Both the position numbers and the translations under genes were made by a program. From positions 1-47,436 of the IMG/VR virus record IMGVR_UViG_3300033994_002184: a stretch of DNA of 47,436 nucleotides; one strand, written 5' to 3'. The notes below the pieces were generated by a model that saw only the letters and a program-made list of their open reading frames with translations, did not search any database and was not told the DNA's origin. This document shows positions 1 to 47,436 of this stretch, piece after piece. Position 1 is the first letter of the stretch, and the number at the start of each line of letters is the position of its first letter. This DNA comes from a virus.

Positions 1-2
1 CT

Positions 3-458
3 GGAATAAAGGAAAAGTTCGAACAACTTTTAGGAAAGAAAATCACACGCTGGACGGAAACTTATGGTATGTGTGGTAGATTTCAATATTGTACTGCAGA
101 GGATGCAATTGTTTATCATGGTGATGCCCAACAGTGGGCTGCTGTGGTATACTTAACTCCGGATGCACCATATGAAACTGGAACTTCTTTATTAGTCCAT
201 AAAAAAACTGGAATTCGTCATTGTAGTCATCCTAATATCTGGGATGCCTGGAAAGATACTGCACCGACAGGTTTGTATCTGGATGGAACTCCTTGGGATG
301 AGATTGACAAGGTTGGAAATGTTTTTAATAGATTGATTATTTGGGACGGTCACTGCCCTCATGCCGCTTCAAAGTATTTTGGATTTACAAAAGAAACTTC
401 TAGACTTTTCCACATTTTCTTTTTTGACACTGATGATACTCCATCTTGGGTTAACTAA
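3..458 (+). CDS. 2OG-Fe(II) oxygenase-like protein (DUF6445-like), 5' partial
   Basis: The reading frame is open from the left edge of the window through the ATG at 69, so the gene begins upstream and the methionine at 69 is internal. The visible part has an HxD motif (YHGD) followed by a strand-rich stretch (QQWAAVVYLTPDAPYETGTS), a distal histidine in WDGHCPHAASKYFG, and an arginine in TSRLFHIFFF. This is the order of metal and 2-oxoglutarate ligands in double-stranded beta-helix dioxygenases. It resembles the DUF6445 group common in cyanophages; substrate unknown. It ends 40 bp before the glutaredoxin gene. Family assignment is from memory, so moderate confidence in function and high confidence that it is coding. 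Confidence 0.7.
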   Translation, partial: GIKEKFEQLLGKKITRWTETYGMCGRFQYCTAEDAIVYHGDAQQWAAVVYLTPDAPYETGTSLLVHKKTGIRHCSHPNIWDAWKDTAPTGLYLDGTPWDEIDKVGNVFNRLIIWDGHCPHAASKYFGFTKETSRLFHIFFFDTDDTPSWVN

Positions 459-469
459 TTGTAAAACTT

Positions 470-477
470 TATAAATT
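470..477 (+). promoter_or_regulatory. possible late promoter (TATAAATT)
   Basis: The octamer TATAAATT matches the T4 late box TATAAATA at 7 of 8 positions and lies 21 bp before the glutaredoxin ATG. Weak on its own because the DNA is AT-rich. Confidence 0.3.
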
Positions 478-498
478 ATTAAAATACATCGAACAATT

Positions 499-735
499 AT
501 GAACTTTACTGTATATTCAAAAGAAAATTGTCCTTATTGCTATAAAGTCAAACAAGTATTAGAGTTGACTGGAAGCAACTTTGTAGTGTATAATCTTGAT
601 GAACACTTTACCAAAAATGAGTTTTATGCCGAGTTTGGTGAAGGATCTACATTTCCTCAGGTCATCTGTGATGATAAAAAACTTGGTGGATGTACTGATA
701 CCGTTAAATTTTTAAAAGAAAAACAAATTGTCTGA
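499..735 (+). CDS. grx: glutaredoxin
   Basis: A 78-residue thioredoxin-fold protein. The dithiol active site CPYC is at residues 11-14, the cis-proline loop TFPQV at 51-55 and the glutathione-contact GGCTD at 63-67, all in the usual order and spacing for a complete glutaredoxin. It would use glutathione or a host reductase to reduce disulfides, probably in ribonucleotide reductase, the role of T4 NrdC. Phage glutaredoxins of this size are common in T4-like cyanophages. The stop is followed at once by a late promoter for the next transcript. Confidence 0.93.
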   Translation: MNFTVYSKENCPYCYKVKQVLELTGSNFVVYNLDEHFTKNEFYAEFGEGSTFPQVICDDKKLGGCTDTVKFLKEKQIV

Positions 736-741
736 TAGTAA

Positions 742-749
742 CATAAATA
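742..749 (+). promoter_or_regulatory. late promoter CATAAATA
   Basis: Seven of eight bases match the T4 late box. By analogy with T4 the start point would be about 6 bp past its end, near 755, which is the base of the first hairpin of the structured leader described next. Confidence 0.6.
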
Positions 750-755
750 ACTTTA

Positions 756-918
756 ACCACAAAAACCGTGGTGTTGAACTCATTCTTAATGGAGGTAAAA
801 GAAAGCAAACTCATCCATTCCATCTCATTTTTGAGAAGATAGTTTGCTTTCTGAATCGGGAAGTAACTATCTATTTTGAATTTTCCTTAAAATCAAGGAA
901 GAAAAAAGTAGTTTCCCG
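756..918 (+). promoter_or_regulatory. three-hairpin structured leader
   Basis: Three successive inverted repeats fill the gap before the membrane-protein gene at 930. Hairpin 1: ACCAC 756-760 with GTGGT 768-772. Hairpin 2: GAAAGCAAACT 801-811 with AGTTTGCTTTC 841-851, a perfect 11-bp stem continued by ATC/GAT after one bulged C and capped by TCTCA/TGAGA (823-827 with 832-836). Hairpin 3: CGGGAA plus ACTA (857-869, 3-nt bulge) with TAGTTTCCCG 909-918, enclosing TTCCTT/AAGGAA (883-888 with 895-900). A 17-codon frame starting at 789 (MEVKESKLIHSISFLRR) lies mostly in hairpin 2, without a ribosome site of its own; its codons 1-3 contain a GGAGGT block. Hairpin 3 ends next to the GGAG used by the downstream gene, so it could modulate translation. 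A longer TTG-start frame through here looks like a by-product of the repeats. Function unknown. Confidence 0.55.
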
Positions 919-929
919 GAGAAAAAGAA

Positions 930-1178
930 ATGTTAGCAGTTAGTTTAGTTTTAGGTTCCTTTCTAACCATTTTGTTTCTTATAGTGGGACTTGTAGTTGG
1001 TTGGGTTGCTAGAGAATATATGATGACTCATCAAGAAGGCCCTAAACAAATTGCATATCATCCAGAGTTTTATAATAAAGATGGCGATCTGATTGATGAA
1101 GAAATTGTATCCGTTAGATTTGAACAAGGATACTTTGATGATGATTTTGAAATGGAAGATGTAGAAGACGAAGAATAA
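930..1178 (+). CDS. small single-pass membrane protein, acidic tail
   Basis: An 82-residue protein. Residues about 3-27 form one strongly hydrophobic segment (SLVLGSFLTILFLIVGLVVGWV), followed by a basic/aromatic boundary (AREYMM), a polar domain, and a very acidic C-terminus (FDDDFEMEDVEDEE). The most likely topology is an N-terminal membrane anchor with the acidic tail in the cytoplasm. The start is supported by CCCGGAGAAAAAGAAATG, with GGAG nine bases before the ATG. The gene is preceded by the late promoter at 742 and the hairpin leader. I recall similar short proteins in cyanophages but no function. Confidence 0.75.
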   Translation: MLAVSLVLGSFLTILFLIVGLVVGWVAREYMMTHQEGPKQIAYHPEFYNKDGDLIDEEIVSVRFEQGYFDDDFEMEDVEDEE

Positions 1179-1184
1179 TATAAA

Positions 1185-1192
1185 AATAAATA
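1185..1192 (+). promoter_or_regulatory. late promoter AATAAATA
   Basis: Matches the T4 late box at 7 of 8 positions, 32 bp upstream of the ATG at 1224 and just after the preceding stop. Confidence 0.5.
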
Positions 1193-1223
1193 TCAATAAT
1201 AGTATTCAATATCCTGTAAAATT

Positions 1224-1829
1224 ATGACTACGAACACAAAATCAAAAACAATTGTAAAAAAAACTATAGCAAAACCAAAGGTATCAGAAACACAAATTCC
1301 TGATCTTCCCTCCAATCCCTTTGTTTTTGAAATTTTGAATGTTGTTACAAAACAAAGAACCAATGCTAAAAAAGTAGAAGCACTTAAAAAGTTTGAGCAT
1401 CCTTGTCTCAAAGCAATATTCATTTGGAACTTTGACGAATCTATCGTTTCGTCACTCCCTCCCGGTGATGTTCCTTATGCTGCTGTGGACGAGATGGACT
1501 CATTCAAAGGAACATTGAGTGAAAAAATTTCTGATGCTGTAGAAAAAATGGGTGAACTTGGAACTAACTCTCTCGGTTCTCAAGATCAGGGACGTTCTTC
1601 AATTCGTAAAGAATATGAAAAGTTTTATAATTTTATAAAAGGTGGTAATGATGGTCTAAGTTCGATGCGTAGAGAGACCATGTTTATTAATCTTCTTCAA
1701 GGTCTTCATCCCCTTGAAGCAGAAATTATTTGTCTTGTAAAAGATAAGCAACTTCAAACAAAGTATAAGATTACAAAGGAAATTGTTTCGGAGGCGTATC
1801 CCGATATTCAGTGGGGAGGTCGTTCGTGA
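1224..1829 (+). CDS. conserved cyanophage protein (DUF6433-like)
   Basis: 201 residues: a lysine/threonine-rich N-terminus (about 1-25), then a mixed helical domain with NPFVFEILNVVTKQRTNAKKVEALKKF and HPCLKAIFIWNFDE, later RRETMFINLLQGLHPLEAEIICLVKD. I recognise the overall pattern as a family widespread in T4-like cyanophages (DUF6433); no catalytic motif is visible and the function is not known. It overlaps the next gene by four bases (GTGA), so the two are probably translated together. The ATG at 1224 is the first start after the late promoter at 1185. Confidence 0.75.
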   Translation: MTTNTKSKTIVKKTIAKPKVSETQIPDLPSNPFVFEILNVVTKQRTNAKKVEALKKFEHPCLKAIFIWNFDESIVSSLPPGDVPYAAVDEMDSFKGTLSEKISDAVEKMGELGTNSLGSQDQGRSSIRKEYEKFYNFIKGGNDGLSSMRRETMFINLLQGLHPLEAEIICLVKDKQLQTKYKITKEIVSEAYPDIQWGGRS

Positions 1830-2179
1830 GTAAACTTGGTGATGTTGTTGAAAAGGCACAAAACAAAGAAAAGCATATGGATTCCTGGACACCTGCAGAA
1901 AAAGAAACTTGTAAGTCACGCTACGGTTGTGAGATTCTGATTCAAGGTGGCACCTATGCTGAAGTATGCACTAAGGATGCTCCAAACGACGCTTATATTA
2001 TCAAGTATATGATTGATGATAAGATTTGTTTTGACCTGACTCGTGGAGGAAGAATCAAATTGTTTGATATGTATTGGGATAAGTTTCGTGAGAATCTAAA
2101 GAGTATTGACTTTGGTTATGGGAGAGTCAACCCAAAACTCTGGGGTTATAAGTCACCCGAAAAGAAAAAGCGGAAATAG
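1826..2179 (+). CDS. conserved phage protein of unknown function
   Basis: 117 residues starting with GTG at 1826. This start was chosen over an ATG at 1811 because it overlaps the previous stop as GTGA and has GGGGAGGT (1813-1820) at ideal distance; the ATG at 1811 would lie upstream of that ribosome site. The N-terminus is charged and helical (SKLGDVVEKAQNKEKHMDSW), the middle has two cysteines (CKSRYGCEI, YAEVCTKD), and the tail is basic (KSPEKKKRK). No family recognised. A strong terminator follows immediately. Confidence 0.7.
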   Translation: MSKLGDVVEKAQNKEKHMDSWTPAEKETCKSRYGCEILIQGGTYAEVCTKDAPNDAYIIKYMIDDKICFDLTRGGRIKLFDMYWDKFRENLKSIDFGYGRVNPKLWGYKSPEKKKRK

Positions 2180-2188
2180 TTTCACGGA

Positions 2189-2217
2189 TGCTGGGAAAAA
2201 ATCCCGGCAATTTTTTT
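2189..2217 (+). terminator. rho-independent terminator
   Basis: TGCTGGGA (2189-2196) pairs with TCCCGGCA (2202-2209), an 8-bp stem with one G-U pair, followed by seven T (2211-2217). It closes the transcript ending with the gene at 1826-2179. Confidence 0.85.
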
Positions 2218-2263
2218 GACCCTTAAGATTTTATAAAATTGTAACATTTCATACAATGGAAAA

Positions 2264-2292
2264 TTGCTATATACCGGGAATAGGTCTATAAT
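2264..2292 (+). promoter_or_regulatory. sigma70-type promoter for the riboswitch operon
   Basis: TTGCTA (2264-2269), 17-bp spacer, TATAAT (2287-2292). The expected start point is about 2299, within one base or so of the first paired base of riboswitch 1. It should be read by unmodified host RNA polymerase, i.e. early in infection. Confidence 0.8.
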
Positions 2293-2299
2293 GACCTTA

Positions 2300-2345
2300 C
2301 GTTCATCAGAGGAAACTCTGACGCAAGTAGGACGACGCGGAACGC
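2300..2345 (+). ncRNA. glutamine-type riboswitch, copy 1 (glnA / Downstream-peptide class)
   Basis: CGTTC (2300-2304) pairs with GAACG (2340-2344) to close the element. Inside, TCAGAG (2306-2311) pairs with CTCTGA (2316-2321) around a GAAA tetraloop, followed by GACGCAAGTAGG (2320-2331) and the terminal CGGAACGCAT. From memory, CGTTCA, GACGGAAGTAGG and GGAACGC in this order are the signature of the glutamine-binding glnA and Downstream-peptide RNAs of cyanobacteria and cyanophages. One base differs from the remembered core (GCAAG instead of GGAAG). Confidence 0.8.
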
Positions 2346-2350
2346 ATTAT

Positions 2351-2402
2351 CGTTCATTCGCTATTCGAAAATAGCGAACGGAAACGCCGCCCAAAGGAAC
2401 GG
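2351..2402 (+). ncRNA. glutamine-type riboswitch, copy 2
   Basis: A second copy directly follows the first. CGTTC (2351-2355) pairs with GAACG (2397-2401). A longer P2, TTCGCTATT (2357-2365) with AATAGCGAA (2370-2378), has a CGAA loop and is followed by ACGGAAACGCC (2378-2388) in place of ACGGAAGTAGG, then AAAGGAACGGG. The core is more divergent than in copy 1. Tandem arrangement is known for this class. It ends 35 bases before the first regulated start codon, so control of translation or of transcript stability is possible; no terminator hairpin is seen between it and the gene. Confidence 0.7.
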
Positions 2403-2436
2403 GACTTAAACATCTCATTTCTTTAGGAGAAAACAA

Positions 2437-2574
2437 ATGGCAAAAATTGTGTATAGGGGCGTAGAGTATGATACTCAAAAGCGTCTTGAGTATCAACAGC
2501 AAATGATGCAACAACCTCAACAATACAATGAGACCTATCGTGGGGTCAAGTTTGTAAAAGAGGGGCATAAGTGA
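2437..2574 (+). CDS. DUF4278-like micro-protein ('downstream peptide')
   Basis: 45 residues with two copies of a tyrosine-arginine-glycine motif: IVYRGVEYDT near the N-terminus and TYRGVKFVKEG near the C-terminus, separated by a glutamine/methionine-rich linker. YRG repeats of this kind define the cyanobacterial DUF4278 family and the short peptides found downstream of glutamine riboswitches. TTTAGGAGAAAACAAATG gives a good ribosome site. The stop overlaps the next start (TGATG). The function is unknown; the riboswitch suggests a role linked to nitrogen status. Confidence 0.75.
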   Translation: MAKIVYRGVEYDTQKRLEYQQQMMQQPQQYNETYRGVKFVKEGHK

Positions 2575-2669
2575 TGAAAAAACTCAATGCACTTCAACTC
2601 ATTAAAGAGCAGAAGCAAAAAGAGAATCGTCGTCATCAAGCACTGCTTGTAAACGCAGGGGCAAAGTGA
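2574..2669 (+). CDS. 31-residue basic micro-protein
   Basis: Begins MKKLNALQLIKEQKQKENRR and continues HQALLVNAGAK. It is a short, lysine/arginine/glutamine-rich probable amphipathic helix. It overlaps the gene before and the gene after by one base (TGATG at both ends), with AGAGGGGCATAAGTG supplying a ribosome site. The tight coupling argues that it is a real gene despite its size. No family recognised. Confidence 0.55.
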   Translation: MKKLNALQLIKEQKQKENRRHQALLVNAGAK

Positions 2670-2752
2670 TGTTAATCATCGCACAAATTACAGTTGCGTC
2701 TGCTACTTTTATTACTTTATTATCACTGTATATCCAGTGGATTTATAAGTAA
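2669..2752 (+). CDS. 27-residue transmembrane micro-protein
   Basis: The whole peptide is a hydrophobic helix (IIAQITVASATFITLLSLYI) ending in QWIYK, so it should be a single membrane span with a short basic end. It has a one-base overlap with the preceding micro-gene, and GGGGCAAAGTG upstream may act as ribosome site. It is the last gene of the riboswitch operon; the terminator begins four bases after its stop. No family recognised. Confidence 0.55.
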   Translation: MLIIAQITVASATFITLLSLYIQWIYK

Positions 2753-2755
2753 ATC

Positions 2756-2784
2756 AAAAGGAGGGTTGATCCCCTCCTTTTTTT
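2756..2784 (+). terminator. rho-independent terminator
   Basis: AAAAGGAGGG (2756-2765) pairs perfectly with CCCTCCTTTT (2772-2781), loop TTGATC, with the T run continuing to 2784. It ends the riboswitch operon. The loop doubles as the -35 box of the next promoter. Confidence 0.9.
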
Positions 2785-2794
2785 ATGCTAAAAT
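2766..2794 (+). promoter_or_regulatory. sigma70-type promoter nested in a terminator
   Basis: TTGATC (2766-2771, the terminator loop), 17-bp spacer, TAAAAT (2789-2794) with an extended TGC in front. The predicted start is near 2801, just before the ATG at 2816. Confidence 0.65.
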
Positions 2795-2815
2795 TCTGAG
2801 AGAGAACGGTATCTT

Positions 2816-2989
2816 ATGGACAAAGACAAACTAAAACTCATCGTTCGTAATCTTGAACTATTGGTTGATTCTCTGAAAGCAGAAGTTTATTCTGATGTTT
2901 CTGCTTATAAACATACAGAACCAGACGTAAGAAAAAGACCACTTTTAGATTACGATGAAATTTTTGAGGATTCGGATTTAGATGACTGA
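2816..2989 (+). CDS. small conserved phage protein, unknown
   Basis: 57 residues. The N-terminal half is a probable amphipathic helix (DKDKLKLIVRNLELLVDSLK), and the C-terminus is acidic (DYDEIFEDSDLDD). It overlaps the next gene by eight bases. It is the first gene after the promoter at 2766-2794, in an apparent operon with thyX. The start is the only in-frame ATG after that promoter; AGAGAGAACGG may be a weak ribosome site. I recall similar short proteins in cyanophages but no function. Confidence 0.65.
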   Translation: MDKDKLKLIVRNLELLVDSLKAEVYSDVSAYKHTEPDVRKRPLLDYDEIFEDSDLDD

Positions 2990-3155
2990 TACATCAAGAG
3001 CAAAGAAACTTGTAAAACTTCTTGAACGATTGATCAAGCAAGATCATCTTTATAATGATGATAAAATTCAAGAAATGAAAGCACAACTTCGTGCAGTAAA
3101 AGAACAAATAAAAGAACTAGAAGCAAAAACATCAAAAGGATTTGGAAAGAAATGA
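2982..3155 (+). CDS. small helical/coiled-coil protein, unknown
   Basis: 57 residues, highly charged, likely one long helix: AKKLVKLLERLIKQDHLYND followed by KIQEMKAQLRAVKEQIKELE with a heptad-like spacing of hydrophobic residues, then a short glycine/lysine tail. It overlaps thyX by four bases (ATGA), so it is probably translationally coupled. No family recognised. Coiled-coil oligomerisation is an inference. Confidence 0.65.
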   Translation: MTDTSRAKKLVKLLERLIKQDHLYNDDKIQEMKAQLRAVKEQIKELEAKTSKGFGKK

Positions 3156-3904
3156 AACCTATTAAAGCAAAAGACCTTCTTGAACTGGATAAAAGGCTTG
3201 AAGTTGTTAAACTTCAGGGATATCCAATCCCAGAACAAGTTATTTGGCAAGCAGGAAAGGGCGATTATTCTGAAGTTCCAATTCATAATGTTCCAGTTCC
3301 CAACCATCATGAATGTGGTCAGTGGATTGTTGAGCAATTGCTAGCTAATGAGAGGGGGCATTGGGGTCCAATAGAGCATCCTGGTATTACTTTTTCTTGT
3401 GCTGGATTTGTTCATAATGTTATCGTTCAGGCAAGAACTCACCGTATTGGAACCAGTTGGGATGTCCAGTCTCAGCGTTATACAGGAAAGCGTGTTCTCA
3501 AAGTTGCCAAGCGTGAACTTGATGTTGAAGAAGTATTCTATGTGCGCCCTGAGGGGTTCTACACTAACCGTAAGGGTAAGAAGTATGAATGGACCGAAGA
3601 GCACCGACAACGCAAGTTAGAGCGCATTCTGAGTGAGTGTGAGGAGTATTCTGAGTATTATGAGCAAGGTATGTGTGAAGAGCATATTCGTGATTATCTT
3701 CCTCAGGCAATTCGGCAAAACTTTGTAGTCTCATTTAACCTTCGTTCTGTTCTTCACTTTATGGACCTTCGTTCTAAACTTGATGCTCAAATTGAGATTC
3801 AAGCACTTTGTGACGCAATTGCTCCAGAACTTCAAAAGTGGTCTCCGAATGTTTGGAAGTATTATGAAGAAAAAAGGTTACATCGCGCTCGTTTGAGTCC
3901 ATAA
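3152..3904 (+). CDS. thyX: flavin-dependent thymidylate synthase ThyX
   Basis: Converts dUMP to dTMP with methylene-tetrahydrofolate, FAD and NADPH, supplying dTTP for phage replication. The 250 residues match the usual size. The ThyX signature is visible at 95-110 as RTHRIGTSWDVQSQRY (RxHR followed by SxRY), preceded by the conserved histidine/proline region WGPIEHPGITF. The C-terminal LRSVLHFMDLRSKLDAQIEIQ matches the family's dUMP/FAD-binding arginine region (LRNLLHFLxLR). It lies at the end of an overlapping three-gene cluster and its stop forms part of a late promoter box. Confidence 0.95.
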   Translation: MKPIKAKDLLELDKRLEVVKLQGYPIPEQVIWQAGKGDYSEVPIHNVPVPNHHECGQWIVEQLLANERGHWGPIEHPGITFSCAGFVHNVIVQARTHRIGTSWDVQSQRYTGKRVLKVAKRELDVEEVFYVRPEGFYTNRKGKKYEWTEEHRQRKLERILSECEEYSEYYEQGMCEEHIRDYLPQAIRQNFVVSFNLRSVLHFMDLRSKLDAQIEIQALCDAIAPELQKWSPNVWKYYEEKRLHRARLSP

Positions 3905-3910
3905 TAAATA
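3903..3910 (+). promoter_or_regulatory. late promoter AATAAATA sharing the thyX stop
   Basis: The thyX TAA (3902-3904) runs directly into TAAATA. It sits 24 bp before the ATG at 3935. Confidence 0.5.
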
Positions 3911-3934
3911 TTTTTATCTTGAATTCGTAACTTT

Positions 3935-4183
3935 ATGCCTGTATATCCTGTAGTCAATACAAAAACTGGTGAACAGAAAGAAGTGGAAATGAGTATCCAC
4001 GACTGGGACCAATGGAAAAATGATAATCCTGATTGGATCCGAGACTGGTCTGATCCTTCTACTTGCCCATCTCCAGCTGAGGTGGGAGAATGGAGGGATA
4101 AACTGATTAATCGCAATCCTGGATGGAATGAAGTTTTAGATCGTGCAAGCAAAGCACCAAAGTCAACTGTAAAGAAACTCTAA
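3935..4183 (+). CDS. conserved cyanophage protein, unknown
   Basis: 82 residues, starting MPVYPVVNTKTGEQKEVEMS and rich in tryptophan, aspartate and proline (HDWDQWKNDNPDWIRDWSDP). The opening resembles the first strand pair of small zinc-ribbon regulators of the FmdB type but without their CxxC pairs, and the middle resembles a tryptophan-rich helical segment. It ends one base before phoH. I recall this protein next to phoH in other T4-like cyanophages; function unknown. Confidence 0.7.
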   Translation: MPVYPVVNTKTGEQKEVEMSIHDWDQWKNDNPDWIRDWSDPSTCPSPAEVGEWRDKLINRNPGWNEVLDRASKAPKSTVKKL

Positions 4184-4184
4184 T

Positions 4185-4937
4185 ATGGCAAGAAGAAAAA
4201 GAGCAGAGCAACCAATCGGGGTTGGTCTTACTACTCGACAAATGAAGCGTAAAAAACCACTAAGTGGAGAATATCTTGTAGATATTGAACCACTTACAGA
4301 TAATCAAAGAAAGTTATTTGATTCATATAAAGATCAAAAACATTTGGTTGCCTATGGTTGTGCTGGCACTGGTAAGACTTTTATTACACTTTATAATGCT
4401 ATTCAAGATGTTTTAAACGAAAGAAGTCCTTATGAAAGGGTTTATATTGTTCGCTCTTTAGTTGCTACTCGTGAGATTGGATTCCTACCTGGAAGTCATG
4501 ATGATAAAGCAGACATTTACCAAATTCCTTATAAGAATATGGTGAAATATATGTTCCAACTTTCAAGTGATGCTGAGTTTGAAATGCTTTATGGAAATCT
4601 TAAAGCACAAGAAACCATTAAATTCTGGTCTACCTCATTCCTTCGTGGTACAACTCTTGACAATGCCATCATTATTGTGGATGAGTTTCAGAATCTTAAT
4701 TTCCATGAATTAGATTCTATTATCACTCGTGTTGGTGAAAATACCAAAATTATGTTCTGCGGAGACGCTACTCAGTCTGACTTGCAAAAGACAAACGAAA
4801 GAAACGGGATTGTAGACTTTATGACAGTCTTGCGTAAAATGCCTTCGTTTGATATAATTGAGTTTGGTGTAGAAGACATTGTTCGTTCTGGGCTTGTTAA
4901 AGAATATATTCTTGCTAAAATGGAGGCAGGTTTTTGA
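4185..4937 (+). CDS. phoH: PhoH-like ATPase
   Basis: A P-loop NTPase of the PhoH family, common in marine phages. Walker A GCAGTGKT is at residues 58-65 and Walker B IIIVDEFQN around 163-171; a sensor-like FCGDATQSDL follows. The conserved RSLVATREIGFLPG segment (about 100-115) is characteristic of PhoH. 250 residues is the typical phage length. The biochemical role in infection is unresolved; host PhoH proteins are linked to phosphate stress and RNA metabolism. The stop overlaps the next gene's TTG start by three bases, with GGAGG ten bases before. Confidence 0.93.
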   Translation: MARRKRAEQPIGVGLTTRQMKRKKPLSGEYLVDIEPLTDNQRKLFDSYKDQKHLVAYGCAGTGKTFITLYNAIQDVLNERSPYERVYIVRSLVATREIGFLPGSHDDKADIYQIPYKNMVKYMFQLSSDAEFEMLYGNLKAQETIKFWSTSFLRGTTLDNAIIIVDEFQNLNFHELDSIITRVGENTKIMFCGDATQSDLQKTNERNGIVDFMTVLRKMPSFDIIEFGVEDIVRSGLVKEYILAKMEAGF

Positions 4938-5617
4938 TATTTAATCATATTGATTTGAATCTTCCCAAACTTGAACGGGAAACTATAGATGGTATTCGAT
5001 ATTATAAAGTTCCAGATTTAGAAGAACTTCTTCGTCTAGTTTCTATTACCTCTGTTACCAGTCATAAAAACCGCCAGGTATTTGTTAACTGGCGAAAAAA
5101 AGTTGGTGAAGAAGAAGCAGATAAAATTACTAGACAAGCAACAAGTCGTGGTACTGATATGCATACACTTGTTGAAAACTATTTGTATAATAGAGATCTT
5201 CCAGACGTTCAACCGTTGTCTGATTTCTTATTTAAGATTTCTAAGTCAACTCTCAATCGCATAAATAATATTCATGCCCTTGAGGGGTCTCTTTATAGTA
5301 AACAACTGGGTATTGCTGGTACTGTTGACTGTATTGCAGAATTCGATGGCGAATTAGCAATTATAGACTTTAAGACTTCTAAAAAACCAAAACCACGCGA
5401 GTGGATTGAACATTACTTTGTTCAGTGTATGGCATATGGTTGTATGCTTTACGAACTAACAGGTATTCCTGTTAAAAAACTTGTAATCATTATGGCTTGC
5501 GAAAATGGAGAATGCGTCGTCTATGAAGAAAGAGACAAAACAAAATACATCAAACTCCTCACCGAATACATTAGAGAGTTTGTTAGAGATAAATTGGAAT
5601 CATATGGAACCAAATAA
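4934..5617 (+). CDS. PD-(D/E)XK exonuclease (RecB/Cas4-like)
   Basis: 227 residues. Nuclease residues are visible in order: H77 (MHTLVENY), E118 (ALEGSLYS), D132 (AGTVDCIAEF), D145-x-K147 (AIIDFKTSKK) and the following Q164/Y168 (QCMAYG), the layout of the RecB C-terminal and Cas4 nucleases. It probably degrades host DNA or processes ends during recombination. The start is TTG at 4934, overlapping the phoH stop (TTGA) and preceded by TGGAGGCAGG; no ATG is near. The end overlaps gp33 by 14 bases. Confidence 0.85.
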   Translation: MIFNHIDLNLPKLERETIDGIRYYKVPDLEELLRLVSITSVTSHKNRQVFVNWRKKVGEEEADKITRQATSRGTDMHTLVENYLYNRDLPDVQPLSDFLFKISKSTLNRINNIHALEGSLYSKQLGIAGTVDCIAEFDGELAIIDFKTSKKPKPREWIEHYFVQCMAYGCMLYELTGIPVKKLVIIMACENGECVVYEERDKTKYIKLLTEYIREFVRDKLESYGTK

Positions 5618-5864
5618 GGAATTAGAACAAGTTATAGAAAATAAGTTTCTTACACCCTCCAAGTTTGCTCTGGAAATAGAGCACATTGTGGCAAGTGAAA
5701 ACATGAATTATATTGATGCCATCTGCCACTATTGTGAAATCAATAGTCTTGAAGTAGACTCAGTAACGAAACTTATTTCAAAACCTCTTAAGGAAAGACT
5801 AAAATGGGATGCCATTCGTCTTAACTTTATGAAAAAAACATCGAGAGCAAAATTGCCTTTGTGA
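5604..5864 (+). CDS. 33: gp33 late-transcription coactivator
   Basis: 86 residues. T4 gp33 bridges the sliding clamp and host RNA polymerase carrying gp55, and is needed for late promoters. The recognisable part is KFALEIEHIVASENMNYIDA followed by ICHYCEINSLEVDSVTKLI and the conserved end LKWDAIRLNFMKKTSRAKLP. The start ATG 5604 was chosen because the family begins a few residues before this block; an upstream ATG at 5505 would lie deep inside the exonuclease gene. It overlaps gp59 by four bases (GTGA). Its presence fits the many NATAAATA boxes in the window. Confidence 0.85.
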   Translation: MEPNKELEQVIENKFLTPSKFALEIEHIVASENMNYIDAICHYCEINSLEVDSVTKLISKPLKERLKWDAIRLNFMKKTSRAKLPL

Positions 5865-6457
5865 TTGTGTCACCATTTGAAACTTATCAACATTATTTGT
5901 CACTTAAAAATCATTTTACAAATCCCAAATACGACTTTTTTAAATATGGTGCGAAGACTCGCGCCAGTATTACTTCGTTTAATAAACGGCGCGATAAATA
6001 CTGGTTCGAGAAAACATCAAGAAAGTATAATGATAAAGAAGTCGTAGATTTTCTTGTATCAAACTTTGTAGCAACAGATTCACCGAGTAACTTATGGATT
6101 GGAGAAATTATCAATTCTGGCGAAAGAACATACGCAGAGTGGATGCGGAGACATCAGAGTTTGACTTACTTATTCAAAGAGCAAAGCAACGAATTGCTCT
6201 CGGAGAACAAATTAGAGGATGTTTTCAATTGTTCCAAAGGACACCCAATTATTCTCAAAAAGTTTCTAAGCGGGCAATTATCGCTAGAAACCTTAGTAAT
6301 TTACGACAAAATATTTGGTTTCTCAAAAACTTTTGATAAAAAACTTTTAGATCCAGTGTGGGAAACCGTCAGTTTGAAAATTAAAAAATATATGCCATTC
6401 ATAAATATGGATGTATTCCAGTACAAAAGGATTTTACGGGACATTCTCAATGAGTAA
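5861..6457 (+). CDS. 59: gp59 loader of gp41 helicase
   Basis: 198 residues, close to T4 gp59 (217). Gp59 binds forked DNA and gp32 and loads the replicative helicase. Family features: the N-terminal F-x-x-Y-x-x-Y-L block (PFETYQHYLSLKNHF), the basic middle YGAKTRASITSFNKRRDKYWFEKTSRKY split by short loops, and the C-terminal helical domain ending KRILRDILNE. The start is GTG 5861 (GTGA overlap with gp33); GTG 5867 is an equally possible start two codons later. It lies between gp33 and gp32 partners, as expected for a replication cluster. Confidence 0.85.
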   Translation: MIVSPFETYQHYLSLKNHFTNPKYDFFKYGAKTRASITSFNKRRDKYWFEKTSRKYNDKEVVDFLVSNFVATDSPSNLWIGEIINSGERTYAEWMRRHQSLTYLFKEQSNELLSENKLEDVFNCSKGHPIILKKFLSGQLSLETLVIYDKIFGFSKTFDKKLLDPVWETVSLKIKKYMPFINMDVFQYKRILRDILNE

Positions 6458-6782
6458 CTTTTTTGACTCTGATATTATCCAAGATGAACTAAAAGAAATC
6501 AATCAGTTACAAGAGCAAATTTACGGAAGTATTTTGACTTTTGGTGTAATGGATCGTGAAACCAAACTGGAACATATTGAAAAACTTGAGATCTTGCTAG
6601 AAAAGCAAAGAGTGATGTATACTAGGTTGTCTCTTTCTGACGACCCCAAAGCGGTTGAGATGAAAGAGAACCTTCGCAAATCAGTCGCACTGATGGGATT
6701 CCCACCAGAAACTGATATGCAAATTTTATTCAATAGTATGACTAAGACTATTCAATCTCTTAAACAGTATATTGACAGTTGA
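6450..6782 (+). CDS. DUF1825 protein (cyanobacterial family)
   Basis: 110 residues, starting MSNFFDSDIIQDELKEINQL. The FFDSD-I-Q-E opening, the helical middle with RETKLEHIEKLEILLEKQRV and the C-terminal MGFPPETDMQILFNSM match the cyanobacterial DUF1825 family, which normally occurs in host genomes. The function is unknown. The start at 6450 overlaps the gp59 stop by eight bases; an in-frame ATG at 6411 lies far inside gp59 and is unlikely. The 3' end contains the -35 box of the next promoter. Confidence 0.8.
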   Translation: MSNFFDSDIIQDELKEINQLQEQIYGSILTFGVMDRETKLEHIEKLEILLEKQRVMYTRLSLSDDPKAVEMKENLRKSVALMGFPPETDMQILFNSMTKTIQSLKQYIDS

Positions 6783-6800
6783 AAGAATTTGTGATATATT
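6772..6800 (+). promoter_or_regulatory. sigma70-type promoter inside the end of the DUF1825 gene
   Basis: TTGACA (6772-6777), 17-bp spacer, TATATT (6795-6800). The predicted start near 6807 lies after a possible TTG start at 6779, so it favours the ATG at 6824 as the true start of the next gene. Confidence 0.7.
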
Positions 6801-6823
6801 ACTTGAGTAATCTCTTAACTACA

Positions 6824-7324
6824 ATGGCATCTAAACTTGAAATGACAGTTTCTGATGTTGAGGTAAGGTATCCTCAATTTAAATCAGATAGAGTCAAATA
6901 TGAGAAAAGAGTAATTTTAGAATCCTTAGAATGGAGAGTTGCTAATCCAACTGCAAAAAATCTTAGTGTTAGGAAAAAAAGTATTAAGACTTATTTTCCA
7001 TACCTTGATGATGAAGCAGTAAGGACAGTTCAATCTGCATTTCGTGCCAAATTTTACGATCATAAAGATGATACTGATTATGCAAGGTACTGGAATGAAC
7101 CTGCTCTCTCTCAAGTTTTTTCTAGTATTGAAAAAACATCTAATGCAATTACAAAAGCATTATTTGATATAGACACTCCAGATGGTCTTGTTGCAAGGCA
7201 AGCTATTATGCCTGCAAATATAGACAACTTTATTGATGTAAATTATAATGGTCATGTTTTTAAAGGAAAACTTAAATCTCAAGACCATTTTTATGCTATA
7301 ATTGATGCTGTCAGAAATTACTGA
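6824..7324 (+). CDS. conserved phage protein, unknown
   Basis: 166 residues starting MASKLEMTVSDVEVRYPQFK. The sequence looks mainly helical with a C-terminal strand pair (NFIDVNYNGHVFKGKLKSQD). No family or catalytic motif recognised. The start at 6824 is preferred over TTG 6779 because the promoter at 6772-6800 would begin transcription around 6807. The gene lies between DUF1825 and gp32, so an early or replication-related role is likely by position only. Its last 40 bases contain an extended -10 box for gp32. Confidence 0.65.
   Translation: MASKLEMTVSDVEVRYPQFKSDRVKYEKRVILESLEWRVANPTAKNLSVRKKSIKTYFPYLDDEAVRTVQSAFRAKFYDHKDDTDYARYWNEPALSQVFSSIEKTSNAITKALFDIDTPDGLVARQAIMPANIDNFIDVNYNGHVFKGKLKSQDHFYAIIDAVRNY
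7294..7302 (+). promoter_or_regulatory. extended -10 promoter for gp32
   Basis: TGCTATAAT (7294-7302) with a perfect TATAAT; no good -35 at 17 bp (AAATCT). Start point about 7309, giving a leader of about 50 bases before the gp32 ATG. Confidence 0.55.
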
Positions 7325-7360
7325 TACATCCCCCGAATCCAATTTATCCGAGGTATCCAA

Positions 7361-8287
7361 ATGGCATTTGCCGATCTTAAAAAACAATCCAAACTTGGTT
7401 CCCTGACCGCCAAACTGGTCAAGGAAGTCGAAAAAATGAATATAAGTGGTAGTTCTTCAGACGAACGTTTCTGGAAACTTGAGTGCGATAAAGCAAATAA
7501 CGGTTATGCCGTCATTCGTTTCCTTCCTGCTCCCGATGGTGAAGATCTGCCTTTTGTGAAGGTTTATAGTCACGCATTTCAAGGTCCTGGTGGTTGGTTG
7601 ATTGACCAGTGCCTGACCACCGTGAATCAGAAGTGTCCTGTGTGTGAGCACAACTCTGGTCTGTGGAACAATGGTACTGATGCTGGTAAAGAAGTCGCAC
7701 GTAAGCAGAAGCGTAAACTGACTTATGTTTCTAACGTCTATGTGGTGAAGGATCCTGCTAATCCTGAAAATGAAGGTAAAGTCTTCCTGTTCAAGTATGG
7801 TAAGAAGATCTTTGACAAACTGACTGCTGCAATGCAACCTGAGTTTGAAGATGAAGAAGCAATCGATCCGTTTGACTTCTGGCAGGGTGCCAACTTCAAA
7901 CTGAAGGCAAAGAACGTTGCTGGTTATCGTAACTATGATTCTAGTGAGTTTGCTCCTCAGGGTGCTCTGCTGGACGATGATGATGCACTTGAAGCAGTGT
8001 GGAAGAAGCAGTATTCTCTTGCTGAGTTTGTTGCTCCCGATCAGTTCAAGACTTATGAAGAACTGAAGGCACGTCTTGATTCTGTTCTTGGTGCCAAGTC
8101 TTCTGTTCGTCTTGATTCTGAAGAAGGTGAAGAGGAAGAATACACTCGTGGTTCTACCCGTGAACTGACTGAGGATCTTCGTGAGGAACTGTCTTCTCTG
8201 AAACCCACCCGCCGTGCTGCTGCGCCCGTGGAAGAGGATGAAGATGATGATGCACTTTCCTACTTCGCCCGCTTGGCAGAGGACTGA
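7361..8287 (+). CDS. 32: gp32 single-stranded DNA-binding protein
   Basis: 308 residues, near T4 gp32 (301). It coats single-stranded DNA in replication, recombination and repair, and binds gp59. Order: N-terminal LAST-like basic/cooperativity segment (FADLKKQSKLGSLTAKLV), OB-fold core with zinc ligands H71, C84, C92 and C95 (SHAFQG, DQCLT, QKCPVCEHN), and a very acidic C-terminal tail (EGEEEEYT, EEDEDDDALS) used to bind partner proteins. The codon usage is richer in G/C-ending codons than in neighbouring structural genes, typical of a highly expressed protein. A promoter and terminator follow at once. Confidence 0.95.
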   Translation: MAFADLKKQSKLGSLTAKLVKEVEKMNISGSSSDERFWKLECDKANNGYAVIRFLPAPDGEDLPFVKVYSHAFQGPGGWLIDQCLTTVNQKCPVCEHNSGLWNNGTDAGKEVARKQKRKLTYVSNVYVVKDPANPENEGKVFLFKYGKKIFDKLTAAMQPEFEDEEAIDPFDFWQGANFKLKAKNVAGYRNYDSSEFAPQGALLDDDDALEAVWKKQYSLAEFVAPDQFKTYEELKARLDSVLGAKSSVRLDSEEGEEEEYTRGSTRELTEDLREELSSLKPTRRAAAPVEEDEDDDALSYFARLAED

Positions 8288-8301
8288 TTAGGTGCTATAA
8301 T
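8273..8301 (+). promoter_or_regulatory. promoter overlapping the gp32 stop and terminator
   Basis: TTGGCA (8273-8278), 17-bp spacer, TATAAT (8296-8301) with extended TGC. The start point near 8308 falls inside the 5' arm of the following terminator stem, so transcripts begun here cannot form the hairpin. Confidence 0.65.
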
Positions 8302-8327
8302 GAGGGGAGCGACCTCCCCTCTTTTTT
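8302..8327 (+). terminator. gp32 rho-independent terminator
   Basis: GAGGGGAG (8302-8309), loop CGAC, CTCCCCTC (8314-8321), six T directly followed by the ATG of the next gene at 8328. Confidence 0.92.
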
Positions 8328-8918
8328 ATGAAGTCTGATTATTATATTGAGAGGATTTCTAAAAAACAGGCAGAAGAACTACTCTTAGAATACCACTATC
8401 TCAAAGACATTTCAAAAGGATTCAAGTCTGGATACAATTACGGACTTTTCAAGAAGAATGATTTCAGTCCTTTGAATGTTGGTGGTCTTCTAGGAGTTTG
8501 TATTTTTACTGGATTGCCAGTTCCAGAGATCGCAAAAGGTGCTTTTGGATTAGAACGAAATGAGCAAGAAGGACTCTTTGAACTTTCGCGCCTCTGCATC
8601 CACCCAGACACACAATCTGTGGAGCATAATATCACTTCTTGGTTTGTTTCAAGATCGATTAGACAGTTACGGAAGGATACTGAAGTTAAAGCAATCATCT
8701 CTTACGCTGATAGTGATTTCCATAATGGTACAATCTATCGTGCTTGTAATTTTAAATATTGCGGACTCACAGACGCAAAGAAGGATTTCTACTATGCAGA
8801 CGGAACTAAACACTCTAGAGGCAAAATTAAAGGTGCTGCAGGAGAATGGAAAGATCGCTCCCGCAAGCACCGATATGTGATGATTTTTGATAAAAATTTA
8901 AAATTAAAATGGTATTGA
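8328..8918 (+). CDS. Mom-like DNA-modification protein (GNAT fold)
   Basis: 196 residues. Pattern: an early HYLKD block (EEYHYLKDISKG-like), GGLLGVCIFTGLPVPEIAKG, LFELSRLCIHPDT, a serine-rich helix before IISYADSDFHNGTIYRACNF and YCGLTDAKKDFYYADG. This order (ELSRL, SYADS, GTIYxAxNF-x-Y-x-G) is what I recall for phage Mu Mom and its relatives, acetyltransferase-like enzymes that modify adenine to protect phage DNA from restriction. The start abuts the gp32 terminator T run; it is driven by the promoter at 8273-8301. Its end overlaps the convergent gp53 gene by 15 bases. No Mu-Com-like regulator is visible beside it. Family call from memory. Confidence 0.65.
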   Translation: MKSDYYIERISKKQAEELLLEYHYLKDISKGFKSGYNYGLFKKNDFSPLNVGGLLGVCIFTGLPVPEIAKGAFGLERNEQEGLFELSRLCIHPDTQSVEHNITSWFVSRSIRQLRKDTEVKAIISYADSDFHNGTIYRACNFKYCGLTDAKKDFYYADGTKHSRGKIKGAAGEWKDRSRKHRYVMIFDKNLKLKWY

Positions 8919-9596
8919 AACTTTAGTATTTTCAGTCTTTATTAATGTATCATTTATATATTGTGATGATCTATCATAAATCATCGCTTTTCTTGTATCA
9001 TTAATAACTTGTTGCAAGTATCTTGGTTTTAATACGTAGATACTTCTTTTTTCATCATTCTTTCTCACTTCATACACATAATTACTTACACCTGTAATAG
9101 GATTTGGAATACGAATTACATCTTCTCCAAGAATAGTTGCATCATTTGTATAAAGAGTTCCATTTTCATAATAAGAAATTTTAAAGTCGGAGTCAACAAT
9201 TTGACCTGCAGGAAGAATCAGTCTATCTTCCGAATCTCTAACCTCTTTAGTTTCATAATGATGAATTGCATTCAAATCATTGCCATAAATTGATTCTGCA
9301 TAATCATAAACTTGCTTGTCAGAAAGTGGCCATTGATCTCTGAGTCTTGTAATTCCTGCAGATACGATGACTACCCAATCATATTGAGTGCTTCCATAAA
9401 GTTCTTGAGCAACTAATTCTGGTCTAGATCCATCTGCAATTTGATATTTGTCAAAAACAGTAAAAACATTTTGTAAATCGTCACGAAGTTTAACCCTACG
9501 GAAAAGATTCTTGACAAGCAAATACTGGTCAGATGAATTAGAATCTGATAAGAATGATTGGTATTCTAAATTTGGAAGTTCTCTGAAATAAGTCAT
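8904..9596 (-). CDS. 53: gp53 baseplate wedge subunit
   Basis: 230 residues. Gp53 joins wedges around the hub in the T4 baseplate. The typical N-terminus is seen: MTYFRELPNLEYQSFLSD, then RVKLRDDLQNVFTVFDKYQI, ELYGSTQYDWVVIVSAGITR and WPLSDKQVYDYAES. It starts within the stop of gp48 (ATGA-type overlap on the minus strand), so the two are probably coupled. Convergent with the Mom-like gene, overlapping its 3' end by 15 bases. Confidence 0.9.
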   Translation of the reverse strand: MTYFRELPNLEYQSFLSDSNSSDQYLLVKNLFRRVKLRDDLQNVFTVFDKYQIADGSRPELVAQELYGSTQYDWVVIVSAGITRLRDQWPLSDKQVYDYAESIYGNDLNAIHHYETKEVRDSEDRLILPAGQIVDSDFKISYYENGTLYTNDATILGEDVIRIPNPITGVSNYVYEVRKNDEKRSIYVLKPRYLQQVINDTRKAMIYDRSSQYINDTLIKTENTKVSIPF

Positions 9597-10489
9597 CAGT
9601 ATCCAACTCCTATGTCTGAATCTTTGTAATCCTCTGCATAAATTGGTGTCAGTTCTTGGAATTGTAAAATTAATTGCATATGAACTGGAGTTGCGTCAGC
9701 ATATGTTGCATATTGTGCAGATCCATTATAATTAACACTCATTTGTGTTAAAGCACATGGTTTAAAACTGTGTAAGAATGGATGTTGTTTTCCTCCACTC
9801 ATGTACTCTAATTTAAAAACATTTGGTGCTTTAACAAAAAGACCTCCACCATCTACTCCAGGTCTTCCTTTTTGAGGAGTCATATTTTTTTTCAAAGTTC
9901 GAATTATAGTTTTAACTGTATCTGATTCATTTTTATATCTTGGAACCATATCAAATGTAAAATTAAATGCTGGACGCATTGTTACACCATTAAAGAGTAA
10001 TTCAACATTTTCATTGAATACTTGTCCAGTTGCTCTTGAAATAATTTGATTAATACTTCCCTGACCTAATGCAGATTGAACTGCCAAAGCGGCTGCACCT
10101 GCTGCTAATCCGGATTGACCTTCTCCAGTTTGTGCAGCTGCTCCAATATCCGTAAACAATTTAGAAACAGTTCCTCCCAAAGAACTAACAAAATTTCCGC
10201 TTTGTATTGCCTCCAATCCTCCAGATGCAAAATAAGATGCAATTGGATTCATTGTACCTGATTGCCAATCAGCAGCATTGTTATCTTGAATTGTTGCAGG
10301 CATTGGTAAAATAATAGTTGCCAAAGATCTTTTGATGCTTCCACTTTGCTGCAACGCTTCTTCAGTAGTTCTTTGTGCGAACCCTCCAGTTAAATTTAGA
10401 CCTGGTGCCTTATATTCAACAATTTGTATTTTAAAGTAATCATCCTGTGGCCCAATATTACTAAGAGGATATCTTAATGTTCCTGCCAT
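9596..10489 (-). CDS. 48: gp48 baseplate tail-tube cap
   Basis: 297 residues beginning MAGTLRYPLSNIGPQDDYFK. In T4, gp48 sits on the hub and together with gp54 starts tube polymerisation. Recognisable parts: the N-terminal strand IQIVEYKAPGLN, ATIILPMPATIQDNNAADWQ, the alanine-rich central helix, and the tube-fold C-terminus FNFTFDMVPRYKNESDTVKT and HSFKPCALTQMSVNYNGSAQ. A late promoter lies 15 bp upstream. T4 gp48 is longer (364). Confidence 0.85.
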   Translation of the reverse strand: MAGTLRYPLSNIGPQDDYFKIQIVEYKAPGLNLTGGFAQRTTEEALQQSGSIKRSLATIILPMPATIQDNNAADWQSGTMNPIASYFASGGLEAIQSGNFVSSLGGTVSKLFTDIGAAAQTGEGQSGLAAGAAALAVQSALGQGSINQIISRATGQVFNENVELLFNGVTMRPAFNFTFDMVPRYKNESDTVKTIIRTLKKNMTPQKGRPGVDGGGLFVKAPNVFKLEYMSGGKQHPFLHSFKPCALTQMSVNYNGSAQYATYADATPVHMQLILQFQELTPIYAEDYKDSDIGVGY

Positions 10490-10503
10490 TTACTTTTTCT
10501 AAC

Positions 10504-10511
10504 TATTTATT
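10504..10511 (-). promoter_or_regulatory. late promoter AATAAATA (minus strand)
   Basis: Plus-strand TATTTATT reads AATAAATA on the minus strand, 15 bp before the gp48 start. Confidence 0.5.
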
Positions 10512-10512
10512 G

Positions 10513-11094
10513 TTAGTTTTGAATTAATTTTCCATAAGGAACAGATCTTAAGATTGCAAATTCTTGTTGAGTTAATTCGTATAAACCACTGATTAATCGA
10601 TCACTATCCTCAGTATTATATTGTCTAATTTTTCCGAGATGATAATTAAATCCTCGAAATCCTTTTGGTAACATATCTCCTGCCAAAATTAAAGGGTGGC
10701 GATCATAAAGAATGCCAGGAGTCTTAGCATAGTAAATGTATGTGTAATATCTTCCTGGTGATGGATATAATCTCTCTGTTCCACTTAGTCTTGATATAAT
10801 TTCATTCATTAAATCTTCCGGTTTCTCATCTCCCATCAAAGATTCTTTAAAATTTTTAAAACGATTTGTTCTTTTTTTCCCATCAATTCTTCTGGGTGCT
10901 TTTGGGTTAGCATCAATATAATCAGAATCATTTTTAATAATGCCAATTAACTGTTCTTTTGTTAATCTACGATATCCACTTAGTTTTCCTACACCACTTG
11001 CTGTGGTATAATATATCTTATAAGATTCAGCAATCTCAATTAACTGTTCTTTTGTATAATCTTTTAATGGTTTTTCGTATCCAGTGAGTGCCAT
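10513..11094 (-). CDS. conserved phage protein with SAP/Rho-N-like N-terminus
   Basis: 193 residues. The N-terminus contains two short helical repeats of the form KEQLIEIAESYKI and KEQLIGIIKN, reminiscent of SAP or Rho-N nucleic-acid-binding helices. The C-terminal half has PSPGRYYTYIYYAKTPGILY followed by YDRHPLILAG and GFRGFNYHLGKIR, a block I have seen in phage structural or DNA-end proteins without a secure name. It sits between gp4 and gp48 on the minus strand; its start shares one base with the gp4 stop. A T4 gp2-like role would fit the position but is not shown by sequence. Confidence 0.65.
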   Translation of the reverse strand: MALTGYEKPLKDYTKEQLIEIAESYKIYYTTASGVGKLSGYRRLTKEQLIGIIKNDSDYIDANPKAPRRIDGKKRTNRFKNFKESLMGDEKPEDLMNEIISRLSGTERLYPSPGRYYTYIYYAKTPGILYDRHPLILAGDMLPKGFRGFNYHLGKIRQYNTEDSDRLISGLYELTQQEFAILRSVPYGKLIQN

Positions 11095-11531
11095 TACTTA
11101 ATTTTTAATTCGTGTTCGGTAATGATCTTAAATTCATAACCACGATCAGCACACCATTCTTTTGCTGCTTCCCACTTCGATTGGTTTTTAGCGTACTCAT
11201 AAACCTCCGCAATATATTTTTTCGTTTGTCTTTGTGGTTTAGTGGGAGGAACAGTTTGTTTTGATGGTTTAATCTCGATCATATATTTTTTGATTGAACC
11301 ATTAGATTCTTTAACTTTAATAAGAAAATCCGGAAAGTAACGGTGAATTTTTCCGTCTAAAGGAGAACGGTAGGGAATGCATTTTTCTTCTGATGACCAT
11401 TCAATGATTCTTTCATTTGTATCACAATAGACGCAAAACTTTCTTTCCCACAAAGAACGATAGATAATATTTGTGGGGTCTCCGTTATATTTTTCAGGAT
11501 AAGAAGGTTTAAATTTTCCTTTATATGACAT
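11094..11531 (-). CDS. 4: gp4 head completion nuclease-like protein
   Basis: 145 residues, close to T4 gp4 (150). Gp4 is required to finish DNA-filled heads. A PD-(D/E)XK-type core is visible: SLWERKF early, YFPDFLI with D68, and MIEIKPSKQ with E86-x-K88 and Q92, as in TnsA/VSR-like nucleases. The start ATG (complement of 11529-11531) is 33 bp from the minus-strand late box at 11564-11571. Confidence 0.85.
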   Translation of the reverse strand: MSYKGKFKPSYPEKYNGDPTNIIYRSLWERKFCVYCDTNERIIEWSSEEKCIPYRSPLDGKIHRYFPDFLIKVKESNGSIKKYMIEIKPSKQTVPPTKPQRQTKKYIAEVYEYAKNQSKWEAAKEWCADRGYEFKIITEHELKIK

Positions 11532-11538
11532 CTAAATA
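11531..11538 (+). promoter_or_regulatory. late promoter TCTAAATA (plus strand)
   Basis: Faces right, 33 bp before the GTG start at 11572. Forms an inverted pair with the identical minus-strand box at 11564-11571. Confidence 0.6.
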
Positions 11539-11563
11539 CTTACAACAAGAAACTCATAATAGG

Positions 11564-11571
11564 TATTTAGA
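11564..11571 (-). promoter_or_regulatory. late promoter TCTAAATA (minus strand)
   Basis: Plus-strand TATTTAGA; faces left toward gp4. Same octamer as the opposing box at 11531-11538. Confidence 0.6.
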
Positions 11572-12399
11572 GTGGCAACACCACGTAGGATATCGGATAT
11601 CAGACCACTATTTACTAATCTTGCACAAACTTCTCACTATGAAGTTAAGTTTGGTGGATTACCCACAGAACTAATAAATTACTTAACAAGAAGAGGAGTA
11701 ACATCCAGATTTATTGCTGAAGATGCAGGTCTCTTATGCCATAATGCTTCTCTTCCAACAACACAACTTGCAACTGTCAATATTGATGGAAACTATATTG
11801 GCATCACTGAAACTTTTGCTCACAGAAGAGTTTATCAAGATATAAGTCTTGAATTCTATGTTGATAATAATTACAATACATTAAAATTCTTAGAGCATTG
11901 GATGGAGTTTATTGCAAGTGGATCATCGGATCCAATCAATGGGAATAATTTACCAATTAATAGTAATGTTGATCGGGGTTATTTCATAAGAATGCAATAT
12001 CCAGAATATTATAAATCAAATAGAACAAGAATTATCAAATTTGACCGTGATTATCAGAGAGAAATAGAGTATACTTTTATTGGTTTATATCCATATAATA
12101 TTGCATCAATACCAGTTTCTTACGGACAGTCTGATATTCTAAAGATGCAAGTATCATTTAAAATTGATCGTTATGTAATTGGAAAATCTTATAGTGTAGA
12201 TTATATTACAAATACTGATAATAATATAATTCCTTCTCAGCCTCAATCACAACCACCTTCTCAACCAAAACCAAGATTAGTTCCAAGATCTCCTGGATCT
12301 ATACCATCAAATGGTGTAGAATTATTTCCCGCTGGCCAAACTTTAGCACAGTCTCTTTATAGATCTGGAAATGCAGAGATTCGTAGTTCTAACAGATAA
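11572..12399 (+). CDS. tail-tube-fold protein (gp54/gp19-like)
   Basis: 275 residues starting with GTG at 11572. The N-terminal two thirds look like the T4 gp19 tube fold: HYEVKFGGLPTELINYL, LLCHNASLPTTQLATVNIDG, then ETFAHRRVYQDISLEFYVDN and TLKFLEHWMEFI, with a later strand YTFIGLYPYNIASIPVSYG. The C-terminal tail is rich in proline, glutamine and serine. In T4 the relatives of gp19 are gp48 and gp54; gp54 (tube initiator) is the likeliest equivalent because gp48 is already assigned nearby. The main tube protein gp19 would be expected elsewhere. The stop shares its TAA with a late box. Confidence 0.65.
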   Translation: MATPRRISDIRPLFTNLAQTSHYEVKFGGLPTELINYLTRRGVTSRFIAEDAGLLCHNASLPTTQLATVNIDGNYIGITETFAHRRVYQDISLEFYVDNNYNTLKFLEHWMEFIASGSSDPINGNNLPINSNVDRGYFIRMQYPEYYKSNRTRIIKFDRDYQREIEYTFIGLYPYNIASIPVSYGQSDILKMQVSFKIDRYVIGKSYSVDYITNTDNNIIPSQPQSQPPSQPKPRLVPRSPGSIPSNGVELFPAGQTLAQSLYRSGNAEIRSSNR

Positions 12400-12402
12400 A
12401 TA
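12395..12402 (+). promoter_or_regulatory. late promoter GATAAATA sharing a stop codon
   Basis: The TAA stop at 12397-12399 forms the centre of the box; it lies 24 bp before the gp26 ATG at 12427. Confidence 0.5.
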
Positions 12403-12426
12403 ATTTGATCATATTTGTAGTTGAAA

Positions 12427-13146
12427 ATGTCATTACCTAAAATTGCGACTCCTTCATATTCTTTAGAAATTCCATCCCTTAAAAAAGAAATTAAGTATCG
12501 CCCTTTTCTTGTAAAAGAAGAGAAAATTCTTATCATTGCAATGGAGAGTGAAGATCCAAAGCAAATTGCAAATGCTGTTAAAACTGTAATCAATAATTGT
12601 ATTTTAACTAAAGGAATCAAAGTTGAAGAACTTGCAACCTTTGATATTGAATATTTGTTTCTCAATATTCGTGGTAAATCTGTTGGAGAAACAGTTGATG
12701 TTTTAATTACTTGCCCTGACGATGGACAAACTCAAGTTCCTGTAAGTATTAATCTTGATGATATTGAAATTAATGTTGATGAAAATCATTCAAGAGATAT
12801 TAAACTTGATGATAACTTAACTTTAAGAATGAAATATCCATCAATGAATGAGTTTATTAAATCTAATTTTGGAAATGATTTTAATATGAGTGTTGATGAT
12901 ACATTCAATCTTATTATTTCTTGTATGGAGCAAGTATATAATGAAGAAGAATCTTGGTCTGCGTCTGACTGCACTCAAAAAGAATTGTCTGAGTTTATTG
13001 AACAACTAAGTTCAAAACAATTTAAGGAAGTTGAAAAGTTTTTTGCAACAATGCCTAAACTTTCTCATACTCTTAAAATCAAAAACCCAAATACAAAAGT
13101 TGAAAGTGAAGTACTATTGGAGGGACTATCAAGTTTTTTCGCTTAG
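12427..13146 (+). CDS. 26: gp26 baseplate hub / probable tail chaperone
   Basis: 239 residues beginning MSLPKIATPSYSLEIPSLKK. The family pattern is seen in IKYRPFLVKEEKILIIAMES, NAVKTVINNCIL and FDIEYLFLNIRGKSVGE, as in T4 gp26 (T4 baseplate family). ATG 12427 was chosen rather than TTG 12421 because the family starts with MSLP. In position it lies after a tube-fold gene and before gp51 and a tape-measure-like gene, the place of the tail-assembly chaperone genes in other tailed phages. The last codons AGT TTT TTC GCT TAG contain a perfect -1 slip site, see 13134-13140. A slipped product would be 298 residues. Confidence 0.85.
   Translation: MSLPKIATPSYSLEIPSLKKEIKYRPFLVKEEKILIIAMESEDPKQIANAVKTVINNCILTKGIKVEELATFDIEYLFLNIRGKSVGETVDVLITCPDDGQTQVPVSINLDDIEINVDENHSRDIKLDDNLTLRMKYPSMNEFIKSNFGNDFNMSVDDTFNLIISCMEQVYNEEESWSASDCTQKELSEFIEQLSSKQFKEVEKFFATMPKLSHTLKIKNPNTKVESEVLLEGLSSFFA
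13134..13140 (+). promoter_or_regulatory. programmed -1 frameshift site T TTT TTC
   Basis: In the gp26 frame the codons are AGT TTT TTC GCT TAG, so T_TTT_TTC fits X_XXY_YYZ exactly. A slip of -1 continues CGC TTA GGA ATG, directly in frame with gp51 at 13149. GGAGGG (13119-13124), nine bases upstream, can act as the internal Shine-Dalgarno stimulator known from dnaX-type sites. Gp51 itself has only AGGA touching its ATG, a poor independent start. Confidence 0.7.
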
Positions 13147-13148
13147 GA

Positions 13149-13322
13149 ATGTCTCATGAAAGTCTTGAGTCATATTATAGAACAAATTTTTCTCTGATTC
13201 AGCATCATAAATATTCATTGACAGAGATAGAAAATATGATTCCTTGGGAGAGAGAAGTTTATATATCTCTTCTAAAACAATATATTGAAGAAGAAAACTT
13301 AAAGAACTCTACAAATGGCTGA
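13149..13322 (+). CDS. 51: gp51 baseplate hub assembly protein (possible frameshift extension of gp26)
   Basis: 57 residues: a short N-terminus, then FSLIQHHKYSLTEIENMIPW followed by EREVYISLLKQYIEEEN. The H-x-x-SLxEIxxMxPWEREVY pattern is typical of gp51-like proteins and resembles the small second halves of frameshifted tail chaperones. It lies in the -1 frame relative to gp26, three codons after the slip site if an ATG is counted, and overlaps the next gene by eight bases. It may be made only as part of the gp26-gp51 fusion, since the ribosome site in front of the ATG is too close. Confidence 0.75.
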   Translation: MSHESLESYYRTNFSLIQHHKYSLTEIENMIPWEREVYISLLKQYIEEENLKNSTNG

Positions 13323-14994
13323 GTTAGATCCCGAAAAAGTTGGTAGATCTGGTGTTGATCCAGTTACGGGATCTCCTTTGTCTCAAGAAGTTCGAACTGC
13401 TCTTTTAAAAAAATCTACTATTGATGCATCAGTTTTTCAAAATATTGAGAACAGAAGAGCACAATCTGATGCACAAAATGCAGAGTTGTCTAGGGGACAA
13501 GAACAAGCTCTTCTGGGATTTAATTCGACCCTTCAATCGATAAGAACAGATATTGTAAAATTAGGAACGGGTCTTTCTGGTATTGCACTTCTCCTTCAAC
13601 AAGATGCAGTAGAAGATCAGAATAAAGTCAGAGCAGATCAAGAAAAACAAAGACTACTAACAGAAAGACAGATTAGAATTGGAAAAGAGAATGAAATAGA
13701 ACAAAAGATTCAAAATGCAGTTGCTGAACCTGTACAAAAATTAGTTCCAAGAGTAAATGATATTTTTGGTAGAATAGGAGCAGCTCTTGGAATTTTATTT
13801 GGTGGATGGTTAACAAATCAAACTGTTCAAGCAATAAAAGCATCGGAAGAAGGGAATACAAAACTTTTTAATGAAATTAGATTCAATATTCTCAAAAATG
13901 TTGGAATAGCAGTTGGTGGATTGGTTGCCATTAAAGCAGGATTTTCACTAATTACAAGAACGATTTCAGGAATTGCTTCAGGATTAACGAAATTATTAAT
14001 CACAAAACCACTTGCTATTGCTGCAGCATTGTTACCTAAAGGTCCAAAACCTGGTGGTGCTCCACCAATCAGAGGACCAAAACCTGGAGGGGGAGGTCCA
14101 GGATTAATTGGTGGTTTAATTAATGGTTTAACTGGATGGATGAATTGGATGAACGGGGAAAAAGTTGATGCTATATTATCGGCTTTAACTTTTGTTCCTG
14201 GTGGTGGAATATTTAGAGGAATTAGAGCGGTTGCGGGTGCAACTTATACATTAGATCAAATTGCAGAATTATTTGGTTCAAATCTTACTGGAGCAGATCC
14301 AAAATTATTACAGAAGAAGAAAAAAGAATTTGAAGATGCAAAAAGAAAGGAGCAATCAAAAAAACCACTTGCTGAATCGACAAAACCAACATCAACTCCT
14401 CCATCCGCTTCTCCAAAACCAACTCCATCATCAGCACCGCCAGCGGCACAACCACAAACTTCAATGATGGGGCAACCTGCGTCCTCTACAACTTCCCCTC
14501 CAGCAGCTGCCGAAACTTCAACAGCAACACCTACTCCTGCTGCAACACAACCAAGTGCAGAGATGGTTAAAAATTTTGAAATGGCTTGGCAGTATCGTAA
14601 TAATCCAATGGCAAGAGGAAGAATTGAAGAATCTTGGAATAAAATGACGCCAGATCAACAACAACAGGCAAAAACTTGGGCACAGACAAAAGGTTATGAT
14701 TGGAATGAAATGAAATTGAAAGATTCTGCTAGCATGAATCAACCACCAAAAACTGAAAATGCAGAAATAAGTCCTGCACAAATATCAATACCACCAAAAG
14801 AACCTCAGCAAGTTGGTCAGTTACCAGAACCAAAACCATCTTTGACAATGATTAAAACGTCAAATGATCAACAACAACAACCAAATCCACCATTAACAAA
14901 TGGATCCTTGACTGATGTTCCTTTAATTAATTCTGCAAATCCTGATAACTTTTATGTCCTATATTCGCAGTTAAATTATAACGTGGTGATGTAA
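13315..14994 (+). CDS. tape-measure-like tail protein (gp29-like)
   Basis: 559 residues, close to T4 gp29 (590). Layout: a charged N-terminal coiled-coil region about 20-150, a hydrophobic segment FGRIGAALGILFGGWL about 152-167, a second hydrophobic stretch VGIAVGGLVAIKAGFSLI about 196-215, a glycine/proline loop (GPKPGGAPPIRGPKPGGGG), and a long proline/serine/threonine/glutamine tail from about 345. Helical, membrane-active segments and position directly after the gp26/gp51 pair support a tape measure or hub role; the name gp29 is inferred from synteny, not from clear identity. Its N-terminal plan matches the next gene. Confidence 0.6.
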   Translation: MAELDPEKVGRSGVDPVTGSPLSQEVRTALLKKSTIDASVFQNIENRRAQSDAQNAELSRGQEQALLGFNSTLQSIRTDIVKLGTGLSGIALLLQQDAVEDQNKVRADQEKQRLLTERQIRIGKENEIEQKIQNAVAEPVQKLVPRVNDIFGRIGAALGILFGGWLTNQTVQAIKASEEGNTKLFNEIRFNILKNVGIAVGGLVAIKAGFSLITRTISGIASGLTKLLITKPLAIAAALLPKGPKPGGAPPIRGPKPGGGGPGLIGGLINGLTGWMNWMNGEKVDAILSALTFVPGGGIFRGIRAVAGATYTLDQIAELFGSNLTGADPKLLQKKKKEFEDAKRKEQSKKPLAESTKPTSTPPSASPKPTPSSAPPAAQPQTSMMGQPASSTTSPPAAAETSTATPTPAATQPSAEMVKNFEMAWQYRNNPMARGRIEESWNKMTPDQQQQAKTWAQTKGYDWNEMKLKDSASMNQPPKTENAEISPAQISIPPKEPQQVGQLPEPKPSLTMIKTSNDQQQQPNPPLTNGSLTDVPLINSANPDNFYVLYSQLNYNVVM

Positions 14995-14995
14995 C

Positions 14996-16873
14996 ATGGC
15001 ATTACTAGAATCTCTCAGGAAGTCATCTATTAATATTCAAAGTATTTCTAAGACTTTATCTGATACTAAGAAAAGTACATCATCGGTAAATGAATCTGTA
15101 GATAATATTTCGAGAATTGTTGCAACAAATACTAGAGTTAAAAGAGAATTATTTGCAAGATCTAATGTTTTAAGTTCTAGAAGAGAAGAAGCATCTAAAA
15201 GACAAGAACTTGAAGATAGACTTGAATCAACAAAAGTATCTACATCTCCACAGTTAGGACTTTCATTTACCTCAAGAAGTGATAAAGGCCCTCTAGGAAG
15301 ATTATTAGGATTTTTGGGATTTATTACTGCTGGTTGGATTGTAGAAAATCTACCAAGATGGATTTTCATGGGGCAGGAGTTTATATCTAGAATTTATTCT
15401 TTTGGAAGATCAATGTATAGTATGGTGAATAGTATGCAAGTTATAATTAAATCTTTTGGTCAGACTTTAGGATATTCATTAGATGCAATTGTTCGCTTAG
15501 ATTTTGATCAATTTGCTGGAGAAGGAACTGTTGCAAGATCTTTTGAAGAGTTAAATCTTGCTGTTCAAGATTTAGGAACTAATATTACAGATACTTTTAA
15601 ACTTTTTACAACACCATTAACAGAATCGTTAGAAACTGGTGAGAAGGCACCCGGACTTGAAGAAAAGCAACCAGATACAATGTTCCCTCCAATCCCTCAG
15701 GAAAGAGGCACATCTCCTATTACTCCCTATACTGGCCCAGAAACAACATCATCTGGAGTTCTTAATCCTCAAGCAGCTTACTCTCATTTGAGGCAAATGG
15801 GAGTTTCTCACATACATGCTTTAGGAATTTTGGCAAATATTCAGGGTGAAAGTAGTTTTAAAATTGCAGCAGATGAAAATGGTAGAGGAACTGCAGGTAT
15901 TGGATTGTTCCAATATACATTCCCATCAAGAAAAAGAAGATTTTTACAAGCAGTTCCCGATTGGAGAAATAATTGGAAAGCACAAATAGATTATGCTATA
16001 AAAAATGATGAGAATACTCCATTATATCTAAAAAAACAATTTAGTAGCCCAGAAGAAGCCGCAGATGATTTTATGAGAAACTGGGAAAATCCCAGTAAAG
16101 ATGTTTATACTCAAAGAAGAAAAATACATAATTCTTTTATTAAATCATTTAGATCACCTAGTAAAGAAAAAACCAGTCAAGCATCTAATGTAATAACTCC
16201 ACCACAAGCACAGTCAAAAAAATCAACACTAGATTTAAAAAAATTAGGATTTTCTGTCGGAGAAAAAGCAGGATATAGTCCAAGTAGAGGGAGAATTCAC
16301 GCTGGTAGAGATATTGCAATTGACAAAGGAACACCGGTTTCGGTAATTAGTGATGCAAAAATTACGGATGTTGGATATGAATCTGGTTATGGATATTTTG
16401 TTGCTTATCTTGATTCTAAAGGAATTGAACATTTTTATGGACATCTTCGTGAAATGCCGAAAGTAAAAAAAGGACAACAACTTTCATCTGGAACTATTGT
16501 TGGGTATGTTGGTTCTACTGGAAGTTCTACAGGGCCTCATTTGCACTGGGAAGTTTCTCCTCGTTTAGGTGAAGTTGGTCGTCCAAGAAAAAATATAATA
16601 GATCCAATTGAATATGGTTTTTCAGCATCTTCTCCTTTTGGTGGTACGCCACCAGCACAAATCTCAGCACAACCAAAACCATCACAACCTTCTGCAATTA
16701 CACCTGAGAGAAAAGGATCTCAAATGGTTTTAATTGATGCTACAAAACCATCACAACCTCAAGTATCATATCCATCTCAACAACAACCGTCTGTCACTCC
16801 AACAATAAGTGAATTTAAACTGTTAAATAATTTTATTAAGAATAAACTTCTACTCGACTTAGCATACCTATAA
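14996..16873 (+). CDS. tail protein with lysozyme-like and M23 peptidase domains
   Basis: 625 residues. The N-terminus resembles the preceding protein: heptad-like helix, then GRLLGFLGFITAGWIVENLP (about 100-120) and further membrane-like helices. Residues about 258-385 form a tail-lysozyme domain (AYSHLRQMGVSHIHALGILA, IQGESSF with catalytic-type glutamate, GIGLFQY). Residues about 418-545 form an M23 zinc endopeptidase: H435 and D439 in GRIHAGRDIAI, and H515/H517 in GPHLHWEV. Together they could cut both glycan and peptide bonds of host peptidoglycan at DNA entry. The C-terminus is proline/serine/glutamine-rich. The stop overlaps the next start (TAATG). Confidence 0.85.
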   Translation: MALLESLRKSSINIQSISKTLSDTKKSTSSVNESVDNISRIVATNTRVKRELFARSNVLSSRREEASKRQELEDRLESTKVSTSPQLGLSFTSRSDKGPLGRLLGFLGFITAGWIVENLPRWIFMGQEFISRIYSFGRSMYSMVNSMQVIIKSFGQTLGYSLDAIVRLDFDQFAGEGTVARSFEELNLAVQDLGTNITDTFKLFTTPLTESLETGEKAPGLEEKQPDTMFPPIPQERGTSPITPYTGPETTSSGVLNPQAAYSHLRQMGVSHIHALGILANIQGESSFKIAADENGRGTAGIGLFQYTFPSRKRRFLQAVPDWRNNWKAQIDYAIKNDENTPLYLKKQFSSPEEAADDFMRNWENPSKDVYTQRRKIHNSFIKSFRSPSKEKTSQASNVITPPQAQSKKSTLDLKKLGFSVGEKAGYSPSRGRIHAGRDIAIDKGTPVSVISDAKITDVGYESGYGYFVAYLDSKGIEHFYGHLREMPKVKKGQQLSSGTIVGYVGSTGSSTGPHLHWEVSPRLGEVGRPRKNIIDPIEYGFSASSPFGGTPPAQISAQPKPSQPSAITPERKGSQMVLIDATKPSQPQVSYPSQQQPSVTPTISEFKLLNNFIKNKLLLDLAYL

Positions 16874-18207
16874 TGTCAATTAAAAAGTCCTTATACGATG
16901 AGTTAACTTTAGAATCAAATGATAGATCTAGGTCTATTGGTCTCATAGGTGGTGCAATTCTTTTTGAATACTTTGAAGATATATTTTCTCCTACAATTAC
17001 TGCAAAAATCAAAGTAGTTGACAATGGAAATGTTATTGCTCCAGAAAGCAATCAAGATGGAGATAAACAGTCAATATATAATGGATTGCCTCTTAGAGGT
17101 GGAGAAAGACTTTCATTAAAAATTGCAGGAAATTCTGCAACAAATCCAGGATTAGATTTTTCAAAAAAGGTAGAAGATTACTTTTATGTCTCTAGTATTA
17201 CTGATGTAATTGCAGAAACAAATAGAGAAACTTTTACCCTACATTTAGTTTCAAGAGAAGCAATCACAAATGAGACTGTAAGAGTAGGTAAGAAATTTAA
17301 AGTTGAAAATAAAATTAGTGATTCTGTAGAAAATATTTTAAAAGATTATTTAAAGACAAATAAACTAGGAAAGATAGATAAGTCTTCAAATAAGTATGGA
17401 TTTATTGGAAATTTAAGAAAACCTTTTACCCTTTTAATTTGGTTAGCATCAAAGGCAGTTCCAGAAAAATCTGGAAGTGGAACTGCAGGATTTTTATTCT
17501 ATCAAACTCAAGACGGATTTCAATTTAGATCTATTGATGATTTACTAGAACAGAGTCCAAAAGCAACATATACTTATACACAATCTCAAGATTCATATGA
17601 TGATAAAGAGTTGAAAGTAAATAATGATTTTAAAATCTTAAACTATCATGTTGAAAAAAATCAAAACTTACTTGAAAAACTAAAACTTGGTACTTATGCA
17701 AGTCATAGGATGTTTTTCAATCCTTTAGATTTTTCTTTTTCAAGTCCAGAGGATGGTCTATTTAAACTTGAGGATTATGTTGGAAAAACCAATAATTTAG
17801 GTAGTCAACTTAAACTTCCACCATTATCTGAAGGGTCTGATTTGACTTTGGGTGATGTGCCAACAAGAATTATAACAGCAGTTTATGATGTTGGTACAAT
17901 GGATCCTGGTGTTTCAACTGATATTAATTCAGATCAATCACTATATCAATCACAGTCTTTAATGAGATATAATATTTTATTCACACAAACTTTAAATGTT
18001 GTTGTACCATCGAATACAAATCTAAGAGCAGGTGATGTAATCGAATGTCAATTTCCAAAAATCACTCAATCTGATGCAAAAGAATATGACACTGAAACTA
18101 GTGGACTATATATGATTAAGGAACTGTGTCATCATTTTGATGTAAATAATTCATATACATCAATGAAACTGGTAAGAGATACTTTTGGAATCAATAAAAA
18201 GGTATAA
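16873..18207 (+). CDS. gp27-like baseplate hub protein
   Basis: 444 residues starting MSIKKSLYDELTLESNDRSR. The N-terminal half has the strand pattern of hub first domains (GGAILFEYFEDIFSPTITAK, DYFYVSSITDVIAETNRETF), a helical insert with SVENILKDYL, and later FLFYQTQDGFQFRSIDDLLE and AGDVIECQFPK, features seen in gp27/gpD-type hubs that connect the tail tube to the spike. T4 gp27 has 391 residues. The following genes encode the hub OB-fold and spike, as expected. Family inferred from pattern and order. Confidence 0.7.
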   Translation: MSIKKSLYDELTLESNDRSRSIGLIGGAILFEYFEDIFSPTITAKIKVVDNGNVIAPESNQDGDKQSIYNGLPLRGGERLSLKIAGNSATNPGLDFSKKVEDYFYVSSITDVIAETNRETFTLHLVSREAITNETVRVGKKFKVENKISDSVENILKDYLKTNKLGKIDKSSNKYGFIGNLRKPFTLLIWLASKAVPEKSGSGTAGFLFYQTQDGFQFRSIDDLLEQSPKATYTYTQSQDSYDDKELKVNNDFKILNYHVEKNQNLLEKLKLGTYASHRMFFNPLDFSFSSPEDGLFKLEDYVGKTNNLGSQLKLPPLSEGSDLTLGDVPTRIITAVYDVGTMDPGVSTDINSDQSLYQSQSLMRYNILFTQTLNVVVPSNTNLRAGDVIECQFPKITQSDAKEYDTETSGLYMIKELCHHFDVNNSYTSMKLVRDTFGINKKV

Positions 18208-18210
18208 TAA

Positions 18211-20193
18211 ATGATAGACGAGTCACTTCTTAAAAGTAATTTTATCGGTAGAGATGGATTTCGTTGGTGGATAGGGCAGATTCCTCCCATCTCTGATATG
18301 GGAGGTCAAGTAGATGGTAAAGGATGGGGTAATAGATTTAAGGTAAGGATTATTGGATATCACCCATATAGTGAAGCAGAACTTCCTAATGAGGATCTTC
18401 CTTGGGCACAGTGTTTGATTCCAACAACTGCAGGAAGTGGTGCTGCGAATGTTGCAACTGGTGTGCAACTACAACCAGGAGATACAGTTCTTGGATTCTT
18501 TTTAGATGGTGATAATGCACAAATCCCAGTTATTCTAGCAACATTTGGTAGAACTTTTTCAGTTCCTTCAACGACTTATCAGTCTCCGTTTGTTCCTTTC
18601 ACCGGGTACTCTGATAAAGTTAAACCCGCAAAAGTAACTCAAAACCAAACGAATGAAGTTAGAGAAGATTCAAATCCATCTCCTCCTAGTGTTACACAGC
18701 AACAAGCGGAAGCAATATCAGAAAGAGTTGGATATCAAGTTTTTTCAGAAAACTTTGCCATTGGAAACAAAATTCCTTTAGCAAATACTGTTAAAAATAC
18801 AAGAATTGATAAGATTCAATCGATAGTAAAAAATCTTATTCGTAAAATAAAAAATCTTCAGGGTAATGTTGAAAAAATAAGTCAAGTCATTCGTCAAGCA
18901 GCGGACAAAATTGTTATTCTATGTAATGATTTAATTGGTGGCATATTTAGTTTTTTAATTGAAAAATTAATTGATATACTACAAAGAGGTTTGGATCTTC
19001 TTTATAAATTAGTTTTTGCCAAAGTTCTTGCAGCAACAGGAAGTAAAGTTAAAGCCCATCTTGCTGGAGTTGCTGCACAAAAGGCAATGGTTTTACCTGT
19101 AAAAGCACTTGAAGAGGCATTTGCATGTATTGCTGGTCAAGCAGTTGAAATTATGAAGGATCTGGTTTATGATATTTTAGATTCAACTGTTGGAAATGTA
19201 GAAAGATTTGTGAGTTGTGCGGCAGATCAATTTGCAGGTACACTTCTTAATTCAATTGTTGGAGTACTTGAAACATTATTTGAAGGCCCACTATCTGCAG
19301 TTCAGAATATACTTCAATTCTTCTCAGATTTTAATGTTGGAAACTTACTCCGCGAAGCAATCGGAATACTTTCTGAATTTGGAGTAGGATTTGCTTGCAA
19401 TCAAAGTTTGGATAATTATAAGGGTCTTGTAAATGAATGGACTGTTGGTGGAACTTATTCAGGATCTAAATCATCTATTGAAAATTCATTAGTTAATACT
19501 TATACCAATATTCGTGATATAACAAATGTCATCAATTCTGGTGCTGAGTTGGTAACAGAATGTTTTACTGGAGAATTGCAATTTGCAAGTCCACCAGTTA
19601 TTAATATTTTTGGTGGAAGAGGATCTAGTGCAACAGCAATTCCAATTTTTGGAAATCTTGTTACAAATCCGGATGGAAATGTTACAGCAAGTGTCATAGG
19701 TGTACAATTAACAAATCCAGGATCAGGATATAAATTCCCACCATTTATAGAAATTGTTGATGATGCAGATCAGGGATATGGTGCTGTTGCAAGAGCACTT
19801 CTTAATTCGGATGGAGAAGTTGCGTCCATTTATATGGTATCTGAAGGTGAAAATTATTCTGTTGGAGATATTGCAGAATTTTCAGTATTAAAAATATTGG
19901 TTGAAGAAGGTGGAAATGGATATGATGATTTGACGACTGTTATAACTGATGATTTTGGAAATGAGTATGATTATCAGATTGTTAATGGTAGCATCTATCA
20001 GGTCACACCTCTAAATAATATTGTTGATGGTCTTCCATCTTTAACTATTACATCTGATAATGGTTTTGGTGCAATATTGCGCCCTGTAATTGGTGCTCTT
20101 AAAGAATCTGCAAATATACCTGCTTCTCCAGATGCAGCAGACACAAATCTCTTCTCACAACAAGTTCAAATATCCATAGATTGCCCAACATAA
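18211..20193 (+). CDS. gp5-like hub protein without lysozyme domain
   Basis: 660 residues. The N-terminal OB-fold is recognisable: GFRWWIGQIPP, GWGNRFKVRIIGYHPYSEAE, PWAQCLIPTTAGSG, LQPGDTVLGFFLDGDNAQIP. No lysozyme domain follows; the middle (about 180-420) is helical with hydrophobic stretches, and the C-terminus carries strand repeats of the NPGSGYKFPPFIEIVDD type plus GYGAVARA and GFGAILRP. In T4, gp5 carries OB-fold, lysozyme and beta-helix; here the lysozyme function appears to sit in the 14996-16873 gene and the beta-helix in the next gene. The central region is of unknown function. Confidence 0.7.
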   Translation: MIDESLLKSNFIGRDGFRWWIGQIPPISDMGGQVDGKGWGNRFKVRIIGYHPYSEAELPNEDLPWAQCLIPTTAGSGAANVATGVQLQPGDTVLGFFLDGDNAQIPVILATFGRTFSVPSTTYQSPFVPFTGYSDKVKPAKVTQNQTNEVREDSNPSPPSVTQQQAEAISERVGYQVFSENFAIGNKIPLANTVKNTRIDKIQSIVKNLIRKIKNLQGNVEKISQVIRQAADKIVILCNDLIGGIFSFLIEKLIDILQRGLDLLYKLVFAKVLAATGSKVKAHLAGVAAQKAMVLPVKALEEAFACIAGQAVEIMKDLVYDILDSTVGNVERFVSCAADQFAGTLLNSIVGVLETLFEGPLSAVQNILQFFSDFNVGNLLREAIGILSEFGVGFACNQSLDNYKGLVNEWTVGGTYSGSKSSIENSLVNTYTNIRDITNVINSGAELVTECFTGELQFASPPVINIFGGRGSSATAIPIFGNLVTNPDGNVTASVIGVQLTNPGSGYKFPPFIEIVDDADQGYGAVARALLNSDGEVASIYMVSEGENYSVGDIAEFSVLKILVEEGGNGYDDLTTVITDDFGNEYDYQIVNGSIYQVTPLNNIVDGLPSLTITSDNGFGAILRPVIGALKESANIPASPDAADTNLFSQQVQISIDCPT

Positions 20194-20194
20194 A

Positions 20195-20770
20195 ATGGCA
20201 GAAAGAAATAAAAATATTTACAAAAGACAATTAATCAGTTTCAATCCTAACTTTAGAATTGATACTGCAAATCCACAAATGGGTTTGAATGGTACTGATG
20301 TTTATAAAATCTATGGTGTAACAGATAATGGTGATAATCAGTCTTCAATTAGTCTAAGTAGTGCTGGATTATTTTCCGTTTACAATGACCATACTATTCA
20401 AATTTCTGGTGGATCTAAAAATGAAGAAGGAAGAGAAGATGTAGTTATTATTGGAAACAATGGAAATGTTTCCATTTCAGCAAACGGAATGATTCGTTTG
20501 TATGCTACTAATATTATGATTGAAGCTGAGGAGGATATTCATTTCAAGGCTGGTAGAAATATTTCAATGATGGGTGGTGATGGTCGTATTATGGTTAAGG
20601 GTCAAAGAGTTGATTTAAAAGGAACTAGTGGAAACATACCATCATTGTTAAATATAGATTTTACAAGTAAAGTCTTTGAAAATAGTTTTGTTGGGATTGA
20701 TTTTATTAACAAAACAGTTGATGTAATTGTTGATAATATTGTAGATACTGTAATTGATGCGGTAATATAA
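20195..20770 (+). CDS. baseplate spike beta-helix protein (gp5 C-terminal-like)
   Basis: 191 residues. From about 90 to 150 it shows short strand repeats typical of a triple beta-helix needle (NGNVSISANGMIRLYATNIM, AEEDIHFKAGRNISMMGGDG, RIMVKGQRVDLKGTSG). The N-terminal part has GLNGTDVYKIYGVTDNGDNQ and a small sandwich-like strand set; the C-terminus is hydrophobic (VDVIVDNIVDTVIDAVI). Directly after the OB-fold hub gene, it most likely forms the membrane-piercing spike. Inferred from strand pattern and position. Confidence 0.6.
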   Translation: MAERNKNIYKRQLISFNPNFRIDTANPQMGLNGTDVYKIYGVTDNGDNQSSISLSSAGLFSVYNDHTIQISGGSKNEEGREDVVIIGNNGNVSISANGMIRLYATNIMIEAEEDIHFKAGRNISMMGGDGRIMVKGQRVDLKGTSGNIPSLLNIDFTSKVFENSFVGIDFINKTVDVIVDNIVDTVIDAVI

Positions 20771-20771
20771 T

Positions 20772-21479
20772 ATGGCAGAAGGTATTGGGACTTGTAAAAA
20801 AAATAACGAGCAAGAATTACTTCAAAGTATTGGAAAAACTATTGAAGAGTCTAGTAATTCTTCTTCATTATATAAGACTCCATCGGAAAATAGTAAATTT
20901 TACGGATTAGAATCTCATTTTAATAGTGATGCTATTTTTTATGGAGATGTTACTATTCATGGAAATTTAAACTATGATTTTGTTAAAAGTAGAGCAGCAA
21001 CATTTCGAAATTTAATAGTTGTTGGTACATCTACTTTTTTTGGGTTTGCCGATTTTTATGATGGTGTTTATATTGATGATAATTTAAATGTTGCTGGAAT
21101 AATTACTGCAAGGCAAAGACTGGATGTTGGTTGTGGAGGGACTACTTTAACTGCTAGTAGTTTAACAAATCGTGTAGGAATTGCAACAGCAGATCCTCAA
21201 CAAACATTAGATGTTAATGGGACAGTAACAGTTAGTGAAAGAATTGGAATTGGAAGTGTAAATCCACAACAAAGACTTGATGTTGCAGGAAGTATTAAAA
21301 TTGATGAGAATATCTATGATTCCACAAATAATCCCGCCAGAAATGGATATTTTCTAACAAGAGACGAACGTGGAATTAGATGGGTTCCACTAATAGCAGA
21401 GTCGAGACCAGATGTTCCAGGAATTGCAACTGATGGAATATTTGTTCTTGATGAGATGGTTCCTCTATATCCATCATAA
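20772..21479 (+). CDS. tail fibre-type structural protein with GIGT repeats
   Basis: 235 residues. After a polar N-terminus come strand repeats AIFYGDVTIHGNLNY, LNVAGIITARQRLDVG, and two modules NRVGIATADPQQTLDVNGTV and GIGSVNPQQRLDVAGSIKID, followed by NGYFLTRDERGIRWVPL. The same module recurs in the fibre genes at 21504, 24677 and 39371. It probably forms a trimeric baseplate or fibre stalk. The stop shares its TAA with the late box at 21475. Confidence 0.65.
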   Translation: MAEGIGTCKKNNEQELLQSIGKTIEESSNSSSLYKTPSENSKFYGLESHFNSDAIFYGDVTIHGNLNYDFVKSRAATFRNLIVVGTSTFFGFADFYDGVYIDDNLNVAGIITARQRLDVGCGGTTLTASSLTNRVGIATADPQQTLDVNGTVTVSERIGIGSVNPQQRLDVAGSIKIDENIYDSTNNPARNGYFLTRDERGIRWVPLIAESRPDVPGIATDGIFVLDEMVPLYPS

Positions 21480-21482
21480 ATA
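21475..21482 (+). promoter_or_regulatory. late promoter CATAAATA sharing a stop codon
   Basis: Box contains the TAA stop 21477-21479; 21 bp before the ATG at 21504, which also has GTAGGATG as ribosome site. Confidence 0.55.
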
Positions 21483-21503
21483 TTTCATTATAAAAGAAGT
21501 AGG

Positions 21504-23999
21504 ATGACGAGATTTTACATCCAAGATCAGGGAGTTTTTATACCGACTAATGACTTAGCACAGGCATTTGCCGCTCTTAATTTTAAACAAATAAACAGTT
21601 TAGGAGTTGGTACAGATACATTAATTCCTGTTGTAAATCCAAGTAATCCTAATTGGATTGCAGATATCCAAACTCAAGATTTATGGGGATTTATTGGAGC
21701 AGGTGCAAGTGCCCCAATTTATAGATTAACAAATGTTGGAATTGGAACTTCAAATGTTTTTGAAAGATTTCAAGTTGGATTAGGAGGTAATGATTTTGTA
21801 GTTACTACATCTGGAAATACTGGTGTAGGAATCATAAATCCATCATATAAATTGGATGTATTTGGAAATCATCATGTTAGTGGAAGTGTTGAATTTGATT
21901 CAACATTAGATGTTGATGGAGCAACAACACTTAATAATACTTTGGATGTTGACGGTGCTACAACACTTAATAATACTTTGGATGTTGATGGTGCTACTAC
22001 TTTAAATGCAACATTAGATGTTGATGGAGCAACAACACTCAATAATACTTTAGATGTTGACGGTGCTACTACTTTAAATGCAACATTAGATGTTGATGGT
22101 GCTACAACACTTAATAATACTTTAGATGTTGACGGTGCTACTACTTTAAATGCAACATTAGATGTTGATGGTGATACTACTTTAAATGCAACATTAGATG
22201 TTGATGGTGCTACAACACTCAATAGTACCTTGGATGTTGATGGTGCTACAACACTCAATAGTACTTTGGATGTTGATGGTACTGCAGTTTTCAACAATAC
22301 TGTTGAACTCAATTCTTCTTTAATTGATATCAATAATAGTACTGCTTCTGGAAAATTTGATTATCGATTATCATCTGTTGGAACTGGAGTATCTTGGAGA
22401 CCTCCTGGAGTTGAAACTCAAAATACAATTTGGGTTACAAAAGATGGTAATGATTTAAATAGTGGTTTGCTTGAAGGAGATGCAAAAGCAACTGTAGGTG
22501 CTGCTGCTTCAATTGCACAATCTGGAGATACAATTGTTATTAGACCTGGTGTTTATACTGAAAATAATCCAATCGGTCTTCGCACTGATGTTACAGTCAC
22601 AGGACAAGATCTAAGACTTGTTACTATTAGACCATCAAATGTAACTAAAGATGTTTTTCATGTTAGGAGAGGATGTTTAATTGAAAATATAAATTTTGCT
22701 GGAACTAGTGTTTTAGTAAATCATCCAGGTTGTGGTGCAGTTGCATTCCCTCCAACTAATCCATCAGACTATGCGGTTTCTGGATATATTGCTCCAGGCC
22801 CAGCCACTGAAGGCCCAACAGGTAGGTGGAGAAGTCCATATGTCAGAAACTGTACCAACTTTATGACCGGCAGTATTGGTATGAAAATTAATGGTGATCA
22901 TGCCACTGCATCTACGATTGGCAATGATTTGAAATGTATGGTCTGTGATTCCTTTACTCAGTATAATGAAAATGGTATCGGAGTTTCAATTACAAATAAT
23001 GGTTATGCTCAATTAGTTTCTATCTTCACAATTAATTGTGATATTGGAATTTATTGTGATAGTGGTGGTTCTTGCGACTTAACCAACTCAAACTCTTCAT
23101 TTGGAAATTATGGTTTATACGCTGTTGGAATTGGATCCACAGAATTTACAGGAACTGTAGGTACTTATCCTCCAACCAGAGGACAAACGGGGGTTGATGC
23201 TAGCAGTGATATTGTTACTTTTGAAAATGTAGGAGGATCAAGAAGACCTTATGATGGTCAAACATTGTTCTTCAAGATAGATCTCAGTAACTATCCAGAT
23301 GCGGTTGGTAGTGGTGTTATTCAAGATCCAATGGTTGATATTCAAGAAATAATAGTTACAAATGGTGGAAGTGGATATAGTGCTGCTTCTCCACCAACTA
23401 TTATCATTCGTGATAGTAATGATAATTCTCAACAACCAAAAGGCCCACAAGGGATTATTGCAGAACTAAGTCCAAATATTGATGAAGTTACAGGTGCAAT
23501 TACTTCTATTGATATTGTAAATAGTGGTAGAAATTATCTACCAACACAAAATTTAGAAGTTTTTATTGATGGTGGAAGCGCAACTGCAGAAGTGGTTACA
23601 CGACCAATTTACTATGCAATTGATTCTGCAACTGCAAATTCTGCAGGAATTACAACAGTTACATTTACTGAATTTATTCCTTATGAATTATTTGGTGGAG
23701 AACAAGTTTCATTTAGAAGAATCAGTAGAATTTTAACTAGTTCACACTCCTTCGAATATATCGGTACCGGTACTGATATAAATACAGCAACACCCTTTAC
23801 TGGGGGTGTTCCAATTAAAGCAAACGAAATTGTTGCTTTAGATGGAGCACAAATTCCATTTACAAGTACAGATCAAAAAGGTAATTTTGACATTGGCGAA
23901 GGATTTCAAATCAATCAACCTACCTCTACAATTAGAGGAAGAGACTTCAGTAAAGCAATTCAAGCAGAAGTTACACCGCTCATACTTGCGTTGAGGTAA
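21504..23999 (+). CDS. large tail fibre / virion structural protein
   Basis: 831 residues. Order: N-terminal attachment-like region (FYIQDQGVFIPTNDLAQAF), a GIGT module near 75-120, then eleven 12-residue repeats TLDVDGATTLNx (residues about 134-265), a beta-helix-like region with LNSGLLEGDAKATVGAAASI and GDTIVIRPGVYTENNPIGLR (pectate-lyase-like, about 310-540), GSGYSAASPPTIIIRD strand repeats, and a C-terminus LFGGEQVSFRRISRILTSSH. The domain plan is that of cyanophage fibre proteins exposed at the baseplate. No chaperone or receptor can be assigned. Confidence 0.75.
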   Translation: MTRFYIQDQGVFIPTNDLAQAFAALNFKQINSLGVGTDTLIPVVNPSNPNWIADIQTQDLWGFIGAGASAPIYRLTNVGIGTSNVFERFQVGLGGNDFVVTTSGNTGVGIINPSYKLDVFGNHHVSGSVEFDSTLDVDGATTLNNTLDVDGATTLNNTLDVDGATTLNATLDVDGATTLNNTLDVDGATTLNATLDVDGATTLNNTLDVDGATTLNATLDVDGDTTLNATLDVDGATTLNSTLDVDGATTLNSTLDVDGTAVFNNTVELNSSLIDINNSTASGKFDYRLSSVGTGVSWRPPGVETQNTIWVTKDGNDLNSGLLEGDAKATVGAAASIAQSGDTIVIRPGVYTENNPIGLRTDVTVTGQDLRLVTIRPSNVTKDVFHVRRGCLIENINFAGTSVLVNHPGCGAVAFPPTNPSDYAVSGYIAPGPATEGPTGRWRSPYVRNCTNFMTGSIGMKINGDHATASTIGNDLKCMVCDSFTQYNENGIGVSITNNGYAQLVSIFTINCDIGIYCDSGGSCDLTNSNSSFGNYGLYAVGIGSTEFTGTVGTYPPTRGQTGVDASSDIVTFENVGGSRRPYDGQTLFFKIDLSNYPDAVGSGVIQDPMVDIQEIIVTNGGSGYSAASPPTIIIRDSNDNSQQPKGPQGIIAELSPNIDEVTGAITSIDIVNSGRNYLPTQNLEVFIDGGSATAEVVTRPIYYAIDSATANSAGITTVTFTEFIPYELFGGEQVSFRRISRILTSSHSFEYIGTGTDINTATPFTGGVPIKANEIVALDGAQIPFTSTDQKGNFDIGEGFQINQPTSTIRGRDFSKAIQAEVTPLILALR
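21903..22298 (+). repeat. eleven tandem 36-bp coding repeats
   Basis: Eleven copies of a 36-bp unit encode TLDVDGATTLN plus one variable residue (N, A or S). Two nucleotide versions tend to alternate (GCAACAACACTTAATAAT type and GCTACTACTTTAAATGCA type), a higher-order pattern. Copy 8 has D for A, copy 11 is degenerate (TLDVDGTAVFN). There are no spacers, so this is not CRISPR. Confidence 0.9.
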
Positions 24000-24002
24000 A
24001 AT

Positions 24003-24674
24003 ATGGCAGTCGCACCACTTAATAAGTTTTTAACAATTGCAGTTCCTGTTGCTCCAGGAGAGCAGACTGTATATACGGCACCTACTGGTGTTTCTGCTAT
24101 TGTTCTTTACGCGCAAGTTGCAAATGTTGGCGTAAACACATTCCCAACAGTTACTTTAACACATCGAAGAAAAAGTACTTCTCAGAGAACTTTTGGTAAT
24201 ACAAGAAATAACAGAATCATAAAAGATGCTGAGGTTCCTCAAAATGATTCTCTTATAATTATTGACGGTAGATTAGTATTAGAAAGAACTGCAGTTGTTA
24301 CTGATTCTCTTGTGATTGAAGGAACACAATCGGGAATTGTTTCGGTAACTAACTGTTTATATGATAATACTACAGGAATTACAACTGTTACAACTATTAG
24401 TGCTCATAATTTTAACATTGGCGATGAAGTCACAATGAGTGGACTTTCATTTACTTGTGGTGCTGGAAATTACGGAATCACTACTACAATTTTCCCATCC
24501 CCACAACAATCTTTTACCATAGAATCAATTATTGGAAGTGTAGGAACTTCTAAAACGTTTGTAACCAATTCAGGAACAGTCACTGGAATCGCACATACAT
24601 ATGTTAGTGGTGGTTTAGTGGGGCCACTTCAAATGGAATTTATTTGCAGCATTCTAGAAAATAGTACAACATAA
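24003..24674 (+). CDS. virion structural protein, unknown
   Basis: 223 residues, beta-rich. N-terminus [40 protein letters not shown] and [11 protein letters not shown] form a sandwich-like domain (about 1-105); the second half has [20 protein letters not shown], a strand motif that also occurs in the giant fibre gene at 32635 (VTTTEDHNLSTGTPIKIKG). It lies between two large fibre genes and is probably a fibre or baseplate accessory. GAGGTAAAATATG supplies the ribosome site. Confidence 0.65.
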
Positions 24675-24676
24675 TT

Positions 24677-27034
24677 ATGCCAAAGTATCTTTCTGGGCGT
24701 TCCAGGGTAACGCCACAGTCCAAGTTACAATCAGATAGATATACATACTTATCTATTGAAAATGCAGAACCAAATCTTGGAGATCCATTAGTAGGTCCAT
24801 CATCTTTTGCTGCAAAACCTGTACCTCCGGGACAACAATATATTGTTGTTTCTGTTCAAGGATCTAACCCAGGAGAAAGATACTGGATTCCTAATCAAGG
24901 TGGAATTATCCCAGGTTCAATTAGTGTTTTTGATGATAACGTTCTTGTTGGAACATTAAGTAGTATAACTCAACTTAATTTTGTTGGGACGGCAGTATCA
25001 GCATCAGTTTTATCACCAACTAGTAATCTTGCTAAAATTCAAGTATTTGCACCAGGAAATAATCAAGAAATTTTATTCAATACTTCTAATGATTTTTCAA
25101 CATCATCAAAATTAAAGTTTGACTCATCTATAGGTCTTTTATCTGCTGGTGATAGAATTACTGTAGGTGTTGGTGGAACAGCAATTACTACAACTGCTAA
25201 TAATTTTGTCGGGATTGGAACAACAATTCCAACACAAAAACTTCACCTTCAGGGTGATTTGAGACTTACCGGAACAATTTATGATTATCTTAATCAACCT
25301 GGAAATACTGGCAATTTACTTGTAAAAACCTCTGACGGTGGAGTTCTTTGGGTTAATCCAGATTCTGTGAGGTCTGGTGCTGGTGGAACTACAGGACAAG
25401 TACAGTTTCATAATTCTGCTGGACTTGTAGATGGTGCAAATAATTTTTATTATGATTTTAATAACAATCGTGTTGGTATTGGAAGTACTATACCAACTCA
25501 ACTATTGGATGTTTTAGGTGTATCTACTTTTAGAGGTGGAGTTTCTATTGATAATCTTAGAGTCTCTGATGTTACAACAACTCGCAATCTTTTAGTTACT
25601 GGTGTCGCTACTGTTGGATTTGTAACAGGAACAAGTGCATTTTTTACAGGAATTATCACTGCATCTAAGTTTATTGGAGCACTTGATGTAACTCAACTCT
25701 ATGTAACTGGTATTTCAACATTTTTACAGAAGGTCAATGTTAATAATGATTTAGGTGTAACTGGTCTTACAACAACTCAAAATCTTCAGGTTTATAATTC
25801 CACCACTTTAAATAGACTAAACGTATCTGGTGTTTCGACATTTTCATCTCAAGTCAATATTAATAATTTAAGTGTTACTGGTGTAGGAACTTTTGATAAC
25901 ATTGAGATAGATACTAACACTATCAGTAGTAATGTTGGTAACATTATCATTGATTCTAGTGCAGGAACAACTCAGATCAATGATTCTCTTTATGTAAATG
26001 ATACTACGGAATCTACAAGTAAAGATACTGGATCAATCATTACGGAAGGTGGCCTTGGAGTTGAAAAAAATCTTAATGTTGGAGGTGCATTAAATGTTAC
26101 TGGAGTTTCCACTTTCTCTAATACTATTAAACTTAATTCTGGTTTGAGTGACATTTACAATAATGTTGGTGCTGCAGCATCTGTTTTAATTTCAACTGGT
26201 GCTGGAGTTAGTTGGACTACTCCTTTTGCTGCGGGTATTCAAGGTATTCAAGGAACTCAAGGTATCCAAGGTACTCAAGGTATTCAAGGAAGACAAGGTA
26301 TCCAAGGTACTCAAGGTATCCAAGGTACTCAAGGTATCCAAGGTACTCAAGGTATCCAAGGTACTCAAGGAATACAAGGTATCCAAGGAAGACAAGGTAT
26401 TCAAGGTACTCAAGGTATTCAAGGTACTCAAGGTACTACAGGAACTCAAGGTACTACAGGAACTCAAGGTACTACAGGAACTCAAGGTACTACAGGAACT
26501 CAAGGTACTTCAGGTACTCAAGGAACCACTGGTACACAAGGCACTACAGGTACTCAAGGAACCACAGGAACCACAGGAACTCAAGGTATTCAAGGAATCA
26601 CTGGTACACAAGGTATTCAAGGTCGCCAGGGTATTCAAGGTATTCAAGGATCTACTGCAGGAACTGCAGCAAATTTAGATGGTGGAACTTTAAAAAATTA
26701 TGCAGAAGTTGTTTATGCTTTTGGAAATACGGGTGCCACACCAACTTTTGCATTATCAAATGGAAACTTTGTGACGGCAACATTAAATGCAAACATTACT
26801 TCAATGACATTTTCATTAACTGGTTGTCCCACAGGTGCATTTGCATTTACTCTATTTTTAACAAATGATGCGACCGCTGGAAGAAGTATTACATGGCCAC
26901 TTTCTGTTAAATGGCCAAATGGAGCAGCACCAGTAAGAACAACTGATGCAAATAAAACTGATGTATACACATTCTTCAGTTTTGATGGAGGAACAAACTG
27001 GTACGGAATTCTATCACTATATAATTATGCTTAA
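24677..27034 (+). CDS. tail fibre protein with collagen-like stalk
   Basis: 785 residues. N-terminal [20 protein letters not shown] and a GPSSF region, then several fibre modules ([39 protein letters not shown], and [20 protein letters not shown]), a collagen-like stretch of about 46 Gly-X-Y triplets (residues about 520-658) rich in GIQ and GTQ and free of proline, and a compact C-terminal beta domain ([37 protein letters not shown]). The triplets imply a trimeric stalk with the C-terminal domain as tip. In AT-rich phages such stalks are usual in long fibres. Start ATG 24677 lies two bases after the previous stop. Confidence 0.75.
26234..26650 (+). repeat. collagen-like Gly-X-Y coding repeat
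   Basis: About 46 contiguous triplets, first half mostly GIQ/GTQ/GRQ, second half GTT/GTQ, returning to GIQ at the end. At DNA level a 9/18-bp unit (GGTATCCAAGGTACTCAA type) is repeated many times. No proline codon is present. Apparent open frames on both strands here are by-products of the repeat. Confidence 0.9.
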
Positions 27035-27045
27035 TTATTAATAAT

Positions 27046-27636
27046 ATGAACTCAAAATATATTGATTTTATAGGAATGTACGAAAATGTATATCCAGATG
27101 GATTTTGTAACCATATGATCTCAGAGTTTGAAAGAATGCTCAGTAATGGTTCTTGCGGAAATAGGCAGGATGAAGAAGGGACTACAAAAACAAGAAAAGA
27201 AGATAATTTTTATTTTTTGAATTTAAGAAATCATGTTTTAAGTTCATTTAATGATGTTTCGGTGATGAATATTTTTATGACTGGATTACAAAATTGTTTT
27301 GATGAATATACTGATCAGTTTGATATCCTTAAAGATTTAAATTTAAAATGTACTTCTGTAAAAATGCAAAAAACTGTTCCTGGTGCAGGATATCACGTTT
27401 GGCATTGTGAACAAGGAAATGATGAGAGTGCAAATAGATGTTTGGTTTATTCTCTATACTTAAATAATATTAATGATGCTGGAGAAACGGAGTTTTTATA
27501 TCAGAAATTAAGAATACCTCCAAAAGAAAATTGTATGATACTTTGGCCTGCTGGATTTACACATCCACATAGGGGTAATGTAGTTCATGGTGATAAATCT
27601 AAATACATTATAACTGGTTGGTTTTATCTAGAATAA
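27046..27636 (+). CDS. 2OG-Fe(II) oxygenase (prolyl-4-hydroxylase-like)
   Basis: 196 residues. The dioxygenase ligands can be placed: HxE/D-type motif in GYHVWHCEQGND, the strand CLVYSLYLNNINDAGETEFL, a distal histidine in WPAGFTHPHRGNVV and a lysine in SKYIITGWFYL for 2-oxoglutarate. The N-terminal part is the helical cap (YENVYPDGFCNHMISEFERM). It probably hydroxylates protein side chains or another small substrate; the acidic ligand is E rather than the usual D if WHCE is the correct motif. It lies between a collagen-like fibre gene and a glycine-rich adhesin gene. Confidence 0.75.
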   Translation: MNSKYIDFIGMYENVYPDGFCNHMISEFERMLSNGSCGNRQDEEGTTKTRKEDNFYFLNLRNHVLSSFNDVSVMNIFMTGLQNCFDEYTDQFDILKDLNLKCTSVKMQKTVPGAGYHVWHCEQGNDESANRCLVYSLYLNNINDAGETEFLYQKLRIPPKENCMILWPAGFTHPHRGNVVHGDKSKYIITGWFYLE

Positions 27637-28725
27637 ATGGCAGCTTCTAGAGAAAAATATAGAGGACCAATGACCGCCGGTGGGAGTATTACTTTTAATG
27701 CTCCAGGAACTTGGACAACTCCGGCTAGACTTTTAAGAGTTACTGTTCAAGGAAAAGGTGGTGATGGTAATCCAGGAAACCCAGGAACCGCTGGTAATGG
27801 AGGAACTGGTGGTGCTGGAGGAACTGGTGGAACCGGTTCATCTGGTGGTTCTGGAACAGGTGGTGGTGGAGGCGGCGGCGGTCTTGCTAGAGGTAGTGGA
27901 AGCCCTGGTAATGTAGGAGCAAATGCTGGTGGAAGTGTTGTGGGAGGGGGTAATGGTGGAGCAATTGGAAATTTCAACCCAAGTCCAGTAAGTAATACTC
28001 CTAATCCTGGTGCCGCAGGAAACGCCGGAAATACTGGAGCAGTGGGTAGTGCTAACCCAGGAAATGCTGGTTCTGCAGGAAATCCAGGAAATGCTGGAAC
28101 GGCAGGAAATGCTGGAACTATAGGAGCATCTTCTTCTGCATTAGGAGTTACTTTTCCTGGCGGTTCTGCAGGAACAGCAGGTGGTGGGAATCCAGGAAAT
28201 TCTGGTGGATCTGGAAACCCAGGAAATGCTGGAACCGGTGGTCCTGGAGGATCTGCAGGAAATGGTGGTGGAGGAGGAAACAGTGGAGGTTTAGTTGGAC
28301 CAATTCCAGGAGCAGTTGCTGGAAATGGAGGTGCTGGTGGAAACCCTGGAGGAAATCCAGGAAATGCTGGAGGAACTCAAGCTGGTGGATTTCCATTAGG
28401 CAGAACTGCTTTTGGTGGAAATGGAGGAACCGGTGCTGCGAGTGGTGGAAATGGTGCTCGTGCATCAACTGGAACTGGTGGATTTGGTGCCGCAGGAGGC
28501 GGTGGAGGTGGAGGAAGTGGTAATGGATCTGCCGGAGGTGCAGGAGCAAATGGAAATCCAGGAACCACTGGCGCAGCAGGAAATTCTGGTACATCAAATG
28601 CTGGTGGCGCTGGTGGTACTGCAACCCCATCAACTTCTCCAGGAATTGTAGTTACACCACAGACTTCATATCCAATAATTGTTCCTCCTGGAGGATTTGT
28701 AACCATCTCTTGGAACTCACAATAA
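27637..28725 (+). CDS. glycine-rich adhesin-like fibre protein
   Basis: 362 residues. A short N-terminal strand domain (GSITFNAPGTWTTPARLLRV, about 1-45) is followed by about 285 residues that are mostly glycine, with asparagine, alanine, proline and serine (GNPGNPG, AGNAGTIGAS, GAGGTGG). The C-terminus returns to strands (GIVVTPQTSYPIIVPPGGFV). Glycine-rich repeats of this kind form polyglycine-II sandwiches in T-even gp38-type receptor-binding adhesins, so a host-recognition role is plausible. It starts right after the oxygenase stop (TAAATG). Large open frames on the minus strand here are shadows of the glycine codons. Confidence 0.7.
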   Translation: MAASREKYRGPMTAGGSITFNAPGTWTTPARLLRVTVQGKGGDGNPGNPGTAGNGGTGGAGGTGGTGSSGGSGTGGGGGGGGLARGSGSPGNVGANAGGSVVGGGNGGAIGNFNPSPVSNTPNPGAAGNAGNTGAVGSANPGNAGSAGNPGNAGTAGNAGTIGASSSALGVTFPGGSAGTAGGGNPGNSGGSGNPGNAGTGGPGGSAGNGGGGGNSGGLVGPIPGAVAGNGGAGGNPGGNPGNAGGTQAGGFPLGRTAFGGNGGTGAASGGNGARASTGTGGFGAAGGGGGGGSGNGSAGGAGANGNPGTTGAAGNSGTSNAGGAGGTATPSTSPGIVVTPQTSYPIIVPPGGFVTISWNSQ

Positions 28726-28728
28726 ATA
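28721..28728 (+). promoter_or_regulatory. late promoter AATAAATA sharing a stop codon
   Basis: Contains the TAA stop 28723-28725; 22 bp before ATG 28751. Confidence 0.5.
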
Positions 28729-28750
28729 AAAATACCTATTGAAATTAATT

Positions 28751-29170
28751 ATGGCACCTAAAAAATTATCAAAGACTCGTCAAAAAATTCATGAACTTTA
28801 TGAAGAAAATGAACTTGCTAATCTACAGCAAAGTCAAACAAGAGCAAGATCATTTACAGTTGGAACAACAACTGGTGGTATTATAGAAGTTGGGATGCGT
28901 GGAGATTTCTCAAATCTTTGGTATCTTCTTCAACCTGTAGAAGCGGTTGAAATTATCAATCAACTTGCAGCCGCTGCTGGATTAGAAGTTGCAATGAGAC
29001 CAAGACAAGACTTTGCAACTTGGAGAGGATGGGATACTTCTTTACCTCCAAGTGTTCATTGGATAGGCACTGCACCATGGCAACTTAGCGATGAACAAAG
29101 AGCAGAATTAGAGGCAGTAAAAGCAAAAAATATTAAAGCAATTGAGCAGTCAAAAGAAGATGCTGAATGA
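28751..29170 (+). CDS. unknown phage protein in fibre region
   Basis: 139 residues starting MAPKKLSKTRQKIHELYEEN. The N-terminus is a charged helix, the middle TTTGGIIEVGMRGDFSNLWY and LLQPVEAVEIINQLAAAAGL look like a small alpha/beta domain, and the end is a charged helix EQRAELEAVKAKNIKAIEQS. No family recognised. The ATG at 28751 is preferred over TTG 28739 as it lies at good distance from the late box. Its end overlaps the next gene by 11 bases. Confidence 0.6.
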   Translation: MAPKKLSKTRQKIHELYEENELANLQQSQTRARSFTVGTTTGGIIEVGMRGDFSNLWYLLQPVEAVEIINQLAAAAGLEVAMRPRQDFATWRGWDTSLPPSVHWIGTAPWQLSDEQRAELEAVKAKNIKAIEQSKEDAE

Positions 29171-29696
29171 TTATTTTGTTTTAGTTGATAATGAACAAAA
29201 AATAATTATTGATAAAATTCAAAAAATTCCAGATTATTGGAATAATATTGCTCATCCAGGAAATTTTAGCGATGAAGAATTAAGAGATTTAACTTGGTCT
29301 GGTAATCTTAATATTGGATGGGTGAGAATTAATTCAGAATATATCAAAGAATACTCAAGTTCAAAAGAAAATTTAGAGTTGAATAAAAATCAACTAAAAT
29401 ATATTTTTTCAAAAACAATACAAGAAAAACAAAATTTACCAATTGAATATAATGGAATTAAAATTATTCCTGATGAAAAAACAAGATATTCTTTTTGGAT
29501 AAAAAAAATTCAATCTGTTGACAAATTCAATTATAAAATTAACAATAAATATCACACTTTTAATAAAATTCAAATTCAAGAAATATGTGATAAAATAGAA
29601 GAACATATCGATCATTATACTAATCTTGAAATGAATGTTTATGAACAAATAGATTCTTGTGAGAATGTATATGATTTTTCTAAAATAAATTTATGA
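29160..29696 (+). CDS. unknown protein, possibly DUF4376/tail-fibre-assembly-like
   Basis: 178 residues starting MLNDYFVLVDNEQKIIIDKI. The N-terminus looks like a short strand domain (FVLVDNEQKIIIDKIQKIPD), and the C-terminal half is helical with KIQIQEICDKIEEHIDHYTN and LEMNVYEQIDSCENVYDFSK, which recalls the DUF4376 proteins found near tail fibres (helices ending with Y-x-QI-x-x-C). It is very lysine/asparagine/isoleucine-rich. The last four bases overlap the next gene (ATGA). An in-frame TTG at 29142 is less likely. Confidence 0.5.
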   Translation: MLNDYFVLVDNEQKIIIDKIQKIPDYWNNIAHPGNFSDEELRDLTWSGNLNIGWVRINSEYIKEYSSSKENLELNKNQLKYIFSKTIQEKQNLPIEYNGIKIIPDEKTRYSFWIKKIQSVDKFNYKINNKYHTFNKIQIQEICDKIEEHIDHYTNLEMNVYEQIDSCENVYDFSKINL

Positions 29697-30343
29697 CTTC
29701 CAAGTACTTAACTTACAAAAATTCTTTTGATAATCTTGTTGACCCCATTAAAAATTCTTGGGGACAATACTGGTACTTAAAATCACAAGAACAAACTCAA
29801 TATTGTTGGAATAATGAAATATTTTCCGACGATGAAATTGGTCGTATTAAAGTAATTGGTAAAAGACTGGGAATACAAAGGGCACAAACTGGAGGATTAG
29901 GAGAAAATTGTCTAGACCATCGTAGATCTTTCACATCTTGGATTGCTCCAAATGAACATACTAGTTGGATTTATAAAAGATTGACTGAAATAGTCAATCA
30001 AAATAATTTAAAATTTTTTAATTTTGATCTTACACAAATTGAGACATTACAATTTACATATTATAGTGATAAAGAAAATGGATGTTATAAGTCACATATA
30101 GATCCATTAAATTGGAATCTACCACATAATCGTAAATTGAGTATGGTTCTGCAATTATCAGATCCTTCAGAGTATGAAGGTGGGGAATTAAAATTATACA
30201 CTTCCCAAGAACCAATAATTATACATAAGGAAAAAGGATATATGGTGACCTTTCCTTCATATACATTACATGAAGTAACACCAGTAACAAAGGGAGATAG
30301 ATATAGTCTAGTTGCTTGGGTTCATGGTCCATCATTTAAGTGA
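29693..30343 (+). CDS. 2OG-Fe(II) oxygenase (PKHD-type)
   Basis: 216 residues. The iron-binding triad is clear: HxD in YKSHIDPLNW, distal H in YTLHEVTPVTKGDRYSLVAW, and the R of DRYSLVAWVHGP for 2-oxoglutarate. MVLQLSDPSEYEGGELKLYT is the typical core strand region of prolyl hydroxylase-like phage enzymes (PiuC/PKHD group). N-terminal region contains YWYLKSQEQTQYCWNNEIFS. The substrate is unknown; fibre or adhesin proteins encoded around it are possible targets. The gene overlaps its neighbours by four bases on both sides (ATGA and GTGA). Confidence 0.85.
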   Translation: MTSKYLTYKNSFDNLVDPIKNSWGQYWYLKSQEQTQYCWNNEIFSDDEIGRIKVIGKRLGIQRAQTGGLGENCLDHRRSFTSWIAPNEHTSWIYKRLTEIVNQNNLKFFNFDLTQIETLQFTYYSDKENGCYKSHIDPLNWNLPHNRKLSMVLQLSDPSEYEGGELKLYTSQEPIIIHKEKGYMVTFPSYTLHEVTPVTKGDRYSLVAWVHGPSFK

Positions 30344-30921
30344 GTAGTATGACTTTTAAAAAATACGGATTTGAAGTTGTAAAAAATTTTTTAGAACCAG
30401 ATTTTGTTGAATTTATACAACAATATTTTTTTCTAAGGATTAAATCTGAGCAAGCAATTCTTGGAGATGATCAGGCACCCAATAGTTATTATCTTTATTC
30501 GGATTCATTAATGGAAACTATTCTTGAATCTTCCAAAGATGCATTGAGTAAAATATCAGGTATTAATTTACTTCCAACATATTCATACACAAGACTCTAT
30601 GGTAATGGTGATGAATTACTCATTCATAAAGACAGACCATCTTGTGAAATATCTGCAACTATATCATTAGGTGTTCCTGATGGAGAAGATATTAATCCAA
30701 TTTACTTCAGTCAAAATGAAGATAAATCAAATCCAGTTAAAATATTATTAGAACCTGGAGACTTGTGTTTATATTGCGGTTGCGATCTTTATCATTGGAG
30801 AGAACCATTTACACAAAAATGGTATTTGCAATCTTTTTTACATTATGTAGATGCTAATGGTGAATATAAAGATCATATATATGATAAAAGAACATACTTA
30901 GGATATCCTAGAATTAAATGA
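30340..30921 (+). CDS. 2OG-Fe(II) oxygenase-like protein
   Basis: 193 residues. Motifs: SYTRLYGNGDELLIHKDRPS with HxD, ISATISLGVPDGED, and CGCDLYHWREPF with the distal histidine and an arginine; the order fits a dioxygenase fold. The start is GTG 30340, overlapping the previous stop as GTGA; ATG 30349 is also possible three codons later. It is directly linked to the preceding oxygenase and to the following small gene (four-base overlap), so the three genes are probably co-translated. Substrate unknown. Confidence 0.75.
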   Translation: MSSMTFKKYGFEVVKNFLEPDFVEFIQQYFFLRIKSEQAILGDDQAPNSYYLYSDSLMETILESSKDALSKISGINLLPTYSYTRLYGNGDELLIHKDRPSCEISATISLGVPDGEDINPIYFSQNEDKSNPVKILLEPGDLCLYCGCDLYHWREPFTQKWYLQSFLHYVDANGEYKDHIYDKRTYLGYPRIK

Positions 30922-31253
30922 AATATTTTGCTGTATTAGATGAAAACAATATTGTAATTAATGCACACGTTCTTGAAGAAGATATAGAATATGAAGTTCA
31001 AATAAATGAAATTCCATACTCAATGGATTCTTCCATAACAAATAATCCTGCTGCGATTGGATATAGGTATGATAAAGATCTGAATGCATTCATTCCACCA
31101 TGTCCTAATGACACTTATATCTTAAATACTCAAACTTTTGAATGGGAACCAGATCCTGAATTAGATTATGATCTGCATGGAGATGGAATCTTGCATAAGT
31201 ATGTCCCAGAGTTAAAAGGGTGGACACTATCAGAACCGTCACCCACCTCTTGA
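30918..31253 (+). CDS. conserved cyanophage protein, fibre-linked
   Basis: 111 residues starting MKYFAVLDENNIVINAHVLE. The pattern FAVLDENNIVIN, GYRYDKDLNAFIPPCPNDTY and a tail with LNTQTFEWEPDPELDYD recurs in T4-like cyanophages beside fibre genes, often as a free-standing small protein or as a fibre C-terminal piece. Function unknown. The last bases contain the start of the next promoter (TTGACA 31250-31255). Confidence 0.7.
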   Translation: MKYFAVLDENNIVINAHVLEEDIEYEVQINEIPYSMDSSITNNPAAIGYRYDKDLNAFIPPCPNDTYILNTQTFEWEPDPELDYDLHGDGILHKYVPELKGWTLSEPSPTS

Positions 31254-31278
31254 CACCAGGACTCAGAGACCATATAAT
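31250..31278 (+). promoter_or_regulatory. consensus sigma70 promoter TTGACA-N17-TATAAT
   Basis: Both hexamers are perfect and spaced by 17 bp (31250-31255 and 31273-31278), overlapping the end of the upstream structural gene. Expected start near 31285, reading into the 66-residue gene. Confidence 0.9.
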
Positions 31279-31303
31279 ATGGGGGTAATCAACGGAACAC
31301 CCC

Positions 31304-31504
31304 ATGAGCACTACACAAGAAACCGTCCAAGGTATTGTGATTGATGTCTGTACCCGCTCCTTTCTTCTTCTGAGTGATCAGGGAAGTGAGCGTATGGTAG
31401 AATGTGATACTGTTCAAGAGTTCATGAATGTACTTGAAGTCGTCACTGCAAATCTTGATCCTGATCAAATTGAATATGCAGACCTTGCGGTTTATGGCGA
31501 GTGA
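31304..31504 (+). CDS. small early protein, unknown
   Basis: 66 residues: MSTTQETVQGIVIDVCTRSF, then LLLSDQGSERMVECDTVQEF with a mostly strand-rich pattern and an acidic end. It follows a perfect consensus promoter, so it should be strongly transcribed early. GGAACACCCC before the ATG is a weak ribosome site. No family recognised. The next promoter lies over its 3' end. Confidence 0.65.
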   Translation: MSTTQETVQGIVIDVCTRSFLLLSDQGSERMVECDTVQEFMNVLEVVTANLDPDQIEYADLAVYGE

Positions 31505-31513
31505 TGCTATAAT
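31485..31513 (+). promoter_or_regulatory. early promoter TTGCGG-N17-TATAAT
   Basis: TTGCGG 31485-31490, TATAAT 31508-31513 with extended TGC. Shares its last T with the late box at 31513-31520. Confidence 0.65.
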
Positions 31514-31520
31514 ATAAATA
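31513..31520 (+). promoter_or_regulatory. perfect late promoter TATAAATA
   Basis: Eight of eight bases match the T4 late consensus, 15 bp before the ATG at 31536 and overlapping the early -10 by one base. Confidence 0.7.
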
Positions 31521-31535
31521 TCGACAAAGAAACGA

Positions 31536-31709
31536 ATGGAAGTTTTCACGGTGGAAGAATTTCAAGAGAGATTTGATGAACTGATGGAAAGAGTAGAAAA
31601 CGGCGAGCACTTGGGTATAATTAACGAGAATGGAAAGGCAGCAGTTATGTTGCCTGCTGATGATGACCTCATACGAATACACACTGAGTTAAACAACGAG
31701 GCATCTTGA
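31536..31709 (+). CDS. Phd/YefM-like antitoxin, orphan
   Basis: 57 residues. The sequence EVFTVEEFQERFDELMERVE and NGEHLGIINENGKAAVMLPA fits the compact N-terminal DNA-binding domain of Phd/YefM antitoxins (F-x-E-x-x-x-E-x-x-x-R-V-ENGE, then G-K-x-A-V-x-x-P). These repress their own promoter and neutralise a toxin with their C-terminal tail; here the tail is short (DDDLIRIHTELNNEAS). No toxin gene is found within the neighbouring 300 bases. The gene could act as an anti-toxin against a host system or only as a regulator. It has both an early and a late promoter. Its stop lies inside the -35 of the tRNA promoter. Confidence 0.75.
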   Translation: MEVFTVEEFQERFDELMERVENGEHLGIINENGKAAVMLPADDDLIRIHTELNNEAS

Positions 31710-31733
31710 CTAGCATTTCAGATCTGCTATAAT
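31706..31733 (+). promoter_or_regulatory. promoter of the tRNA cluster
   Basis: TTGACT (31706-31711), 16-bp spacer, TATAAT (31728-31733) with extended TGC. Start point about 31740, nine bases before the first tRNA-type gene. Confidence 0.75.
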
Positions 31734-31748
31734 TGATCTGAGTTTTAT

Positions 31749-31836
31749 GGTCGTCAGAACAGGTGTTCAGAGGGATCTTATAAGTCCTTTGCCCCAGATT
31801 AGGGCCTTTGGCAGGGTTCGATACCCTGGGCGACTA
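31749..31836 (+). tRNA. atypical tRNA-like gene, anticodon loop CTTATAA
   Basis: Acceptor GGTCGTC (31749-31755) pairs with GGCGACT (31829-31835), discriminator A31836. T arm CAGGG/CCCTG with loop TTCGATA (31812-31828). Anticodon arm GGGAT/GTCCT around CTTATAA (31772-31788), reading UAU if the loop is standard. Two features are odd: the D arm is only GAAC-AGGT-GTTC with a four-base loop and position 8 is A, not T; and a 23-nt variable region (31789-31811) with GCCC/GGGC resembles a class II arm, which does not suit an Ile (UAU) tRNA. It may be a degenerate, specialised or recombined tRNA. No CCA is encoded. Confidence 0.55.
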
Positions 31837-31863
31837 TTACTATTCGTTATTTGCGAATAGTGA
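31837..31863 (+). other. hairpin between the first two tRNA-type genes
   Basis: ACTATTCG (31839-31846) pairs perfectly with CGAATAGT (31854-31861), loop TTATTTG, extended by T-G and T-A pairs. No T run follows, so it is probably an RNA-processing or spacer hairpin rather than a terminator. Confidence 0.6.
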
Positions 31864-31865
31864 AT

Positions 31866-31936
31866 GGGCGGGTACTTTAATGGTAAAAGAGGCTCCTTAT
31901 AAGGGCTCAATCTGGGTTCAATTCCCGGTCCGCCTA
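31866..31936 (+). tRNA. tRNA-Ile, anticodon UAU (decodes AUA)
   Basis: All arms are regular: acceptor GGGCGGG/TCCGCCT (two G-U pairs), T8 A9, D arm CTTT/AAAG with AATGGTA, anticodon arm GGCTC/GGGCT around CTTATAA, variable loop CAAT, T arm CTGGG/CCCGG with TTCAATT, discriminator A. The anticodon at 34-36 is UAU. Bacteria usually read AUA with a lysidine-modified CAU tRNA, so a UAU tRNA would let the AT-rich phage read AUA directly. CCA is not encoded. Confidence 0.85.
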
Positions 31937-31965
31937 TTGACCATTAATACTCTATGAGTTATAAT
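31937..31965 (+). promoter_or_regulatory. promoter of tRNA-Leu TTGACC-N17-TATAAT
   Basis: TTGACC 31937-31942 directly follows the tRNA-Ile discriminator; TATAAT 31960-31965; start near 31972, nine bases before the mature 5' end. Confidence 0.85.
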
Positions 31966-31980
31966 GGTCTTATACATCAT

Positions 31981-32261
31981 GGGAGCGTGGTGGAATCGGT
32001 AGACACAACGGACTTATGTAAAATTGAGCCTCATTTGGGAAACCTTATGAGTGACACTCCTCAAATTCGGTGAAACCTGTAAAATGGCAATACCGAGCCA
32101 AGCATCGCAAGATGAAGGTGTAGAGACTAGACGGGGAGCACCTAAACTGAAAGGTATGGTGAAGGTATAGTCCAGACCACAAACCGTAAGGGCAAGGAAA
32201 CTTGTAGTGGTAAGAAAATCCGTCGGCTTCGGCTATGCGAGTTCAAGTCTCGCCGCTCCTA
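31981..32261 (+). tRNA. tRNA-Leu (UAA) interrupted by a group I intron
   Basis: Exon 1 is 31981-32015 and exon 2 is 32215-32261. Joined, they give acceptor GGGAGCG/CGCTCCT, T8, D arm GTG/CAC with the Leu-type GGAATCGGTAGA, anticodon stem ACGGA/TCCGT around CTTAAAA (anticodon UAA), a class II variable arm GGC-TTCG-GCT, T arm GCGAG/CTCGC with TTCAAGT, discriminator A. The intron is placed after U34, the exact position used in cyanobacterial tRNA-Leu(UAA) genes. The mature RNA is 82 nt before CCA addition, which must be done by the host. It has its own promoter. Confidence 0.93.
32016..32214 (+). ncRNA. group I intron (cyanobacterial tRNA-Leu type)
   Basis: 199 nt. The 5' splice site shows the conserved U-G pair: exon CTT (32013-32015) pairs with GAG (32026-32028). 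Conserved core blocks can be aligned by eye with the Anabaena intron: ATTGAGCC at the start, CGGTGAAACC (32068-32077) with GGCAATACCGAGCCAAGC (32087-32104), GGTGTAGAGACTAGACGGG (32117-32135) and TATAGTCCAGACC (32166-32178). The P7 arms GACTA/TAGTC (32126-32130 with 32168-32172) hold the guanosine site. It ends with the terminal G 32214. No reading frame for a homing enzyme is inside. Confidence 0.9.
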
Positions 32262-32266
32262 CTAAA

Positions 32267-32274
32267 AATAAATA
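32267..32274 (+). promoter_or_regulatory. late promoter AATAAATA
   Basis: Six bases after the tRNA-Leu end and 21 bp before the ATG at 32296; begins the late fibre block. Confidence 0.5.
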
Positions 32275-32295
32275 TAAGATATTGACATAACCTCA

Positions 32296-32598
32296 ATGTC
32301 TTACAAAATCACCCAAGCATACTGCTGGTATCTTAACGGTAGTATGATTGTGAAAATGTATTTTATCAATCACATTCCTTTTACATTTGATGAACTTCCA
32401 GACGGACACTTATACGACCAAGACCTTTGTAGAAAAGCAGATAAGAATCGAACATTTGAACCAGAAGACTTATACAGAAGTTCTTTCTATCTTATCGATG
32501 AGGAATGCCACCCTATGTTATTTCCAGTGGATTTAGAAAATCCAGAGGATATGCCAGACGATATGATTGAATACGACGAGGAGGATTTGACTTCATAA
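32296..32598 (+). CDS. conserved cyanophage protein, unknown
   Basis: 100 residues beginning MSYKITQAYCWYLNGSMIVK. The first half is aromatic and strand-like (YFINHIPFTFDELPDGHLYD), the second very acidic (DLENPEDMPDDMIEYDEEDL). No family recognised. It is the first gene after the tRNA cluster, with a late promoter in front and its stop codon inside the late box of the giant fibre gene. Confidence 0.65.
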   Translation: MSYKITQAYCWYLNGSMIVKMYFINHIPFTFDELPDGHLYDQDLCRKADKNRTFEPEDLYRSSFYLIDEECHPMLFPVDLENPEDMPDDMIEYDEEDLTS

Positions 32599-32601
32599 AT
32601 A
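32594..32601 (+). promoter_or_regulatory. late promoter CATAAATA sharing a stop codon
   Basis: Contains TAA 32596-32598; 33 bp before the ATG at 32635. Confidence 0.55.
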
Positions 32602-32634
32602 AAAGATAGCAATATCTTAAGAAGTCATAATCCG

Positions 32635-35600
32635 ATGCCTCTGAATAAGTTAAGCAACTTCATCAAGAACACTGATGGGCGTACACTATATGTCAACCCC
32701 AACGATTTAGACGCTACAGATTCGATTACTAATACTGGCAATTCTCTTGCACAACCTTTTAAAACGATTCAGAGAGCACTTTTAGAAGCAGCAAGATTCT
32801 CTTTTGTAAATGGGAAAAGTAATGATTTAGTAGAAAAAACAACAATTTTAGTTTGGCCAGGTGAACACCTAATTGATAATAGACCTGGATTTGCCATCTA
32901 TGATAACGGTGGTACAGCATACGCCGTTCCTCCAACAGGTGGTACAGGAACTCCAGCACTTTCAACATTATCTTTAGAATTAGATTCTAATTTTGATCTA
33001 ACACAAGAAGATAATATTCTCTACAAGTTTAACAGTGTTAATGGTGGTGTTGTAGTACCAAGAGGCACTTCGATTGTTGGTTTAGACTTAAGAAAAACAA
33101 AAGTCAGACCAAAGTATGTTCCAAATCCAACAGATCCTCTAATAAGAAAGTCTGCAATTTTTAGAGTCACTGGAGCATGTTACTTCTGGCAGTTTTCATT
33201 CTTTGATGCTGATGAGTCTGGTTTAGTTTATACTCATCCATCACTGTTTACAAGTAACTATCAATCAACACCAAGATTTTCACACCATAAACTCACTTGT
33301 TTTGAGTACGCGGATGGTGTCAATGAGGTCGGCACTTATGGTCTGACTGACCTTGATATGTATTATAGCAAACTCTCAAATGCTTTTAATTCATATCGTC
33401 CAATTCCAGCAGATGCAAAGTTTCCTGCAAGTGATGAAGACTTTGCAAAAATGGCACCCGAATGGGAAATTGTTGGTGCATTTGCCTCAGACCCAATTGA
33501 TATTCAAGAAGTTATTTCTGGAAATGGCACAACTGCAAGCACTTTAGTTACAGTTACAACAACAGAAGATCATAATTTAAGTACAGGAACTCCGATTAAA
33601 ATCAAAGGGGTTAGTGTATCAACATATAATGTTTCAACAAAAGTACAAAATGTTCTGAGTGCAACTCAGTTTACATACTTACTTGAATCTTTCCCAATCA
33701 CAATGGATCCAACTCCAATAGTGACTGGAGCGACTGTAACCGTAGAGACTGATACTGTTTCAGGTGCATCTCCTTATATCTTTAACTGTTCATTGAGATC
33801 AGTGTGGGGTATGAATGGAATGCACGCTGATGGTAGCAAAGCATCAGGTTTCCGTTCAATGGTTGTTGCACAGTTTACCGCTGTGTCACTACAAAAAGAT
33901 GACCGTGCGTTTGTAAAATACGATCCTGTAACAAGAACTTATAACGGTGTAAATTATACTACAGTTTATGGTGGAGATCTACCAACAGGGGCATCACAAA
34001 CTGACACTACAAAAGTTTATCACCTAGATCCTGATGCAATTTATAGACAAGGGTGGGAAACAAGTCATATTAAGGCTTCCAATGATTCCTTCATTCAAAT
34101 AGTATCAGTCTTTGCAATTGGATTTAATAAGCATTTTGATATTGAATCTGGTGGTGATGCTTCAATTACCAACTCAAACTCAAACTTTGGTCAAATATCA
34201 CTTAATTCTGACGGATTCAAAGCAGAGGCATTTGATAAGGACAACAATGCTTTCATTACTTCTATTATTCCTCCAAGAGATATTGACACAACCACAGAAG
34301 AAGATATTGAATGGTTATCAATTGATGTTGGTTTAACAACTTCGGTTGGCGTTTCAACTCATTTGTATCTTTATGGGTTAAATGCTCAAGATAGTTTACC
34401 AGTTAGTGTCACTCAAGGTTATCGAATTGGCGCTCGTCAAGGGGATAAATTATATCTTTCAATTAACAACACCGAATATTCTGCAAATATTTACATGCAG
34501 GATGGTTTGACGAGTTCCTACAAAGTTTATGATGTATCTAATGTTTCTTCATCAACTCTTACTATTGGTACACATACACTCCAAACTGGTGAAAAGATTA
34601 TCATCAACAGCGAAAGCGGAGATTTGCCAGAAAATGTAACTCCACACATTGTTTACTATGCAATTCATGTTAATTCTACTCAAATTAAGTTAGCGACTTC
34701 ATTTACTAGTGCTCTTAATAATGAGGCACTGACAATTTATGAAGGAACTCAACTTAAAGTTTATAGTAGAGTTTCTGATAAAACATCTGGTGATATTGGA
34801 TCTCCAATTCAATTTGATACTACTGCAAATAATTGGTATATTACAGTTAATGCTGCAAACCAAATTTATAATCAAATCAACACTCTTGGAGTTGCAGGAC
34901 TGAGTGAAACAACAGATCTTACTTATGTTAAGAGAATTGTTGATGATAGAAGTTTGGATGAAAAAATTTATAAAGTAAGAGTTGTAATTCCAAAAGAATT
35001 ATCTGCAGCCAAAGATCCAGAAGATGGATTCATTCTTCAAGAATCCAGCACAACTGGCGCAAGAGAAGATGACTTTACCAGAACAAATATTACAACTGCT
35101 GACTTTGAGTACAATAAAAATCCAAGATTTATTACTACTTGCACTTTAGCTTCCACAACTGTAACAGTTTTAACATCACTTCCCCATGGACTAAATGTTG
35201 GAGATTTAGTCATTATTCGGAATGTAACTGACAGTAGTAATCCAAGTGGTTTATATGATCGTGGATATAATGGTAAGTTTGCTGTTGCATCAATTGTAAA
35301 TGATATGTCATTTACACATTCAGTAATTGATGTAAATGGAAAAACACATACACCAGGATCAACAAGTACAAACGATATTGACTCTAGAACCACAGCAAGT
35401 CAAATTAGAGATTTGCCAAGATTTGAGAGAAATGATTGGCAATCAAATCTCTACATTTATCGCAATGAAATCATTTCTTCATATGTAGAAGGATCTCAAG
35501 ATGGAATTTATCATCTTTATGTTCTAAATGCAAATAATAAAATTACAGAAGAGTTTACAAATCTTGAATATTCACAAAGTCCTGTAGATCTTTATCCACA

Positions 35601-38600
35601 ATTAGATAGAGATAATGTTGAAGCAAATCCACAATCTGCAAAAACATTTGCTCTTCGTTCTCCAATTGGTGATACAAATACAAGTGATCTCAAGAAAAGT
35701 ATTACTAGAGAAAGTGTAGATAAACTTTCTAATATTTTAGGTGTTGGAAAATCAATTACTTCAGTTTCTTCAACGGCATCTAGTGCAACTCTTACATTTG
35801 GAAGAAGACATGGACTTGGCAGTATTGTCACTGGAACCTTATATACTCCGAATGCAAATTATAATCCAGGAACATATTATGATGTAAAACTTTTAAATAC
35901 GGATCCAAATCCTTCAGTTGGAACTTGGAAAGGAGCAACTGCAAAAGTAGTTGTAGAACCTGGAGGTGATGTAGGTTCTGTATCAATCATATCTGGTGGA
36001 TCTGGATATACAGATGGTGAAGTTCTTTATTTGGATTCTTCAAGAGTTGGTAGTGGTGTTAATGCAACATATACAATTGAGACATCAGGAATTTCCACAA
36101 ACATTGGTGATGTAGTTCAAGTTACTGGTTTAAGCACTGCAACTGATGGATACTATAGAATTAGTGCAATTAATTCTCAAACACAAATTTCAGTTGCTAA
36201 GACTGCTGGAGATCCTACTCCAATTCCAGGACAATATGCACTTGTAGTTGGATCATCATCTAGAATTACTAATAGTCCATATGATTCTGTAACAGGAATT
36301 ACTACTTTTACGACAGCAGTTCCTCATGGATTATTGAAAGGTAATAAGTTTAGAGTTATTGACTCTACAAATAATAATCTTGGAGATTATGTTGTTAAGG
36401 AAAAAGTAGGTGTTACTACATTTACTGCAATCACTAATAAGTCTTTAAGTGTTACAAATGGATTTATTCTCAAGCATGGATATTCTGCTAATGAAGCAAT
36501 TTCCGATGCAAGAGAAGAAAACTTTGGAACTCGTCAAGTTTCATTCTATGATAGTGAAATCATACGACTTTCAACAGCAATCACGGATGACTCTTCTGCA
36601 AACACTTTAGTAATTTCGTCAATTAATTCTGGTATTGGCACTGCCTCAAGATTCCCATTAGGATCTTATATTCAGATTGATAATGAAATTATGAGAATCA
36701 CAACATCGAATAATGATTCTCAATTTACAGTTATTCGTGGTGTTCTTGGAACTCGTAAAGAATCTCATGATGCAGGATCCCTAATTCGTAGGATCAATCC
36801 AATTGCAGTTGAATTCCGCAGACCATCAATTCTTCGTGCTTCTGGACATACTTTTGAATATCTTGGATATGGCCCTGGAAATTATTCAACAGGTCTACCA
36901 CAAGTTCAAGTTAAATCTCTTACTGAAAGAGAAGATTTCTTAGTTCAGTCTCAAGAAAGATCAGGTGGTACTGTTGTTTACACCGGAATGAACAATAGCG
37001 GTGATTTCTTCAGTGGAAATACAAAAACCTCATCAGCATCTGGAGAAGTAGTTTCTTATGATATTCCAACACCAACAGTAACTGGTGAAGACCCTTCCAA
37101 GTCAAGTGTTGTTTATGATGAGGTAACTGTAAAAGAAAGACTTCTTGTTGAAGGTGGAGATTCTGGTACTGTTCTTTCACAATTTGATGGTCCGGTTACA
37201 TTTAACAGACAAATCAGAAGCAAAGACACTTCTACTTTTAGTGGACAAGTTAGAATTACAAATACAACTTCATCAGATTCTACAGGAAAAGGTGCTCTAA
37301 CTGTTAAAGGTGGTGTTGGAGTTGGTGAAAACTTAAATGTTGGAGGAAACTCTACATTCACTGGAAGCGTATTAATTTCAAATATTCTTGATTCTACATC
37401 AACTTCAACTGGTGCATTAAGAGTTTTAGGTGGTGTTGGAGTTGCTAAAACTGTCACTTCTCTTGGTTTAACTGTAACTGGCAATGCAAGTATTGGAAGC
37501 ACACTTACTGTTTCTGGTGCTGAAGGTATCACTTCACCGAAGTTTAAGGCAACTGTACCTCAGTCTGCAACTTTAAATGGTGTACTTACTTACAAGATGC
37601 TTCGTGCAGATGGAGATCAAGACTTTATCACTTTCCGTGAAGTACAAAATGCTCTTGGATATATTCCTGCAGACTCTGCATCAATCACTGGAGATTTCCC
37701 ATTAGGTAATTCTGTAATTTGTGATAGTATTGAGTCTCAATTCAACGGAACAACTACAGATTTTACTCTTCGTATTGCAGGTACACCATTTATTCCTGCT
37801 GGAAGTTCTGCAAACTTAATTGTTTCTGTTGGTGGGGTCATTCAAAAACCAGGTGCAGATTTCATTATTGTAACCTCTAGTGGTGCAAATACAAGTACAA
37901 TTAGATTCACAACTCCTCCCGCAACTGGTGTTAATTGTTTTATTGTTGCTCTTGGTGGACAAGGATCTCTGATTTCCAATATTGATTGGAATAATAAGGG
38001 TGAAATTCTTGTTGCAACTGGAGATAACGCTGCAGCAAGATTACAAGTTGGTGAAAATGGATATGTATTAACTGCAGACAGTACTCAAGCAACTGGCGTT
38101 AAATGGGCACCAGGTAATCCTGTTGGATCTTTCTTCTATATGGCAGCATCTTCAGCAGATACCGCAACTGGAGGTAGCGCAACAATTGGCCCAACCACAT
38201 ATCATGCACCAGAAGGATACTTGATTTGTAATGGTGGAACTATTCCTACTAGCGGAACATTCCAAGGAGTAAACGCATCACTGTTACAATCTCTTCGCAG
38301 TTTCTTGGGAACAACTTACGGCGCTACAGGAACACTTCCAAATCTTGTTAACAACTTTGTTGGATATTCTGCAGTTCCTGGATCAACTGGAGGCGCTGCT
38401 ACAGTTACTTTAAGTGTAGATCAAATTCCTTCACATAATCATAATGGACTTACTGGTAATGGTGGAAGTCACAATCATACTGGCACTACTGATGCTGCTG
38501 GAGGTCATAACCATGATGTTAGTATATTTAATGATAGTGCTCCAACCACAACTACTCGTCAGAGATTGAGGAATGTATTAGGCAGTGTTACAGGAACTAC

Positions 38601-38754
38601 AACATTTACAACAGATGCTGAACCTAATCATACACATACATTTACAACAAGTACTGTTGGTGACCACCAACATGGTATTAGTGCTCAAGGTGGAGGTCAA
38701 GCACATGAAAACCTTCCACCATATGTTGGAATGCTTCCAGTGATTAAATACTAA
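32635..38754 (+). CDS. giant tail fibre with C-terminal tail-collar domain
   Basis: 2039 residues, the largest protein in the window. N-terminus: MPLNKLSNFIKNTDGRTLYV, then DATDSITNTGNSLAQPFKTI and VEKTTILVWPGEHLIDNRPG, a beta-helix (pectate-lyase-like) region to about 570 with GMNGMHADGSKASGFRSMVV. The middle has repeated strand modules (STLTIGTHTLQTGEKIIINS, ITTFTTAVPHGLLKGNKF), a GGSGYTDGEVLYLD module, and about 1530-1630 two modules of the type STGALRVLGGVGV plus NLNVGG shared with the 24677 gene. The C-terminus (about 1830-2039) is a phage tail-collar domain with many HxH pairs (HNHNG, HNHTG, NHTHTF, DHQHG) and the end QAHENLPPYVGMLPVIKY. It probably forms a long trimeric fibre or adhesin. 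Confidence 0.8.
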   Translation: MPLNKLSNFIKNTDGRTLYVNPNDLDATDSITNTGNSLAQPFKTIQRALLEAARFSFVNGKSNDLVEKTTILVWPGEHLIDNRPGFAIYDNGGTAYAVPPTGGTGTPALSTLSLELDSNFDLTQEDNILYKFNSVNGGVVVPRGTSIVGLDLRKTKVRPKYVPNPTDPLIRKSAIFRVTGACYFWQFSFFDADESGLVYTHPSLFTSNYQSTPRFSHHKLTCFEYADGVNEVGTYGLTDLDMYYSKLSNAFNSYRPIPADAKFPASDEDFAKMAPEWEIVGAFASDPIDIQEVISGNGTTASTLVTVTTTEDHNLSTGTPIKIKGVSVSTYNVSTKVQNVLSATQFTYLLESFPITMDPTPIVTGATVTVETDTVSGASPYIFNCSLRSVWGMNGMHADGSKASGFRSMVVAQFTAVSLQKDDRAFVKYDPVTRTYNGVNYTTVYGGDLPTGASQTDTTKVYHLDPDAIYRQGWETSHIKASNDSFIQIVSVFAIGFNKHFDIESGGDASITNSNSNFGQISLNSDGFKAEAFDKDNNAFITSIIPPRDIDTTTEEDIEWLSIDVGLTTSVGVSTHLYLYGLNAQDSLPVSVTQGYRIGARQGDKLYLSINNTEYSANIYMQDGLTSSYKVYDVSNVSSSTLTIGTHTLQTGEKIIINSESGDLPENVTPHIVYYAIHVNSTQIKLATSFTSALNNEALTIYEGTQLKVYSRVSDKTSGDIGSPIQFDTTANNWYITVNAANQIYNQINTLGVAGLSETTDLTYVKRIVDDRSLDEKIYKVRVVIPKELSAAKDPEDGFILQESSTTGAREDDFTRTNITTADFEYNKNPRFITTCTLASTTVTVLTSLPHGLNVGDLVIIRNVTDSSNPSGLYDRGYNGKFAVASIVNDMSFTHSVIDVNGKTHTPGSTSTNDIDSRTTASQIRDLPRFERNDWQSNLYIYRNEIISSYVEGSQDGIYHLYVLNANNKITEEFTNLEYSQSPVDLYPQLDRDNVEANPQSAKTFALRSPIGDTNTSDLKKSITRESVDKLSNILGVGKSITSVSSTASSATLTFGRRHGLGSIVTGTLYTPNANYNPGTYYDVKLLNTDPNPSVGTWKGATAKVVVEPGGDVGSVSIISGGSGYTDGEVLYLDSSRVGSGVNATYTIETSGISTNIGDVVQVTGLSTATDGYYRISAINSQTQISVAKTAGDPTPIPGQYALVVGSSSRITNSPYDSVTGITTFTTAVPHGLLKGNKFRVIDSTNNNLGDYVVKEKVGVTTFTAITNKSLSVTNGFILKHGYSANEAISDAREENFGTRQVSFYDSEIIRLSTAITDDSSANTLVISSINSGIGTASRFPLGSYIQIDNEIMRITTSNNDSQFTVIRGVLGTRKESHDAGSLIRRINPIAVEFRRPSILRASGHTFEYLGYGPGNYSTGLPQVQVKSLTEREDFLVQSQERSGGTVVYTGMNNSGDFFSGNTKTSSASGEVVSYDIPTPTVTGEDPSKSSVVYDEVTVKERLLVEGGDSGTVLSQFDGPVTFNRQIRSKDTSTFSGQVRITNTTSSDSTGKGALTVKGGVGVGENLNVGGNSTFTGSVLISNILDSTSTSTGALRVLGGVGVAKTVTSLGLTVTGNASIGSTLTVSGAEGITSPKFKATVPQSATLNGVLTYKMLRADGDQDFITFREVQNALGYIPADSASITGDFPLGNSVICDSIESQFNGTTTDFTLRIAGTPFIPAGSSANLIVSVGGVIQKPGADFIIVTSSGANTSTIRFTTPPATGVNCFIVALGGQGSLISNIDWNNKGEILVATGDNAAARLQVGENGYVLTADSTQATGVKWAPGNPVGSFFYMAASSADTATGGSATIGPTTYHAPEGYLICNGGTIPTSGTFQGVNASLLQSLRSFLGTTYGATGTLPNLVNNFVGYSAVPGSTGGAATVTLSVDQIPSHNHNGLTGNGGSHNHTGTTDAAGGHNHDVSIFNDSAPTTTTRQRLRNVLGSVTGTTTFTTDAEPNHTHTFTTSTVGDHQHGISAQGGGQAHENLPPYVGMLPVIKY
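38384..38437 (+). repeat. 54-bp direct repeat, copy 1 (collar domain)
   Basis: Identical over 54 bases to 38974-39027 and in the same reading context (TGGAATVTLSVDQIPSH). Flanking bases also match partly (CCTGGA before). Confidence 0.9.
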
Positions 38755-38771
38755 TATAAGGAGATAAAGAA

Positions 38772-39350
38772 ATGTCAGTTACACAAGCATCTCTATTAGG
38801 AGACACATTCGGAAGCAAAGCATCAGGAACAATTCCTGTTGGTGGAATTATTATGTGGTCTGGAAGTATTGCCTCTATTCCTACTGGTTGGGCACTCTGT
38901 AATGGTTCTAATGGCACTCCAAATCTGATAGATAGATTTATTGTAGGCGCTGGAAGTGGATATAATCCTGGAGCAACTGGAGGCGCTGCTACAGTTACTT
39001 TAAGTGTAGATCAAATTCCTTCACATAGTCACCCAGGAACTGCTGCTGCTGGTGGTAGACACGGACATAAAATTAGAATGTCTGATTATGATGGGTCATT
39101 TGGTAATACTGATGTTGGAGGAGGACGAGGTGGAATTATCACTGTTAGAAATGGAGAAAGCAATGTTGCCGGTAGAATTGGTGATCCAACTGGCAATAAA
39201 TTTGAACAATTAGGAGGTGCTGATGGAGGTGATGTTGATGGAAACGGACAACACACTCACTCGGTTTCAACTGAAGCAAGAGGTGGAGGTCAAGCACACG
39301 AAAACAGACCACCATATTACGCTTTGGCATTCATTATGAGACTTTCATAA
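38772..39350 (+). CDS. tail-collar domain protein (gp12-like)
   Basis: 192 residues. MSVTQASLLGDTFGSKASGT is followed by the collar pattern IPVGGIIMWSGSIASIPTGW, ALCNGSNGTPNLIDRFIVGA, SVDQIPSHSHPG and the end GGGQAHENRPPYYALAFIMR, with HxH pairs for metal binding as in T4 gp12/gp37 tips. It is a free-standing version of the C-terminal domain of the preceding giant fibre and shares a 54-bp identical segment with it. AAGGAGATAAAGAAATG gives a strong ribosome site. It may be an alternative tip, an accessory trimer, or a receptor-binding cassette. Stop shared with a late box. Confidence 0.85.
   Translation: MSVTQASLLGDTFGSKASGTIPVGGIIMWSGSIASIPTGWALCNGSNGTPNLIDRFIVGAGSGYNPGATGGAATVTLSVDQIPSHSHPGTAAAGGRHGHKIRMSDYDGSFGNTDVGGGRGGIITVRNGESNVAGRIGDPTGNKFEQLGGADGGDVDGNGQHTHSVSTEARGGGQAHENRPPYYALAFIMRLS
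38974..39027 (+). repeat. 54-bp direct repeat, copy 2
   Basis: Second copy of the collar-domain segment, 590 bp after copy 1. Confidence 0.9.
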
Positions 39351-39353
39351 ATA
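39346..39353 (+). promoter_or_regulatory. late promoter CATAAATA sharing a stop codon
   Basis: Contains TAA 39348-39350; 17 bp before the ATG at 39371. Confidence 0.5.
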
Positions 39354-39370
39354 TTTAAAAAGTCTCCGAG

Positions 39371-42154
39371 ATGGCAAATTATAACAAGTCATTTAATTTT
39401 AGGAATGGGGTTCAAGTTGATAATGATAACTTTATTGTTAATGCAAATGGTTTAGTTGGTATTGGGACAACAGTACCAAAAGATTACTTATTGAATGTTT
39501 ATGGAGATGCAAGAATTACTGGATTAGTTACAGCAACGACTGCAAATATATCAAACTTAAATGTTGGATTATCATCAGTTACAACTTTAAACATAGGTAT
39601 AACATCATTAACTTCAGGAATTATAACTGCCATCTCTGGAGTTGTAACTTATTATGGAGACGGATCGAAATTATCAAATCTACCAACATCTCAGTGGACA
39701 ACATCTGGATCTAGTGTTTATACTCAAAATAATGTAGGAATAGATACTACAAGTGCAGTATTCCCACTACAAATTGGAGCAAATCCTTTTGTATATCCTT
39801 CAGGTATTGGTATTAACTCTACAGGTGATGTTTATAGTAATGGAATAATTACTGCAACATCTTTTTCTGGAAATGGTGTTAATTTAACAAATTTAAATGC
39901 TTCTAATGTAACATCTGGAACTCTAAGTACTTCATTTTTCCCATCAAGCATTAGATTAGCAGGTGTAATTACAGCATCATCTTTTGTAGGATCTGGTGCA
40001 AGTATTACTGCAATTAATGCAGATAACATTACATCAGGTACATTAAGTACATCTAGACTTCCTTCAAATATCATCGTTTCTGGTATCGTAACAGCAACAT
40101 CTTTTGTTGGAAACTTAACAGGAACTGCAACAACAGCAACAACTTTATCATCTGGAGGTACAATTTCAGTTACTTCTGTAAATAGTACATTCAATTCAAC
40201 TGGAATTGCAACAGTAACTGAAGCACTCTATGTCATTGGTTTTCCTGCAAAAGTTGGAGTAGGAACCACAACAGAACCAGAAGCAGACATTGAAGTCAAC
40301 AAAACTGGAATTTCTTCAATTCGTGTAATCAGTAGCAATAATGTTGCTACGATTGGTGTTGGTAGAAGTGCAGAAGTAAGAACTGGAAATACAAATACAT
40401 TCTATTTGTATAGTACTCCAATATCTTTAGATATTATAAACTCAAGTACTGGAAATGTCAATCATTATCTTGACTATGGAACTGCTGGACTAGGAACTGG
40501 TGCATTCCATTGGATTTATGGTCAAGATCCATCAAATCCAATTATGTCACTGACATATGATGGAAGACTTGGAATTGGTATTACTAACCCAACAAGTGAT
40601 TTATACGTTGTAGGAACTTCATATATTACAGGAATTACAACAATTGATAGTAACTTAACGGTTACAAGTAATTTAACTGTCTCAAATGATGCAACAGTAT
40701 CAAACGATTTAACTGTAGGAGGAAATGTATCATTTAGTGGTTCTCTTACAGGAAATCTTGGAATTACAACGGTTTCAAGACTTGGAATTGCTACAGATAC
40801 TCTTACTGGTAACTCGTATGAATTATTTGTTGGTGGAGATCCTTTATTTGGTGATGGTGTTGCCGTCACTGGAACTGGAGTAAGAGCATCTGGAACTATT
40901 CAAGGATCCAATCTTATTGCTACAAACGCTACGATTAATAATATTAATAGTAGTGGTATCATAACAGCAGCGACTTTTACTGGAAACTTAACAGGAACCG
41001 CAACAACAGCAACAAGTGTAGTTGGTGGTATTGCAACTGTAAGCACTTTAAATGTTTCTGGAAATTCAACTCTTGGTGTTACTTCAACTACTCAATTAAT
41101 AGCACAAAGTCTTGATGTTTTTGGCAATATTGTAGCAACATCTTTCTTTGGTGATGGATCTGGACTTACTGGAGTTGTTGGATCTGGATCTGGAGTTGTA
41201 ATCAAAGATTCTGGATCTACGGTTGGAACTGCTGGAACTATTGATTTTGGTGATAACCTAACGGTTTCCCCTATTTCTGCAGGTATTGTTACAGTAACTG
41301 CAACTGGTGGTGGAGGTTCTTCACAATGGGTGACAACAAACGCCGGTATTCATACACTCTCTAATGTTGGTGTAGGAACTACAAATCCAAGATTTGCTTT
41401 AGAAGTTGGTAGTGTAGGTGCATCGGGAACTTCACTTTATGTCAATGGTGATGTAAGAGTCACTGGTATTCTTACAGTGGGATCTTCATCAATCACACTT
41501 GATGGATCATTAAACACAATAACAGTCGGATCTGGCGTTACTATTGATGGTAATGCAGGAATAATTAGCGCAACATCAATTATTATTGGAGGATCTGCAA
41601 TTACTGGTGTTGGAGTAACTTCAATTACTGCTGGTTCTGGTATTTCCGTTAATCAATCAACAGGAAATGTAACGATCACTGCAACTGGTGGTGGAGGTGG
41701 TATCTCTGGAATTGATGTAAAAGATGATGGTTCTAGTGTAGGAGTAGCGACTGCGATTAACTTTGGAACTGGTCTTTCAGTATTAACGGTATCTGCAGGT
41801 ATTGCCACAATAACTTCTATTCCGACAAATAATTTTTATAGTGGTGGAATTGTAGTAGGAGTTACTACACTAACATCATTAAATAAAAATCAGTTAATTC
41901 CAGTTTCAACAGCAAGTTCTATAACAATTTATCTTCCAGCAGGATCTGGATTAGATGCTGGTGATGGATTTACAATCGTCGATGTTGGTTCTAGTGAAAC
42001 AAGTTCTGGAAATGCTGCAACATACAATATTACTATTACTCCTAATGGTTCGGATAGAATTTTAGGAGGTTCTGGTCCACTTGTAATTGATGAGAATGGT
42101 GCTTCAGTCAAGTTAGTTTGGATGGGAAGTACTTATGATTGGAGGATTGTCTGA
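39371..42154 (+). CDS. large fibre / structural protein with repeat modules
   Basis: 927 residues, rich in threonine, serine, glycine and isoleucine. It starts with NYNKSFNFRNGVQVDNDNFI, then a GIGTTVPKDYLLNVYGDARI module. The middle contains repeats of the form GIITATSFSGNGVNLTNLNA with NVTSGTLSTSFFPSSIRLAG, occurring several times, and a second GVGTTNPRFALEVGSVGASG module near 675. The C-terminus STASSITIYLPAGSGLDAGD and SVKLVWMGSTYDWRIV look like a small beta domain as found in fibre tips. The stop overlaps the next ATG (TGATG), with GGAGGA in front of it. A trimeric shaft protein is likely. Confidence 0.7.
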   Translation: MANYNKSFNFRNGVQVDNDNFIVNANGLVGIGTTVPKDYLLNVYGDARITGLVTATTANISNLNVGLSSVTTLNIGITSLTSGIITAISGVVTYYGDGSKLSNLPTSQWTTSGSSVYTQNNVGIDTTSAVFPLQIGANPFVYPSGIGINSTGDVYSNGIITATSFSGNGVNLTNLNASNVTSGTLSTSFFPSSIRLAGVITASSFVGSGASITAINADNITSGTLSTSRLPSNIIVSGIVTATSFVGNLTGTATTATTLSSGGTISVTSVNSTFNSTGIATVTEALYVIGFPAKVGVGTTTEPEADIEVNKTGISSIRVISSNNVATIGVGRSAEVRTGNTNTFYLYSTPISLDIINSSTGNVNHYLDYGTAGLGTGAFHWIYGQDPSNPIMSLTYDGRLGIGITNPTSDLYVVGTSYITGITTIDSNLTVTSNLTVSNDATVSNDLTVGGNVSFSGSLTGNLGITTVSRLGIATDTLTGNSYELFVGGDPLFGDGVAVTGTGVRASGTIQGSNLIATNATINNINSSGIITAATFTGNLTGTATTATSVVGGIATVSTLNVSGNSTLGVTSTTQLIAQSLDVFGNIVATSFFGDGSGLTGVVGSGSGVVIKDSGSTVGTAGTIDFGDNLTVSPISAGIVTVTATGGGGSSQWVTTNAGIHTLSNVGVGTTNPRFALEVGSVGASGTSLYVNGDVRVTGILTVGSSSITLDGSLNTITVGSGVTIDGNAGIISATSIIIGGSAITGVGVTSITAGSGISVNQSTGNVTITATGGGGGISGIDVKDDGSSVGVATAINFGTGLSVLTVSAGIATITSIPTNNFYSGGIVVGVTTLTSLNKNQLIPVSTASSITIYLPAGSGLDAGDGFTIVDVGSSETSSGNAATYNITITPNGSDRILGGSGPLVIDENGASVKLVWMGSTYDWRIV

Positions 42155-43347
42155 TGGTTCTTAGATTATCAGAATTAAATTCCAGTAGAGAAGAATTTAC
42201 TAGTCCCAAAGTTGGATTTATAACTTCCACATTTAATATTTCAATTTCTACTTTTTTTGTTGGATTTGGCACATTTCAAACTTTTAAATTTGATGCAGGA
42301 TGTCTAGGATCAGATGATAATATCTATTATGGACCAGTAGATTACACAACACCATATATTTTAAAATTAGACACCAAAACAGGAATAGCAACATCTCTTG
42401 TTGATATTCCAAATGTTAATGTTACCATAGGTTCAACATTATATATTTCAGGAGCACAATTTGGTGGATTGGTGTGTGGTAAAGATGGAAATTTGTATAG
42501 TATTCCATTAAATGAAAGATATGTTTCAAAAATAGATCCAATCACAGGAACTCGTACACTTTTTAGTGAAAATTTTAAAGGTCATCAAGATTATCCAGAT
42601 TCCAATGATCCAAATTGGTCTACATATAATTCTAAATGGTATGGAGCGTGTTTAGCACCAAATGGAAAAATTTATGGAATTCCATATGGTTATACAAAAG
42701 TTTTATCAGTAAATCCGCAAACAGGTACTGCTTCTACAACCGAAGTTTCTGGTACATTCTCAACTGGACTAAAGTGGGTTGGAGGTGTACTAGGTCCTGA
42801 TGGAAATATATACGGAATACCATATTTTTCCACTACTGTTTTAAAAATAAATCCAGTAACTAATACTACAACTACTTTTGGATCAGTTAGTGGTGGATGG
42901 GTAGGTGGATGCTTAGCTCCAAACGGAAAAATATATGCTGTTCCATATTACTCAGGATCCTCAAGATCAATTTTAAAAATTGATCCAATAGCAGGAACGG
43001 CAACTACCTTTGGAAGTATATCTACAGCAACATTCACACAAAATAGTGGATGGAATGGTGCATGTCTTGCGCCCAATGGAAAAATATATTCTGCACCATA
43101 TGGTGGAACTGGAATATTAGAAATTAATCCAGAAAATGATACTGTAAGTGTTATTGGTATTGGTAGTTTACCTCCTCTGGGTCAATATACAAACACTGCA
43201 GCAAGATGGGGTCCTTTTATTTTATCGCCAGATGGAAAAATGTATGCTCCACCATTTGGTGAAACAAAAATATTAGTTTTTGGAGAAACTTCAATTCAAG
43301 AACCTGCAGATTGGTTATTAAGTCCATATCAAAATAAAGGATATTAA
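42154..43347 (+). CDS. beta-propeller structural protein (one propeller)
   Basis: 397 residues starting MVLRLSELNSSREEFTSPKV. It consists of about seven blade-like repeats with the pattern W-x-G-x-x-L-APNGKIYGIPY, then VLKIDP-x-TGTATTFGS (for example WVGGCLAPNGKIYAVPYYSG and ILKIDPIAGTATTF). The tail ends with PADWLLSPYQNKGY. The pattern suggests a propeller such as NHL/kelch-like proteins and in a phage would serve as adhesin or carbohydrate-binding head. The start ATG 42154 overlaps the preceding stop; GGAGGATTGTCTG supplies the ribosome site. It is a close relative of the next gene. Confidence 0.75.
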   Translation: MVLRLSELNSSREEFTSPKVGFITSTFNISISTFFVGFGTFQTFKFDAGCLGSDDNIYYGPVDYTTPYILKLDTKTGIATSLVDIPNVNVTIGSTLYISGAQFGGLVCGKDGNLYSIPLNERYVSKIDPITGTRTLFSENFKGHQDYPDSNDPNWSTYNSKWYGACLAPNGKIYGIPYGYTKVLSVNPQTGTASTTEVSGTFSTGLKWVGGVLGPDGNIYGIPYFSTTVLKINPVTNTTTTFGSVSGGWVGGCLAPNGKIYAVPYYSGSSRSILKIDPIAGTATTFGSISTATFTQNSGWNGACLAPNGKIYSAPYGGTGILEINPENDTVSVIGIGSLPPLGQYTNTAARWGPFILSPDGKMYAPPFGETKILVFGETSIQEPADWLLSPYQNKGY

Positions 43348-43350
43348 GAT

Positions 43351-45450
43351 ATGACTATCAAACTATCAGCACTTAGAAAAAGAAATCAATTTAAAAAGAG
43401 ATTGTCAGCACCTCAAGTTGGAGTTACAAAAACTTTTGGAAGTTTTGACGGTACAATAGCAAAATGGGTTGGAGGTTGCATTGCTGGAGATGGTAATATC
43501 TATGGAGCACCTTATAATTCAAATTCGATTTTAAAAATAGATCCAATAGTAGAAACTGCTACTACCATTTCCGCACCAGTTCCAGATGCTTCTGGAAATT
43601 ATAGAGGAATAGTATGTGCTCAAAATAAAAAATTATACTTAATACCAACCAATAGAACTCTTAGTGGTGGAGATCCTACGGATACAAATATTCTAGAATT
43701 TGATCCAAAAAATAATTCATATAAGTTTATTACTAGTTCGGTTGCTGGTAATTGGTATGGTGGAGTTCTTGCAAACAATGGAAAGATTTATGGAATTCCA
43801 TTTGCTGAAAATTCAGTTCTAGAAATAAACCCATCAACAGGAACTGCTACTACATTTACCTCCCCTTCATCTGGATTTGTTGGTGGAGTTCTTGCTTCAA
43901 ATGGAAAAATCTATGGAATTCCTTTTAATGCTAGAACAGTTTTGGAGATAGATCCTAATACTGGAACTGCAACTACTTTTGGAAGTCTATCCTCAGGGAA
44001 TAAATGGGCACACGGAGTTCTTGCCAATAATGGAAAGATTTATGGAATTCCATATGACACCAATTCCGTTCTAGAAATAGATCCAATTTATAAAACAGTA
44101 AGCACATTTGGAGAATCATCGGATGTTTGGTTATATAATTTTGCCGGTTGGTCAGATGGAGTGCTTGGTCCAGATGGAAACATTTATGGAATACCTTCTG
44201 GAGATACAAGTATCTTAAAAATAGATCCAATTAATAAAACATTACAACTTACTAATACTGCTGGAATTCAAACTTACAATGGTGCAGTATGTGCTCCTAA
44301 TGGAAACATTTATACTATTCCTGGTTATGAAAGATCGGTTCTTTCCATTGGTGTAAGTGCTGCAAATAAATCTCCAGAATGGGTTACAAAACCTTACGAA
44401 GTCTTTCCAAGGTGTGGGTTTACGACAGTTTTAGACACTGTAGGAATTGCTACAGCATCAAATCAATACTTTGGAGGATGTTTAGCAATTGACGGAAACA
44501 TTTATGCAATGCCTTATGGGACAAATAATATTTTAAAAATAAATCCAAATACAGAAACTATAACACAAGAATCAAATATTCCATCAACAATTGGTTTTTC
44601 TGGTGCAGGTTTTCAATCAACTATAGCATTAAAAGATGGAAGAATTTGTGGGGTTCCTTATTATGCAAACAATGTTATTTTTTATGATCCAAAGACAAAA
44701 GAATATACAACTTCAAATACAGTAAATGGTCAATGGGTTTCAGGTGTTCTTGCAGAAAATGGAAAAATTTATTGTCCTGGATTTAGATCAAAAAGAATAT
44801 TAGTGGTTGATCCTGTAGCAGGAACTGCTAGTACATCTGTGTTTTCTCCAGTTGGATCTGCAGACGATCCATATTCAGATCCAACAAATTGGGCAGGATC
44901 GGTTCTTGCTCCAAATGGAAAAATTTATGGAGTTCCTTCAGGTTCTACAAGTGTTTTAGAAATAGATCCTGTTTTAGGGATTACATCAACATTTGGTTCA
45001 CTTAGTTCATCAAATTACAAATGGTGGAGTGGTGTTCTTGCGCCAAATGGAAAAATATATTGTGCGCCAGATGCAGCAACAACGATCTTAAAAATAGATC
45101 CTATTGCTAGAACTGCAACCACTTTTGGCAATACTTTATCAGTTATTTCTGCAAATGAATACATTTATTTCAGTATTTTGGGATCAGATGGAAAAATTTA
45201 TTATACTCTTTACGACTCAAATAAAATTTTAAGATTAGATCCAGATACTGAGCAACTTTCAGTTTACACTACTTTAGGTGAATATGCAAGTTTTGGATCT
45301 GCAGTCTTAGCGCCGAATGGAAATATCTATACAATTCCTGCCGGAGTCGGAATCAGTACTATTAGAGCAAAAGTTGTTTCCATAGGAACAACTCAGAATC
45401 ACGCACCAGCAAATTGGATGCTTTCTCCACATACTAATAGAACAGTCTAA
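43351..45450 (+). CDS. double beta-propeller structural protein
   Basis: 699 residues, two copies of the propeller of the previous gene in tandem. Copy 1 covers about 25-340 (VGGCIAGDGNIYGAPYNSNS, GGVLANNGKIYGIPF, closing SPEWVTKPYEVFPRCGF), copy 2 about 360-690 (FGGCLAIDGNIYAMPYGTNN, SGVLAPNGKIYCAP, closing APANWMLSPHTNRTV). The N-terminus MTIKLSALRKRNQFKKRLSA is basic and may attach it to a partner. Same A-P/N-G-K/N-I-Y blade signature as in the previous gene. Three propeller units in two genes argue for recent duplication. The stop shares its TAA with a late box. Confidence 0.75.
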   Translation: MTIKLSALRKRNQFKKRLSAPQVGVTKTFGSFDGTIAKWVGGCIAGDGNIYGAPYNSNSILKIDPIVETATTISAPVPDASGNYRGIVCAQNKKLYLIPTNRTLSGGDPTDTNILEFDPKNNSYKFITSSVAGNWYGGVLANNGKIYGIPFAENSVLEINPSTGTATTFTSPSSGFVGGVLASNGKIYGIPFNARTVLEIDPNTGTATTFGSLSSGNKWAHGVLANNGKIYGIPYDTNSVLEIDPIYKTVSTFGESSDVWLYNFAGWSDGVLGPDGNIYGIPSGDTSILKIDPINKTLQLTNTAGIQTYNGAVCAPNGNIYTIPGYERSVLSIGVSAANKSPEWVTKPYEVFPRCGFTTVLDTVGIATASNQYFGGCLAIDGNIYAMPYGTNNILKINPNTETITQESNIPSTIGFSGAGFQSTIALKDGRICGVPYYANNVIFYDPKTKEYTTSNTVNGQWVSGVLAENGKIYCPGFRSKRILVVDPVAGTASTSVFSPVGSADDPYSDPTNWAGSVLAPNGKIYGVPSGSTSVLEIDPVLGITSTFGSLSSSNYKWWSGVLAPNGKIYCAPDAATTILKIDPIARTATTFGNTLSVISANEYIYFSILGSDGKIYYTLYDSNKILRLDPDTEQLSVYTTLGEYASFGSAVLAPNGNIYTIPAGVGISTIRAKVVSIGTTQNHAPANWMLSPHTNRTV

Positions 45451-45453
45451 ATA
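45446..45453 (+). promoter_or_regulatory. late promoter TCTAAATA sharing a stop codon
   Basis: Contains TAA 45448-45450; 18 bp before ATG 45472. Same octamer as the opposed pair at 11531 and 11564. Confidence 0.5.
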
Positions 45454-45471
45454 CAAAATAAAGAGGTAATT

Positions 45472-45726
45472 ATGATTTTATATCCATTAACACAAGAGGA
45501 AAGAGATCAGTTGGTAGCGTTAAATCATACTGATGCTTGTTGGGCTGCTTGTAGGTATGGTACTCCAAATGAAGGCCCAAATTGTGTTTGTATTGAACAA
45601 GATACTTTAGATAATCCAGCATTTGCCGCACACAAAGCACTATTTGATACTTTTCCTCCAAGAGATTCTGTTGATTATACTCCTCAAGAATCAAATCAAC
45701 CCTTTGGTCTCAGAAGACCTTTATGA
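45472..45726 (+). CDS. small protein with cysteines, unknown
   Basis: 84 residues starting MILYPLTQEERDQLVALNHT, followed by DACWAACRYGTPNEGPNCVC with four cysteines, then IEQDTLDNPAFAAHKALFDT. The cysteine pattern (C-x3-C-x10-C-x-C) may bind metal but fits no family I recognise. It has GAGGTAATT as ribosome site and a late promoter in front. It ends the late block. Confidence 0.65.
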   Translation: MILYPLTQEERDQLVALNHTDACWAACRYGTPNEGPNCVCIEQDTLDNPAFAAHKALFDTFPPRDSVDYTPQESNQPFGLRRPL

Positions 45727-45733
45727 TAACCTC

Positions 45734-45762
45734 TTGACACTCTACTAAAAACCCTGTAGACT
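45734..45762 (+). promoter_or_regulatory. early promoter TTGACA-N17-TAGACT
   Basis: Perfect -35 (45734-45739), 17-bp spacer, weaker -10 TAGACT (45757-45762). Would read through a 100-base leader into the helicase gene. Confidence 0.55.
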
Positions 45763-45813
45763 ACCTTTGTCCTGGTTGAAGATAAGAATCTAAGATCTTA
45801 AAGGACACTTAAG

Positions 45814-45846
45814 AGACCGTCCACTGAATCGCATCAGGGGCGGTCT
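45814..45846 (+). terminator. leader hairpin / possible terminator before the helicase gene
   Basis: AGACCG (45814-45819) pairs with CGGTCT (45841-45846), with CC/GG pairs inside. It is followed by TCTGC instead of a T run, so it may be a weak terminator, attenuator or mRNA-stabilising hairpin between the two promoters. Confidence 0.4.
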
Positions 45847-45848
45847 TC

Positions 45849-45857
45849 TGCTATAAT
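45849..45857 (+). promoter_or_regulatory. extended -10 promoter TGCTATAAT
   Basis: Perfect TATAAT (45852-45857) with TGC; no good -35. Start near 45864, seven bases before the helicase ATG. Confidence 0.5.
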
Positions 45858-45870
45858 AGTCTCATACGCA

Positions 45871-47109
45871 ATGAACCCAGTGATTCAACTCCGACCTCAC
45901 CAGCAACGCGGTCTTGATGCGATGCTCAAGTATCGTATTGGTCAACTGATCATGCCGACTGGTGCTGGTAAGACTCCCACAATGATCTTTGATTGTCTGC
46001 GTGAGTTTGAGAAAGACATTCCACAGACGATTGTAGTGGTTGCTCCTCGTATCATGCTTGCTGAGCAGTTGTCTGCTGAGTTTCTTGAACATATCATCAA
46101 TGTCAATGTTCTTCATGTGCATAGTGGTGAGACATCTCATTACAGCACTACAAGTCCTAACAGGATCTTTGCTTGGAACTATCATAACAAAGGTCATAAA
46201 CTGATCTTCACCACCTATAACTCTCTGCAGCGTCTACAACAGGCAGATATTCATATTGATACCATCTACTTTGATGAAGCACACAATAGCGTTAAGAGTC
46301 ACTTTTTCCCTGCTACAAAGCATTTTTCTGCAACTGCAAAACGCTGCTATTTCTTTACGGCAACTCCAAAGCATTCTGCTACGATTTCTAAACCTGGTAT
46401 GAATGATGGATCTGTGTATGGTCAAGTGATCTGCAATGTTCCTGCTCCTGAATTGGTTCATGGTGGATTCATTGTTCCTCCTCAGGTTTGTGTCAGTCAG
46501 ATCAATGCGATTCGTGATAAAGATGATGCAGCAGAGCGTGATTGCATGACTCTTCTGGATACAATTCTCAATGAAGACAACATGCAGAAGGTTCTGGTAG
46601 CAGCGCCCAATACCAAAGTGTTGATTCGGATGCTTGCGGAGACTGACTTTATGACTGAAGTTCAGTCTCATGGTTATGATGTACTGTGGGTGACTGCCAA
46701 GTATGGTGCATTCATCAACAATCAAAAGGTTTCCCGTGAAGTATTCTTTGACACTCTGACTGCATGGGGTAAGGATCCTGCAAAGAAGTTCATCATTCTT
46801 CACTACAGTATTCTGTCTGAAGGTATCAACTGCCCAGGATTGACCTCCTGTGTCCTCATGAGGAACATGGATTACATTGCTATGGCACAGACCATCGGTA
46901 GAGTGATTCGCCTTCATCCAGACGATTCTAAGCGCCTCTCAGAGGGGACTCTGACTCCTGGTAAAACGGAAGACTATGTGAAGTCCTATGGTTTCATCCA
47001 TGTTCCCGTGTATAGTAATGTTGGCATCGCAACTGCCAAACGCCTGCAGAGCGTCGCTGAGACAATCTTTGTTCAAGGTGAACCTGCAATCTCCACCATC
47101 AAACGCTGA
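45871..47109 (+). CDS. SF2 DEAH-box helicase (type III restriction/UvsW-like)
   Basis: 412 residues. Motifs in order: Q-like LRPHQQRGLDAML (7-19), Walker A MPTGAGKT (28-35), VVVAPRIML (motif Ia), TTYNSL (motif Ib), FDEAHN (134-139), FFTATPKH (motif III), and QTIGRVIRLHP (motif VI, about 340-350). This is a complete superfamily 2 helicase of the type III restriction subunit group. T4 UvsW, with a similar fold, unwinds recombination intermediates; this protein is shorter and may have a comparable repair or origin role, or act on RNA. The codon usage is closer to gp32 than to the fibre genes, fitting early expression. Confidence 0.85.
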   Translation: MNPVIQLRPHQQRGLDAMLKYRIGQLIMPTGAGKTPTMIFDCLREFEKDIPQTIVVVAPRIMLAEQLSAEFLEHIINVNVLHVHSGETSHYSTTSPNRIFAWNYHNKGHKLIFTTYNSLQRLQQADIHIDTIYFDEAHNSVKSHFFPATKHFSATAKRCYFFTATPKHSATISKPGMNDGSVYGQVICNVPAPELVHGGFIVPPQVCVSQINAIRDKDDAAERDCMTLLDTILNEDNMQKVLVAAPNTKVLIRMLAETDFMTEVQSHGYDVLWVTAKYGAFINNQKVSREVFFDTLTAWGKDPAKKFIILHYSILSEGINCPGLTSCVLMRNMDYIAMAQTIGRVIRLHPDDSKRLSEGTLTPGKTEDYVKSYGFIHVPVYSNVGIATAKRLQSVAETIFVQGEPAISTIKR

Positions 47110-47121
47110 GGTATTTTAGTT

Positions 47122-47259
47122 ATGAAACATCGTGTCACCTGTATGGTTAGTGGTCAAACATTCTATGTTGAATGCTATGCTCGCAATCGTCAAGAGGCAA
47201 TTCAAGTTGCTCTTGCACAATACCCAAATGCCCGTGTGATGTCCTCTACGATTGTATAA
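47122..47259 (+). CDS. small basic protein, unknown
   Basis: 45 residues: MKHRVTCMVSGQTFYVECYA, then RNRQEAIQVALAQYPNARVM. Strand-strand-helix pattern with the look of a tiny alpha/beta domain; no family recognised. It follows the helicase by 12 bases with GAGGTATTTTAGTTATG as ribosome site and is followed two bases later by another gene, so the three form one operon. Confidence 0.6.
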   Translation: MKHRVTCMVSGQTFYVECYARNRQEAIQVALAQYPNARVMSSTIV

Positions 47260-47261
47260 TA

Positions 47262-47436
47262 ATGAATACTCAAAATGAAGGGATTCTAAATCCAAAACCA
47301 GGAGACCCTAACGGATATGTGACTAAGAATGGAGAATGGGCAGCAGTTCCCTGGGGAAAGAAGTTTGTAATTCTCCATAACGGTCAGCAGGTTCATACTG
47401 CTAACAACTTTAAGTCCGCAAAAACCTACATCCAAA
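47262..47436 (+). CDS. unknown protein, 3' partial
   Basis: The first 58 residues are visible before the window ends: MNTQNEGILNPKPGDPNGYV, then TKNGEWAAVPWGKKFVILHN and GQQVHTANNFKSAKTYIQ. The GEWAAVPWGKKFVILHNGQQ part looks like a small strand-rich domain. No family recognised. Its start is two bases after the previous stop. Confidence 0.55.
   Translation, partial: MNTQNEGILNPKPGDPNGYVTKNGEWAAVPWGKKFVILHNGQQVHTANNFKSAKTYIQ

Follow-up and report, generated by a model that had tools for sequence, protein, structure and literature searches.

The gp26–gp51 locus

The window analysed here is a complete IMG/VR virus record of 47,436 bases, whose nearest named relative, judged by gp26, is the Synechococcus phage S-SRM01 of the family Kyanoviridae (94.6% identical). 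The gp26 gene (TAC-N) extends over positions 12427..13146, from an ATG at 12427 to a TAG at 13144-13146, and like all features of this locus it lies on the plus strand. Its frame-0 product of 239 aa, the predicted short form, matches the T4_baseplate family (PF12322, E 3e-75) and phrog_150 (E 6e-80). The 3' end of the gene reads GAG GGA CTA TCA AGT TTT TTC GCT TAG and contains the slippery heptamer T_TTT_TTC (13134..13140) in phase with the gp26 frame. A predicted internal Shine-Dalgarno-like stimulator, GGAGGG (13119..13124), precedes this heptamer, with 9 nt between the two.

No stop interrupts the -1 frame between about 13110 and a TGA at 13320-13322. A slip of one base backwards at the heptamer would lead to TTT TTT CGC TTA GGA ATG and onwards to this TGA. 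The gp51 coding tail (TAC-C, 13134..13322) comprises 60 aa after the FF and would form the C-terminus of a fusion of 298 aa, with the junction ...SSFF-RLGMSHESLESYYR... It matches phrog_634 (E 2.5e-27) and also positions 238-278 of phrog_150, the gp26 family. The predicted junction peptide is FFRLGMSHESLESYYR in the window phage and FFRLGMAHESLESYYK in S-SRM01.

A frameshift at this place had been proposed from the letters alone, and the coordinates given in that sequence-only reading for the gp26 end, the heptamer and GGAGGG are all correct on direct reading of the sequence. It had also remarked that gp51 has no well-spaced ribosome site of its own. This is borne out, with just TAGGA directly abutting the ATG at 13149, but gp26 and other genes of the window share the same lack. 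The absence of a Shine-Dalgarno site for gp51 thus discriminates little, and it was dropped as evidence for a frameshift.

The 57 ORFs of at least 100 aa in the window were scanned for an in-phase canonical heptamer within about six codons of the stop, accompanied by a long open -1 frame. Besides gp26, this combination was found in one ORF (29142-29696, AAATTTA). It was rejected as a second frameshift site, being an ordinary ATGA gene overlap in which the heptamer before 29696 is probably due to chance. The ORF that follows (the pair spans 29142-30343) resembles a 2-oxoglutarate/Fe(II) oxygenase, with a HID...H motif recognized by eye. The single tRNA gene, a tRNA-Ile with anticodon TAT, is found at 31865-31937.

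Conservation of the slippery heptamer

Related loci were gathered from three queries of IMG/VR and from named phages, giving 255 in all. A canonical in-phase heptamer is present within the last 61 nt of gp26 in 252 of them, and is nearly always T_TTT_TTN placed 7-13 nt before the stop. When the gp26 proteins are clustered at 80% identity (n=84), this T_TTT_TTN at 7-13 nt is kept in 81 clusters. The sequence-only reading had named in advance a lack of conservation of the heptamer among relatives as one outcome that would refute it, and conservation is what was found. The hosts of the phages bearing it include cyanobacteria, Methylophilales, Sinorhizobium, Ochrobactrum, Agrobacterium, Vibrio, Aeromonas and Stenotrophomonas, and a straboviral phage of Citrobacter carries it as well.

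Constraint on the slip site is directly observed at the level of synonymous positions. The first Phe codon is TTT in 81/81 clusters, TTT making up 65% of Phe codons, and the base that precedes it is always T in the 81 heptamer clusters. At the other xFF dipeptides of the gp26 genes, the T_TTT_TTY spelling occurs once in 102 cases. Were the clusters independent, the log10 P of such a fixation of the slip codons would be about -29. Since they share ancestry, the nominal probabilities (10^-29, 10^-49) are too strong, their direction being plain. Judged by its conservation, the heptamer of the window is thus far beyond chance.

The three loci without a canonical heptamer belong to the Ackermannviridae or are close to them. 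In that family, the gp26 homologue (for example in KWBSE43-6 and Vi01-like phages) has an invariant ATT TTC AT(T/C) TAA end, with no canonical slip heptamer. The -1 tail is conserved as FHL[IM]FE.DLLSYFVMCDEL...MPWHL, and in the KWBSE43-6 and Vi01-like forms its first codons include no ATG, GTG or TTG. Such a junction points to a slip of a single tRNA, or to some other way of making the long form. The Ackermannviridae-like Vibrio phages show CTT TTT with a TAATG overlap. Another variant is seen in the Pelagibacter phage Mosig, where TTT TTC is placed 9 codons ahead of the gp26 stop rather than 2-4, which leaves a short additional tail on the frame-0 product past the slip site.

The gp51 tail and its start codons

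The tail read in the -1 frame is 56-68 residues long and is conserved from its first residues (FFRxxLxHxxLxxYYxxNFALM). An ATG right after the gp26 stop is present in the window and in about half of the clusters, so that free gp51 could be made from ATG 13149 in the window phage, independently or by coupling. Conservation of the tail was established in 78 clusters, and in 27 of these, including S-RIM8 and Melnitz-2, the first 12 codons after the slip are free of ATG, GTG and TTG. In several such clusters, the conserved domain is already some 20 codons old when the first start codon is reached. Without an early start codon, these phages cannot make the whole tail domain by initiation.

In public cyanophage records (S-RIM8 and Melnitz-2, for example), gp51 is annotated from an internal Met within the conserved domain, or is left unannotated. 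This misannotation arises because a start codon was sought. Cyanophage and marine vibriophage gp51 have been described as devoid of the first ~200 residues of T4 gp51 (PMC3037559), a shortfall explained by the missing part being gp26.

Elements upstream and downstream of the slip site

The sequence-only reading had compared GGAGGG, nine bases upstream of the heptamer, with the stimulator of dnaX-type sites. Its position is confirmed, and the element recurs widely: pairing with the anti-Shine-Dalgarno sequence of -4 kcal/mol or better is found at this place in ~90% of the clusters. The complementary stretch ends 6-9 nt ahead of the heptamer and falls on a conserved Leu-Glu-Gly. The Glu codon is GAG in 42/72 cases, compared with a background of 29.6%, and the Gly codon is GGA or GGG in 61/80, compared with 33.6% (p 4e-7 and 7e-15, respectively, uncorrected for shared ancestry). 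This codon bias indicates that the element is under synonymous selection.

A conserved downstream stem-loop, which the sequence-only reading had missed, was found in the clade of the window. This clade of 52 distinct sequences was delimited from the peptide, without regard to pairing. An 11-bp stem starting 5 nt after the heptamer keeps at least 9 pairs in 50 of the 52. Its position in the window is 13146..13176 (arms 13146-13156 and 13166-13176). In 19 cluster representatives, which were picked for pairing at this place, 93.3% of the stem cells are paired, versus 25-44% in slid controls. Pair 21-35 of the stem covaries three ways (UA 12, GC 4, AU 1), the third base of an Ala codon tracking the second base of the facing codon (GCT/GAG, GCG/GCG, GCA/GTG).

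Many relatives have 11/11 pairs, while the window itself has 9/11. Given these two mismatches, and an alternative local fold that scores little better than shuffled sequences (z -1.68), the window phage probably has a weaker stem. Pooled over all clusters, downstream structure shows a mild trend, with a mean z of -1.1 to -1.7. No single stem geometry fits all clades, and that of the window's clade is absent in the others.

Relationship to T4 gp26 and gp51

A profile built on the frameshift fusions aligns over 10-237 with T4 gp26, the match ending at the FF of that protein, and over 24-281 with T4 gp51, where it crosses the junction. Among the hub genes tested, the tail profile matches only the gp51 of T4, phiAS4 and RB43, which are natural in-frame fusions. 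In T4 and phiAS4, the short and long forms are a paralogous pair. These alignments identify T4 gp51 as the long form encoded by its own gene, and T4 gp26 as the short form.

The counterpart of the slip site can still be recognized in T4, where the FF of gp26 is spelled TTC TTT, as in its close relatives. In further phages of the T4 group, the FF or its codons are lost. The slip site has thus decayed in the group where gp51 is a separate full-length gene, the amino acids outliving a slip site that is no longer needed. The two systems differ in that T4 no longer has the slip codons and encodes the forms in two separate genes of divergent orientation. Homology links T4 gp26 with the short form and T4 gp51 with the whole fusion.

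Fold, function and neighbouring genes

Confident AlphaFold models were obtained for gp26 (pLDDT 87.7) and for a T4-like gp51 (85.1). The N-terminal domain of the gp26 model was aligned by VIA-align to the HK97 tail assembly chaperone 2OB9 with a Z of 8.0 (3.9 Å over 84 residues). The other top rows were 3FGX (Z 8.0) and YqbN, 3KLU (Z 7.2), and the next row fell to 4.9. All three top rows cover 84-86 residues of gp26 1-95, and a Z of about 8 can reflect a common arrangement. A Foldseek search against the PDB gave no significant E-value for either gp26 (TAC matches at ~1) or the T4-like long-form model. TAC structures were not returned for the long-form model in the second structural comparison, which does not exclude them, and a search of PDB sequences with the gp26 profile gave nothing.

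The sequence-only reading had assigned gp26 and the 298-residue fusion to the tail assembly chaperones, and this proposal gains support from both the fold match and the naturally fused T4 gp51. The T4 proteins gp26 and gp51 figure in the literature as chaperones of hub assembly, with gp51 absent from the final particle (PMC3004832). The S-CREM2 counterparts of gp26 and gp51 (ORF206 and ORF207) were not found by coordinate in the virion proteome paper of that phage (PMC10665884), which fits transient chaperones, though as weak evidence.

A gene order of the lambda G/GT type had also been put forward, and it stands on the upstream side. There, the product of 11572..12399, a gp54-like protein, has a tail tube fold (PF23849, E 1.4e-19; phrog_45, E 6.4e-38). 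On the downstream side, the ORF of 559 aa (13315..14994), which overlaps the end of gp51, has no Pfam or PHROG match. Its position and its hydrophobic segments at residues 188-241 make it a candidate tape measure protein. The next gene (14996-16873) encodes a protein of 625 aa that combines, within a single chain, a phage tail lysozyme domain (PF18013) with an M23 peptidase domain (PF01551) and that resembles parts of the PHROGs tape measure proteins.

Proposed mechanism and alternative explanations

With a probability of about 0.9, we consider that a programmed -1 frameshift at T_TTT_TTC yields gp26 and a gp26-gp51 fusion, acting as short and long tail assembly chaperones. Its main supports are the conservation of the site, the start-less tails, the synonymous constraint, the natural fusion in T4 gp51 and the fold match. 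Some ribosomes, with tRNA-Phe in the P and A sites on T_TTT_TTC, would slip back by one base and re-pair on TTT_TTT, helped by anti-Shine-Dalgarno pairing with GGAGGG and, in the clade of the window, by the stem-loop five bases downstream. Unslipped ribosomes would stop at 13144 and release the short form (TAC-N), whereas slipped ones would continue to 13322 and release the long form (TAC-NC). Both forms would be transient chaperones of tail and hub assembly, probably acting on the tape measure protein, as lambda gpG and gpGT do. The site, its conservation and constraint and the fused T4 homologue are direct observations; the slipping itself, its rate and the binding of its products to the tape measure protein are inferred.

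Translation of gp51 as a separate gene, starting by coupling or by reinitiation from the ATG at 13149 (two bases past the gp26 stop), would leave the heptamer incidental. The frequent ATG after the stop agrees with this, as do the TAATG overlaps of some Ackermannviridae-like Vibrio phages, and GGAGGG, 24 nt upstream of the ATG, could hold ribosomes there. Yet the 27 of 78 clusters that offer no start codon from which the conserved beginning of the tail could be read, the invariance of the slip codons at synonymous positions and the T4 counterpart, which is a fusion, make it very unlikely that gp51 is simply a gene of its own.

Slippage of the polymerase rather than the ribosome would be expected to exploit the T6-T7 homopolymer run that forms the core of the site. 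The phase of this run follows from the conserved FF and is therefore not decisive by itself between the two kinds of slippage. Six T's are short for polymerase slippage, and neither the Shine-Dalgarno-like element nor the covarying stem, both set at ribosomal spacing, would have a role in it, so that transcriptional slippage appears slightly less probable still than a separate gp51. As for a former single ORF disrupted in this contig by a sequencing error or a disabling frameshift, nothing speaks for it beyond the frame change itself. The frame arrangement is the same in over 250 independent contigs and isolates, drawn from several hosts, and this conservation refutes the idea almost completely. 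Programmed ribosomal frameshifting thus remains the preferred explanation.

Known systems and implications

The sequence-only reading knew of no report of such a frameshift in T4-like phages, which proved wrong. The literature under the gene names gp26 and gp51 gave no description of a frameshift, but these genes and their frameshift signals were described by Vladimirov, Gautam & Davidson (Virology 2022;566:9-15), a paper cited by the PRFect paper. Two later papers, both citing this study, mention polyT -1 frameshift signals in the TAC-N genes of T4-like phages (PMC12846349) and, in some T4-like phages, a short gene and a long fused gene instead of frameshifting (PMC10885494). The genes and the phage group of the 2022 study are the same as here. 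The site of the window is thus a new example and not a discovery. Possible novelties are the stem with its covariation, the codon bias at the Shine-Dalgarno-like element, the large-scale record of start-less tails and the junction seen in Ackermannviridae. The 2022 study reportedly finds frameshifting conserved in several T4-like groups, with T4 itself using genes 26 (TAC-N) and 51 (TAC-NC).

The cassette resembles that of E. coli dnaX in its order, with a Shine-Dalgarno-like element upstream of a slippery heptamer and, in the clade of the window, a stem-loop downstream. In dnaX, the heptamer is A_AAA_AAG and slipping truncates the protein, whereas here T_TTT_TTC lies near the stop and slipping would extend it. 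The known counterpart among tail genes is lambda gpG/gpGT, part of the frameshift conserved in dsDNA phage tail genes (Xu, Hendrix & Duda 2004), with which no sequence similarity was detected. The heptamer of the window phage differs from that of lambda, and its phage group has a contractile tail with hub proteins.

A modular cassette may be envisaged, though tentatively and with the odds rather against it. The heptamer and the Shine-Dalgarno-like element would be ancient and shared across T4-like phages, the stem would be specific to one clade, and the Ackermannviridae would keep a start-less -1 tail with a non-canonical junction. If this is true, the ratio of short to long chaperone would be tuned in each lineage, and the T4-type phages would have left the system when each form came to have its own gene. 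More broadly, the comparative evidence supports the notion that, beyond the T4 group, frameshifting is how the majority of T4-like phages make their tail chaperones. The many public records in which the gp51 tail appears as a truncated separate gene, or is missing, represent a correctable annotation problem, and the system would provide a ready test of how the chaperone ratio affects tail assembly.
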